A stretch of 64,000 bases of DNA from contig OZ025255.1 of assembly GCA_964019135.1 (NCBI GenBank), positions 23,165,708-23,229,707 on the forward strand, given 5' to 3'. This document shows, piece by piece, positions 1 through 64,000 of the stretch. Position numbers and translations under genes: made by a program. Positions within the stretch are counted from its first letter, which is position 1. Every line of letters begins with the position of its first letter. Source of the stretch: Arenicola marina (Eukaryota; Annelida; Polychaeta; Arenicolidae). The notes beneath the pieces were generated by a model. That model had not been told where the DNA came from, made no database searches, and saw nothing but the letters and a program-made list of their open reading frames with translations.

Positions 1-480
1 ATCTGTCACAGGCACTTCCTATCTGGTACAGGCACCCCGTCACATCAGGGGGTGGGGTCACTGGCACTCCCTATCTGGTACAGGCACCAGGTCACATCAG
101 GGGGTGGGGTCACTGGCACTCCCTATCTGTCACAGGCACTTCCTATCTGCTACAGGCACCCTGTCACATCAGAGGTGAGGTCACAGGCACTTCCAATCTG
201 GTACAGGCACCCCGTCATATCAGAGGGTGGGGTCACTGGCACTCCCTATCTGGTACAGGCACCCCACATCAGGGGGTGGGGTCACTGGCACTCCCTATCT
301 GGTACAGGCACCCCACGTCAGGGGGTGGGGTCACTGGCACTCCCTATCTGGTACAGGCACCCCACATCAGGGGGTGGGGTTGCTGGCACTCCCTATCTGG
401 TACAGGCACTTCCTATCTGCTACATATACCCCGTCACATCAGAAATGGGGTCACTGACTTTTCCTATCTGATACCCCGTC
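1..480. repeat. 52-bp minisatellite array
   Basis: About nine tandem units built on CTATCTGGTACAGGCACCCC followed by GTCACATCAGGGGGTGGGGT and CACTGGCACTCC. The full unit is 52 bp; a shorter variant lacks GTCAC's first bases and is about 48 bp. The array runs into the left window edge, so its full size is unknown. Open frames across it are by-products of the repetition and show no protein family. Confidence 0.93.
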
Positions 481-782
481 ACATATGGGGGTGGGACAGA
501 AGCTGATCGGTTGTGACGGGTGAGTACATCCGCACAACAATGCGTGTTTGTCATTCATATCACGCGTCAACGTTTCAACGGTAGAAACACGTGAGATGTG
601 ATAACATGCGCTGATATATTCTTGATGCTTTATTGCCAAAGGGCAAATACGATATCCGGAATGTATTTTTGTTGTTAAAGCCAACCAATTATTGTTTAGC
701 ACCTTATGGATATATATTGTATCCTTACGCCTTTCAATCGATATATCTTAAAAAAAAACGCTAAATTTCTCGAATATATTGA

Positions 783-1030
783 CCATAATTGCCCAAATAT
801 GCGCAATATGTATATGATAGCAGGAGTGGAACCAGGCCGGAGGGTTCAGGGGGCCCCTCCCTCCTTTTTGAGGTAGAAAGCCGTTTCAGCTCCTCCAGCG
901 CCACCGGGAAGCCAATTGACACGTCGGCCGTCAGAGGGAGCCGCTCCTCACCCCAAGCCAAGGCGTGGACTCGCCGGCCCCTCTCAGGTCGTAAACAAAT
1001 TGACGGACCCCTCGGTTGCATTTGTTTAAA
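783..1030 (-). pseudogene. Fragment of a cGAS-like receptor (Mab21/NTase fold)
   Basis: On the minus strand a short open stretch reads ALAWGEERLPLTADVSIGFP followed by VALEELKR. This matches, nearly residue for residue, the third-catalytic-Asp strand of the larger cGAS-like gene at 3925-5492 (LAWGEEWLP...TADLSIGFPVSLEELKH). Similarity stops on both sides: the downstream end passes into unrelated sequence and the upstream end into a C-rich repeat. It is therefore a partial copy about 3.8 kb from the larger gene and in the same orientation, not a working gene. It keeps one base that the larger copy lacks at the frame break, so it is a useful comparison. Nucleotide similarity over the matching core is clear by eye. 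Confidence 0.72.
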
Positions 1031-1100
1031 ATTTTAGAGCACCCCCCGCCCCCTAACCTTCTCCCCGGTCGCCGCAAGGTTTCAGTGGGCCCGCAAACCC
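1031..1100. repeat. C-rich repeat remnant
   Basis: The stretch with AGAGCACCCCCCGCCCC and CCGGTCGCCGCAAGGTTT resembles the interior of the G/C-rich MITE at 42161-42353 (AGAGCACCCCCCCGGTCGCA). It appears to be a fragment of that family lying next to the cGAS-like fragment. Confidence 0.4.
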
Positions 1101-2150
1101 TTTTGCAAGTTCGTGGATCTGCCCCTGTGGTAGAATACACAATTTCTTATTAAACTAATATATAAGTTTCTACACGTCCATACACTGCCATATTCTCAGA
1201 ATTCAGAGGCAATTTTGAAAATGGCGGCCTAATGCAACTCTATCACCTGATTTGAACATCCTGACCTGCTAGGCAACTCAACTTGCGACTAAGCAAATAG
1301 AGTTTTTAGAGATCGGATATTTGTTCCAATACCGGTTCCATTGGTTTCATACCATTTGGTTTCATTCGTGACTGCCTTGTGGCTGCTCTATTGAGGTGCT
1401 GCCGCCTGGCGAGTGTAAATGGAGGCCGTACGATGCGGCAGCCACAAGCTTGTGATCGATCAGGTCGTCATTCGCTAGGAGGCGCTTCGTTCCTTCGCTC
1501 ATAACGCCGCGGAAGGCGGAGCGCGTTATGATGGCAGGGTTTCTTGCTGGATTAAGACAATCTGTCCCTCCCGCCCGACCACTGCCGAGCGCGCTATATG
1601 AACGCAGCAGTAAGACTTGGATACAAATGAAACCTTATCGCTCTGGTCCAACCTTCATTCAAATAATTCAATGCAGTATCCTACAAGCAAAGTGTAAGAC
1701 CATTCAGGGCGCCATTGGTGGCGATGATCTTCGGCATACAGACAAATAGTTAGGCTTAGATGCATGGTTTTGTGAATAAATATTTATTCATATTTTAGTG
1801 AAAGACACGATATAGCCTACAACTAGTTGCATATATTTAAATATGTGTCTACATAATGTAATGATCGAGTGTAATGTACAAGTCGCTGACAGAAGATTTG
1901 CTGCATGGGAGCGTTGCGTCTGCTGTTAGGAAAATAGTCGGTGATATCATACATTTTGATAAATAACTGTTTCAAAGAAATCATCTTCGCTATACTTTTA
2001 GCACTTTCTTAATTCACAAAATCTACTTCTTGGGTGACTACTTATGTATTTTGAACCCGATAATCGCTCGACAAATGTTCCACTTAGCGCTCAGTCTAGT
2101 GGCGTAGCATAAGGGGTGATTATGAATACGGCCCCCCTTTTAAATCACAT
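1101..2150. other. Intergenic, nothing recognised
   Basis: AT-rich sequence with one GC-rich island near 1400-1600. The 73-codon frame at 1528-1749 has no recognisable motif and starts in the island; I do not treat it as a gene. Confidence 0.5.
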
Positions 2151-2500
2151 CGTAGCCTGTTGTTTGTGACTACCTTTCAACTCACCAATGACCAAGGTAA
2201 TTACTGATGATATATGTCTACTCGAGCTCCCCCTCACCGAGATATGAACCTCCCCGGGACACCCTGGCTATCTGTGATCGAGTAGTGAACGTTATCTCGG
2301 TATACTTTGACTTTCGACTTGTAGCTTGCGACTTAGACTGTTGCTTTACCACACTATCATGGCAATTACTGGGAATATTATACATCGTCGGCCTAGATAC
2401 GTGTGTATTGGGCCCAAGTGTCGGAGTTCGACAGTTTCTACTTCGTATTGGACATCGTGTGACTTGTGACTTGTGAATTGCGGCTTGTGACTTATGGCTG
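2150..2500. repeat. Dispersed repeat shared with 10126-10235
   Basis: GTTGTTTGTG-CTACCTTT-AACTCAC and the following CTCGAG and CCTCCCCGGGACACC blocks recur in the same order at 10126-10235, where the last block has been amplified into a 47-bp minisatellite. Here it is present once. The right part (2310-2500) holds loose copies of a GACTTGTGACTTG motif. No coding motif is visible. Confidence 0.6.
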
Positions 2501-3530
2501 CGGCGGCGCCAACCATATGGTGGAAACAAACTGATTGGGGTAGGGGCCTCTCGAGTAATCCTGAACATTATGATACTGTCTGATGATAAGTAGGACGCGT
2601 CAGCCTCTCCAGTCACATTGCCACAATGAGAAGGGTCAAGGTGGAGAAGAGCCATGTAGCTCTTTGCAAAGAAAGACATGGGTTTGTTATCCTTCAGAAA
2701 CATACAGACATGTAAGGTTGGAATCGAACCACGCCCGTACGAAAAAGAGATACGAATTTGGACTGTATCACTGGAGTTAGTTTTCAGGTGAAAGTTAGTT
2801 AGAATTCAGTTATTGCCCAGCTAAAGAATGACAACTAACTCATTTGCAGGATAAATTTTTGTTGAAAAATAACTGTTCAGTGGCCGAACGGGCTACCTAC
2901 ACGGCCAAAGGACTTACCTGTGAAGGCTTGAGGAGTCGACGCGGGTTGAGCTGTGTTGGCTGTATATCTGAGGGGGATTCAAGTATTACCAGATGCCTGC
3001 AGTAGGAATATTAATGTCTTTATTGTAATGGAGGTGCCGAATACCGAAGGCACACAGTGGAGGAAGTAAACACGGACAAAGGGGTTTGGATTTTCAGGAA
3101 ATTTATGGATGTGTATTTACTATGGCTTATAGAAATTCTACTGAAACCAATCTACTGTAGTTTCAATTATCCGTATGCACATATTTTTCTGTGCAAACAT
3201 GATATACATCACGAGGTGTCCAACAAGCGCACACTTTTGTAAATGGTCACCTCAATTGCAATGCTCAAAGCCAAGTATATATTTGTGCCGTGTAGAAAGA
3301 AGTCGAACACCATAGGACTGGTGGGTGACATTTCATATAGATTGCATGCCTGGTTCCTCGTGAGCTGAACGCGTGATTCCTCGCGAGCGTTCCGCCAATC
3401 ATGGGGGCAGTAAACTATATACCGATCCACACTCCAAGCCCCGCCTAAGCTTGAGTGCTTATTCCTCAATCGTGAGTAGTGACAATGAAATTGACAATCA
3501 TAGCTGATGGCAGGTACAAGTGAGAAGTAC
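2501..3530. other. Intergenic, nothing recognised
   Basis: No protein family, RNA gene or complete repeat seen. A tRNA B-box-like GGTTCGATTCC occurs on the minus strand near 2716-2732 but has no A box at the right distance. Confidence 0.45.
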
Positions 3531-3534
3531 TCAT

Positions 3535-3690
3535 CTCTGAAAGAGAAAAGAAAGTGAAATGCTGCTTTGTTTGTCCGACTTGTTTGTCTGACACGTGGAA
3601 TACCTTTTATCACCTCGTGATGGGGTAACAGCAACAGTGACGTCAGTGAATGGTTGACAGCTTTAATCGGTCTATTGTGTCTCCATCCTT
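3535..3690 (-). repeat. Dispersed repeat shared with 39955-40085
   Basis: Read on the minus strand this gives GACCGATTAAAGCTGTCAAC, CATTCACTGACGTCACTGTT, then CCACGTG and ACAAGTCGGACAAACAAAGC. The same blocks appear in order on the plus strand at 39955-40085. It contains a CRE-like TGACGTCA. It could be a short transposon end or an old promoter-derived repeat. Confidence 0.6.
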
Positions 3691-3924
3691 GTGTTGGAGC
3701 TGGGACGAGCCCGTGATTCGACGGAGTGCAGTGCTGATACTCTACGTGGGTGATGTACACAGGTACAAGCATGCATGGGCTATTTCATTGATCCGTTGGT
3801 ACTGAGGTTCATAGCCGGCGCTGCTTCTTACGCGAAATCCGGGTTATTCCGGTGAACAGGCTGTCGCAGCACAGCGACGAGTCTGGTCGCTACCTCCGCG
3901 AAGAAACACTGCATATCGCCCGAG

Positions 3925-4850
3925 CTATCTGCCCGGGACCGCGGCGGGCACTACGAAGGAGGTGTTGGCAGCTCCCAGAAGCGGGTGTCGGACACCGATT
4001 AGCTTCCTGTCGGTCGCCGTTAGTAGTATGTGGCCCGCCATCCGCTCCAAGCAAGATATCAGGTAGCTCTCATCTGTGACGTCATCATCGCCAGCGAGAA
4101 GGTCTCCCAGTACTAGGAACTTCAGGTAAGCTGACTTCACCGACCAGTTCTTGGTCGGCTCGCCTAAAGCTTCTGCCATGGGAAGAGGCATGTTATAAGC
4201 GCTAACAAGAGCCAATCGATTGCTAACGGCGCCGCAAAGGTGGCACTCGTTGTGGCAGGGTTCTGCTCTCCCCTCGTCGTCGGCCCTCGGGCTGTGATTG
4301 TGAACGCGATTAATTGCTGCAAGAAGTAAAAGATTGGCTGGGGTATTTTCAAACATTAACAACATCTCGCCATTTGGTTGTTGCTGTCGCGGAATTTCAC
4401 CATCATCAAGTGATTTCCGGATGCAAGGCTTGATGTCGGTTAACTTGGCCCCATATATTTCTTCCCAGGTGTCGTCGCTATCGATGTCCGAGCTAGGCGC
4501 TTCTTCGTGCTCCGCCGCCGTACCCTGAAGATCGCAGAGCCAACGAAAAGCGTCCCTCGCCTGTTGAATTTCACTCTCACTGGCTCCCCAGTTGAGGAAG
4601 CGACGACATATAAGTTTCAGTGCCCGAAGACGCCTGACGAGCCGAGACTCGGGCCCCATAGCGGTCAGTGCCTCCACCTCCAGTACCGTGGTAGTAGGCT
4701 TCCATCCGTCTGCATGACCCACAACGTGCACGGTATGAGCGTGGCAGGGCCCGAGTCCTGCGTTATGAACCAGCCGCTTCACTCGCTGTCGGGCGTCATG
4801 CTTCAGCTCCTCCAGCGACACCGGGAAGCCAATTGACAGGTCGGCCGTCG
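3925..4850 (-). CDS. cGAS-like receptor, C-terminal half (Mab21 domain)
   Basis: Open minus-strand frame of about 308 residues ending at a TAG at 3925. It begins in the strand TADLSIGFPVSLEELKH, whose Asp fits the third catalytic acidic residue of the cGAS/OAS/Mab21 nucleotidyltransferase fold. A helical region follows (RLVRRLRALKLICRRFLNWG), then an acidic linker (SSDIDSDDTWEE), a Cys/His cluster (CHNECHLC) that could hold zinc, and KSAYLKFLVLGDLL, the SYxLK-type helix typical of Mab21 C-terminal domains. Family members sense cytosolic nucleic acid and make cyclic dinucleotides that activate STING. The frame does not run directly into the N-terminal half: one base appears to be missing near 4850 compared with the fragment at 783-1030. 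This could be a real pseudogene, an allele or a sequencing error. No intron was needed to read it. Confidence 0.78.
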
Positions 4851-5492
4851 AGGGAGCCACTCCTCACCCCAAGCCAGGGATAACGACACTGCCGGTCGTT
4901 TGCCCCATACCCTGTTGCATCTTGGCGCAAACATACCCCCAGGATGTAATCCGGGAGGTAGCTTTACCCGCTGAAACAACTCAACTATTTTGGTTTTGAA
5001 ATAAAAATGCACCTCAGGCCTCAGTACGTAGTCCCCATTATCGTCTCGTAGTAGACAGTCTTGGATCCTCCATGCGGCTCTAGCAACAGCTGAAACGAGC
5101 ACACGCCACGTGCGAACGGGGGGCGGGGATTCAATGACGCGGATCCCTTCCACTCCAGGGCAGATAACGAAGTCGAATTCATCGGCTTCGCTGCTGAGTC
5201 GCGTCCCGTCATTATGGCTGCCAACCCGATGGACACAGAACCCTCTGAAGGCCGGATCCTGGTCGGCCAGGGCCTGGATCAGTCGGGTCACCAGCTCAAA
5301 GACAGCATTCTGGCGCCCTTGGGAGTCTGCGCTATTGTACCGGAATGTCTTCTCTTCCAAAGAGCTGATTAATTGCCTCAGAGGGACGGGGTTCTGGAGG
5401 TGTTTGTTCACCACGTCACGTTGGCGCGCCACCAGGCGGGCTTCGTGGCATGGTAGGGTGTCCAGGCTGTGCCAGTGCTCCAGTGAAGACAT
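4850..5492 (-). CDS. cGAS-like receptor, N-terminal catalytic half
   Basis: Minus-strand frame starting at the Met of MSSLEHWHSLDTLPCHEARL (5492); it is open upstream to 5636 but the extra residues look non-coding. About 91 residues in it shows VGSHNDGTRL, the G-S helix-capping motif of nucleotidyltransferases, followed by SSEADEFDFVICPG, in which Glu and Asp of EFD occupy the two metal-binding positions of cGAS. The stretch between (helix VFELVTRLIQALADQDPAFR) fits the spine helix. It ends in SLAWGEEWLP, where the frame changes to that of the C-terminal half. Known members act in innate immunity; the exact ligand (dsRNA or dsDNA) cannot be told. Catalytic residues are intact, so the gene was functional recently or still is. 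Confidence 0.8.
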
Positions 5493-5499
5493 TGGTAAG

Positions 5500-6206
5500 A
5501 TATCTGATCTGCAAGCATAAAGGACCATAGTAGCGCAACGCCAGAAGGCACACCAGAACGATTGACCAATACTTACCTCATATATTTTATAGCATGTAAA
5601 CTGCCAAAAGTGGGAAAATGCATTATAGCTTACCATGCTAAGTTGTTAGTTTGACAGCTTAGTTCTAAGGCTTGACGGGCTATTTTATAACTTGTGAAAG
5701 TAAGACTCCCAGACGAAAGTGAATAAAAAAAACTGCTTATATTTTATATATTCGGAAGCATTCACAGAGGAGTCATTACCGGAATATTTTTTGCAGTGTT
5801 TTCCTCAAAAGCAAAAATATCAAGAGTTTGTACTACTGGCGAAACATGAAAACATCGACATGGAAACAAGCGGTTCGGAAAACTTGCCGATTTCGTGCAT
5901 TGACTAAACTTTAAACTTTTGAGACCCGGAGCTCTATCGGAAGGAGTGTTTAATCCTACTGGCCGGTATAAGTTGCGTAAAGGCCGGCATTTGCATGCCA
6001 CTTCCGTTTTCTGTACATGCCGTACAATCTACGATTTGTCGTCATAAGTCGGTTATTTCATTTGTGTGTTTGTACCAACTGTATATTTCCGCGATACTGG
6101 CAAATGGTGAATCAATAGATATATATATTTTTTTTTTAACCATTGGTTAAATTTTTTGAAAGGATTTGTGATCCTACCGCCTTCCTGTTCGATTCATCGT
6201 TGAGGA
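5500..6206. other. Upstream region of the cGAS-like gene
   Basis: AT-rich DNA upstream (on the minus strand) of the cGLR start. The 62-codon plus frame at 5719-5907 has no recognisable motif. No clear promoter element can be assigned. Confidence 0.4.
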
Positions 6207-6208
6207 TA

Positions 6209-7105
6209 CAGTAAAACCTCCCTGCCCGACCACCTCCCTAACCCGATCGCCTCCCTAACTCGATCGATTTTTTCCAGTCCAGACGGTCGGCCTATACTTT
6301 AGCATTGTAACAGTATTCTCTAACCCGATCACCTCCCTACTCCGTAAGTCGATCGATCATTTTCGTCCCAACGCCCCATTTTATATTCCCTAAGTCGATC
6401 GGTTGTCGGCTAGCGGAAGGATTAGTGTCACCGGCTGATTGCAATTAGCAGAACACACACATTCAGGCGAAAACGCCAGTGGACTGGATAGCACTCTTAA
6501 AATGTGTGAAACATATTTGCACGTTGTTATAGGTTGTTAAAGTATGCATTGAAGCTTTGATAATCTTGATCACAATACTCGATACCTATTGAACACATAC
6601 AATCGAGCAATACACCTGTGAACGGCATGAACTTCGATGATCTTGATCACAAAACTCCCTCTTGTTACAACACACACGAAAGATAGAAGTCGCGGCTATA
6701 TAAGGTATGGATATTAGTCTTATGAATAATTATCTCACTGAGCGTCATGGCAGCAACACGGAAAAATGCGAAGGAGCTTCCACGTTCACGGAAGGTAGAA
6801 CTCATCGGCACGAAGGAACTCGGGGGCAAGAGCAATCAGCAGCTTGCTGATATCTTTGGCATCGGAAAATCAACAGTTCAAAGTGAAACGTAAAGCTGAT
6901 TACATTATGGCATACGAGGCTAATGAAGAACCGAGTCGCAAGCGCTTTCGGCTCTGTGTTGATAGCGAGAATTTAGACTGCCATATGGACCTGCCATATG
7001 GATCTGGTTTCACAAAGCTCGCTGATATTCTGTAACCCGATCACCTCCCTAAGTCGATCGATGAGCGGCAGTCCCGTCGTCGGTCGACTTAGGGAGGTTT
7101 TACTG
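6209..7105 (+). mobile_element. Tigger/pogo-type non-autonomous DNA transposon
   Basis: Terminal inverted repeats CAGTAAAACCTCCCT at 6209 and AGGGAGGTTTTACTG ending at 7105, flanked by the TA target duplication at 6207-6208 and 7106-7107. Just inside each end are repeated ACCTCCCTAA-CGATCG blocks in inverted orientation. The interior carries only the N-terminal DNA-binding part of a CENP-B/pogo transposase, so it must rely on a full element elsewhere. Length 897 bp. Ends intact. Confidence 0.92.
6747..7035 (+). pseudogene. Pogo/Tigger transposase N-terminus (psq HTH)
   Basis: From the ATG at 6747 it reads MAATRKNAKELPRSRKVELI, then SNQQLADIFGIGKSTVQ, a Psq/CENP-B-N helix-turn-helix. This frame stops at 6891-6893, but the neighbouring frame picks up VKRKADYIMAYEANEEPSRK, as in Tigger proteins, so one small indel separates them. 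The sequence then ends near 7035 in the right terminal repeat: the CENP-B and DDE catalytic parts are absent. Not a functional transposase. Confidence 0.8.
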
Positions 7106-7107
7106 TA

Positions 7108-7800
7108 CACATATTCGCGTTTTGCTGCTTGGATGTTAGTACGCGTCACCTCATGACGTCCCAATATGACGTAACCACGCTTTGACACCAAAACCACGCT
7201 CCTGTTGCCAATCAGAATTCGGTATATGCAATAGCCAAGCTAGTGGAATCAAGAAATAACCTTCATTTTGAATTTATCGGCATCCGTACCCTAACGGTGA
7301 AGGTATCTCCTTTATTTTGCGAGGTTTTCAGCAGCGAATACCCATGCGAATGATCACCTCATATGCTCACCGGGAAATCGGTTCCACACATTCATTATAT
7401 GGTGCAATTTCTGGCCTAGTTAATTTTAACAATAGCTTTAACCCTTTTTTTACAGGTACTACGGCACTTCAGTGTATACTGCAGAAAGTTGTGGCCTGTA
7501 TTAGCCACCCTAGTGGTAATGGTGTCAGCGCATTTAAAAAGGGGTGCATTAGATACAGGAACAGACGAGGCAGGAAGTACTTGCAACGCACAAATACAAA
7601 TAAAACAAATGCTAAAGAAATGCAAAGAAATGCAACATACAAATACAACAAGAGTGAGCAAATTCACAAATTGGCGAAGAGTTTATGCCACCTACTTGCA
7701 TACAAGTCAGTCTGATTGTTTTGGAGTAAAATGTGCTTTTGCGTTATAATATGGTACTTAATCTGGAATGCTGTGTAGTGTAGTGTAGCTTTACATTTCT
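7108..7800. other. Intergenic, AT-rich
   Basis: Nothing recognised except A-rich, weakly repetitive sequence around 7590-7670 (AAATACAAATAAAACAAATG, AAAGAAATGCAAAGAAATGC). Overlapping frames here are low-complexity artefacts. Confidence 0.4.
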
Positions 7801-7802
7801 GA

Positions 7803-9172
7803 CTATGAACAAAATGTTTTGCTAGCAAAAGAGTTGTTAAGTGTGTAATGCGGCTGATCGTATATTCCCATTAAAATGTTTTCTGAATTCAGCATCAATA
7901 CAGTCAGTTGCCTGCTGCCAAACCCTTTCAAATTCATCCAAAATGTCTTAACCTCACTACAATCAACAAATCTGTGTACTATGGTATCAACCTTATCACA
8001 TTTATCACAACTAGCACTATCAACGAGATGCATCAAATTCAGTCGTTTTTGGTAAGAACCAAATTTATACAGAATGGAGAACTGCATAAATATCATTCCA
8101 AGCAGATTCACTTAACTCAAAAGATTTCCATCTATTTGTCCCTTTGACTTATAGTTGTAGTGGGTGGAAGAATATACATATATACCGCTTTGCTGGGTAA
8201 AGATATAAGATCTGACACTTTAATGTGTTGAATGCAGCCTTGAGTTAACAATAATATTTTTCACACATACGGTATGGCATGACATAGGCTTTAATATTCC
8301 AAAAAGTTACATTTTAAACCGTATTTGATAGATACATCAGATGCAGTTAACAGCTGATATTGCGCACCGATAGGATCCTTAACTTTATTTATAACCTTCA
8401 AGTACCAGTTATAATGAAACACTCAGTCACCACCAATTTGAATGAGTGGATTGAACCACAACCGTTCTTCCAATATGTCGGTTGCATTTTCAATGGTAAA
8501 TTTCGATCTAAGTTCACTCCATGAAGATATTATATCCTTATAAAGGAGCGGTAACTGCTTCATACCGGGCGTATTAATACCGCGTCTGGTGTGAAATAGG
8601 TCTTCTATGGAGATGTGTGGAAAGTAGGCCTCAAGACAAACCTTCCATATTTTATTTTCAGCAATGTATATTCTTTTTACATAACTAATCTGAAGAGACT
8701 GCATCTGCTTATCAAAAAGGGGAAACTTCAGGCCTCCCTTATCAGTTGGTTGAGAAATGACCTGCAACTTAACATTGGGCATGGAGTCTTTCCATATGAA
8801 TGAGGAAATTAGATTGTGAATCTGTTTAATCAAGGTGTATAAATGTGTATATTTGTGACAATATAGGTAAGGTGTGAAAGTGCTAGCTTTTTTGACGTTA
8901 TTCTTTGTCGGAGCATATACGTTACCCAGTACAAACTCACCACCTGTATCCCTGACCACGTTAATTTGTTTATATTCAATGTCCTTTGGAAAAAGAATAC
9001 ATACTCCTCCACTTTCTGTGTGACAAAATTTAATGTCACCCTCCCATTCATTTTTCCACATACCCTCATCCTTTACACAGCTATGCGATTCTTGAATGAG
9101 TACAATGGCATTTTGGTAAAAGGTAGTGAAGTGCCCAAGAGACACAATCGCTTCATTTTCGCTCTCATCCAT
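7803..9172 (-). mobile_element. L1/Tx1-clade LINE, internally deleted and truncated
   Basis: Reading on the minus strand: an apurinic endonuclease fragment (IVLIQESHSCVKDEGMWKNE, GGVCILFPKDIEYKQINVV, VYAPTKNN) runs straight into a post-RT region (FIWKDSMPNVKLQVISQPTD, KGGLKFPLFDKQMQSLQISY), and then, about 300 bp further, a C-terminal zinc-knuckle segment (CDKCDKVDTIVHRFVDCSEV, KTFW). All of the reverse transcriptase core is missing, so a large internal deletion joined the endonuclease to the thumb region. The 3' end is at about 7803. No target duplication identified. Confidence 0.82.
8423..9172 (-). pseudogene. LINE ORF2 fragment (endonuclease joined to post-RT region)
   Basis: A single 249-codon open frame in which the endonuclease part occupies roughly residues 1-95 and the post-RT part residues 105-249. 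The junction near residue 95-105 (KNNVKKASTFTPYLYCH) is where the catalytic RT is lost. The frame being open across the junction is probably chance. Confidence 0.75.
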
Positions 9173-9199
9173 CTCACGTTTATAGAGATTATTTCAAGC

Positions 9200-9750
9200 T
9201 GAAACGTCATAGTGTGCTACTAAATAATACTCAGGACAGGGATGTGGTTCATTTTCACGAACCACACTCTCTGTCAACGAATCTCAGCACCTGTAGTTCT
9301 GGGGCACACTTGACGGCGATTCTACTCTACAAAGTTATTCATGGATATGTTGTTTATATCTAAACTCAGTTACATATGAAAGTTAATGACGATTTCACAG
9401 ACACTACCATACCTCGCTCCGTTGTGTTCAATCCACTCTTTTATCCAAATTAACGCAATACGAAAACTGACAAGACTAGCCGATGTACTTTTGTGGAGAT
9501 GAGCTCCGTCTTAGCCAATGAGGCCAGTTCAGTTCTCTCTGCTTCTCTATACTAAATGCGACAACATGGTGTCTAGGGTGGCCTAATTGATGCGGCGTTA
9601 TCGGTCTATAGGCTATCACGAACGAGGGAAGGGGTGGTGGCGCAAGCCGGGTAGGACACTCCATATATTAGCTGTTTACTATGGCACACGACAGCTGTAT
9701 AAAAACAGATATTGATAATGATTTATAGATACCATGTGACAATAGATATA
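9200..9750. other. Intergenic, nothing recognised
   Basis: No coding or RNA motif. One CCAAT-like AGCCAATGAGG at about 9513. No transcription unit can be assigned. Confidence 0.4.
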
Positions 9751-9783
9751 TTTTGGTAGAAATGTTCAAATATGTGTGGATGC

Positions 9784-10050
9784 ATGTCTGCAAGTTATTA
9801 TGTAAACAACTGCAAGTTATATCTGCCAATTATATGTGTACAACTGCAAATTATATTTATACATCTGCAAATTATATCTATACATTTGCAAATTATATTT
9901 ATACATTTGCAAGTTATATTTATACATCTGCAAATTATACTTAGACATCTGCAAATTATATGTAGACATCTGCAAATTATATTTATAAATCTGCAAATGA
10001 TATTTATACATCTGCAAATTATACGTATACGTCTGCAAATGATATGTAAA
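9784..10050. repeat. 21-bp minisatellite
   Basis: Twelve or so tandem units of CATCTGCAAATTATATTTATA with substitutions. Since 21 is a multiple of three, both strands hold long open frames with seven-residue periodicity (for example IFIHLQI on plus, YNLQMYK on minus); these are consequences of the repeat, not genes. Confidence 0.95.
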
Positions 10051-10125
10051 TAGCATACGTTGTAATCGCGGCTGGCCAAACCAGTCGATACGTGCTCTTT
10101 GCTAACTTTTACTCGCATCGTTGAC

Positions 10126-10222
10126 TGTTGTTTGTGTCTACCTTTGAACTCACAAATGCTAATGGCAACTAGTCGTGATATCATTTGCATACTCGAGCAG
10201 CCTGTCAACTGGATATGCAACC
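10126..10222. repeat. Dispersed repeat shared with 2150-2270
   Basis: Same ordered blocks as at 2150-2270 (GTTGTTTGTG, CTACCTTTGAACTCAC, CTCGAG, GATATGCAACCTCCCCGGG). It is the seed from which the adjacent 47-bp array grew. Confidence 0.6.
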
Positions 10223-10223
10223 T

Positions 10224-10505
10224 CCCCGGGACACCCCATCCCCCTGCGCTCCGTTCTATGCCAGTCGAGTCCCCGGGACACCCCATCCCCCTGCGCTCCG
10301 TTCTATGCCAGTCGAGTCCCCGGGACACCCCATCCCCCTGCGCTCCGTTCTATGCCAGTCGATTCCCCGGGACACCCCATCCCCCTGCGCTCCGTTCTAT
10401 GCCAGTCGAGTCCCCGGGACACCCCATCCCCCTGCGCTCCGTTCTATGCCAGTCGAGTCCCCGGGACACCCCATCCCCCTGCGCTCCGTTCTATGCCAGT
10501 CGATT
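10224..10505. repeat. 47-bp minisatellite, six units
   Basis: Six nearly identical units beginning CCCCGGGACACCCCATCCCC and ending TGCCAGTCGA(G/T)T, with starts at 10224, 10271, 10318, 10365, 10412 and 10459. Units are almost invariant, so amplification is recent. Because 47 is not a multiple of three and the unit has no stop in any plus frame, all three plus frames are open; each reads the same peptides in rotating order. Confidence 0.96.
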
Positions 10506-10767
10506 TTCTTTGCCCTTGTCGAGCACATAGCGAAAGTATGTGAAGGGTGGGACAGATCGAATGTGGTTGTCGAGAAGAGAATGACGTGGTTTGTACTTTT
10601 ATGAAGTAAGGGCGGAGGGTCACTGAAGCCGGCTTGTCGAGAGAGGAGGGTGAGTGTGTTAAGGTGGCCGAGAGGTGTAATTTGACTTTTGACGCGTAGG
10701 CCGACTTGTAAGCTTGTAAGCTAGTCGGACTATTTCTTCGCCGTGGTAACTGGAATAGCTGATTGTG

Positions 10768-11091
10768 CTAACTCTTATCTCCATTTTCAACATTTCGAAA
10801 AACATTTGTTTTCGGAATGCAAGTCTTCACCAGCTTTACAAAGTCAACGCCTCGCAATAAAGATGTATTAAATTTCCAGAAGTCTTTACCCCTTCCCTCT
10901 AAACAAAAATGCATATCGATTCTAACCAAAGAGTGATCTGTTCTATATCCTGGCTTTATGTCTTTCATCATTGCAAGACTATCCGCAGTTACCAAATAAA
11001 AATCTAATCTAGCGCGTTGCGATTTGCGCTGCGAGTTGGTCCAAGTGAAGCGTCTTATGTTCAGGTGATTCACACGCCGGCAATCTAACAA
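10768..11091 (-). mobile_element. L1/Tx1-type LINE endonuclease fragment
   Basis: Minus-strand frame with RRFTWTNSQRKSQRARLDFY, LVTADSL, IKPGYRTDHSLVRIDM and GRGKDFWKFNTSLL. TW-N-ARLDFYLV and the SDH-like TDHS strand are the C-terminal motifs of the APE-type endonuclease, followed by the G-G-WKFNTSLL linker typical of L1/Tx1 elements. Only this segment is present. It is from a different copy than 7803-9172. Confidence 0.85.
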
Positions 11092-11280
11092 TTCATGTTC
11101 ATGCTTTGATGGTCTGCGTTGGACACCAGTCCTAACAAAGCACCCTGTATGGAAACAGGATAAAAAGAGAACACAAATTTGACATATATAGATAATTCGT
11201 TTAATAAGTCGACGGTGTTATTATATAATCCATTGCTATAGAAAGATCAATTAGGAGACATGTAGTTATGTATAAATCGG

Positions 11281-11610
11281 TCATAAAATCATAACGTGTA
11301 TAAATCCTGACGTATTACAAATCATAACGTGTATAAATCGGGACGTAGTGCAAATCATAACATGTATAAATCAGAGGCGGATTCAGAAAATCTGGATGGG
11401 GGTGGGGGGCGATTCCAGATATGATGGATAGGGGGGGGGGGTTTGGTTTTCATATGGTAAATTGTATAAATTATATAAATTACGGCCCTAAAAGGGGGGG
11501 GGGGGCGGGGTCGGGTCGACAGCCCACCTAGGATCTACCCCAGTAAATTAAGGCGTATTACAAGTCATAACGTGTATAAATCATGGCGTATTACAAATCA
11601 TAACGTAATA
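11281..11610. repeat. Interrupted ~33-bp tandem repeat with inserted G-rich MITE
   Basis: Units of AAATCATAACGTGTATAAAT plus (C/G)(T/G)GACGTATTAC recur at 11286-11365 and again at 11555-11610. Between them (about 11367-11540) lies a G-rich insertion beginning AGGCGGATTCAG and ending CTAGGATCTACCCC, resembling the terminal repeats of the MITE at 42161-42353. The left edge of segmental copy A lies in this array. Confidence 0.6.
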
Positions 11611-12599
11611 CGTATTTAACCATCACATATATATAAAGTAAATCAGTGTATGTAGAGAGGCGTGTTATGCTACTACTATTCTAACCGCATATCGACCCGC
11701 GGTACAGAGAAGATGGTTTACGACGAGAGGCTGGTCGAGGATGAGAGGCAGGGACGGATTGGCCGACGAAGGACGCGGGGAGGGGGGGAGGGTGTTCTTC
11801 TAACTCGCTGGGTGCATTTCTTAGGTAACCCGGATATATCCCAAAAGTCAACCGAATAGGGACATTACGCATCGGTATACCTCCCGGCACTCCTTTCACT
11901 CGGTTCGGGAGTGCACGCATTCATGCCGATTGTGTCCCGTTCAAAAAAACACTGGACATTCCGGAGACGATGGCGGCGGATTGAAAAGTGACCGTCTAAA
12001 CTGGTTCCATTGGCCCTAAGTGCACCTGGCATGACCGGTGTGACCAATGCCCCACAGAGCGAGCTCGCTCCTCACATCACCTCAGCCCCATGTAACCGCC
12101 AACCTCATAGTTGATCTCAACGGTGCTGGGGTCAAGAATGGTTTAGAGGCTAAGGTTGACTTTGAATTTGAAAATTATAGACACTCTATTATCATAGTGT
12201 CATAATGGAAGAGTCAAGCAAAAAATATTTCAAAATAACACCGGGCTAAACCTCAAAGCGCTTCACCCATTTCGAACGAAAGATGACGTCTAATTAATCG
12301 AAATAGGAGGAGTTCGTCCGGTAGGGTACCAGTAACTGAGTAAATGATAAACAATGGTGTATTTCATTTCAAGCTACCAATAAATCTTCGATCAGACTTA
12401 TTTTCGACGAAAAGGCCGACACTGGCCCAACGATGGTCCACCGTCGTTGTAGTGGGATATGTTATGTTTTTGAGAGGGTTTGTTGTAGAGCCCGGCAAGA
12501 CATTATGACTTGATAGGAAGCGTAGCCGCAGTAGGAAACATTTATGTGGGCGTGTCGTGTGCTGGAATACCACAGGACCGAAGCTAGTTTGATGGAGGA

Positions 12600-13022
12600 A
12601 AGAATTACAAACACGTGTGGCAGTTTTTCATTCTTCATTTTCCATTCTTATTCCGTATTTTAGTTATATTCACATTCCTCATTTTCGCCCCTACCACCCC
12701 CTACATTCGCCAGGGGGCACTCAATATTGTTGACCATATCTTTCAATTCATTGGCCCATTTTTTTCATCTCCCTTTTCATAGGTCACTGTGCCGGGCCCT
12801 ACTCCTACTCTGTCCTCAAACTACTGTGCATGTATGATGCTTATTTCATGCTTATATATATGGTATGTTTCATACCGTAATGTATTTATAACTTTAGGAT
12901 TATTGCGTTATTATTTTGTATTTAATTCGGCAGATTATGTGTGCGGATTGCGCCGGCAGCACGCCGGCACTAACAACTCGCCTCCATGTTACAGTTAATA
13001 AGGACCTCCCCTGATACAAGTG

Positions 13023-13069
<47 letters not shown>

Positions 13070-13345
13070 GTGTGTCACCCGGCAAGCACAATCTGTCACA
13101 CATGTATGGTAGGAAAGGCCAATAAAATGTTTATTGACGGTTAACAATTTAATTGACCCTGTTATATTCTTAGATATATTGGTATGACACCAAATGGAGT
13201 TTTACAGGAGTTACCTAAAACTGGAAGTGCGTCATCATTATTGAATGTCATTCCAAATGTTGCCTTGCGCTGTCTATGTTTAAATAAAGAAATGAACTTT
13301 AAATGTCGTGTGACAAAGTAATATGAACTGAATAAATACAAGAGC
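12600..13345 (+). repeat. Shared module upstream of the Gypsy element
   Basis: Present in both segmental copies (second copy about 44165-44828), ending just before TGGCAGCGTACTACGAAC, which looks like a retroelement primer-binding region. It may contain the 5' LTR, but I could not find a matching 3' copy, so LTR identity is unproven. The copy here carries a TG microsatellite absent from the other. Confidence 0.45.
13019..13075. repeat. (TG)n microsatellite
   Basis: About 25 TG dinucleotides with a few interruptions. The corresponding place in copy B (after 44560) has no TG run, so it arose or was lost after the duplication. Confidence 0.95.
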
Positions 13346-13351
13346 ACAACA

Positions 13352-16300
13352 TCGTGGCAGCGTACTACGAACCAAGAAACTCAAGAAGTAGAAGAAACTT
13401 GTAGAGAAACTTTATGAAATGGAAAACGCCGGAATACTTGAGAGATAGTAACACCAATACCTGTCAACAACGATACTGTGGTTGTTTACATTGAACATTA
13501 TTGAGAGACTCTGTGTAAAGGAAGTAAAAAAAACATAGAATCACCAAAAATGAACTGGGACGCCCGCCGACCGTCCACAGGAATTTGCACGATTCAAACA
13601 AAAGTGTGAATTGATGTTCCAATTTGCCTGGACTAGCCTGGACTTATCAGAAGAAAATTAGAAGAAACCAGAGAAAATATTTGAAGGACTTAGCAAACAT
13701 TTTGAGCCAGTATCGTGTTTCCGGGTGTATCGGTACCAATTACAAAACATGAAACAAGGAAACAAGGTAATAGATGACTTTATCAAAGACATGAGAGTCA
13801 CAGCAGGGAAGCATAAATTCCCAACTGAGACTTTCAAGGAAGATAGATTTCTGGATCAAGTGATAGGGGGATGTAACTCTGTCACTGAAGGAAATCAATA
13901 TAATCACGACAGAAGAGGCAACAAGGAAACAAATGGAAAGTCTTTCTGCCTCCCAAATAGTTACCAGCCACTCCCAGAGAGATCATTTGCAAAGAAAACC
14001 TAGGGGAACACCTGACAGGAATCGTCACAAGTGTGGCCGGTTACACAATGTATACCCAAAAAATGCATGTCCTGCCTTCGGCACATCATGTCGAAAATGC
14101 ACTAAAAGGAACCACTGGGCGTCAGTATGTAGAATTGGGCAGGTACAATCATACCCAAGAAAACCCTTCGTTTTCAGAACACATCAAAGTCGCAAGAGAA
14201 TACACAACGCAATTTTCATGCTGTTGACTATCAGCAAGAAGAATATGTATAATCTGTAACATATGATATGAATGAATTTTCATTGGATACCCTGGTAGCC
14301 ATCTTGGAAGGATCAAACACACAAGAAAATGACACACGAGAAGAAGTTTATGCAACACTGGAAATCATTCTGCCGAAGCAACAAGAACCAAAAAGACTCA
14401 AAGCCAAAATAGACACAGGGGCAAGTCGAATTATTATGCCAATTGATGTCTATCGTCGTCTATACCCTGATAGTTTGAACAACAATGGCTATCCTAAAGA
14501 TGGTGTGCTTAAACAGAGTGGAATGATATTCTGTGGTTATGGGGGACCAATCATAAAGCAGCTTGGAAGTGTGGGCGTGCCATGCCAATACCAGTCATTA
14601 CGCTTCAACTGCAACTTCTTCATCACTGACTGTCAAGGACCTGTTCTAATTAGCCTCCCTACAGCAAGACGGCCCAAACTAGTGACATTACATTGCCCCG
14701 TGGAAATCTGCATCGAATAAACCCTCTTCCATGACAGGTTCAAGCAACCACAGAAGCAGACATGTTACCTTCGCCGAGGAATCAAAGTCAAATCAACAGA
14801 GCTCTATGCATATTAATACAGAGACACCACTGAGTCAGCGGCCGTCCATTAAGAAGAAAGCAGATATAAAGCAAATGAACCCTGAATGTTTTGATGGTGT
14901 GGGTTATTTTCACAACTATACCTACCATATTACAACAGACCCGTCGGTGAAACCTGTCATACAAACACTGCGACGAGTTCCCATTGCCCTACAGACACGC
15001 CTAAAGAAGGAATGAAATGAAATGGAGGCCCAAGGCATAATCGCTCAAGTCAATAAACCTACAGACTGGGTCAATTCTTGGTTATCCGGGAGAAAAATAA
15101 TTGTCGGTTACGGATATGACTGGATCCCAAGGATTTGAATCAAGCCATCAAAAGGGAACATCTCCCCATCCCCACATTGGAGGAAATTACACCCAGACGT
15201 TCAGGCTCAACACTATTCAGCAAATTGGATGCCAAACAAGGGTATTGGAATGTTCTTCTTGATGCAGAATCGTCCCTGCTGACCACTTTCAACTCCCCCT
15301 TCGGAAGATATAGATTTACCCGCATCCCATTTGGTTTGCGAATGTCACAAGATGTGTTCCAATTAAAAATATACGAAACATACAGCGACTGTATAGGTCC
15401 CATAGACATAGCAGATGATATCCAACTCTATGGGACAGGACATGACCTGCACCTACATGAAGCAATGGAGAGAACGCGAAAGGCAGAAAGGCAGGACTAC
15501 ACAAAGTGCATGATCAAAGACAAGGAATGTGCCTTCTTTGGTAATGTGTACAGTAGCAAAGGTGTTCAACCAGATCCAGAGAAGGTGAGAGTTATCCAGG
15601 AGATGCCCGCACCAGATGATAAGAGGGAGCTACACATCTCCTTGGGTATGGTGACATACTTTGGCTCATTAATCCTAAGCTTGTCACAACATACAGACCA
15701 TCTTCGTGAGCGGCTCCGACAGGATGTGGATTTCCAGTCGGACGCGTCATATGACGCGTCATTCACAACCATGAAGAAATTGATTGCAGAGACAAGAACG
15801 CTTGTCTATTACGACCGGAAAAAGCCTGTAACCCTGGAAGTTAATGCTAGCTGTAAGGCTTTAGGGGCTGCGCAGGTACAGGACGGTCACCATATCAGCT
15901 TCGCCAGCAAGTCACTGATTGACACAGAACGACGACATGCCAATATTAAGAGAGAATTGCTGGCCGTCGTTTATGGAATCGAAAAATTCCGCATGTACCT
16001 ATACGGACGTCATTTCCTCATTTGGTCTGATCATAAGCCGCTGGAGCAAATAAACAAGGAACATCTGACACAGGCACCCCCAAGGTTGCTAAGGATTCAA
16101 GGATACGAATTCAGCATCATGTACAAACCCGGAGGCCAAATGGTTGTAGCTGATGCATTGTCGAGACTCAGAGCACGCGACCACGAGGCAGTGGATGACA
16201 TGAAGGTGAATATCCATAACACTATGAATGTGTCTACAGTCAGGATGGAGGAAATTCGCAGAGAGACCAGCAATGATGAACCACTACAAATGCTGATACA

Positions 16301-17520
16301 GCAGGTTATCGAAGGCTGGCACTGCAACATTAAGAAGATTCAAACCGCACCGCGCCAGTTTTGGACAATAAGAGATGACATCTCACTCGAAGGCGGAGTG
16401 TTACTTGCAGGAAGCACCCTAATAATACCAGAACGTTTGAGAGCCAACATCCTACAACAAATCCATAAAGGACATCAGGGAAGTGCCAAATGCAAATTGA
16501 GAGCCCAGGCCACAGTCTATTGGCCAGGGATATACAAAGACATTGAACAACTGGTTGCCAGATGCAATGAGTGTCAACCGCACTAAAACAGCCAAACTAA
16601 GGAGAGCAATATCCATGGAGATACCTCCCAGACCGCGGCAGACCCTCAGCGCCGATCTGTTTCTGCAGGACAATAAATGGCACCTGATTATCACAGACTT
16701 ATATAGCAAGTTCCCATTTATCAGGGCCATCACGGACACCTCTAGCAAATCTGTCGTGAACCCTATGAAGAGTGTGTTCAGTGAACAAAGAATACCCCAA
16801 CAGATCTTCACTGACAACGGAACACACTTCACCCCAAGGAAAACACAAGAGTGAGAAATATGAATTTACATTGATTGGTCGAACGACAACTACAGACTAC
16901 CAAGAAGACAATGTCTAAGTGTAAGGAGTGTAACCAGGACCCCTATCTCGCCCTTCTAACCCTGAGGGCCACGCCATTGGATTCAAGGGCCGGATCCCCA
17001 GCAGAACTCCTGCAGGGTAAGAAATTTAAGACTACACTACCGTCAAAGATACCGGTCCCCAGAGACCAAGAACACCACAGGTCTCACCTTCGGGATAGAC
17101 AGGATGTACACAATCAATTGTACAACAGGGGGACGACTGAACGACCAGACTTCCTTTTTCAACAACCTGTCAGAGTTCAACACCCGATCGCCAGGACTTG
17201 GCAGCGAGCCACAATCATCGAAATTAGGGCACAAACACCGAGGACCAAATGGTGTCCAGAACGCCGAAGGAAATGTTGTCAGGAGAAACACCATCCACAT
17301 CAGACCTGACAACAGGGACTTTCAGCCGCTAAGGTCCGCCTCACCACCTGAGCGTCCCGGTGAGGTCGAACATCGGCCGCTACAGGACCTGCCGAGAGCG
17401 CAGCAAGATACGACCACATCGCCCATATAGCAGCCAACGTCTCCCGTGGTCCGCACGTCTGACCAGACCAAGGTCGTCCCATTGATGACCCGCTAAGTTT
17501 TTATTCCAGGGAGGACCGTT
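13352..17520 (+). mobile_element. Ty3/Gypsy LTR retroelement, broken fossil
   Basis: Parts in canonical Gypsy order on the plus strand: gag with a CCHC zinc knuckle (about 13.7-14.2 kb), aspartic protease with IDTGAS (about 14.4 kb), reverse transcriptase (about 14.9-15.5 kb, with KLDAKQGYWNV and the ADD box), RNase H (about 15.8-16.2 kb), integrase zinc-binding domain and catalytic core (about 16.4-16.85 kb) and integrase C-terminal region to about 17.4 kb. Order PR-RT-RH-IN identifies Ty3/Gypsy. A purine-rich tract precedes TGATGTCATCC at about 17521, a plausible 3' LTR start. The element is broken, with roughly half a dozen breaks. It predates the A/B duplication since flanks are shared by both copies. 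A matching LTR pair could not be confirmed. Confidence 0.9.
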
Positions 17521-18010
17521 TGATGTCATCCATGTGTGTTATACTAAATACTAAAATCCACCACCGGCAGGCTTTTCATAAATGTGCCAATAGTACCCAT
17601 GTTGTTTTGTTATCTATCTGTGCACTGCATAGGGATGTACATTTCTTGTGGTGCTGTGTCAGCTTTAAGTGTTTTGTTGCTTTGTGGAACAAAAGCACAC
17701 GTTTAGAACGCGTGTTCAGCGCACGCGTGCCTTGCTACAGCTGCGTAAAGCGCCTTCATTGCACTCACAGTTTTAGTGCCGAGAATCGGCTGGGTCCTAT
17801 GGCAAGCCCTTTGCGCAACTGAGTTTACGGCAACGTTAGGCTTGAAGAATCCTGTGGGTGTAAATATGGGTTTTGTTGGTTTTGGCTGAGAAATTCCTCT
17901 AAAACTATAAAATCATGTTAATCAATTATGCATGCAGTCCATGCGATCAGACTATATATATAGTAAAAAATACATGTTTCTGGTGATAATCATAATCATA
18001 GATGTTTACA
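17521..18010 (+). repeat. Candidate 3' LTR or flank of the Gypsy element
   Basis: Follows a purine tract and starts TGATGTCATCCATG, the kind of start seen in Gypsy LTRs. A related copy is at 45600-46046. No counterpart on the 5' side was found within the window, so the LTR call is tentative. The empty site of the 4.56-kb element of copy B is at its right end (18001-18020). Confidence 0.4.
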
Positions 18011-19520
18011 TTTATCGGACAGACGGAGTAACATTGTGTTTGTCTGATCAGCCCATATAAGGAACGTGGTTTACGGCACCATAGATACATCGCAGACATC
18101 CGATTCATGATACCATAGGGCTATGTCATACTACAGGTAAAGACGCATACAACACATATAGCAGTTCTGCCCTCACTTCGATACTAAAGTGGTTCTATGG
18201 TCTCTTCCATTGTGATTAAACCGGTCTGTGGTTAACAATATAACGAAATTGATAGATGAATAAGATTATTGTGTTATGTTGTAAGCTGGCTGATGAAAAA
18301 TCGGGTTAACTCAGCTTGGCCAGCTACATACCTGGGCGTACATTCTGGCTGGCTGGATGTTTCCACGGTGACGGAGGCCGGGTCGGTCAAGTTGACAGCT
18401 CATAAGACGCCGACAGTCACTGATGAAACAACCGTATTCGGGTTTTGTCAATTTTCATATTTATTGTATGAACCTACTTTGACTTACACTTCTTATATAC
18501 GTATTAATTAAATTCAGTGGTTCATTATTCATTTATGAATACCTTTAGCCGGTGGTTTGCCTGAAGCGAGTAAGGGCGAACAACCACAGTGACAGTAAGC
18601 AGACCATTGACGAAATAACATCTACATAGAGCATAATTATCCCCCAAGGGCGTGGGGGTGGACACTAGATATAGGTTAGTTTATTTACACATATACCGTC
18701 CAAATAACCTATTCTTTAATCTTTGTTTTCACTCAATCTTCGGAGCAGAAATCTGCAATGTGCCTATCTGAGACTGAATTTTCAAAGTTTTTCAAAGTTG
18801 CAACTTCTGACAAAAATGCAAGCTGATATCGAAAATGTTAATATCAAAAATGGTGACATTGAAAGTGTTGCTCCATGGGAAATATCCCTGTCTCACGGGG
18901 TCACGATTAGGCCTCCTAGTGACTGTGCAGCCCAATTTGAACCGATAATACATAAAACTCAATATAGGCTATATATATAGGTAACAATAAAAGCACCGAA
19001 ATTTGTTTGGAAATTGATCACTGGTGCGTGGAATTGGTTTTAAAATAAATAGGCGTTAAACACGAAGTAAAAGTTGTCAACAAGATCATTATAGCATGTC
19101 AAGTGTATAGAACGACAGCAAAGGTTATTTTTGCATAAACTTTATTTACTTAACGAGGTTACCGATCATAGCGAATACACATATCAACGGCCACCTCTAC
19201 ATGTAACCAAATGGTGGTTGTGCGGTTGAGGTTAACTCAATAACATGTACAGTTGATCAAATATACAGAAAGTTCAAATTCAATACAGTGACAAAGATTT
19301 AGTTGCATGCAACCCTGAAATTCATATTGGTGTCAGATTGGAAAGGGGCCGCACGCAGCACGTCTCTTTCAGCCGCTACTTCCGGCCGATGACTAACTAC
19401 CGGAACTAGCCGCAGAGATCCGACCAGCAATCGCCTACAAATATATATTTGTGTTTTCTGTAGTAATTTTGTAATTGCATAACATTAAATTACATTAAAT
19501 GTCCCTATGTTTTAGTAACG
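18011..19520. other. Non-coding part of copy A
   Basis: Matches 50609-51700. Short frames such as 18269-18511 are partly shared with 50857-51147 but diverge by indels that change frame, which argues against coding. No RNA gene seen. Confidence 0.5.
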
Positions 19521-19523
19521 TAT

Positions 19524-19765
19524 GGTGTCCTAATTTCGTCATTCGAAATCTAAAAACGCCCAGTTCTTCTAAATTAGAACGAATGAGTGAAATCATTTAA
19601 TTGTTCATTTTAAAAGATTAATTCCGCTATCCGTTGGTGAAAAGAAAAATAAATTATTTCTGTTGTGGGATTAATTATGAGAGATTTTATGGGAGTTGTG
19701 TAAAACTGACGATATTAGCAACCAGGGTTCTTAATATCGTCAGGGAGACCTATTATCATCATACT
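19524..19765. repeat. MITE-like element ends, head to head
   Basis: GGTGTCCTAATTTCGTCA at 19524 and CTGACGATATTAGCAACC ending at 19723 are imperfect inverted repeats of each other, framing about 200 bp. Two bases later another end, GGTTCTTAATATCGTCAG, starts (19726). Together they form a near-perfect palindrome at 19706-19743. Further ends of the family are seen around 21450, 21520 and 21885, and in copy B at 51700-51950. Confidence 0.6.
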
Positions 19766-19959
19766 CGAAAGGTAAGGATCTAAAAACCATGTTGATGAAA
19801 CGAAAAATGTCGATTGTTAAACTTAAACGGCAAACTAAACAAAACCTGCAAGTATTTAGACATGTTTTACAGATAATTATTTAGACATCAGATCTCACGG
19901 GAGACGGTTTATGACGGTTAGAATTAACGGTAAATTATCCTCGTAAATGTAACTTAATG

Positions 19960-21350
19960 TCACTTTTTTCCTTCCCTTGTAACACCGCTGTCCCCTTTCC
20001 GGCACCTCCCCTTCCTGCTCACAGTCTTTAAACGACACCGCTATCACCTTTCCAGTAACTCTTCTTCCTGCGCCCTCCATTTTAAATTCACCGTTGTCAT
20101 CTTTCCGGTACCTCCCATTCCTGCTCCTTGTCGCCAACTACACCGCTGTCACCTTCCCGGCACCGCCCCTTCCTGCACACAGTCTTCAAACTACACCGCT
20201 GTCACTTTTCCGGTACCTCCTCCTCCTGTCCTCTGTATTTATACTTCACCACTGTCACCTTTCCGGTACCTCCTCTTCCTGTGCCTTATCTCCAACTACA
20301 CCCCTGTCACTTTTCCGGTACCTCCTCTGCCTTCTTACAATCTTCAAACTACACCGCTGTCACCTTTCCGGTACCTCCCCTTCCTGCACACAGTCTTCAA
20401 ACTACACGGCTGTGACCTTTCCGGTACCTTCTCTTCCTGCGCCTTCCATTTTTACTTCACCGCTGTCACCTTTCCGGTACCTCCCATTCCTGCGCCTTGT
20501 CTCCAACTACACCGCTGTCCCCTTTCCGGCATCGCCCCTTCCTGCTCCTAGTCTTTAAACGACACCGCTGTCACCTTTCCGGTACCTCCTCTTCCTGCGC
20601 CCTCCATTTTAACTTCACCGCTGTCACCTTTCCGGTACCTCCCATTCCTGCTCCTTGTCGCCAACTTCACCGCTGTCACCTTTCCGGCACCTCCCATTCC
20701 TGCTCCTTGTCGCCCAACTACACCGCTGTCACCTTTCCGGCATCTCCCCTTCCTGCACACAGTCTTCAAACTACACCGCTGTCACCTTTCCTGTACCTCC
20801 TCCTCCTGCGCTCTGTATTTATACTTCACCACTGTCACCTTTCCGGTACCTCCTCTTCCTGTGCCTTGTCTCCAACTACACCGCTGTCACTTTTCAGGTA
20901 CGTCCCCTGCCTGCACACAGTGTTCGAACTACACCGCTATCACATTTCCGGCATCTCCCCTTCCTGCACACAGTCTTCGAACTACACCGCTGTCACCTTT
21001 CCGGTACCTTCCATGCCTGCGCCTTGTCTCCAGCTGTACCGCTCTCACCTTTCCGGTACCTCCCCATCCAGCACCCAGTCTTCATACTACAACGCTGTCA
21101 CCTTTCCGGCACATCCCCTCCCTGCACCATCCGTTCTAACTTCACTGCTGTTATCTTCTTGGTACCTCCCCTTCCAGCGCTTTGTCTCCAACTACACCGC
21201 TGTCCTTTTTCCGGTACCTTCCCTTCGTGCGTCTTGTCATTGACCGCCATCACCTTCCCGGTACCACCCCTTCCTGAATCCCGTCTTGTAGCTACACCGC
21301 TGTCCCCCTTCTGATACCTCCCTTTCCTGACTTCCTTCTTCCAACTACAC
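19960..21350. repeat. 52-bp minisatellite with higher-order structure
   Basis: About 26 units of ACCGCTGTCACCTTTCCGGT followed by ACCTCCC(A/C)TTCCTGCGC and a variable tail. Tail variants (TCTTTAAACGAC, CCATTTTAACTTC, TTGTCGCCAAC, CAGTCTTCAAAC, CTGTATTTATAC, TCTCCAAC) recur in the same order about 527 bp apart, for example TCTTTAAAC at 20025 and 20552, which shows a block of about ten units was duplicated as a whole. Long open frames on either strand come from the repeat. A shorter array sits at 52680-53275. Confidence 0.93.
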
Positions 21351-21359
21351 TGCCGTCAC

Positions 21360-22480
21360 ATTTTCAAGATGATTTGCTTGGAACCATGGCTCATCTTCGT
21401 AATATTGAGTTAACAGAGATCTTCTCTCAAACAAAAGGACCCCCCCCCGACGAAATTAGGGGCATTTGAAGCAGAAGGTGACTTTATTTCGTCAAAAGGG
21501 CCTTTTTAGGGGCCCCAATATCGTCACCAACTTTGAAGCCCCAGAAATCACTGAAAATTAAGTATCTTTGTATCGTAATACAACTGAACGTGAGGAATAG
21601 TTTCTCATGCACGTGCACGAAAAGGCGGCCCCTCCATTATCGCTCAGATATAACAAAGATGGCTTGTGCAATTGATGCTCTTTCTTACCGAGACCAACTT
21701 TTAGACGTCCTAAATCAAGATACCAACTTACAGCACTCCATTTAGTGCCTTATATTTTGAAATTTCGTCCTGTTTTTGTTACGAAAATGTTGTAAAGAGA
21801 TTAAACATTGTAAGAAAACATATGTTACGACTGAGATGTGCTTGTCAGAGAAGGAGGCAGCTGTTATTTTTTGGTAACGAAATTAAGACACCGCCGAAAT
21901 TAAGGCACCATTTCTGTAATCAATTACGAGCGATCTGGTTATTAGGTATTCTTTCTGCATATCTACGACGCTTCGCCGTGGTATTCCCATCAATGTGCAA
22001 CGTGCCTATATGTCAGTATAACGATTATATCCTAAATGGAGGCCGTCGTACTCGGAAACACAACCCCCTGGATGCATCGATCGCTTGGTGGAATAGCGTT
22101 ACCAAACTATAAATTCAACGCTTCTTTATACATACATGGCAGTGGTGGCGACATAATTAACCATGTGATTAGTGCTTCAATATTTCACATGCAGATCTAG
22201 TAATTAGTTACATAAAGTACAACCGACATCATTTACGACAGGGCAATTATTGACGGTATAATAGAAGCACGTATTTTGATTAGAAAACGAAAAAAACATC
22301 TGTTAACCCGGTGACCTATTGATGTCCCCTAAAATTTCGACATGTAGTGAATCAATATTTCAGCATCCAATGAAGCAAATAAGCCGTGATGTAATTGTGT
22401 TGCGGTTTGGACATTATCTATTGAGAAATACATCAATATAAAAATAGCGCGAATTTGGAACATTAGGCCATTTATTTGCC
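21360..22480. other. Copy-A-specific region
   Basis: Absent from copy B, where the minisatellite joins directly to the segment equivalent to 24966. Contains several ends of the TTAATTTCGTCA repeat family and a run of nine Cs (about 21440). The frame at 21822-22112 shows no known motif. Confidence 0.45.
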
Positions 22481-22487
22481 TGACATC

Positions 22488-22573
22488 AGCCTGTAGCAGT
22501 CCGCCAGTTTTCATTATCCGCCCTAGGCCCGCAACGCCGAGGGCGAATAATGAAAATGAAGGGCTGATACAGG
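22488..22573. repeat. Imperfect hairpin, ~34-bp arms
   Basis: CCTGTAGCAG...TTTTCATTATCCGCCC is followed after about 17 nt by GGGCGAATAATGAAAA...CTGATACAGG. Arms match at all but a few positions. It could be a fold-back MITE remnant; no target duplication seen. Confidence 0.65.
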
Positions 22574-22809
22574 TGGATGAAGGGTCGATAAAATTTCTAA
22601 CGCCATGCACAACGTTCGCTAATTATAGAGTAGAATTAAAATTCGAGTTTACGTCACATATTTGCTGGGTGTTAACAAGTCTCCTAGCTTTCTTTTGGGT
22701 TTAACTTTGGCATACAACGTTCGAAAGAAATGTTTAGCGCTTATAAGCCTTCCAAATGTCCTGCGAGCCAGTCGCCTTCTTTACACAAGGGGGCCGGCGC
22801 GATAGTTCA

Positions 22810-25800
22810 GTGGGCTTTTAGCGACCGTTAGAGTTAATGCTATTGTACAAGTTAACACGACCATCAACTCGCAATAATAAATAATCAATAGCACACGTAT
22901 TCCATCGCGCAGGCATTTTGGACTAAAATGACGTTTTCGTAGAATGAGGCTTCGCACCAGAATCTCGTTATGGCGGACTTTTCCATGTCGGGCTGAACGT
23001 TTCCGTCCACGCGCCTTAAGGGTCTCCAACGTCTACCAGCAAGCTGAATCGATTCGGAAAACTTTCCTAATGTTATCTTTTGTATATGCCTTATTTAGCT
23101 TACCGTATATGGTGGCTGCGAAAACTTATTTCCTAATCCATAGAGAGATTGCCCGCGACGTAAGTGCTGAGCCCAATCACTGGCGGAATGGTTCTCCATT
23201 GGGCCATTATCATCGTTTTATTAACACTTATACCAAGAATATCGGCGCCATCGTCTCAGTGAGAACAATGATGTCGTCCTTAGTAGTAAACTAGCCGAAA
23301 CTTTTTATATATATCCAATATGCGGGACGAGATTTGATTATCACACTAATCCCTTGAGGTAAACAGCCTACTACTGTGGCCCTTTCACGTTACTTTTTTT
23401 TCCTTTTTATCTGTTTCTGTATAGTTATGAAGTTCTATCTGTATCTGTGTAGTTGTGAAGTTCTATTTCAGGTTAGCATATAAGCTTCAGCTTCTGCTGT
23501 TGTCTATGTAATATATGTTTGCTTACTTGCGATGCAAACATTTGGACGTAACACATTACGGACGGTTCACTGGCTGAATGGTTACATAAGTAACATACCG
23601 AGAGACATAGTCAGACTAATATAGTGTTATATCGATGATTCTGGTCCGTTTAATGTCTAGCAATTATCATATTATATTATGACAACGAGCAGTACAGAAA
23701 AACGCAAGTCGACGTCACCAACGGTCTTTACACAGAACATTCCAGAAGGTCAACTCGATAATGTAGAATTATAATGAGATTTAGCATTTAGATGTCTGCT
23801 CGTCATTGCGAACCACTTAGAATAAATATTGCTTATGCAAAATAAGTCAATAATGGCAGAGAACCCGGTCTAGTTTATCAAATGCCTCTCGCCGTATTTG
23901 AAGGATCAGAAACAAAAAGGCGGCTTCACAATAGAAACTGTAATGGATATGCATGATATAAGGATCATTAACATGCACGACATATGTACCATACAACAAA
24001 CAAGCTGATGTGATAGCTCAACATGTTGTTTCTCTGATATTCGCCTCGCCACGGACTATCTAACAATTCCCCTTTTAATATCAGAACAATTCAGTTTAAT
24101 ATGAGGGACACAGCAGAAAAACAATGTTTGCAATGTTGCGTATTTGTGTCCTTTTCTGAATTTGTCTTGCTATGGGTATATATTGATACTGAAGATGACC
24201 ACGTAAGAATGAAGCGCAGCTAAAAAAAAACGAAAAAAACCTGTGAATCGGGAATCACCAAGAATAAGGGAGAGTAATACCGAATCTCCAAGCTGATGAC
24301 TGCTCAAGAGGGAGCGCGAAAAGACACACCTTAAGGGTGATATCGCGAACATCGATGAATTTACAGACTGCTATAACGGATCGCGTTAAATGTTTGTCAG
24401 CTTAATGTACGGAAGTAGAACTATCATTACTGTACCTAAAAATAAGATGGATATAAACGTGTATGGATATATTCTTGGTACGCTATGGTATAAGAATCAT
24501 GTAGTGGCCTTCAAATGGGCTTGAATTTGTGTGATTATTATGGAGGAATAACATTCAATGATGGGTACTTGCATTTGCTCAAGCAATTCTATTAAGCGTC
24601 AGTAATTGCCCCTTTGAGGTAAACTATCACATACGGATGTGTCGTTTTAATAATGTTTTATGCTTAGTCAAATACGAATACATACAACACATATATTGAC
24701 ATATGCTGTTGTTGTATTGACCTGAGCTGTTCAATGAAATGGAAAATCGATTTGCCACATATGTGTTTCTGTGTACTCTATGTAATGGAGTGTAGCAGCT
24801 TATTCTAAAAGATACTTTATAAAAAAAACATATTGATAAATCTGTCATAATTCCCGTTTTAATTATTGTCCCTTTGTGTGGCATTTTGTGATATGAAAAA
24901 CCTGCGTAAAACTGAAAAGACACAGGAGCGTACATTGATTGATTTAAGAGGAAGATTTTATAATTAAGGAAAACAGCGGGCAAACCGTTGCAATACATTG
25001 AACGATTGCCCGGTTTAACACTATATGTTTACGAGTGTTGCAACAACATTTGGTCCGGTTACCTTCATGACTTCTTTAGTTAATAGGTAAGCAAATTGCA
25101 CGTTAGAAAATGGGCCAATGCTATGTATGCTACGGGATAAGGCAACGTCTTATGGCCAACATTAGGTGAAGTATTAAGGCAGCAAGCTAAGGAATTTGGT
25201 CAACAAGGAAAGAAAGTCAGTCACATCTGCTAAGAAATTTCAAAACAATTATATCAACCTCGAATGTGTTATTGAATCACTGTATTGCTTGCCCATTATG
25301 CAACATAGCAAATGATTTAATCCTTTCAGTTCAAAGAGACGATGAAATGGTTGTTGTATTTTCATTATCATATGTACCTTTATCTTGTCAGTTCATATCA
25401 GTTTATCATTCTAGGTCAATAGCACTTGTGTGTGTGTTTTTTTTTAACTTTCATATACTGACGTTAAATTTACTTTATTTTATTTTATCTTAACAGATAT
25501 TGATTATAATAAACTATGCTTCGAAACCCGTTGGAGCGTACTTCGTGGTTAATGATATATAAAGCTTGGCTAATTGTTAGATCGATTGAGATATGAGATC
25601 ATGCTGGAAAACTATGTCAGACAATTTAGGTAAAAATGTATAATAGTTGGTTAATTGAATTGAAAACTCACCGGCGATGTACTGTATTGACAAATGAAAA
25701 CCATGAAGGATATTGCATGGGTCTAAGGGAAACCAATTACGAATACCATGCGCTGCCTTCGCTTTCTATATTAGGTAAGACTGCTGCTATGAAGTGCGCC

Positions 25801-26390
25801 TTAATGAAATTCCTGACGTGCACCTTGTTCTGGTCAAGTAATTAATTTGGTACTACTGTTTGGTACTACAAGCGTGGTGCTGAATTTGAACGCTGAATGT
25901 TGAACGCTAACCACGAAGAATATTGGAAAGGCGAGCTTTAGTTTCAGGCTGATTAACTGACGTTTCTACATTGGCCTGAAATGTGTTAATGGCACATTAT
26001 GCAATAGACCGTTCCAGGGGAAATTCTGGCAGGCGCGTGTTTCGGGTAGCTCTACCTCGCTCGGTGCTGCATAAGGCGAGTACTGACGTATAGCTGCATA
26101 ATTTTCATCAGTTTATCATAGGTCAACAAAAAAATAAAAACCCACTTTGTACATATAAATATCTTGACTATCAAAAAATATCATTTTACGAACGAGATGG
26201 AGGCATAAAAGCAGGCTGTCACAACGCTGCGCGTGGCAGGAAAGCGGCCATATACTCTGTTTTTGCTGCTGTTCTTCAGTGCGGAAATAATGATCGTTCT
26301 GGTGTCTATTTTGTCTAGATATCTTACAGATCTGATTCAGGGATATATGTTGTACAGATTACATAACTTGGTTCCATATGTGTACTAATT
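22810..26390 (+). repeat. Non-coding modules re-used in copy B
   Basis: 22810-24960 matches 54730-56935 and 24963-26390 matches both 53276-54690 and 57073-58540. The junction around 24956-24966 is continuous here (TTTTATAATTAAGGAAAA), whereas copy B has minisatellite sequence at that point. No coding motif found; frames shared between copies are interrupted by indels. Confidence 0.8.
24235..24390. repeat. Dispersed repeat, also at 32710-32855 and 56215-56360
   Basis: Blocks GTGAATCGGGAATCACCAAG, AATCTCCAAG, CTCAAGA-GGAGCGCGAAAA and TATAACGGATCGCG occur at all three places. The copy at 32710-32855 lies inside intron 5 of the sulfotransferase gene and is more diverged, so the family was dispersed before the segmental duplication. 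Confidence 0.7.
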
Positions 26391-26954
26391 ATACCTTGTT
26401 ATAAAGTTATGGACCGGTGTACACTGTCTTTTCAATACGAACCCGAGTGCACTGAAGTGGCCTTGTTGCGTAGCAACCAGGAATGTCGAACGGGAAGGCG
26501 AACAGATAAGACTGTTAAACTCTTCTTAATCTAGTGAAATGTAAGCTGTGATTTCATTATATAATATGACGCTTACAGGAATGTTTATGGAGAGATCTTG
26601 TTTGTTCTGTGAATAACAATGCCATAGAACAAACCTTCTCCTGACACGTGGAAGCCGGGCATCTGAACTAACTCCATAGGCATGCATGGTAAGCATGACG
26701 ATAGATGTCGCTTGTGGTATCTGGAACGGTTTATATTGCGGCGCATGTTTTCGGGCCTGGGTGGCCGCCTGGGTTCGATCGGTAAATGGTTCGGCCTAAT
26801 TACGGGCGAGATATCTCATTCGCGCATACCGCGACCCGCCTTATGCAGCATTGCTTGTATTAATGCTATATGCGTGTCATTAGCATTAGCATCGGCGATA
26901 CATCGACAACGGGAAAACCGAAAGGTCGCATCAATAGTGTCTGTCGATATCTTG

Positions 26955-27172
26955 TCAGCTGTCCAATACATGTTGGCATGTTAGAGTTATGGATACTGTT
27001 GAACTATCTGTGATGGGGTGTGACTTGCTGTGGAAAAAACTATAGGTGGGGATGTAAAATGACAGCTGGTCCAGTGCATGTTGGCTTGTTGGATTTATGG
27101 ATACTTTTGAACTATCTGTGATGGGGTGTGTGACTTGCTGTGGATAAAACTATAGGTAGGGATGTGGAATGA
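26955..27172 (+). repeat. 108-bp direct repeat upstream of the CHST15-like start
   Basis: Two tandem units, each with ATGTTGGC-TGTT, TATGGATACT-TTGAACTATC, TGTGATGGGGTGTGACTTGC and AACTATAGGT-GGGATGT. They lie directly before the first exon, ending about 90 bp before the ATG, and recur at 59143-59359 in copy B. They could be part of the promoter or 5' UTR. Confidence 0.8.
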
Positions 27173-27259
27173 CTGAGCTGGCACGGAGCAGTACAACTCG
27201 TTTACATCACTTCAAGCTAGAACGTGAGATTGCACCATCTTATCTCTGCGAAAACGGCA

Positions 27260-27472
27260 ATGAGACGACGGAACTACCTGGCTCTTGTCCTTGTGGCTTG
27301 TATGTCAATGTTGTTTCTTGGGGTTCTCTTTCCTAGTAGCGTCGTGAAGACTGCAGGGCGCCATGGGGACAGGCGCAGCATCCAGACAGCAGGGACAACT
27401 CCACGAACGGGTCTCGTGCACGGAAACTTCTCACTTACGGTCACCAATGACGACATCGACGCGTTCAGGGTG
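27260..27472 (+). CDS. CHST15-like exon 1
   Basis: ATG at 27260 to donor GTAAGT at 27473; 71 codons, phase 0. Codes the short basic cytosolic tail, the transmembrane anchor (YLALVLVACMSMLFLGVLF) and the start of the stem. The N-glycosylation motif NFS (in GNFSLTVTND) is in the luminal part. Confidence 0.88.
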
Positions 27473-30400
27473 GTAAGTCGAATCATATCGCATATCACGT
27501 CTTGCGTTATCGCGTAGTTATCGTTATCGTGAAATATCACATCAGCTCCTTCCTTTACCTCAGCAACTTTCAATATTGCCAGTCGCACATAGGCTCATTA
27601 ATAAGCGCAGATGTCACTAAATAAATGCAAAGAACAGGTATATATATATTCACGTTAAACACATTTTTAACTCATATGTACGGTACCCATTAAAATAACC
27701 GGTATCGGTACATGTAAACCTCTAAATTTGTAGTCCTGGTGTCACCACAGTTTTTGTAGTGCTGGGTCACAGTGGATTATGGATATGACAAATTCGGCAC
27801 CTACCCCCCCCACCCCCTCCCACCCCCACACACACACCATCCTCAACCCACTGCAAGTCAGTCATTAGTTTAATGTTCCTAACGTAAGTTTAGATGGTTA
27901 GTCAGTCGACACTCTAGAACTCATTACCCAGTGTGATCAATGACGAAGGCATTAAACCTGTTGAAGCAGTACATTACATTATCTGATCAGGGACATCCCC
28001 GGCCTCTTCTGTCCCAGAGTTAATTTACAAAACCACATATGCATGTTCCACAGGTGCATTCATCATAGAAGTAGAAACCTCTCCATATCTGCTGGCCTGT
28101 ATTTACATGCCCATGTACACCATCTTCCGCTCCCGTGACGGCGTGACCCGCATAATGTCCTGTCATGATTGACTGATATTAGGCCAGGGGGAATTAATAG
28201 GTTGCGCCCCGCCGAAAGTACAGTTATATGGGTGACAATAGGGGTGTTTAAACCTAAAATATTTTTCGCTCTGCGAATTCATAACCGTAATTTTCTTTTC
28301 TTTTATGAAACGTATCTTAAGACTATATTCTCTCTTTGGCACTGCCCTTACGGCCTGAATTGGCTTCTCCTTTAATACACACATCGTTTTCATATATATC
28401 GGATGCATAATCGAAGAGAGCAAATCCGTTAGCGTTTAAGTACTTAAACCACGTCATCCTCTTTCCTTCAAGACGTTACCGCCTACCTTACCTGGCTTCA
28501 AAAATCCTTGTTGGATCGAGGAGGTGTCGGAAACTTGGAATCCAAGTAAACGGCTGTACCCGTGTCCTCTGTTCAAGCCCAGGTTGGGTGAGGTGGCCAT
28601 ACCAACCAGGAAAGCGTTTAGCGCGATGACCAAAGTGATGCGAGCGAGGTACCATAGAGGTAAAGTATTAGGGATTTATTTCTCTCGACATGAAGTGCCA
28701 TATTAATAAATATTTAGTGAAACATGGGATTAGGGTCAACAGTTTCGCGATTCAAGTCCAGGTATTGTGAGCCGCAGTTCCTGCTCTTCGCAAAGCTCCC
28801 CCTAAAGTGACCCATCCGGTGCAACATACGTATCTGCGGATTGGTGTGTATGCTTATATTGAAGGTCCTCCCGCCGATTCTGCAACGATGCATCGACGAC
28901 ATACGAATACATACTGGACAGAGATTTAATCCTAATTTCTATACGATTTGTGATAGGAGTTGATAATAAGAAGTGTTCTATCTTCGACCTTACCTACCGA
29001 CCGCCAGTACCCAATTATTGATGCAGCGATTTGTGTGTGTCATGGCGTGATATTTCTCAAAAGACATACACAGTAAAAGATCTTCTGTATTCGTCGGGTC
29101 ATTAAGCGTGATTTGCTAAATGCTAGTTCATTTGACACATCTTCGATGGAGTTAAGTTTATGTCGCTGAGCAGGCTACCTCAGTGTTTGAACGTCATTTT
29201 CGTCATTTGCGTTGGAACATGAGCGGTATATAAGCATGCCCATGATGCTGGCAACAGATTGTTCGATAAATCGCAGTGTATTCCATATGTTACATTGTCT
29301 CAGCAACGACAATAATTTCTGCCTGGAACTCCTTCGAAGAAGATAAAGCCCCGAACCAATACGGTTTTTAGATTCGCTTGCCTCTCCATCACGCCAACTC
29401 TCCACTCCTCTGTCTTTATACCCCTGTGCAGCCTTCCGTCATAAGAAACACGACCTTCGACCACTAATATTCGAACGTCCAGTTCCTAACGCGAAACCAC
29501 TATATTCTTTTCTGAAATCCAACTTATTCAGTATCCAGTATAGATATAGACATATACCGGACAATGAATTAGTCCGATTTATATATATACATATTTTTTA
29601 TTATTCACATAATCATGTTCTACATATACCTAATTAGATTCTTCCTATGTCATGTATTACTTTATGATGGATGTTTGACAGCATTTGTTGATTTATTTCA
29701 TTGATTACAAGCATTTATTCGATCAGTTTCACAAATTAATACACATGCCACCGTAATAATTAATGTCGTACTTCTTACTTTTCGGTAACATATTTATGAA
29801 GGGTGTTGTTAAGAAGAAATAAGGGGGAGCGGTCATGTACATTCTTTGTTCTTGCCAGTGTTGTTGTTTTTGTCCTTTTTTATTGGGGGGGGGGGGGATT
29901 TAGTTTTTAATCATATCCAGATCTGCTCTGTCAGTTCACAAATGTCACAATTTGGGATGGTACATACATCACAATAGTGGTCAATATAGTATTATTTTGC
30001 GTAGCGACTAAAACAGAGAACACTGTGTGGTGTGACCTAGCTTGTAGCTATTTCTGGAGTAGAATTTTATTTCTTTTATTTTTAGAGTTGTGGTTATGTG
30101 GGGTAGAGTGTGGGTTTAACGACATTGAAGAGAGTTCAGTGTGTGTGTGCATGCTATCAAAGGTCAACACACACAACCCACCGCCGTCAGACAGCTGTCG
30201 ATATATCTCTTTCATTTTGTTCAAAATCTGTTGATGTTGGTGAACGGTTTGCGCTATGTTCTTGGGTTCTATATTTGGGAAGCGAATAACAGAAAGCCCA
30301 GCACCAACTCTAAGCCATATACTCTAGTGCAATATGACAAAGCGCAATCCAGACTTATCGACGTGACCCGCCGTGACGTTACTAAGTGATGTGACCGGCT

Positions 30401-33400
30401 GTGACGTCACCAAACGACGTGACATGCAGGAACATCATCAATTCTGTTGTTAAATATCAAAATGTTTACATCTTTTAAGATTTCTCACTAGCTATAGTTC
30501 ATGACGCTATTCTGGCTTTTTAAACGTATGTAGATTTATTACATAAATTCAACAACAAAAACTGCATGACAAAAAGGTGTCAGAGTAGGTAGAAGTGCGA
30601 ACGAATGTATCTATAAATAAAGAAAACACATTCAGTTTTAAGATAACTGACCAATCATTGCATAATTCTTCACTATGGGGATATCACACTGGAACTATAT
30701 TTGGACTGGAAGAAGGGAAATTGTAGAAAGAGCTACCCCTTCATCTACAAATTAAAATGCGTAAGTAACGATCACCAAACTTGCCAACTTAGGTAATCGC
30801 TAATCTCCAGGAATTCCCGGATGCCAAACGCAGAGATCGGAAAAGACATGCCCCCATTTCCCCAAATAACATGGTGCCGTGTCCGCATAGGTATCAAGCG
30901 AGGTTTCTATACATGTTTCTTGTTAAATGTGACCCGCAAAACACTTCAAAAACCGATGCAACGTCGCCATCTTGCGTCAAAGCGACGTAGAACGCCGGAT
31001 GCAAGAGGTTGGTGGCGGAAATGACCATAGCGCACCCCCCTCCCTCTCGCCCCCTCACTAAATTAGGATGCGATTATAGCGGTTCGTCCCTTACTTGATC
31101 ATATGTGGCATATATTAATCGCACCCATTTTCTTTCTCCATAGGGGAAAGGTGGAGAATTAGGTGCTTTCCTTATTTCTTTCTGCTCGGATTCACTAAAA
31201 GTGGAACGACGGAAATACATCGCGTTCTGAAGAATTACGCTACGGATTTTGCAAGCCCTGCAGCAAAAGAACCGCAGTACTGGGACCGGCGGAGAGCCAA
31301 ATTGCAGAACGAGACATGCGGTTAGTACATATTGTAGGAAGCCAAAATCTACCTGATCGCGCTTACTTTGAATCTGGTATAACCGTACTAAACTATTTGC
31401 CGATCGCTTTCTCGCGTGTCCCACATCCGCATGAGTATATTTCGTACATGCGACTACACAGTGTACGTTGGAATGAGCAGGAGCTTTGTTTCGGTCACAT
31501 ATTATGTATGTGATTATGTGTATTAGGCTGATTATGTAGCATATCGTTACATTGAACTCTTTTTGCTGGAAAGAATTAAAGTTCCGTTCATTTTTTGGCA
31601 GATGGCAAGATATTACCACTGTTTGCCCGTTACACTGATATGTTTGACGCGGCGGCTGAAAAGATCAGGACGACTCCAACCTTGGGGCCTCATGGAGAAG
31701 AGGTGTACACATCAATTACAGGTGGGTTAAGATTATGTAGCACTCATATCAGGAGCGTATCTCTTTGCAAAAGGGAGCGCCCGAATCCATGTTGCAGAAA
31801 TGTGTACCGCCTAAGGATAATGGCTGAATGAAAATAAATGCACAAGGTATAGAATTGACTTTTTATCAGTCGAGGAAAGTACATTGACATTGATTGATTA
31901 TAAATAAATGATTTTACTAAAGTAAATTCTGACAAAGTAATCAAGGGGTCGTTGCCGAAATCAATTTCATCCTTGATACTGAATTTTGTTAATGTTTGTA
32001 CGCTGCAGGCGACTTTTCACCGTCCACAATATCCCTTGACTTGGGTTGGACCAGCAGATCCGCCAATACTGGTCTCCCAGGTCCAGCACATACTACGGCC
32101 AATTACATCCATAACCTTAACCCCAAGACAAAGTTCATTATCATCATGCGAGATCCAGTGGAAAGGTGGGTAGTCAGGTTTACAATTACAATGAATCCAT
32201 TGGAAAGTCATTGCAGATTTGATTAACAAAATATTTAAGAAATAATACGCCGTCAAGTAAATATAAAAAAATAAAATATTTCGGATTCAATATTAGTAGT
32301 AAGCTTAGAGTGATGTGATACATTTGATTAGCTTATTTTTCGATTTTCGGGTTTGAAAGCTATTGATATTGATGAATCTCGACGGTGATACACAAGTTCT
32401 ATGAGCAACGTTCCGAGGAAAAAAACTTTTTGTCGGTGATAGCTGTGTATTCTCTAAATGTCCCGGACAGTTTGTTACTGGAATTTGGTCTCCCATTTAT
32501 GCCCTGTTGACATAAGGGAATCAAGTTTCCGCATCCTTAGCATTACGAGCCATTAATAGAACAGAGACGGGTTCACCTTATTAGGAACCTTGTCACATTA
32601 ACTGGTTGGTGATAACCATTCACAGCGCAACTCATGCAAGGTCGCCTGTCCGCGAATGTCAGCCATAGTGACTTACGGGAGCCCACGAATGGGGGGCGTG
32701 GGGTAATCCCGCTTGTGAATCGCGAATCCCCAAGAATTAGGGACAGAAATACTGAATCTCTAAGATAAGGACTACTCAAGACTGGGCGCGAAAAAAACAC
32801 CCTAAGGAGGACATATCGAGGCATTTACAGCCTGCTATAACGGATCGCGCTAAATAGAGAGAGGGTCTTCGCGTTGAATCAGGAACTGTACGGATAAAGA
32901 TCCGCAAAAATTGCCAACAGCTAATTGTGACTCTCTAAGAATTCCTGGATGCCAATCGCGGGGATCGGAAAAGGTAATCGTTCCCCTCACTATTGGGTAA
33001 AGCGGCACAACAAGTTTCCAAAACACGGACCCTTCGCATCTCTAGATATACAATGTACAGTCTCAGAACCTTGTTTTCTGTAACGATTTAAGTGCAGCAG
33101 ACGCTTGAGCGATGGGCCGTCTACGGCGCTATCGTCAGTACGTATATCAACCGGAACTCAATGGACAAAATCTGCACGAACTGAGACTGCTTACCTGGGG
33201 GCGCCGATGCTCAGACACCGTGTCTTTGTCAACTAGGAAGTCAGATAACGTATATCATCAATGTGTCAAGATATTATGGTATGGAACTGCATTCATTTTC
33301 AAGGTTACTTGTAGATGGTCGTTTTCCTTGTAAATATGTGAACATCATATACTAATCAAACAGGACCATTTCACAGATTTTACTCCAATCATCGCATGAC

Positions 33401-35644
33401 TCAGAGATTGAATAAAGCTGGCAGCATGAAGTCGGCAGTGCTGGCTTCGCCGTTGGAGGCCGCCAACACGAGTGTGATCAAAATGCAACAATGCGAACTT
33501 AAGACAGGCACACATGGTTGCGCTTATACGGTGGGTTTTCATCGCACGTATATACACAACGCTATGACTCTAACATTAATGTGAAGAGAAACACGCATAT
33601 TGCCATTAGACTAGTTATTAGATACGGGCATTTGACCTATAATCAATACCTGGTGCCCGGAAAGGGGGGTTGGGGTACTAAATACATTGCTGGATATGGT
33701 GGGGGGGGGTCTGCCATAAAGCCCCCCCCCACTTGTCAGCTCTAAATTCCGCTCGGTAAGGGCGTTGCACCGCCAAAATCCTCTCGATCGGGGGGATTTA
33801 CCGCCAAAATCCGTTCAGAAGGGGGTATTTTTTCGCGGTAACCGGTTGTTGTAACTCTATGAACGCACATGTTCAAAGCCCCTCCCACCGGCCGCAAGTT
33901 TTTTTAATATTGGGGTATCTTTTCACCATAAATGTCCGCGGTATCTTTTTCATCACAAATAACCGCTCACTCAGGCCCCAATGCACCCGGAAACCGCCCC
34001 ATTAGATTTGTATAATAGTGCCCCCAGCCTCCCCCGGGGACTTGGTGATGACTAGATGTTGTCACGGCAAGGGATATCTCGTGACCCAGTTTTGCCTTCA
34101 TACGTACAAGAACAGAACAACATACGATGTTCTCATTATATGCAGAATGACGGGACGATGTTTCAATACCTGACTCGTGGGTTGTATCACGTCTACATCA
34201 AAGACTGGCTGACGGTTTTCCCGCGGGAACAATTCCTTATCTTGTCCAACGAGGATTTTAAAGTCAACCGGTTAGATAACATTCAACGGATCTTCTCTTT
34301 CCTGGATTTAGGTAAGTTTTAATGTTCGTGTAGACATGTTGTAGGCATGGTGACATTGTCATTAGATGTACATATGGTGAAAGGTTTATAAATTTCTTGG
34401 TTGAAAGCAAAATATGTGCTGTGGACGGCAGAATCACACCGCAGTATGATTACTTTACATCCGTGTCTATCAAGGGGCGCGCAGTAGTGGACTATCTCGT
34501 CACTACACGTGACTGCCTGGCCAACTTTCAAACCTGTAAAGCACATAGGTTGAATGTTATATGTAGAAATTTAACCAATAAACAATGGGCAAATTCCCTG
34601 ACAATTCCATAATAGACGCCAATTACAGCTTCTGTGAGACCGTCTATACTGCATTTGAGAGATAAATCCAGAAGAAATTAATCAGGTAACCTCTCAGTTA
34701 TGTCAGATGCTTTACGAAGAAATCGATCGAGTCACCCCCAGGGAAGCCATCAAAGAGAATCAAAAGCGAGGAATGTCATACTGGAGTGATGACCTAGCAA
34801 TACAATGGAACGATCTTAGCTCAACAGAAAAAAACGTATCTTAGTCAAAAGGGATGTAGACGTACGACACGACTATCCAATGAAAGATACATATGTGCTC
34901 AACCTAAGTCTGACCGACGTGTTAAAAAAAATACGAGGCAGCATCAGCAGCAAATTCATGATTCAGCAAATTCTGCAGCAAATTCAAGATATTGTACAGC
35001 TAGATGTTAATGAGCCGCGTTGATTCTGTAAAACATATGAACGTCTCGGCCCAACACGAAATAAAAAGAATATAGCAATGGGGGTATATACGGGAATCAG
35101 TGACACAGGTACTGGTAACATGAATAACGTTCTACAGAATGATATAAGTAGCTCATACAAAGACAATAATAAGGAGTGGGCTCGTATTTTAACTCAAATT
35201 GAAATTACTTCTATGGACGAACGATTAGTATAGGGCGATGATACTTATATACCTTGTGGTGGTGTTTTGGACGATGAGACGTTACAAGCTTTAAACGAAG
35301 ATATAAGCATAAATGAGGTAAAATCCATTGTAAAGAGATCAAATAACGGAAAAAAACCCGGATATCGATGGGCTGCAAAATTGTGAGCAATAGCAATGCA
35401 TGTGATGAACCTCCTTATATATTATTGTATATGTTATATTTTGTTCACAGAACCGCTTAGTCCGTCACAAATGGCTGCTGTGGAGAAGGAGCAAGAAGAG
35501 CTAAGGTTGGCACCACCTTCGTCACATCCGAGAATGAGCAAAGAAGCTGAGGCGATTCTGCGGGAATTCTATCGTCCCCATATTAAGGAGCTGGTTACCC
35601 TCCTCGGTGATGAGTTGTTTGATTGGACAAAGACTTGGACTTAG
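27260..35644 (+). CDS. CHST15-like carbohydrate sulfotransferase, eight exons
   Basis: Eight exons (27260-27472, 28473-28659, 31144-31320, 31602-31721, 32009-32165, 33377-33530, 34056-34311, 35451-35644) with GT-AG borders and consistent phases give 1,458 bases: 485 residues and a stop. Residues 6-24 are a hydrophobic signal anchor after MRRRN, giving a type II Golgi protein. FTKSGTTEIHRVLK (about 150-163) is the 5'-phosphosulfate loop for PAPS, with Lys152; IIIMRDPVERFYSN (about 276-289) is the 3'-phosphate-binding motif. The end, RMSKEAEAILREFYRPHIKE and LVTLLGDELFDW, is typical of the GalNAc 4-sulfate 6-O-sulfotransferase (CHST15) family, which moves sulfate from PAPS to chondroitin sulfate. 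Human CHST15 is somewhat longer (561). The exact acceptor sugar here is not provable. The GTG-start extension at 27224 is ignored. Confidence 0.88.
27780..27850. repeat. C-rich/CA simple repeat in intron 1
   Basis: CCCCCCCACCCCCTCCCACC with CACACACA; longer and different in the second copy (60008-60060). Confidence 0.85.
28473..28659 (+). CDS. CHST15-like exon 2
   Basis: Acceptor CTTTCCTTCAAG, donor G|GTAAAG; 187 bases, phase 0 in and 1 out. Reads TLPPTLPGFKNPCWIEEVSE and CPLFKPRLGEVAIPTRKAF, matching the stem-to-catalytic transition of CHST15-type proteins. Confidence 0.88.
28660..31143. other. Intron 2 of the CHST15-like gene
   Basis: No gene seen. Copy A matches copy B up to 30405 (63960-64000). 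It holds a G run at about 29884-29898. Minus-strand frames near 29175-29405 have no motif. Confidence 0.55.
31144..31320 (+). CDS. CHST15-like exon 3 (PAPS 5'-loop)
   Basis: Acceptor TTTCTTTCTCCATAG, donor GTTAGT. Frame continues RCFPYFFLLGFTKSGTTEIH, RVLKNYATDFASPAAKEPQY, WDRRRAKLQNETC. K-SGTT is the 5'-phosphosulfate binding loop; KEPQYW is the KEPHWW-like motif of the family. Confidence 0.9.
31602..31721 (+). CDS. CHST15-like exon 4
   Basis: Acceptor TTTTTTGGCAG, donor G|GTGGGT; 120 bases, phase kept at 1. Reads LPLFARYTDMFDAAAEKIRT and GEEVYTSITG. Confidence 0.85.
32009..32165 (+). CDS. CHST15-like exon 5 (PAPS 3'-loop)
   Basis: Acceptor CGCTGCAG, donor AG|GTGGGT. Reads GDFSPSTISLDLGW, the D-SPS motif of the family, and ends in KTKFIIIMRDPVE(R), the 3'-phosphate-binding strand; the final Arg codon is split with exon 6. 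Confidence 0.9.
33377..33530 (+). CDS. CHST15-like exon 6
   Basis: Acceptor CCATTTCACAG, donor ACG|GTGGGT. It completes RDPVER and continues FYSNHRMTQRLNKAGSMKSA and ANTSVIKMQQCELKTGTHGC. The Ser after RFY fits the PAPS-binding Ser of the 3'-loop motif. Confidence 0.82.
33650..33860. repeat. G/C-rich repeat, inverted relative of 47170-47310
   Basis: GGTACTAAATACATTGCTGG, a G run, AAGCCCCCCCCC, then TTTACCGCCAAAATCCG and GGGGGTATTTTTTC. The same blocks occur on the opposite strand at about 47180-47290. A non-autonomous transposon family in intron 6 is likely. Confidence 0.6.
34056..34311 (+). CDS. CHST15-like exon 7
   Basis: Best acceptor GATGACTAG just before 34056 (phase 0), although its pyrimidine tract is poor; donor TTAG|GTAAGT. 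Reads TRGLYHVYIKDWLTVFPREQ and FLILSNEDFKVNRLDNIQRI, followed by FSFLDLG. These match the GLYxxYLxDWLxVF and QFLILRxED blocks of CHST15. Confidence 0.87.
34590..35390 (+). mobile_element. LINE fragment (endonuclease-RT linker), intron 7
   Basis: Plus-strand segments read QLCQMLYEEIDRVTPREAIK and KRGMSYWSDDLAIQWNDLSS, then ERLGPTRNKK and LNEDISINEVKSIVKRSNNG followed by KKPG. This is the region between endonuclease and reverse transcriptase of CR1/Jockey/Rex-type LINEs, where W-(N/D)-(E/D)-L and A-NGKSPG motifs are usual. It carries stops and frame changes and ends just before the RT core. Confidence 0.75.
35451..35644 (+). CDS. CHST15-like exon 8 (C-terminus)
   Basis: Acceptor TTTTGTTCACAG; 64 codons and TAG at 35642. 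Ends ELVTLLGDELFDWTKTWT. Preceded by a 1.1-kb intron that holds a LINE fragment. Confidence 0.9.
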
Positions 35645-36570
35645 TTTAGTACCATGACATGGCCATGGTTGATGATCTGCCGCATTGGTGCCTAATGTCA
35701 TAGATACCGTAATGAGAGTGTTGTAATCCATTAGTAATCACCCATTATATCCAAGAGAATGCCCATGTGACAGTGTATTCTAGAACAAAGAATGTGCTAC
35801 GTGCAATCTGAATACATATCTGTTCAATAATGCACTGTTACACGGACGGGTCAACCCCATCTGTGCCCCGGACTGTGAAGATATGCACATTGCATATACA
35901 CTTCAATGTTAGGGCGAACCATTGTTTATACATAGCTCACCCATGACTCACGCCCAATAATTACCACAATGATTCATTTTGTGGGCTCAATCATATACAA
36001 CAATGTCAAGAGATCATTTCACAAACAATCATTGATGAGGAGGAATATGAGGCAGCCATGTAAATCATTGGATAATAGTAAGAGAGCACCGGTCTTTGAA
36101 TGCAGGGAACCCAACTATAACCGATTGTATTGATGGGCAATACCTTGCAATATGATAATATTAAATGGTTAACTGCAGATAGTTTTGTCTTGGTAGGTAA
36201 CCCTTTCCTATTCTCTAGTGGAAGATAGGTAATTGTTGGTAGAATTAAGAGTTGTTGTTTGGTCTAATGCAGTAGCCGCTGCTGTAAGAAGCATTAATAC
36301 AAGTTTTGAATCAGTTTGGCGAAATAAGGCAAGGTGTTGATGAAATATCATAGATAAGATAGGATATGGATCAGACAGAGTGTGTTGTCTGGGTTGGATA
36401 TCAGAAGTACATGAAGTGAACGGTTAATACTAGAGAGAGATATCGGCGGCATCAGACAACTTGTTTTTCACAATGGATGTTGTTCATCGAGGTTCTGCAT
36501 CTTGGATACACCTTGTTTTCAAGGTGGACGTACATGGTATTTACAAATAAATGCTGGAGAACTATATTGC
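35645..36570 (+). other. Probable 3' UTR of the CHST15-like gene
   Basis: No coding motif after the stop at 35644. The first good AATAAA is at 36546-36551, giving a 3' UTR of about 0.9 kb. Inference only. Confidence 0.4.
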
Positions 36571-38330
36571 ATCTCGCTTATCTCTTGTGTTTGTCGTCTA
36601 CGCTGTCGAACTGGATTCATGGGAAGATCCAATAGAGTACTGGTATAGCTTGGACGAAGATTTGAAACGACAACCAGCATCAAGCCATAGTACCTGCGCA
36701 GATTTGTCCTATCGATTTGCGCAGTGAGATCTGTTTAGCGGTCACATGGTAATATATGACGTTTCTCATAGATCAGCACCGTTGTACGTGCGACTGAAAC
36801 TGTTCAATGACTTGCATATATCCCTATATAGGTATTATTCGTTTCACTGACTCACGCCATATGATCAGTTGGTTGGAAGCAATGGTTTATTGGACGACAC
36901 CATAATTATAGGAGGTATGTTTTATTGGCTGCAAGGTTACGGTCAAATGCGACAAGGCGACTTCCGGGACAAATAACGTGCGATATGAGCTGGAATCCTC
37001 TGCAGGAAATGGTGCCTTTCCTGTGTACTACGTAATCAAAAGTCAAACATTGTTGCGTTTTTTTTTACACGATTAAAAATCTACGTCGTACAAAATTAAA
37101 ACTACCACACAGATAAATACCCCAGGATGTTTCTGCAAAACATCTTGAAAATCATAACGCAGGTAGAAAATGGCTGGGTCAGAAGTTTTAGGGTTGCAAT
37201 ACATTGTGGGAGAGTAATGATTCGCATTAATGTTTGATATAAGTGTTGGTTCTGGTTTTACGCTCTGAGACAGATACTATGATGTACATGCGTGAGACTC
37301 TTAAACCGTTGATGCAACGCCAACGCAACAGTACGGGATCAACTCTTATATTTAACTTCTTCATATTACTCGCAATTGAAAAATGCGCATTCTAGGCCGC
37401 CATTGGTCAAATCGTCTCCGTGCCCAATCGGGGCATGATGAATACAGTACCCTCACTGTACAACAGTCTGATAACTCAAAATGCAATGGTGAGACATCTT
37501 TGGGAAATTTAGAAAGAGATTTATTTCCGAGGCGTTGAACGTTGAACAAGATGACTTAATTCTGCAATTTAGATGAACACGTGTTCAGTGACAAATGTTG
37601 TAATTGGCATTTGTTTCGGAAATAAGGCAACTGGGTTATTTGGATAAAATAGTATGTATTAAAGAAGACTTTTTTTTCATATCGGTCTTGCTCCGGCCAA
37701 TGGCGTCGCGCGGCTGTGTCCCGTCTTAGCCAATCAGGAACCAGGGAGACTGTTATTATCGGAGTGCACTTGTACCCACGCCACCCGGCCAGTGCTATTC
37801 GGGATAATTAATTATCACGGGTTAAGTTGCCGTTACTCTGCAAGAAACATAATTATTACAAATAATTCTCCATATGTTTTGTGCATGATGAAAAATAGCC
37901 TGAAGTAAACACTTGTATATTCTCATGGTATCATGACAAGATGGCAGATATTTTTACGATGAAACAAAAAGCTCTTGTAGAGCACAGTTCTGCAAATGTG
38001 TCGAGAACAAGTTTACAAAGGGTCATAACGGCTCACTGCAACTCTACTTGATCCTGACAGCCCCGCCGCCCTTTCTCTATTGAATCATAACGACCTGCCG
38101 CTTTGTTGCGAACAATGAACAGTCAAATATATCATTCATGTCAGCAGGAGTCCTATTTACACCATGTTTTTACTTGGCCTGACGTCAACACAAATGTCAA
38201 ACAATTTAAAAATTATAAACATGATGTCAATTCCAGTCAGTGTACAGACCACATAATGGTATGTTGTATTATAATGTTGTACTTGTACGTGGCTGTCGCT
38301 GCTGTATACCGGCATGCTATCACATGGACA
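36571..38330. other. Intergenic, nothing recognised
   Basis: No protein or RNA feature. A CCAAT-containing segment near 37690-37740 (TTAGCCAATCAGGAA) resembles promoter DNA but no gene follows. Confidence 0.4.
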
Positions 38331-38990
38331 TAAACCAGAAGGATTCCCAACCTTCCACTATTCATATTGCAAAAGAAGGAGCCCATATAAGTCAACGATT
38401 CTAAAAGCTATCGAGGAACCGCTCTTATTAGTTAGTGTATTGGGAAAACTATTGAATCATATATCACTAAATAATTAATAAATTAATAAACTAATAAATA
38501 TTTAAGACCTGCAATTTGGTTTCAAATCTGTTCACCAAGTGCTCGTTTGTGTTCGTGTATTCGTCTACACGAATCGGGGCAGTGACGTATATACCATGTT
38601 CCTTGATGCATCGAAAGCGTCCGATCAAGTAGAATATATCAAGTTGTTCAATCTGCTGCTCAGCAAGCGATTATATCCCGTAGTTGCAAGAGTCCTTGCA
38701 GTGATGTACACCACACTGGGATAAAAATAAAGTGGGCGACCATGTATCAAAGTTCTTTCGAAGTAAAAATGGTGTGAAGCAAGGGAGGGAGGGTAGGGGG
38801 GGGGGTGATGTCACCTATTTTCATTGGGATATATCTGGATGAACTATTACAATGTGTATGGATATGGATGTCATCTACGGTAGTTATTTGTCCCATTTAC
38901 TACCATCATTGAACTTTAAGTTTTACACTTCTTGTAATCTTTCGCTATAGTTCACCAGGAATCGTATATGTGGGTTCTGTCCATCCTGCG
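38330..38990 (+). mobile_element. LINE reverse transcriptase fragment
   Basis: Plus-strand pieces: SVLGKLLNHISLN, then LQFGFKSVHQ, then DVYTMFLDASKASDQVEYIK, LFNLLLSKRLYPVVARVLAV, and KNGVKQG with IGIYLDELLQC-like sequence in another frame. These are the S-L-GKxxE, FGF, D-KAFD and NGVxQGxxLSP blocks of LINE RT. The catalytic ADD box was not found. Stops and frame changes make it dead. It may belong to the same family as 34590-35390. Confidence 0.8.
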
Positions 38991-39954
38991 CAAGATTAAC
39001 GTTCTTCTTCTGGTAATAAGATTGGTCAATAGTTGTCAAGATATGCCTAAAAACTTAAGCAGTCAACGATTATAACATGCAGTTCCACAATGGTTCGCAG
39101 CGAGCGGCACAAGTTACAGGATGCACATTATTATGTTTGCGCCAATGTGTATCTTTGGCGACGCTCACCGGCGCTCACCGGTTTAAAATTGTCATTCAAT
39201 GATATATCTTAAGTAAACGACTATTGTTTAGGGTATTCACTATCAGTGTTGTCACCCGCTTGACTCATGGCGACTTTTGGTGATGTAACAATCCTTAATA
39301 CAGTATACGGCAAACTCGACCTGTCCTCCGTAGCGTGCATATGTGAGTCCTTTTAATACGTACATCCAAAAAGTTGTTCACTGAATATACTTTTCAAGTG
39401 ATATTGCATAATTGAAGGATATAGTAAGGAAATGTCGCTATGCAAGTTTAGGTTAGGATTTACATATGGTCTCAATTTCAATAGTCTCTGTTCACTGTGC
39501 TTCGTGGCGTCCGCTGCTCAGTATTTCGGAACGCAGGCAGCCAGACTCCCTACCTCCCGCCCAACCGGTTGTCAGTTTTGCCCAAAGACCGAACAACCGC
39601 TCACTTGCAATGAATTGTGTCACTTCCGGTTTAAGCCTCGCCAATCTTCATTGTTGTCTCATCCGAACCAGGTTAACCGCGCCGGACTTTGTCGCATGTC
39701 GTTAATCCACCAATCAGCCGGAGGCGCAAAGTTCAAGGTTGACAGGCGCCAATGCCAATGCAAAAACATTGGCACCCACATCGGACTATTGGACCCTGTT
39801 GTAACCCCCTCCATGTTGTTCGTAAGCATGGTATTGATGCAATTATGCATTAAAACTTGGGTCACAGTTACACACAGGGGATTCACAATGACATTTAGAG
39901 TATGTTTTGATACATCTTGCGTATGTATATATTGTTTCATGTTTCATTATGAAA

Positions 39955-40085
39955 TCATTATTAGACCGATCCCGGCTGTCAATCATTCATTGGGGTCATT
40001 GTTACTTTTATCCAATCATGTAGCAAAAAAAGCTCTTCCACGTGCGTTATGTCCGACGAACAAGTCCGATAAACGAAGCAGCATG
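39955..40085 (+). repeat. Dispersed repeat shared with 3535-3690
   Basis: GACCGATCCCGGCTGTCAAT, CATTCATTGGGGTCATTGTT, CCACGTG and GACGAACAAGTCCGATAAAC parallel the minus-strand blocks at 3535-3690. It abuts the inverted-repeat element at 40086. Confidence 0.6.
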
Positions 40086-40617
40086 TAATGAGCATTGATC
40101 ACGCGGAATTTGCACGCGGCCCGAAACATTTTTCACCCGGAAACTCAGCTTCATTCATTCCGATTACACGCGATTTCATTTTCGTGGCTTTCTCAATGGC
40201 CATTCAATATTTGATTGGTATTATAGGAATCCACAACACATGAGCAGTGGCCTTTTATAACAACTTATAACAGTAACACCACGCGGCCCGAAACATTTTT
40301 CAGTCTTTTTGTGAATCCTAATTTACGAGGCCCCAATTCTGATTTTAGCAATCAGCAACAGCGGCCTTTGATAACAACTTGTGAAGCCTCGGCTTGTGGT
40401 CGGTACGGTAACATATATATATAATATATTATAAAATCTTTATAAGTTTCCGTTATCCTTCGCTGCATAAACCAACTGACACACCAAATTTCCGCGTTAT
40501 CATTGCTTATTATTATTGAATAATGAAAATCGCGTGAAATCAGAATGAATGAAGCTGAGTTTTCGTGTGAAAAATGTTTCGGGCCGCGTGCAAATTCCGC
40601 GTTATCAATGCTCATTA
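40086..40617. mobile_element. Inverted-repeat MITE with ~97-bp arms
   Basis: The left arm starts TAATGAGCATTGATCACGCG and continues through GGCCCGAAACATTTTTCAC; the right arm ends with the reverse complement, CGCGTTATCAATGCTCATTA. About 90% of arm positions pair. The centre repeats ACGCGGCCCGAAACATTTTT. No transposase. Arms continue as CGGGCCGCGTGAACG outside the right end. Confidence 0.78.
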
Positions 40618-40639
40618 CGGGCCGCGTGAACGTTATCCA

Positions 40640-40910
40640 TGCTCGTTACGGGGCCGTTGACAATTCCCCCAAAATATTGGTCCCATCCCCACCCCTCCAC
40701 CCATGCACACCCAGCAGCCAGCAACACAAACACAATTGACACCAATCGCCAGCTTCATCCACCCCGAGCCAGACCATCACCCCCCCCTCCCCCAGCCGAT
40801 GCCGAAGCCGACACCAAGCCAATCGTCGAGGCGCAGACTAATCCGCTGGCGGGCGGCTCGACGCCCCCCACCCCCCCCCCCTCTGCCCATGGTAGGGGGT
40901 GGTGAGAGCG
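40640..40910. repeat. C-rich low-complexity stretch
   Basis: CCCATCCCCACCCCTCCACCC and later CCCCCCACCCCCCCCCCCTC-like runs; proline-rich frames here are compositional. Confidence 0.6.
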
Positions 40911-41059
40911 GCTCGGCCGTTATGCCGTTCGGCCATTCTGCATGGCTTTCTAAGCGGTGTATACGTTTGCCAGCATGTGCTATAGCTGCCATCCGCCATA
41001 CCTTCCCATCAGAAGGAGAGTACACAGGATTTAAATGGGCAGAGTGATGGGAAATCCTA

Positions 41060-42160
41060 CCAAACATGGATACTCCCTTAAAATACAAGATTCATATTTT
41101 GTATTTTCGTATGATTGTGATATAAATTATAAGATGTGTATATTCTGTTTCATTAAACAATAAAAGAGTAGCTTATGTCGGCATAGTATACCAAGGTTAG
41201 GCACATCTGCTCTGATATACATGTATCACTCAACAGTGCTGATTTCAACAAAATAAAATGGGCAATCATTGTAAAGTTTAACCAGCTTATTGCTTGTTTA
41301 TTTCAGTCTTTGATACCGTCACATAACAGTTTTATCTCACATTTAACCAATACATGAATCTTGTTCAAAATAAACAATGTAACGACAATACATTTGCTTC
41401 TACTTAATGTATTGGAGGGGCCTTCATGTACCAATGTCTGACAACTTATTGACTTTATCTTTTCACCATTCTTCACTTTCATGGTTTTAAGACATTTTGC
41501 TCAATCATAACACTTGAGGGTCCTCAGGGTTTTATTAATCTATTGACCATTTCAACATTGACTGCATTCATGATAGTATTCATATCTACTTGATCATTTA
41601 TCATTCTTGCAATTGTTTAGCAATCTCCAATATCACATTGATTAATTTTCAGGGTTTTAGTATTAACTTTTGAGTTATCTAAATTGAACTCAAACCAGTT
41701 TGACCGTTATGCCCAAATCAGATTAAAAAAAACACGTACCAATGTATTCTTAGCCGCATAATATACCAGTTTATACACAATGACTACATATAAAATATAT
41801 ATTACATATTAAATCCCTGGATGTTTAGATCATTCAGTTTACACAGTGAAATATTTTATTCCCAAATGAATATGATGTAATTTTTCAAAAACCTTCTTCA
41901 AATGATACTTGGCATATTTAATTGCCCAAAGGGCCTTACCAATGTGGTCTTTGTTTTACTTGACGTGTAAACATACGATTATTATAGCAACAATCCAAAC
42001 AGTCGATGCATGTCGATTACAATAAAAATAACACATGAAGCACCATGAATATACAATTACGACAAAATAATACATGAAATTTCAATAGGCCTACTGCAGT
42101 TTAAAAGACATGTTTCGACAGTGATATGCGATCAAGTCTGCTGTGATTAAAGTGACAATA
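41060..42160. other. AT-rich intergenic DNA
   Basis: No open frame of note, no repeat family recognised. May be downstream of the minus-strand THAP exon, but no further exon is seen. Confidence 0.45.
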
Positions 42161-42353
42161 GCAGGGGTGGATCTAGGGGGGGGGAAGGGGGGTGCAACCG
42201 CCCCTCTCCCCTTGTTGGGAACCTGAACATACACTGTCGGCTTCTCCGAGCACCCCCGGTCGCAGGTTTTTCATAGAGCACCCCCCCGGTCGCAAGTTTT
42301 CAGAGAGCAACCCTCCCCCCCGCCCTTTGGCGAATTCCTAGATTCGCCCCTGC
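42161..42353. mobile_element. G/C-rich MITE with 16-bp inverted repeats
   Basis: GCAGGGGTGGATCTAG at 42161-42176 and CTAGATTCGCCCCTGC at 42338-42353 pair except at two positions, flanked by AATA on both sides (42157-42160, 42354-42357). The interior repeats GAGCACCCCC-GGTCGCA-GTTTT. Members or pieces occur at 1031, 11367 and 46970. Confidence 0.8.
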
Positions 42354-42539
42354 AATAGACTGATAGATTGCATGTTTGACATCTCACACAGTTAAACAAA
42401 CGCATTACACAAATGAAACGCACCTGGCGGCTTGTTAACCTTAAAAAACCATCTCCTACCATAATCCCCTCCATACACTGTCATCAAACAGCAAGTAGAA
42501 TCTGTCTTAGTTGTCAATTCAATTGTTTCAATTGTTTGA

Positions 42540-42741
42540 GAAACTCTCCGAAGTGAAATGTGCTCCGCATAACTGTACTGTCTGTAGACGCTTTCACGGA
42601 CTTTTCGTCGAAGTCTGCTCGCTTCACCTTCACAAACTGCACCCAAAGTCGTCTAACATTCTTCTTGTGAGGACATTTGTGCACCCTGTGTCCTGTTTTA
42701 TCAGAATTGCCACAGAACTTGACTACACATCGCCGCACCAT
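42540..42741 (-). pseudogene. THAP zinc-finger exon with a frame change
   Basis: Minus-strand ATG at 42741 reads MVRRCVVKFCGNSDKTGHRV, then RRLWVQFVKVKRADFDEKSV. C-x4-C at the N-terminus and the central Trp and basic segment match the THAP domain, a C2CH DNA-binding zinc finger found in host regulators and P-element-type transposases. The closing C-x2-H is not in this frame, but another frame of the same strand reads LCGAHFTSESF at the expected distance (about 48 residues after the second Cys). So all four zinc ligands are present but split by a small indel near 42575. Upstream DNA (42745-42860) is CpG-rich with TTTAAATATG. Whether it is a host gene or a transposon remnant is open. Confidence 0.66.
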
Positions 42742-43189
42742 TGCCAGGCATTAGAAAGTTTGTTACGCAACAAAAGTAAACAACCGCACGACACGATACA
42801 AACGGCGCACGCACGTGGGTTTCCCTGAACTTGCGCTATGACAGCGCGCATATTTAAACGGCTCAAACTCTGGTTTTAATAACTACGTGGTGAAAAGAGT
42901 GATACCATAATAACCAGCAAGGATGATATTTTCGAATTGCGAGTGAATTTGATGGTTTTAGTTAGGGTTTTCATGCTCTTTAAGGTTGGAGCGGCCAGTC
43001 AACGGCGAGGCATTCTTTTAGCAAACCAAGCTTTCTTAATCACCACTAACAGGCTGGTCACTGAGACTGTTTTGTGTGTACAAACGCTGCCTCAGGCCAC
43101 ACGCAGAAAATGGGGGTTCCCGCACTGACGTCAAATCATGGCGTATTACAAATCATAACGTATTACGTATTTGATCATCATATATATAT

Positions 43190-44828
43190 AAAGTTAATCA
43201 GTGTATGTAGAGAGGCGTGTTATGCCACTACTATGCTAACCGCATATCGACCGGAGGTACAGTGAAGATGGTTTACGACGAGAGGCTGGTCGAGGATGAG
43301 AGGTAGGGACGAAATGGTCGAGGAAGGGCGGGGGGGAGGGGGGTCTTCTAACTCACTGGATGCAATTCTTAGGTAACCCGGTTATATCCCTAAGGTCAAC
43401 CGAATAGGGACATTACGCATCGGTATACCTCCTGGCATTCCTTTCACTCGGTTCGGGTGTGCACGCATTCATGCCCGATGGTGTCCCCTTCAAAAAAGCA
43501 CTGGACATTCCGGAGACGATGGCGGCGGATTGAAAAGTGACCGTCTAAACTGGTTCCATTGCCCCTAAATACACCTGGCGTGACCGGTGTGACCACTGCC
43601 CCACAGAGCGAGCTCGCTCCTCACATCACCTCAGCCCCATATGTAACCGCCAACCTCATAGTTGATCTCAACGGTGCTGGGGTCAAGAATGGTTTAGAGG
43701 CTAAGGTTGACTTTGAATTTGAAAAATTATAGACACTCCATTATCATAGTATCACAATGGAAGAGTTAAGCGAAAAAATATTTCAAAATAACGCCGGGCT
43801 AAAGCTGAAAGCGCTTCACCCATTTCGAACGTAAGATGACGTCTAATTAAACGAAGGAGGAAGAGTTCGTTCGGTACGGTACCAGTAACTGAGTAAATGA
43901 AAAAACAATGGTGTATTTGATTTCAAACTACCAATAAATCTTCGATCAGATTTATTTTGGACTAAAAGGCCGACACTGGCCCAACGATGGTCCACCGTCG
44001 TTGTGCTTTCTGGGTTATGCTATGTTTTTGGGAGGGTTTGTTGTAGAGCCCGAGAAGACATTAGGACTTGATAGGAAGCGTAGCCGCAGTAGGAAACATC
44101 TATGTGGGCGTGTCGTGTGCTGGAATACCACAGGACCGAAGCTAGTTTGATGGGGGAAAGAATTACAAACACGTGTGGCAGTTTTTTATTCTTCATTTTC
44201 CATTCTTATTCCGTATTTTAGTTGTATTCACATTCCTCATTTTCGTCACTACCACCCCCTGCATTCGCTAGGGGGCACTCAATATTGTTTGCCATACCTT
44301 TTCATTCATTGTCCCATTGTTTTCATCTCCTTTTTTCATAGGTCACCGTGCCTGACCCTACTCCTACTCTGTGCTCAAACTACTGTGCATGCATGATGCT
44401 TATTTCATGCTTATATATATGTTATGTTTCATACCGTAATGCATTTATAACTTTAGGATTATTGCGTTATTATTACGTGTTTAATTCGGCAGATTATGTG
44501 TGCGGATTTCGTCGGCAGCACGCCGGCACTAACAACTCGCCTCCATGTTACAGTTAATAAGCACAATATGTCACACATGTATGGTAGGAAAGGCCAATAC
44601 AATGTTTATTGACGATTAACAATTTAATTGACCCTGTTATATTCTTAGATATATTGGTATGACACCTAATGGAGTTTTACAGGAGTTACTTAAAACAGGA
44701 AGTGCGTCATCAATATTGAATGTCATTCCAAATGTTGCCTTGTGCTGTCTATTTTTATTTAAAGAAATGAACTTTAAATATCGTTTGACAAAATATTATG
44801 AATTGAATAAATACAAGAGAACGGCAGA
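43190..44828 (+). repeat. Copy B of the pre-Gypsy module
   Basis: Matches 11640-13345 closely, minus the TG microsatellite. After ATAAATACAAGAG (44820) the sequence departs from copy A. Confidence 0.8.
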
Positions 44829-45502
44829 CCCCATCAAAGGTGGGGTTCAAAAGGCCACGCACAGCATAGTGGTAAACCAAAGACAACAAACCAGATACAC
44901 ATCAACAAGCATATTTCATGGACAATAGTGAATATGAAATCGCGATGACATGGATGATGAGTGGGAAAAAGCAAAACACTGATTATCACAGATTGAAAGG
45001 AAACAGGGAAATAGAAACGCCCACCTTATTCTGACTAGGACCGGAAACGGGAAGAGCTAGTCCCCGGTTGGTTCATAAAACAATGTAGGACTGAAAACCG
45101 ATGCCAAATATTTCGATCGTACAATGATGACTGATAATCGACTACCCCCCATAAATGCTATTTTACGTTGCAAAAACTTAGTGTATTAATCGTGATTGGC
45201 ATATGTCGTGGCTCTATGCAGTGTACAACGTACAACAGGGAATTGAAAACATTGATATTGTAAATGCTATCATCAATGACAGTACAACCGTAAGTGCGCC
45301 TAATAAATATAATGCTTATACGAAATCGGTTGAACCGATGAATATAAAAGATTAATAAGAATGTTGGCAAATCACCGAACATGTAAATGTGATAAATGGA
45401 TTAAGTTAATACGTGAGCCGCCAATATGTAGTTATCACATTACCATGTTAACAATTCAGATTGCAGTGATAAATGCATGTTGACCAAATAAAAAATAAAA
45501 CT
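44829..45502. other. Copy-B-specific segment
   Basis: Unlike the corresponding part of copy A. No recognisable domain; frames are short. Ends at a perfect hairpin. Confidence 0.45.
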
Positions 45503-45575
45503 TAGACCATTAACATATCGCTTGTCTTTTGCCACTTTGGCTTTGGCAAAAGACAAGCGATATGTTAATGGTCTA
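45503..45575. repeat. Perfect 32-bp inverted repeat hairpin
   Basis: Left arm TAGACCATTAACATATCGCT + TGTCTTTTGCCA (45503-45534), loop CTTTGGCTT (45535-45543), right arm the exact reverse complement (45544-45575). No mismatch in 32 pairs. Located at the point where copy B resumes similarity with copy A. Confidence 0.97.
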
Positions 45576-46059
45576 CGTTTTTATTTCGGAGAGGGCCGAT
45601 AGATGTCATCCATGTGTGCTTCGTGAAAACACTAAAATCCATCCACCACTCATAAATGTGCCAATGGTACCCATGACGTTTTTTTTTATCTATCTGTGCA
45701 CTGCATAGGGATGTACAGTTCTTGTGGTGCTGTGTCAGCTTTCAAGTGTTTGGTGCTTTGGTGCCTTGCTATAGCTGCGTAACGCGCCTTCATTGCATTC
45801 ACAGTTTTAGTACCGAGAACCGGCAGGTTCCTATGGCAAGCCTTGCGCGCAACTGAGTTTACGACCACGTTAGGCTTAAAGAATCCTGTGGGTGTAAATA
45901 TGGGTTTTGTTGGTTTTGGCTGAGAAATTCCTCTAAAACTATAAAATCATGGTAATCAATTATGCATGCAGTCCATTCGATCAGACTATATATATAATAA
46001 AAAATACATGTTTCTGGTGATAATCATAATCATAGATGTTTATATTCCCAGCAAACACG

Positions 46060-46420
46060 GAACATTCGCGTAATATTCGCTCAATGTTATTTCTGTGTTA
46101 TGTTACGGACGAACATTCCCGTAATATTCGCGGAATGTTATTTTAGTGTTATGTTACGGAAGAACATTCCCGTAATATTCGCAGAATGTTCCGGACGAAC
46201 AATCACGTAATATTCGCCGAGTGTTACGGACGAACATTCCCGTAACATTCGCAGAATGTTATTTCCGTGTTATATTTAGGACGAACATTCCCGTAATAAT
46301 CGCAGAATGTTCCGGACAAACAATCACGTAATATTCGCAGAGTGTTACGGACGAACATTCCCGTAATATTCGCTCAGTGTGATTTCCGGGTTAGGTTACG
46401 AACGAATTACGAGAATGATG
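46060..46420. repeat. Tandem AACATTCCCGTAATATTCGC repeats, left end
   Basis: Six to seven units of roughly 50-60 bp with GGACGAACATTCCCGTAATA and TTCGCAGAATGTT; related inverted motifs at the right end (50440-50600: AACATTGGCGGAATATTC, GGTAATATTCCCGTAACATT). Confidence 0.85.
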
Positions 46421-46754
46421 TGCGAATATTACGCCTGCACGAAACTAATTCTGCTACGAAATATATATATATGTTGCCGGAGCGGCCGTGAAAATGCACT
46501 TGGGAGACATGTTTATCAACATGAAGAAACTGGGCCGCAGTGCGGGGCGAGTAGCGTGAGCGGCCAATGTTTTGCTCGAGGTGCTTTTCAAAGCCACTAA
46601 TGAAGGAATGACCAATGCAAAGCGCTGTAAAAGGCATGATTTAGATGCTACGTACAGCTGTGCAATTGCAGATGTGGTGTTGTTGTGCTAAAGCTTCTGT
46701 AGCAAGTGATTAGTCGATAATAATGCAGGAGGATCAAAGCTTTCCTGTTTTCTT

Positions 46755-46830
46755 CTCAGCGGCAAGATGGCGTCTGCCCAAGCGGTCACGTGACGGTAGC
46801 AGTCACGTGACGGCAGCGCCCCTGGCGAGT
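46755..46830 (+). promoter_or_regulatory. Promoter-like E-box/YY1 cluster
   Basis: CGGCAAGATGGCGTCTGCC (YY1-like AAGATGGCG) followed by two GGTCACGTGACGG / AGTCACGTGACGG E-boxes. Downstream at 47464-47476, ACTGAAGGTAAGTTAG looks like a splice donor. No coding exon can be assigned, so this is only suggestive. Confidence 0.3.
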
Positions 46831-46969
46831 GGTAACTTCAGGATACTTTGTTCCCGCCCAGGCCTACACGGGTGCGCTATGCTGCCTGCGCTCAACAAAT
46901 GAAATTATATTCATAATTTCGGCTATGTTGCAACACTTATTCAGCAAATTTTGAAGTATGGGGTTGCAG

Positions 46970-47310
46970 CTAGGGGCGGATACAGGAATTTGAAAAGGCG
47001 GCGGGGGGGGTTCCATTAAAACCTAATTGCGACCTGGGGGCGGGGGGGGGGGGGCTCTGAACAAAATTGCGACCGAGTTCACCAATGTTTCGTAAAATTT
47101 CATCATAGAGCGGGTTTGCCGATAAAAAAAAACGGGCGGGTGTCTGCACGGAACTGCGAAATATAGCGAGTCAACGTACGGAAAAAATACCCCTTCCAAG
47201 CGGATTTTGGCGGTGAAAGTGGGAGGGGGCTTTACCGCGGAACATCCCCCCCCCATCCCCCCAACCCAGCAATGTATTAAGTACCCCCCCCCCCCGCCCC
47301 CCCCACGGGC
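46970..47310. repeat. G/C-rich transposon remnant(s)
   Basis: Starts AGGGGCGGATACAGGAATTT (a MITE end as at 42161) with long G and C runs; 47180-47290 is the opposite-strand relative of 33663-33830. Confidence 0.6.
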
Positions 47311-47629
47311 TCCGGCGGCTGATTGACTGGACTCCCAACAGAGGGAGCTCGCGCAACTCACTCAAAGCCCTAGCGAGCGCCCTCTGTCATAGAGTGGAAG
47401 TAGAAGCCAGCGGTAGTTGAACGCATGGGTTTTCTTTGAAGAGAGCCGCAATTCGCAAAAACCTAAAACTGAAGGTAAGTTAGAATATACACACATCAGC
47501 GATACGATCACATTTTAAATAATATGATCAGTGGCTTATGAAGTAATCAGGTCCTTGACGCTGTGATGTAAGCTTTGATCTAGTACTGTTCTGTGCATGA
47601 CTCCACGGCACTGGCGCACTGGCCAAGTG

Positions 47630-48258
47630 TAGCCTGAAAATCAGACGTTAATAAGTTTCTGTCGTGACAGTCTTAACGATCGACCCTAACTTCTGAAACC
47701 ATAGGCCTTGGGCGCTGTTCACAAAATCTATTTGACCACCTTGACTAAAACCCTCACTTGCAAGCCACCAAAAAATGTTTTTTTTCCCTTTTTTAATCTT
47801 AATGGAAGCTTGGGAAGACGAGATTCAAGGTCTTACACGCAAGATTACTCTGTGAACTTGATTTTTAAACACCATGTGTTTCTTTCCACTGTGTCAGCCA
47901 CCATTTTTGCTTGGCGCAGTGACCAGTGGTGACGCCTATCGAGTTGTTGGGCACTAAAAATTACATGCAGTGTTTTAGTTTCCAACGACTCGATAGGTGT
48001 CACCACTAGTCACAACGCCAATAAAAGTAAAGTAAAGTTTTGACAAAGTAACATTGCATGAACAACTTTGAATCTCCTCTCCCCAAGCTTCCATTAAGAT
48101 TAAAGAAGCTAAAAAATCAATTTTTTGTTGGCTGTCAAGTGAGGGCTTTAGTCAAGGTGGTCAAATAGGTTTTGTGAACAGCGCCTAAGGCCTATGGTTT
48201 CAGACGTTAGTGTCGATCCTTCAGACTGTCACGACATTAACGTCTGATTTTCAGGCTA
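47630..48258. mobile_element. Mutator-like fold-back MITE with 10-bp target duplication
   Basis: TAGCCTGAAAATCAGACGTT at 47630 and AACGTCTGATTTTCAGGCTA ending at 48258 are the ends of two arms of nearly 300 bp that pair along almost their whole length (about 85-90%), leaving a centre of only some 30 bp near 47945-47980. Flanked by TGGCCAAGTG on both sides (47620-47629 and 48259-48268). Long terminal repeats with 9-11 bp duplications are usual for Mutator-like elements. No ORF. Nested in the 4.56-kb element. Confidence 0.88.
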
Positions 48259-48716
48259 TGGCCAAGTGCTGCCACCAGGCCACTGGCCACTGGTGGCAGT
48301 TTTGATGTCAGAGCTTGCACTGGACCCAGACCCTAGACCTGTTGCATGCCCTCCTGGCTTCTCTCTTTCTTGGAGTGGGCTGGAGGGCCATGAAGTAAAT
48401 ATTGACATGGAGCATTAAAGCAATATGTTCTGTAATTTTTATGTTACCAATCTCTTCTCTGTGTCAAATAAGTATATTCTGTGTTGAAATCTGTATTTTA
48501 AATCCTGAAAGCCTGTGGGCTATCCAGAGAGAAGCAAATTTGTTCACTTGAGCAGAAGTTGGTAGCCGGCTTTATATCCCTGCGCGCCTGTTTGGTATTC
48601 TATATGATATCGTCACCCGCTAGCTTGGACGTCCACAAGCGAACTAGTCTGCAAGTGAACAGTTTTATGTTAAAATTGTTATTTTACAGATTTAAAGAGA
48701 TATCAAATGTATTTTG

Positions 48717-49452
48717 AGATACTTTTAGTCCTGGCGCAAGTGCCCCCAGGCAAGCCCACTTCTTTAAGGGCACAACGATGTCAATGGTGAAATCCTTAAA
48801 CGTTAGACGGGAATCGACTGTAGCTTTTTTTAGAATGTGGATGGGTACAATTATAGTGCTTACATATTCTATATACCTTGTTTTATCTTCTGACACTATC
48901 TTCTGAAAGTGTCAACGCTAGATTGTTTTAGTCCTATTTCCGCGAACAAATGTTGGAGCATGTGACTTTCCCGACCAACTGCCATGGATATGCAGCGCCA
49001 CCTGGCGAGTCCCTCCACAATTTGAACCATTTATTTTCGTAACAGTCAATTACCTGTAACAGAGGGCGCTGCTTTTGTCTTAAAGTTCAAAGTAAGCGAC
49101 TGACAAGGCCCTCTAGCGAAGAGCCATATGCTAATGGAGAGGAGGAACCAAGTCGCATTTACAGCAATCGGGATCTGCCCAAAACAAATATAGTGGACTG
49201 TTAGGCGGGAAAAGTTGTGTGCTCTAATATTTCTTCTCAAAAATATAACCTAAACAACCTAGTGTCGACACACTTTGTTGGTGTTAGATGATAGAACAAG
49301 GTATATAAAATACGTAACACTATGATTGTTTGCGCACACATTATAATAAAACCTACAGTTGATTCCTTACTAACGTCTAAGGCTTTTAACATTTACACTG
49401 TTGTGCCCTTCAAGAAGCGGGTTTGCCTGGGGGTACTTGCGGCAACTTTTAG
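48717..49452. repeat. Diverged inverted-repeat element
   Basis: 48717-48895 and 49285-49452 are reverse complements at roughly 75% (CTTTTAGTC, GCAAGT-CCCCCAGGCAA, GGGCACAAC, TATATACCTTGTT). The 390-bp centre holds CAGCGCCACCTGGCGAGTCC and ACAGAGGGCGCTGC. Older than the fold-back at 47630. Confidence 0.75.
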
Positions 49453-49459
49453 TCTTGAT

Positions 49460-50300
49460 TTTAAAATGTAAATAACATAAGATGGCGCATGTGAGTACGC
49501 TGCTTTAATGAAAAAATTAGTACTCTGTGTATATGTCGATTGCAGAATGTACGTACAAAAATGCACCTTGTCAATCCGTTCAAGTTATAGTTCCAAAGAT
49601 TTCAAATCAAGGTGAGCAACTGACATTCACTTCATGGCTCTCTCTAGTCTCCGTATGGTTCAAGGTCAGCGAGACATGTTTCAGGGCTACCCAATCTCAG
49701 TATGACACATACAGTAACACCTTACTGGTGTACATGTACAGTGGCCATGTTTCAATCATCAAACTGTATGTTTTTCTTGCTTATCATCGGTTTCTGTAGC
49801 ATATTAAATGCTGAGCCGTGTACTTGCACCTACAAACAATTTATCGTTTAACTCGATTCCCATTTTCTTATTCTAATAGTGTCTTCAGGTAAGATGCTAA
49901 TTCATTTTCAATCTATCTTTGTAGAGGCAATATATGTCAAATTGCAAGCAGAAAGATATGCGCTGTGTCAATGAGCACCGGGCAGAGATGATGTGGTTTG
50001 CCCCAGACAGGGAGTAAAAAGAATGGAGGTAATTGAAGCTGCTTACCAAGTGCAATGATTTACAATCATTGTGAGTTCACATGCTGCAGAAATTATACCC
50101 TTAAATGTGTGCTTGTGCTTGTAAAGGATTTAATGATAGCTCACATATATGCCACTAACTGTAACTGACCACTGCTTGCCTTTCTTTAATAGGTGCCATC
50201 GATGGAGAATCCTGAAGCTGAATTAGAATTGAAGTTGATGTTGAAGCTGAAGTTGACGAAAAGCTTTTAATACAGAAGAATGGTGATGAAAAGCCTAATT
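49460..50300. other. Interior of the 4.56-kb element, unassigned
   Basis: The 90-codon frame at 49527-49799 shows no known motif. Near 50210-50270 is a short imperfect GAAGTTGA/GAAGCTGA repeat. Confidence 0.4.
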
Positions 50301-50307
50301 CTGCCCT

Positions 50308-50440
50308 CTAGTGTCTCCCATCCCCAAATTTGAGGTGCCTCCACTCCCCTCACTTGGTTTCTCCCCTCCTAGAAAATTAGGTGTCTCCCCTCCCCTAACT
50401 TGGGTGTCTCCTCTGCCGAGCTTGGGAGTCTTTCTCGTAA
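50308..50440. repeat. ~28-bp tandem repeat
   Basis: Four to five units of GTGTCTCCCCTCCCCTAACT-type sequence (GTGTCTCC-CCC-AAATTTG, TTTCTCCCCTCC, GTGTCTCCCCTCC, GTGTCTCCTCTGCC). Confidence 0.75.
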
Positions 50441-50608
50441 CATTGGCGGAATATTCCGCCAATGTTACGGGAATATTATCAAAAAACATTCCCTGAATAT
50501 TAAGAAAACTTTCCTGAAAAACATTCGCGGAATATGTTTTGGTAATATTCCCGTAACATTGGCGGAATATTCGGAGAATATTCGGAGAATATTATTTTGT
50601 TACCTAGG

Positions 50609-52160
50609 TTTATCGGACAAATTGTGTTTGTCTAATCAGTCCATATAAAGAATGTGGTTTACGGAACCATAGATACATCGCAGACATTCGATTCATGATA
50701 ACATAGGCCTATGTCATACTACAGGTAAAGACGCATACAACACATGTAGCAGTTCTGCCCTCACTTCGATAATAAAGTGGTTCTATGGTCCCTTCCATTG
50801 TGATTAAACCGGTCTGTGGTTACCAATATAACGAAATTAATAGATGAATAAGATTATTGTGTTATGTTGTAAGCTGGCTGATGAAAAATCGGGTTAACTC
50901 AGCTTGGCCATCTACATACCTGGGCGTACATTCTGGCTGGCTGGATGTTTCCACGGTGACGGAAGCCGGGTCGGTCAAGTTGACAGCTCATAAGACGAAA
51001 AGATCGAAAAAGTTAATATCGAAAATGGTGACATCGAAAGTGTTCCTTCACGGGAAATATCCCTGTTTCACGGGGTCACGATTAGGTCTCATAATGGCTG
51101 TGCAGCCCAATTTGAACCGATACTCCATAATACTCATCTCAATATAAAGGCTATAAATTGGTAACAATAAACACCGAAATTTGTTTGGAAATTGATCACT
51201 GGTGCGTGGAATTGGTCTTAACATAAATAGGCGTTAAACTCAAATTGCAAGTTGTCAACGAGATCATTATAACAAGTGTATATATCCACGCCGAAGGTTT
51301 TTGTGTATAAACTTTATTTAACGAGGTTACCGATCATAGCACATATCATCGGCCACCTCTACATGTAAGATTTAGTTGCATACAACCCTGAAAAGCATAT
51401 CGACGCCAAAGATGGGCGGGGAAACTGTTACCCACATTGGTGTCAGATTGGATAGAGGCCGCACGCAGCACGTCACGTTAGCCGCTACTTCCGGCCGATG
51501 ACTAAACTACCGGAACTAGCCGCAGACGTCCGACCAGCAATCGCCTACATATATAAATTTGTATTTTCTGTAATAATTTTAACAAATTTCTACCAGAATG
51601 TAAATTATTTCCCCTTTAGGCCCACTTAGGTTGTCAGTGAAGTTCATTATATTGCATGTCATTAAATTACATTAAATGTTCCTATGTTTTATTAACGTAT
51701 GGTGTTATAATTTCGTCATTCAAAATCTAAAAACGCCCCGTTCTTCTAAATTAGAACGAATGAGTGAAACCATTTAATTGTTTCTTTTAAAAGATTAATT
51801 CCGCTATCTGTTTGCGAAAAGAAAAAGAAATTATTTCTGTTGCGTGATTAATTATGAGAGATGTTATGGGAGTGGTGTAAAACTGACGATATTAGGAACC
51901 CGGGTTCTTAATATCGTCACAACGGGTGTCCAAATGTCGTCAGGGAGACCTATTATCGTCATACCCGAAAGGTAAGGATCTAACCACGTTGATTAAACTA
52001 AAAATGTTGATTGTTAAACAGCAAACTAAACAAAAACTGCAAGTATTTAGACCTGACATGTTTTACAGATAATTATTTAGACATCAGATCTCACGGTGAC
52101 GCTTTATGACGTTTAGAATTAACGGTAAATTATCCTAGTAAATGTAACTTAATGTCGGTA
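50609..52160 (+). other. Non-coding part of copy B
   Basis: Equivalent of 18011-19950. Around 51886-51945 it keeps one more end of the TTAATATCGTCA repeat family than copy A. No gene. Confidence 0.5.
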
Positions 52161-52679
52161 TCTGTCAATACAAATTATGCATGCTAGACAGCTTGTATTT
52201 CTGTAACATATGGCTAACGCTGTCTGGAATTCTAAAAAATAACTCTTACTTGTTCTGCACCACGAGGAACGTGTGCATGATAAAGCGTATAATATACAAC
52301 TACGATGCCTGACTACACACACTCTTTTTCTCTTTCAATTGATCAATTGCGCGGGCTCTAGTGAGAAACTACGTCTGTTAGAACCCAAAGTGTTATAGTG
52401 ATGAAAACGTCAGACCTTGGTAGAATGAAATCCATAGTTTTAATTTTGACTTCAACCATCCCGGTTATCGCCCACACAAGCTTGCGTAACGGCGATACCC
52501 CACATTTGCATCGTTTAGGAAAGCACTTATATATATCTGAAACTAAAGAGTTACTGCCTCATATATTCATAGCCCCCTTCAATAGAGACGGCGATCGAGG
52601 CAGAGTGTTAAACTGTACATTTGCTCCCGATGACGTATTTTTCGTCGCTATGACGTTTTGGGTCCTAAAGTATGTTTTA

Positions 52680-53275
52680 ATTGTTGGCCCTACTCTTCCA
52701 ACTCCATCGCTGGCACCTTTTCCGTTCCTCCCCTTGCAGCGTTCCAGCTTCACTGATATGCGTCCAATCACACTGCTGTCTCCATCTTTGGTCCCTCCTC
52801 TTCTTATGTCATATAACCAACTACACCGCTTTTACCTTTCAGGTACCTTCCCTTCCAGCACCCCGTCTTGTAATTACACTGCTGTCACCCTTCCTGGTAC
52901 CTCCCTGCCTGCGTCGTGTCGATAACTACAGCGCTGTCACCTTTCCGGTACATCCCATTCCTGCACACAGTCTTTTAACTACACAGCTGTTACCCTTCCG
53001 GTACCTCCCATGCCTGCGCCTTGTCTCCAGCTACACCGCTCTCACCTTTCCGGTACCTCCCCTTCCAGCACCCTGTCTTCATACTACAACGCTATCACCT
53101 TTCCGGCACATCCCCTTCCTGCGCCCTCCATTCTAACTTCTCTGCTGTTATCTTCTCGGTACCTCCCCTTCCGGCGCGTTGTCTCCAACTACACCGCTGT
53201 CCTTTTTCCGGTACCTTCCCTTCGTGCGCCTTGTCTTTGACCGCCATCACCTTTCCGGTACCACCCCTTTAAGGA
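52680..53275. repeat. 52-bp minisatellite, copy B
   Basis: About eleven units of the same ACCGCTGTCACCTTTCCGGT family as 19960-21350. The last part (53131-53275) is repeated at 56937-57072. Confidence 0.9.
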
Positions 53276-56200
53276 AAAGAGCGGGCAAACCGTTGCTATA
53301 CATTGAACGATTGCCCGGTTTAAAACTATATGTTTACGAGTGTAGCAACAAGATTTGGTCCAGTTACCTTCATGACTTCGTTATTTAATATGTAAGCAAT
53401 TGCACGTTAGAAAATGGGCCAATGCTATGTATGCTACGCGATAAGGCAACGTCTTATGGCCAACATTAAGTGAAGTATTAAGGCAGCAAGCTAAGGAATT
53501 TGGTCAACAAGGAAACAAAGTCAATCACATCTGCTAAGAAATTTCAAAACAATTATGTCAACCTCGAATGTGTATCACTGTATTGCTTGCGCATTATGCA
53601 ACATAGAAAATGATTTAATCCTTCCAGTTCAAAGAGACAATGAAATGGTTGTATTTTCATTATCATGTGTACCTTTATCTTATCAGTTCATATCAGTTCA
53701 TCATTCTGGGTCAATAGCACTTGTGTGTGTTTATTTTTTACTTTTATATACTGACGTTAAATTCACTTTATTTTATCTTATCTTACCAGATATTGATTGT
53801 AATAAACTATGCTTCGAAGCTCGTCGGAGCGTACTTCGTGGTTAATGATACATAAAGCTTGGCTAATTGTTAGATCGATTGAGGCATGAGATCATGCTGG
53901 AAAACTATGTCAGACAATTTAGGTAAAAATGTATAATAGTTTACAGATGGTTAATTGAATTGAAAAGTCACCGGCGATGTAGTGTATTGACAAATAAAAA
54001 CCATGAAGGATTTTGCTTGGGTCTAAGGGAAACCAATTACGAATACCATGCGCTGTCTTCGCTTTCTATATTAGGTAAGACTGCTGCTATGAAGTGCGCC
54101 TTAATGAAATTCCTGACGTGCACCTTGCTCTGGTCAAGTAATTAATTTGGTACTACTGTTTGGTACTACAAGCTTGGTGCTGAATTTGAACGCTGAATGT
54201 TGAACGCTAACCACGAAGAATATTGGAAAGGCGAGCTTTAGTTTCAGGCTGATTAACTGACGTTTCTACATTGGCCTGAAATGTGTTAATGGCACATTAT
54301 GCAATAGACCGTTCCAGGGGAAATTCTGGCAGGCGCGTGTTTCGGGTAGCTCTACCTCGCTCGGTGCTGCATAAGGCGAGTACTGACGCATAGCTGCATA
54401 ATTTTCATCAGCTTATCATAGGTCAACAAAAAAATAAAAACCCACTTTGTACATATAAATATATTGACTATCAAAAAATATCATTTTACGAACGAGATGG
54501 AGGCATAAAAGCAGGCTGTCATAACGCTGCGCGTGGCAGGAAAGCGGCCATATTCTCGGTTTTTGCTGCTGTTCTTCAGTGCGGAAATAATGATCGTTCT
54601 GGCGTCTATTTTTTCTAGATATGTTACAGATCTGATTCAGGGATATATGTTGTACAGATTACATAACTTGGTTTCATATGTGTACTGAAAATAAACGAAT
54701 ATTGATTTGACTTCACTTGACTCTATGATTTTAGCGACCTTCAGAGTTAATGCTATTGTACAAGTTAACACGACCATCAACTTGCAATAATAAATAATCA
54801 ATAGCACACGTATTCCATTGAGCAGGCATTTAGGACTAATGACGTTTTCGTAGAATGAGGCTTCGCACCAGAATCTCGTTATGGCGGACTTTTCCATGTC
54901 GGGCTGAACGTTTCCGTCCACGCGCCTTACGGGTCTCCAACGTCTACCAGTTGCTGAATCGATTCGGAAAACTTTCCTAATGTTATCTTTTGTATATGCC
55001 TTATTTGGCTTACCGTATGTGGTGGCTGCGAATACTTATTTCCTAATCCAAGGAGAGATTGCCCGCGACCTAAGTCCCAGGTACCAACGGTAATCCACCA
55101 CATATCTCTAAATAGACCATGCTGAGCGCAATCACTGGCGGAATGGTTCTCCATTGGGCCATTATCATCGTTTTATTAACACTTATACCAAGAAAATCGG
55201 CGCCTTCTTCTCAGTGAGAACAATGATGTCGTCCTTAGTAGTAAACTAGCCGAAACTGTTTATATATATCCAATATGCGGGAGGAGACATGATTATCATA
55301 CTAATTCCTTGAGGTAAACAGCCTACTACTGTGGCCCTTTCACGTTACTTTTTCTTCCTTTTTATCTGTTTCTGTGTAGTTATGAAGTTCTATCTGTATC
55401 TGTGTAGCTGTGAAGTTCTATTTCAGGTTAGCATATACGCTTCGGCTTCTGCTGTTGTCTATGTAATATATGTTTGCTTACTTGCGATGCATACATTTGG
55501 ACAATAAACATGATTATTATTGCATCAATTTGGAGGATAACATATAAAATATGAACTGGCGACATGAGTATTGTCGGAGATCGTGTTTATACTTTGTGAT
55601 ATATTGGATGGACGTAACACATTACGGACGGTTCACTGGCTGAATGGTTACATAAGTAACATACCGAGAGATATAGTCAGACTACTATAGTGTTATATCC
55701 ATGATTCTGGTCCGTTTAATGTCTAGCAATTCTCATATTATGTTACGACAACGAGCAGTACAGAAAAACGTAAGTCGACGTCACCAACGGTCTTTACACA
55801 GCACATTCCAGAAGGTCAACTCGATAATGGATGAGAACCCGGTCTAGTTTATCAAATGCCTCTCGCCGTATTTTAACGATCGGAAACAAAATGGCGGCTT
55901 CACAATAGAAACTGTAATGGATATGCATGATGTAAGGATCATTAACATGCACGACATATGTACGATACAACAAACAAGCTGATGTGATAGCTCAACATGT
56001 TGTTTCTCTGGTATTCGCCTCGCCACGGACTATCTAACAATTCCCCGTTTAATATCATAACAATTCAGTTTAATATGAGGGACACAGCAGAGAAGCAATG
56101 TTTGCAATGTTGCGTATTTGTGTCCTTTCCTGAATTTGTCTTGCTATGGGCATATATTGATACTGAAGAGGACCACGTAAAAATGAAGCGCAGCTAAAAA

Positions 56201-56936
56201 AAACGAAAAAACCTGTGAATCGGGAATCACCAAGAATAAGGGAGAGTAATATCGAATATCCAAGCTGATGTCTGCTCAAGACGGAGCGCGAAAAAACACA
56301 CCTTAAGGGTGATATCGCGAATATCGATGAATTTACAGACTGCTATAACGGATCGCGTTAAATTTTTGTCAGCTTAATGTACGGAAGTAAAACTATGATT
56401 AATGTACCTAACAATTAGATGGATATAAACGTGTATGGATATATTCTTGGTACGCTATGGTATAAGACTCATGTAGTGGCCTTCAAATGTGCTTGATTTT
56501 GTGTGATTATTATGGAGGAATAACATTCAATGATGGGTACTTGCATTTGTTCAAGCAATTCTATTAAGCGTCAGTAATTGCCCCTTTGAGGTAAACTATC
56601 ACATACAGATGTGTCGTTTTGATAATGTTTTATCTTCAGTCAAATACGAATACATACAACACATATATTGACGTATGCTGTTGTTGTATTGACCTGAGCT
56701 TTTCAATGAAATGGAAAATCGATTTGCCACATGTGTGTTTCTGTGTACTCTATGTAATGGAGCGTAGCAGCTTATTTCCAAAAGATACTTTATTAAACAA
56801 ATATATTGATAAATCTGTCATAATTCCCGTTTTAATTATTGTCCCGTTGTGTGGCATTTTATGATATGAAAAACCTGCGTAAAAGTGAAAAGATACAGGA
56901 ACGTACATTGATTGATTTTAGAGGAAGATTTTATAG
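53131..56936 (+). repeat. 3.8-kb tandem duplication unit 1 (copy B)
   Basis: TTCTAACTTCTCTGCTGTTA occurs at 53131 and again at 56937, period 3,806 bp. Unit 1 comprises minisatellite tail, the segment equivalent to 24966-26390, and the segment equivalent to 22810-24956, in that order. The junction near 54680-54730 has about 40 bp matching neither source. Confidence 0.88.
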
Positions 56937-58560
56937 TTCTAACTTCTCTGCTGTTATCTTCTCGGTACCTCCCCTTCCGGCGCGTTGTCTCCAACTACAC
57001 CGCTGTCCTTTTTCCGGTACCTTCCCTTCGTGCGCCTTGTCTTTGACCGCCATCACCTTTCCGGTACCACCCCTTTAAGGAAAAGAGCGGGCAAATCGTT
57101 GCTATACATTGAACGATTGCCCGGTTTAACACTATATGTTTACGAGTGTAGCAACAAGATTTGGTCCAGTTACCTTCATGACTTCGTTATTTAATAGATA
57201 AGCAATTGCACGTTAGAAAATGGGCCAATGCTATGTATGCTACGCGATAAGGCAACGTCTTATGGCCAACATTAAGTGAAGTATTAAGGCAGAAAGCTAA
57301 GGAATTTGGTCAACAAGGAAACAATGTCAGTCACATCCGCTAAGAAATTTCAAAACAATTATGTCAACCTCGAATGTGTTATTGTATGACTGTATTGCTT
57401 GCGCATTATGCAACATAGCAAATGATTTAATCCTTCCAGTTCAAAGAGACGATGAAATGGTTGTTGTATTTTCATTATCATGTGTACCTTTATCTTATCA
57501 GTTCATATCAGTTCATCATTCTGGGTCAATAGCACTTGTGTGTGTTTATTTTTTACTTTTATATACTGATGTTAAATTTACTTTATTTTATCTTATCTTA
57601 CCAGATATTGATTATAATAAACTATGCTGATCGAAGCTCGTCGGAGCGTACTTCGTGGTTAATGATAGATAAAGCTTGGCTAATTGTTAGATCGATTGAG
57701 ATATGAGATCATGCTGGAAAACTATGTCAGACAATTTAGGTAAAAATGTATAATAGTTTACAGATGGTTAATTGAATTGAAAAGTCACCGGCGATGTAGT
57801 GCATTGACAAATAAAAACCATGAAGGATTTTGCTTGGGTCTAAGGGAAACCAATTACGAATACCATGCGCTGCCTTGGCTTTCTATATTAGGTAATACTG
57901 CTGCTATGAAAGTGCGCCTTAATGAAATTCGTGACGTGCACCTTGTTCTGGTGAAGTAATTAATTTGGTTCTACTGTTTGGTACTACAAGCTTGGTGCTG
58001 AATTTGAACGCTGACCGTTGCACGCTAGCCACGAAGAATATTGGAAAGGCGAGCTTCAGTTTCAGGCTGATTAACTGACGTTTCTACATTGGCCTGAAAT
58101 GTGTTAATGGCACATTATGCAATAGACCGTTCCAGGGGAAATTCTGGCAGGCGCGTGTTTCGGGTAGCTCTACCTCGCTCGGTGCTGCATAAGGCGAGTA
58201 CTGACGTATAGCTGCATAATTTCATCAGTTTATCATAGGTCAACAACAAAATAAAAACCCACTTTGTACATATAAATATCTTGACTATCAAAAAATATCA
58301 TTTTACGAACGAGATGGAGGCATAAAAGCAGAGAAAACAACTGATATAAATGCCAACCGGCGAGCGTGATGACTGTCACAAAGCTGCGGGTGGCAGGAAA
58401 GCGGCCATATTCTCGGTTTTTGCTGCTGTTCTTCAGTGCGGAAATAATGATCGTTCTGGCGTCTATTTTGTCTAGATATGTTACAGATCTGATTCAGGGA
58501 TATGTGTTGTACAGATTACATAATTTGGTTCCATATGTGTACTAATTATAACTTGTTATA
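56937..58560 (+). repeat. 3.8-kb tandem duplication, partial unit 2
   Basis: Repeats the minisatellite tail and the 24966-26390 segment of unit 1, then continues collinearly with copy A (26400 onward) toward exon 1. It has an extra 40-bp stretch around 58333-58375 not found in unit 1. Confidence 0.88.
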
Positions 58561-59142
58561 AAGTTTATGGACCGGTGTACACAGTCTTTTCAATACGAAT
58601 CCGAGTGCACTGAAGTGGCCTTGTTGCGTAGCAACCAGGAATGTCGAACGGGAAGCCGAGCAGATAAGACTGTTAAACTCTTCTTAATCTAGTGAAATGT
58701 AAGCTTCATTATATAATATGATACTTACAAGAAAGTTTATGGAGACATCTTGTTTGTTTTGTGAATAACAATGCCATAGAACAAACCTTCCCCTGAGAAA
58801 AGGCACGTTGAAGCCGGGCATCAGAACTAACTCCATAGGCATGCATGATAAGTGCATGCGAGAATCTGCTTTCTAACCCGTAACACGATAGATGTCGCTT
58901 GTGGTATCTGGAACGGTTTATATTGCGGCGCATGTTTTCGGGCCTGGGTGGCCGCCTGGGTTTGATCGGTAAATGGTTCCTCCTAATTACGGGCGAGATA
59001 TCTCATTCGCGCATACCGCGACCCGCCTTATGCAGCATTGCTTGTATTAATGCTACATGCGTGTCATTAGCATTAGCATCGGCGATACATCGACAACGGG
59101 AAAACCGAAAGGTCGCATCAAAGGTGTCTGTCGATATCTTTT

Positions 59143-59359
59143 TAGCTGTCTAATATATGTTGGCATGTTAGAGTTATGGATACTGTTGAACTATCTGTGA
59201 TGGAGTGTGACTTGCTGTGGAAAAAACTATAGGTGGGGATGTGAAATGACAGCTGGTCCAATGCATGTTGGCTTGTTGGATTTATGGATACTTTTGAACT
59301 ATCTGTGATAGGGTGTGTGACTTGCTGTGGATAAAACTATAGGTGGGGATGTGGAATGA
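59143..59359 (+). repeat. 108-bp direct repeat before second CHST15-like start
   Basis: Copy B counterpart of 26955-27172, with the same two units. Confidence 0.8.
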
Positions 59360-59446
59360 CTAAGCTGGCACAGAGCAGTACAACTCGTTTACATCACGTC
59401 AAGCTAGAACGTGAGATTGCGCCATCTTATCTCTGCGAGAACGGCA

Positions 59447-59659
59447 ATGAGACGACGGAACTACCTGGCTCTTGTCCTTGTGGCTTGTATGTCAATGTTG
59501 TTTCTTGGCGTTCTCTTTCCTGGTAGCGTCTTGAAGACTGCAGGGCGCCATGGGAACAGGCGCAGCATCCAGACAGCAGGGACAACTCCACGAACGGGTC
59601 TCGTGCACGGAAACTTCTCACTTACGGTCACCAATGACGACATCGACGCGTTCAGGGTG
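59447..59659 (+). CDS. Second CHST15-like gene, exon 1
   Basis: ATG at 59447, donor GTAAGT at 59660; 71 codons, same length and phase as 27260-27472. Differs in the anchor-stem part (FPGSVLKTAG for FPSSVVKTAG; HGNRR for HGDRR). The open frame and splice site are intact, so the paralogue may be functional. Its exons 3-8 would lie right of the window. Confidence 0.87.
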
Positions 59660-60007
59660 GTAAGTCGAATCATATCGCATATCACGTCTTGCGTTATCGC
59701 GTAGTTATCGTTATCGTGAAATATCACATCAGCTTCTTTACCTGAGGAACTTACAATATTGCCAGTCGCACATAGGCTGATTAATAAGCGCAGTTGTCGC
59801 TAAATAAATGCAAAGAACAGGTATATATATATTCACGTTAAACACAGTTTTATCTTAACTCATATGTACGATACCCATTAAAATATCCATGAAGTCACCT
59901 AGATAACCGGTATGGTACATGTAAACCTCTAAATTTGTAATCCTGGTGTCACCACAGTTTTTGTAGTGCTGGGTCACAGTGGGTTATGGATATGACAAAT
60001 TCGGCAT

Positions 60008-60060
60008 CTACCCCCCCCCCCACCCCCACCCCCCTCCCACCCACACCCACACACATCCAC
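60008..60060. repeat. C-rich simple repeat in intron 1, copy B
   Basis: CCCCCCCCCCACCCCCACCC with CACCCACACCCACACACA. Expanded compared with copy A. Confidence 0.85.
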
Positions 60061-60187
60061 CATCCTCAACCCACCGCAAGTCAGTCATTAGTTTAATGTT
60101 CCTAACTTAAGTTTAGATGGTTAGTCAGTCGACACTCTAGAACTCATTACCCAGTGTGGTCAATGACGAAGGCATTAAACCTGTTAA

Positions 60188-61189
60188 GGTAAGCCACCCA
60201 TAACACCAAGTTAAAAGAACTCTGTATTTGTGATTATTTTATGAAAGTATACCCAACTACACACCTTCTGGTGAATTTTTAGGATACTTTACCGTCCCGT
60301 TAAAAAAATATTCTCCATTTTTCAAGTATACCCCCATTTCACAAAATGACCAAAAATTGACACCTACCACGAATATGTAAATTTGCTACAATTCAGCTCA
60401 ATATTAAGTCATTATCATCAGTAATAGCTCTTTGGAAAGCTTAAACCTAGTGCAATACAGGAATGATATTCAACAATGTAAATAGTAGCCACAAAAAATA
60501 ACGGAACGGCAATAATAAACTGCAGTTATGCAAAAACAGGACCGTTTTTGCCAAAATTCGAAATCACCACCTTCACAAAATTGACAATAATTTCATCAAA
60601 AATTAAAATCTTGACACCAAACCACGTTTAAAAACTTCTAAATACATAGTTCTTGGAACAAAAATAAAGAAAAATATAGGTAGCCGTGCAAATTTTCCGA
60701 GAAACACATCCTGAAACTTGAAAATGTTATTTCAGAAATATTTTTTGCAGCAGCTTATTTTGCACCAATTATTAGTAATTTACGCCTTGTGCTCACATTT
60801 TAATAAATCTGGTTATATATAATAACCTCCGATATAATTATGATCTGCACGAATATTTTCCGAACTATTTACACGTTTTCTCCATGTTTTTTTCTTGAAT
60901 GACGTCACGAATTGGGGATTCCCGGTGAATGACGTAACGAGTTAGGGATTCCCGTTTCACTGACACCCGCCGATGTTTATCGATGTTTACCGATGTCTTC
61001 TCTAAATCGCCGAAGCTTATTATACGACGTTCTATTTATTTTACCTTTGTCACCACTTCTTTTGCTGTGTTTTATTCGTGCTTTGTTTCATTAAGACTGC
61101 TTAAATATCAGGGCTACAGCCCGCCGATGTTCGCCGATGTTTACCGAGGTCTGCTCAAAATCGCCGAGGCTCGTTGTGGGTGGCTTACC
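60188..61189. mobile_element. 1.0-kb TTAA-flanked MITE (Kolobok/piggyBac-like)
   Basis: Ends GGTAAGCCACCCATAACACC and TTGTGGGTGGCTTACC are inverted repeats of at least 13 bp, flanked by TTAA at 60184-60187 and 61190-61193. Copy A has a single TTGA at 27961-27964 and no element, a clean empty site. No transposase, so non-autonomous. Termini starting GG rather than CCC favour Kolobok over piggyBac. Near the right end, CCGATGTTTACCGATGTCTTC-like blocks are repeated (60970-61010 and 61122-61170). Confidence 0.9.
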
Positions 61190-61709
61190 TTAAAGCAGTA
61201 CACGGCGGCAAAATACATTATCTGATCAGGGACATCCCCGGCCTCTTCTTTCCCAGAGTTCATTTACAAAACCACATATGCATGTTCCACAGGTGAATTC
61301 ATCAAAAAAGTAGAAACCTCTCCATATCTGCTGGCCTGTATTTACATGCCCATGTACACCATCTTCCGCTCCCGTGACGGCGTGACCCGCATAATGTCCT
61401 GTTATGATTGACTGATATTAGGCCAGGGGGAATTAATAGGTTGCGCCCCGCCGAAAGTACAGTTATGGGTGACAATAGGGGTGTCTAAACCTAAAATATT
61501 TTTCGCTCTGCGAATTCATAACCGTAATTTTCTTTTCTTTTATGAAACGTATCTTAAGACTATATTCTCTCTTTGCCACTGCCCTTACGGTCTGAATTGG
61601 CTTCTCATTTAATGCATATATCGTGTTCATATATATCGGACGCATAATCGAAGAGAGCAAATCCGTTGGGGTTGAAGTACTTAAACCACGTCATCCTCTT
61701 TCCTTCAAG

Positions 61710-61896
61710 ACGTTACCGCCTACCTTAACGGGCTTCAAAAATCCTTGTTGGATCGAGGAGGTGTCGGAGACTTGGAATCCAAGCAAACGGCTGTACCCGT
61801 GTCCTCTGTTCAAGCCCAGGTTGGGTGAGGTGACCATACCAACCAAGAAAGCGTTTAGCGCGATGACCAAGGTGATGCGAGAAAGATATCATAAAG
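61710..61896 (+). CDS. Second CHST15-like gene, exon 2
   Basis: Acceptor CTTTCCTTCAAG, donor G|GTAAAG, 187 bases as in the first gene. Reads TLPPTLTGFKNPCWIEEVSE and GEVTIPTKKAFSAMTKVMRE. Several conservative changes from the first gene and no stop. Confidence 0.87.
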
Positions 61897-63351
61897 GTAA
61901 AGTATTCGTGAAGTATTTCTCTCGACATGAAGTGCCATATTAATACATATTTAGTGAAACATGGGGTTAGGGTCAAATAATTTCGTGATTAAAGTCCAGG
62001 TATTGTGAGCCGCAGTTCCTGCTCTTCGCAAAGCTCCCCCTAAAGTGACCCATCCGGTGCAACATACGTATCTGCGGATTGGTGTGTATGCTTATATTTA
62101 AGCCCCTCCCGCCCATTCTGCAACGATGCATCGACGACATACGAATACATACTGGACAGAGATTTAATCCTAATTTCTATACGATTTGTGATAGGAGTTG
62201 ATAATAAGAAGTGTTCTATCTTCGACCTTACCTACCGACCGCCAGTACCCAATTATTGATGTAGCGATTTGTGTGTGTCATGGCGTGATATTTCTCAAGA
62301 GACACACACAGTAAGAGATCTTCTGTATTCGTCGGGTCATTAAGCGTGATTTGCTAAATGCTAGTTCATTTGACACATCTTCGATGGAGTTAAGTTTATG
62401 TCGCTGAGCAGGCTACCCCAGTATTTGAACGTCATTTTTCTGTTGGAAGATGAGCGGTATATAAGCATGCCCATGATGTTCGCCACGTATTGTTCGCTAA
62501 ATTTCAGTGTATTCCATATGTTTCATTGTCTCAGCAACGAAATTCTGCCTGGAACTCCTTCGAAGAAGATATAGCCCCGAACCATTTTCTGAAATCCCAC
62601 TTATTCAGTATTCAGTATAGATATAGATATATACCGGACAATGAATTAGTCCTATTTGTACACATATATACATATTATTTATTATTCACATAATCATGTT
62701 CTACATATACCTAATTGTATTCTTCCTATGTCATGTATTACTTTATGAGGGATGTTTGGCCTGAAAACATTCGTTGATTTATTTCATTGATTACAATCAT
62801 TTATTCGATCAGTTTCACAAATTAATACACATCACAAAATAAACACGAAATAAACTTAACTTAGTATTTACAATTGGTCGAGGGACCCTCATTAAGACCC
62901 AATCGGGTCGCTGGCATGGATGCCACCGTACTACATAATGTCGTACTTCTTACTTTTCGGTAACATATTTACGAAGGGTGTTGTTAAGAAGAAATCAGGG
63001 GGAGCGGTCATGTAATTCTTTGTTCTTGCTAGTGTTGTTGTTTTGTTTTTTTAGGGTTTTTTTGTTGGGGGGGGGGGGGGGGGGGCGGGGGAGGTGGTTA
63101 ATCATATTTAGATCTGCTGTGTCAGTTCACAAATGTAACAATTTGGGATGGTACATACATCACAATAGTGGTCAATATAGTATTGTTTTGCGTAGCGAAT
63201 AAAACCGAGAAAAAACTGTGTGTTGTGACCTTGCTTGTAGCTATTTCTGGAGTAGAATTTCATTTCTTTTATTTTTAGAGTTGTAGTTATGTGGGGCAGA
63301 GTGTGGGTGTGGGTTTAACGACATTGAAGATAGTTCAGTGTGTGCGTTGTA
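61897..63351. other. Intron 2 of the second CHST15-like gene
   Basis: Collinear with 28660-30150. Includes a run of about 21 Gs at 63066-63085. Lacks about 160 bp present in copy A at 29365-29510. Extra 90 bp at about 62835-62925 versus A. Confidence 0.5.
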
Positions 63352-63755
63352 AGCGCTAAGATTAACTATTCTCATAGAATGCTGTTGCAATTTGATTGAT
63401 TTCCTCTGTAACCCCAGATCAAGATACCGTAATTTAAGCTAGATAGGACGATGGAGTTACATAGCATGGCATTACTATTCTTTGGGACAGTATATATTAT
63501 TTTTTGCCTTTTTTTCATGTCGAGTTTAATGGAGTTTTTATGTTGCCTCACTACGATGGCAACACCGATTAAACAAAGGTCATGAACAAATAACACATCA
63601 AATCTGTGTTTACAGCCCCTACCACTGGATCCTACGCCAACCTACAATTCACCATACGTACTAATGGCTATGGGACGATGCTATTAATACAACACAATCA
63701 ATGATACATCGACAGGTGACATCGTTAGGGGCTACCTCGCAGGATTGGGCCTTTG
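63352..63755 (-). mobile_element. LINE fragment (CR1/Jockey/Rex type), copy B only
   Basis: Minus-strand frame has LCNSIVLSSLNYGILIWGYR, the LYxSLVxSxLxYGIxxWG motif after the RT domain of CR1/Jockey-like LINEs. About 400 bp are absent at the equivalent site in copy A (about 30150), so insertion followed the duplication. 5' truncated. Confidence 0.72.
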
Positions 63756-64000
63756 AATGATATCAAAGGTCAACGCAGACAACCCACCGTCAGACAGCTG
63801 ATGATATATCTCTTTCATTTTTTTCAAAATCTGTCGATGTTGGAGAACGGTTGAACTATGTTGTTGGGTTCTATATTTGGGAAGCGAAGAACAGAAAGCC
63901 CAGCACCAACTCTAAGCTATATATTCTCGTGCAATATGACAAAGCGCAACCCAGACTTATTGACGTGACCCGCCGTGACGTCACTAAGTGATTTGACCGG

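Follow-up and report, generated by a model that had tools for sequence, protein, structure and literature searches.

On the minus strand of a 64,000-nucleotide stretch of the Arenicola marina genome (hereafter the window; C8:23165708-23229707), we found a cGAS-fold (cGLR-like) gene whose reading frame is broken at a single site, and we consider, with a probability of roughly 0.68, that a base has really been lost there, which would make the gene a young pseudogene or a null allele. The break itself is ordinary, and the family radiation behind it is the more interesting matter: the window gene is a pointer to a large cGAS-fold family that is mostly missed by Pfam annotation, in a genome that also bears STING-type receptors. 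The genome searched for this family comprises 867 Mb in 762 contigs. Its mitochondrial contig, C762, gives a cox1 match with 13 TGA codons read through, and within the first 10 kb of this contig we recognise, all in one orientation, nad4L, nad4, nad1, nad3, nad2, cox1 and cox2, with tRNA-Val separating nad4 from nad1; this is the gene order of the annelid ground pattern and fits an annelid source. The features of the window that concern the gene are collected in Table 1.

Table 1. Features of the broken cGAS-fold gene and its partial duplicate (positions within the window)
Feature	Position	Strand	Basis
cGAS-fold (cGLR-like) gene with one frame break, ATG to stop	3925..5492	minus	reading frames and profile match
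N half: nucleotidyltransferase lobe with GS and E-x-D; about 15 foreign residues past the break	4806..5492	minus	143 bits, family profile positions 3-218
C half: third Asp, helical lobe, H..C..C..C	3928..4863	minus	stop at 3925-3927
Frame-break interval; one base fewer than the fragment	4849..4860	minus	profile positions 218/221; fragment joint 4849/4850
Gly-Ser of the activation loop	5217..5222	minus	family alignment columns G91 S92
Glu-x-Asp pair	5172..5180	minus	alignment columns E105, D107; E 5180-5178, D 5174-5172
Third catalytic Asp codon, a few residues past the break	4840..4842	minus	alignment with paralogs
His..Cys..Cys..Cys cluster of the C lobe, family-specific; putative zinc site	4234..4302	minus	H183, C202, C205 invariant
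Possible 3' splice site (pyrimidine-rich, ends CAG) just upstream of the ATG	5492..5520	minus	by eye; weak
Duplicate (79 bp) of 4802-4879, carrying an extra base at 933	885..963	minus	94% identity

Where is the frame broken, and what remains on either side? The N frame (229 aa) starts with the ATG at 5492 and stops at 4803-4805, and the C frame (312 aa) is open from 4863 to the stop at 3925-3927. Among 2000 dinucleotide shuffles of the gene's 1568 bases, read in three forward frames, the longest open run averaged 119 codons and never exceeded 267; runs of at least 312 codons were thus absent (0/2000), and runs of at least 223 codons appeared in 19 shuffles. What really excludes a chance origin of both frames is homology, because a family profile built from 18 paralogs, with the window gene left out, gave 143 bits to the N half (positions 3-218) and 188 bits to the C half (positions 221-505); the single opposite-strand frame listed at the gene scored -1.7 bits against the same profile. 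Since the N half extends to profile position 218 and the C half resumes at 221, the joint costs just two profile positions; it is bounded by 4860, where the last aligned N residue ends, and by 4849. Together the halves retain GS followed by 12 residues and E-F-D, as well as the third Asp. The initial annotation had described a Mab21/cGAS-type nucleotidyltransferase in two minus-strand halves, lying in different frames, joined near 4850 and with all three motifs intact, and this description holds: the family-profile scores, the profile match to cGAS and the fold support the class, the profile ends and the fragment alignment place the break at 4849-4860, and the motifs lie at 5222-5217, 5180-5172 and 4842-4840. 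The putative 3' splice site at 5492..5520 would weakly suggest a 5' leader exon upstream of the ATG.

The duplicate at 885-963 provides a direct comparison for the joint. It aligns with the gene over 79 columns, with 4 mismatches and 1 gap; its extra base faces the 4849/4850 joint, and it spans this joint in a single frame. The frame is intact in the fragment and in the other paralogs, so the loss of one base in the window gene is the simplest account, as had been proposed at the outset. The fragment had then been placed at 783-1030 and called a 'third-strand' comparator; its extra base at 933 was borne out, clear homology to the gene was found only within 885-963 and nowhere beyond the 79 columns, and the fragment lies on the same strand as the gene. 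The 4 changes per 78 aligned bases correspond to about 2.6% per lineage, which is so near the upper age estimated for the break (see below) that the divergence does not settle the order of duplication and break. We considered whether the fragment is a decayed full-length tandem copy, which was rejected because just 79 columns are clearly homologous, or part of a dispersed repeat, which was rejected because the 361 surrounding bases match only themselves, the gene and two 41-base edge matches on the same contig. No other genomic copy of the fragment was found, a Pfam scan of it returned nothing, and among 2157 ORFs of at least 20 residues in the window no family piece was detected besides the two halves and the fragment (next best E 2.4).

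The surroundings of the gene contain several mobile-element remnants. Less than 1 kb upstream, the stretch 6215-7110 has short repeats at each end and contains a reading frame that resembles, by eye, the N terminus of pogo/Tigger; it is probably a DNA transposon remnant. Non-LTR retroelement remnants occupy 7803-9193 on the minus strand; of these, 7803-8111 matches zf-RVT weakly (E 0.003, below the cut-off) and 8426-9193, identified by eye only, has no Pfam match. A degraded retroelement at 14253-16583, which we take to be of the Gypsy type, carries, at 15120-16583, reverse transcriptase, RNase H and integrase zinc-binding domains. Tandem arrays whose units measure 21 to 369 bases are located at 1-409, 9821-10045, 10223-10503, 19982-21363, 46060-46406, 52818-53237 and 59157-59360; by eye, the arrays at 19982-21363 and 52818-53237 have a unit type in common.

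How old might the break be? No further stop or frameshift is present in either half. In simulations of neutral decay (400 runs for each of the indel:substitution ratios 0.05, 0.10 and 0.15), the chance of finding no further lesion was 0.13, 0.045 and 0.022, respectively, at 2% divergence, and 0.05, 0.005 and 0.005 at 3%. This sets an upper age of about 2-3% neutral divergence for the break, a value within the range of polymorphism of many marine invertebrates. Codon positions 1 and 2 are more conserved than position 3 against 8 of 8 paralogs, the G+C composition by codon position agrees between the N and C halves, and the gene retains 26 of the 29 invariant columns, the misses being one changed Pro, one Phe that is shifted or lost and one Leu in an alignment gap. 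Judged from these distant paralogs, the gene was apparently under constraint before the break. It keeps 42 of 67 nearly invariant columns (63%), a lower share than in any of the 18 intact paralogs, of which the most divergent keep 52-56 of 71-81 such columns (67-79%); it is possible that constraint had already been relaxed before the break.

We then asked how unusual such a break is within the family. The halves share one frame across the joint at all 71 distinct places at which both halves scored within 600 bases of each other (73 pairs at first, two of which were second pieces of the same gene); 15 of these places are near-identical copies of one C7 tandem array, and 56 are others. A full-length paralog query likewise gave 72 of 72 non-self matches in one frame (73 of 491 candidates scored), two of them with TAG; the two samples overlap and are biased to high-scoring, intact members. 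Frame errors therefore seem to be rare in the assembly. An in-frame stop is present in 3 of the 71 places (two TAG, one TAA), and true nulls do occur in the family.

These counts bear on the possibility that the missing base is an assembly or base-call error, the gene being intact in the animal and encoding a working cGAS-like receptor. Nothing else in the gene is broken, and single-base gaps are a common type of long-read error, both of which would fit such an error. However, the unbroken frame in both paralog samples, even with their overlap and their bias, and a longest homopolymer of only 3 at the site argue against it, and we regard it as somewhat unlikely. Of the three possibilities first put forward, a young pseudogene and a polymorphic allele are thus jointly favoured, and a base-call error is less so, given that 71 of 71 paralog places are in frame. 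The suggestion that an error hides a working sensor is the least supported part of the initial annotation: the sequence as assembled would yield a 229-aa N lobe that is very probably inactive, because both the third metal-binding Asp and the helical lobe are missing.

Could the break be bridged, so that a full protein is made by programmed frameshifting or splicing? A GTRAG donor-like site at 4867, just before the break, is compatible with splicing. However, the N frame contains no X-XXY-YYZ heptamer, and a programmed -1 frameshift was rejected for lack of this slippery sequence. There is also no AG between 4860 and 4810, so that any intron starting at the 4867 donor would remove the third Asp codon, and an intron across the break was rejected because no acceptor spares that codon. 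Moreover, 69 of the 71 paralog places form one uninterrupted open frame, the other two differing by an in-frame stop, and therefore an intron is not usual at this joint. Bridging by either route is scarcely credible. That the truncated 229-aa product is itself retained, as a decoy for or a regulator of other members, is also very unlikely. In its favour, the N half is conserved and open throughout, and the places with in-frame stops show that truncated members exist; however, the C half would then be expected to decay, yet has not, and at the 71 other places the frame is never broken at this joint.

We infer that the base loss is real and propose the following scenario. The window gene would be a deep-branching, single-copy member of a large family of cGAS-fold receptors. 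The fold and the active-site residues suggest that intact members of this family probably bind a foreign ligand and probably make a cyclic dinucleotide for STING-type receptors. In the sequenced haplotype, one base would have dropped out after the E-x-D pair and before the third Asp, and the window copy would make no messenger. Because the loss appears recent, the gene would be either a young pseudogene or a null allele that is still segregating, and the break would be part of the ordinary gain and loss of genes in a large immune-type family.

The size of this family became apparent from genome searches with the two halves. With the best 150 of 326 candidates scored, the N half gave at least 149 non-self matches, and with the best 129 of 382 scored, the C half gave at least 133 non-self rows; merged, these make up at least 204 distinct places: 105 on C6, 42 on C3, 27 on C7 and 30 on eleven other contigs. 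An open frame of at least 500 codons is found at 181 of the 204 places, and at nine places a row contains an in-frame stop. The window gene shares 38% identity in the N half and 32% in the C half with its best-scoring match, rising to 48% in short stretches, and identity to the 18 paralogs over the whole alignment is 28-33%. No second copy of the gene was found in the assembly, where the gene itself and the fragment were the only DNA-level matches detected. In a tree with the 18 paralogs, the window gene joins L010 with a support of 0.89 and on a long branch (1.42). Because of this low identity, the lack of a DNA match and the long branch, we regard the window gene as a lone, deep lineage.

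Elsewhere in the family, 17 tandem places of one member, about 13 kb apart, lie at 29.86-30.07 Mb on C7, with an open frame of 542 aa in 15 of them and 457 aa in 2. These copies are near-identical by score and stop-free among the matches listed, and the array is a recent amplification. On C9 and C19, family members lie within open frames of 1030-1047 aa and therefore have long extra parts, which may be fused domains.

STING ligand-binding exons were detected at one strong place on C7 and at six places on C6, at 19.0-20.9 and 33.7 Mb (10 matches). C6 accordingly carries both the six STING-like places and 105 of the 204 family places. It is possible, and we suggest it tentatively, that these observations reflect an uncharted, lineage-specific radiation, in which at least 204 cGAS-fold places are largely missed by Pfam, about half of them lie on C6 with the STING-like places, a zinc-like cluster of the C lobe occupies a new position and the window copy is a recent casualty. 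If this were true, one chromosome would be the site of a joint expansion of a sensor and the receptor of its second messenger, and null alleles like the window copy would mark a fast turnover of the repertoire. Our literature search, conducted outside subscription journals, returned no report of a cGLR or cGAS radiation in annelids among the matches listed. At the break site, read data alone would show whether the family's sensor genes segregate as nulls.

To what extent does the family agree with known cGAS-like enzymes? The two-lobed cGAS-type nucleotidyltransferase fold was found in an intact paralog, and the family profile matches cGAS (PDB 7lz3) with E 2.9e-6, over positions 49-156 only. 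A structure prediction for the C half of the window gene, as originally suggested, gave a model of moderate confidence only, with a Z score to cGAS under 8. The GS and the acidic pair are present in all 19 paralog rows (18 distinct, as L024 repeats L011), and the third Asp in 18 of 19 (Asn in L033) and in the C half of the window gene. The His and two of the Cys residues of the C lobe are invariant in all 19 rows, and the third Cys, first in order, is present in the window gene and in 15 of 19; this cluster may be a zinc site. By eye, the family alignment has no Cys/His cluster at the place of the cGAS zinc thumb, which sits in the C lobe between a strand and a helix.

Searching the halves against Pfam had been recommended, and a null result had been named as grounds against the Mab21/cGAS assignment. 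PF03281 indeed gave nothing for either half at E up to 10, and 1 of 18 paralogs at E 0.019. The family profile and the fold overturn this outcome, PF03281 being one curated model that serves as a detection aid and not as a definition of the superfamily. The family belongs to the cGAS/Mab21 superfamily by fold and profile, although this model does not recognise it.

We also applied a published sequence filter for cGLRs, in the form given in PMC9980059, which asks for [QT] before GS and for 50-90 residues before the third acid. All 19 rows and the window gene have GS, 12 residues and then [ED]hD, in agreement with the GS, 8-20 residues and [DE]h[DE] of that pattern. In the family, GS is preceded by V, A or I, and none of the 18 paralogs matches the pattern literally; with [QT] dropped, all 18 match, via some other acidic residue, the hydrophobic letter set being our own choice. 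Because the 3 Pfam-positive Mab-21 frames of this genome that served as controls (two of them near-identical) all fail [QT] as well, the pattern in this form discriminates poorly, and it was set aside as a discriminator.

The family can thus be set against three known systems. First, the conventional Mab-21 (PF03281) genes of the same genome, with 23 Pfam matches, belong to the same superfamily and are recognised by Pfam, in contrast to the window halves and all but the one weakly matching paralog. At C14:27181026-27191482, about 10 kb separate two Pfam-positive Mab-21 frames that are nearly identical, free of stops and 396 codons long. Second, there are the invertebrate cGLRs, such as Cv-cGLR1 of oyster (PDB 8gjw) and 7lt2, which is named 'Mab-21 domain-containing protein' in the PDB and which we take to be a beetle cGLR. 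In contrast to the PMC9980059 pattern, the 18 paralogs and the window gene are without [QT] before GS, and their aligned third Asp follows after at least 107 residues (107-163 in the paralogs, about 108 in the window gene) and not after 50-90. Third, the family has in common with cGAS, the vertebrate cyclic GMP-AMP synthase, the two-lobed fold, the GS loop, the E-x-D pair and the third Asp. The two differ in that identity in structural alignments is 11-14%, the stretch from the second to the third acid is longer in the family and, with no Cys cluster seen by eye at the zinc-thumb position, the family carries a different H..C..C..C further on.
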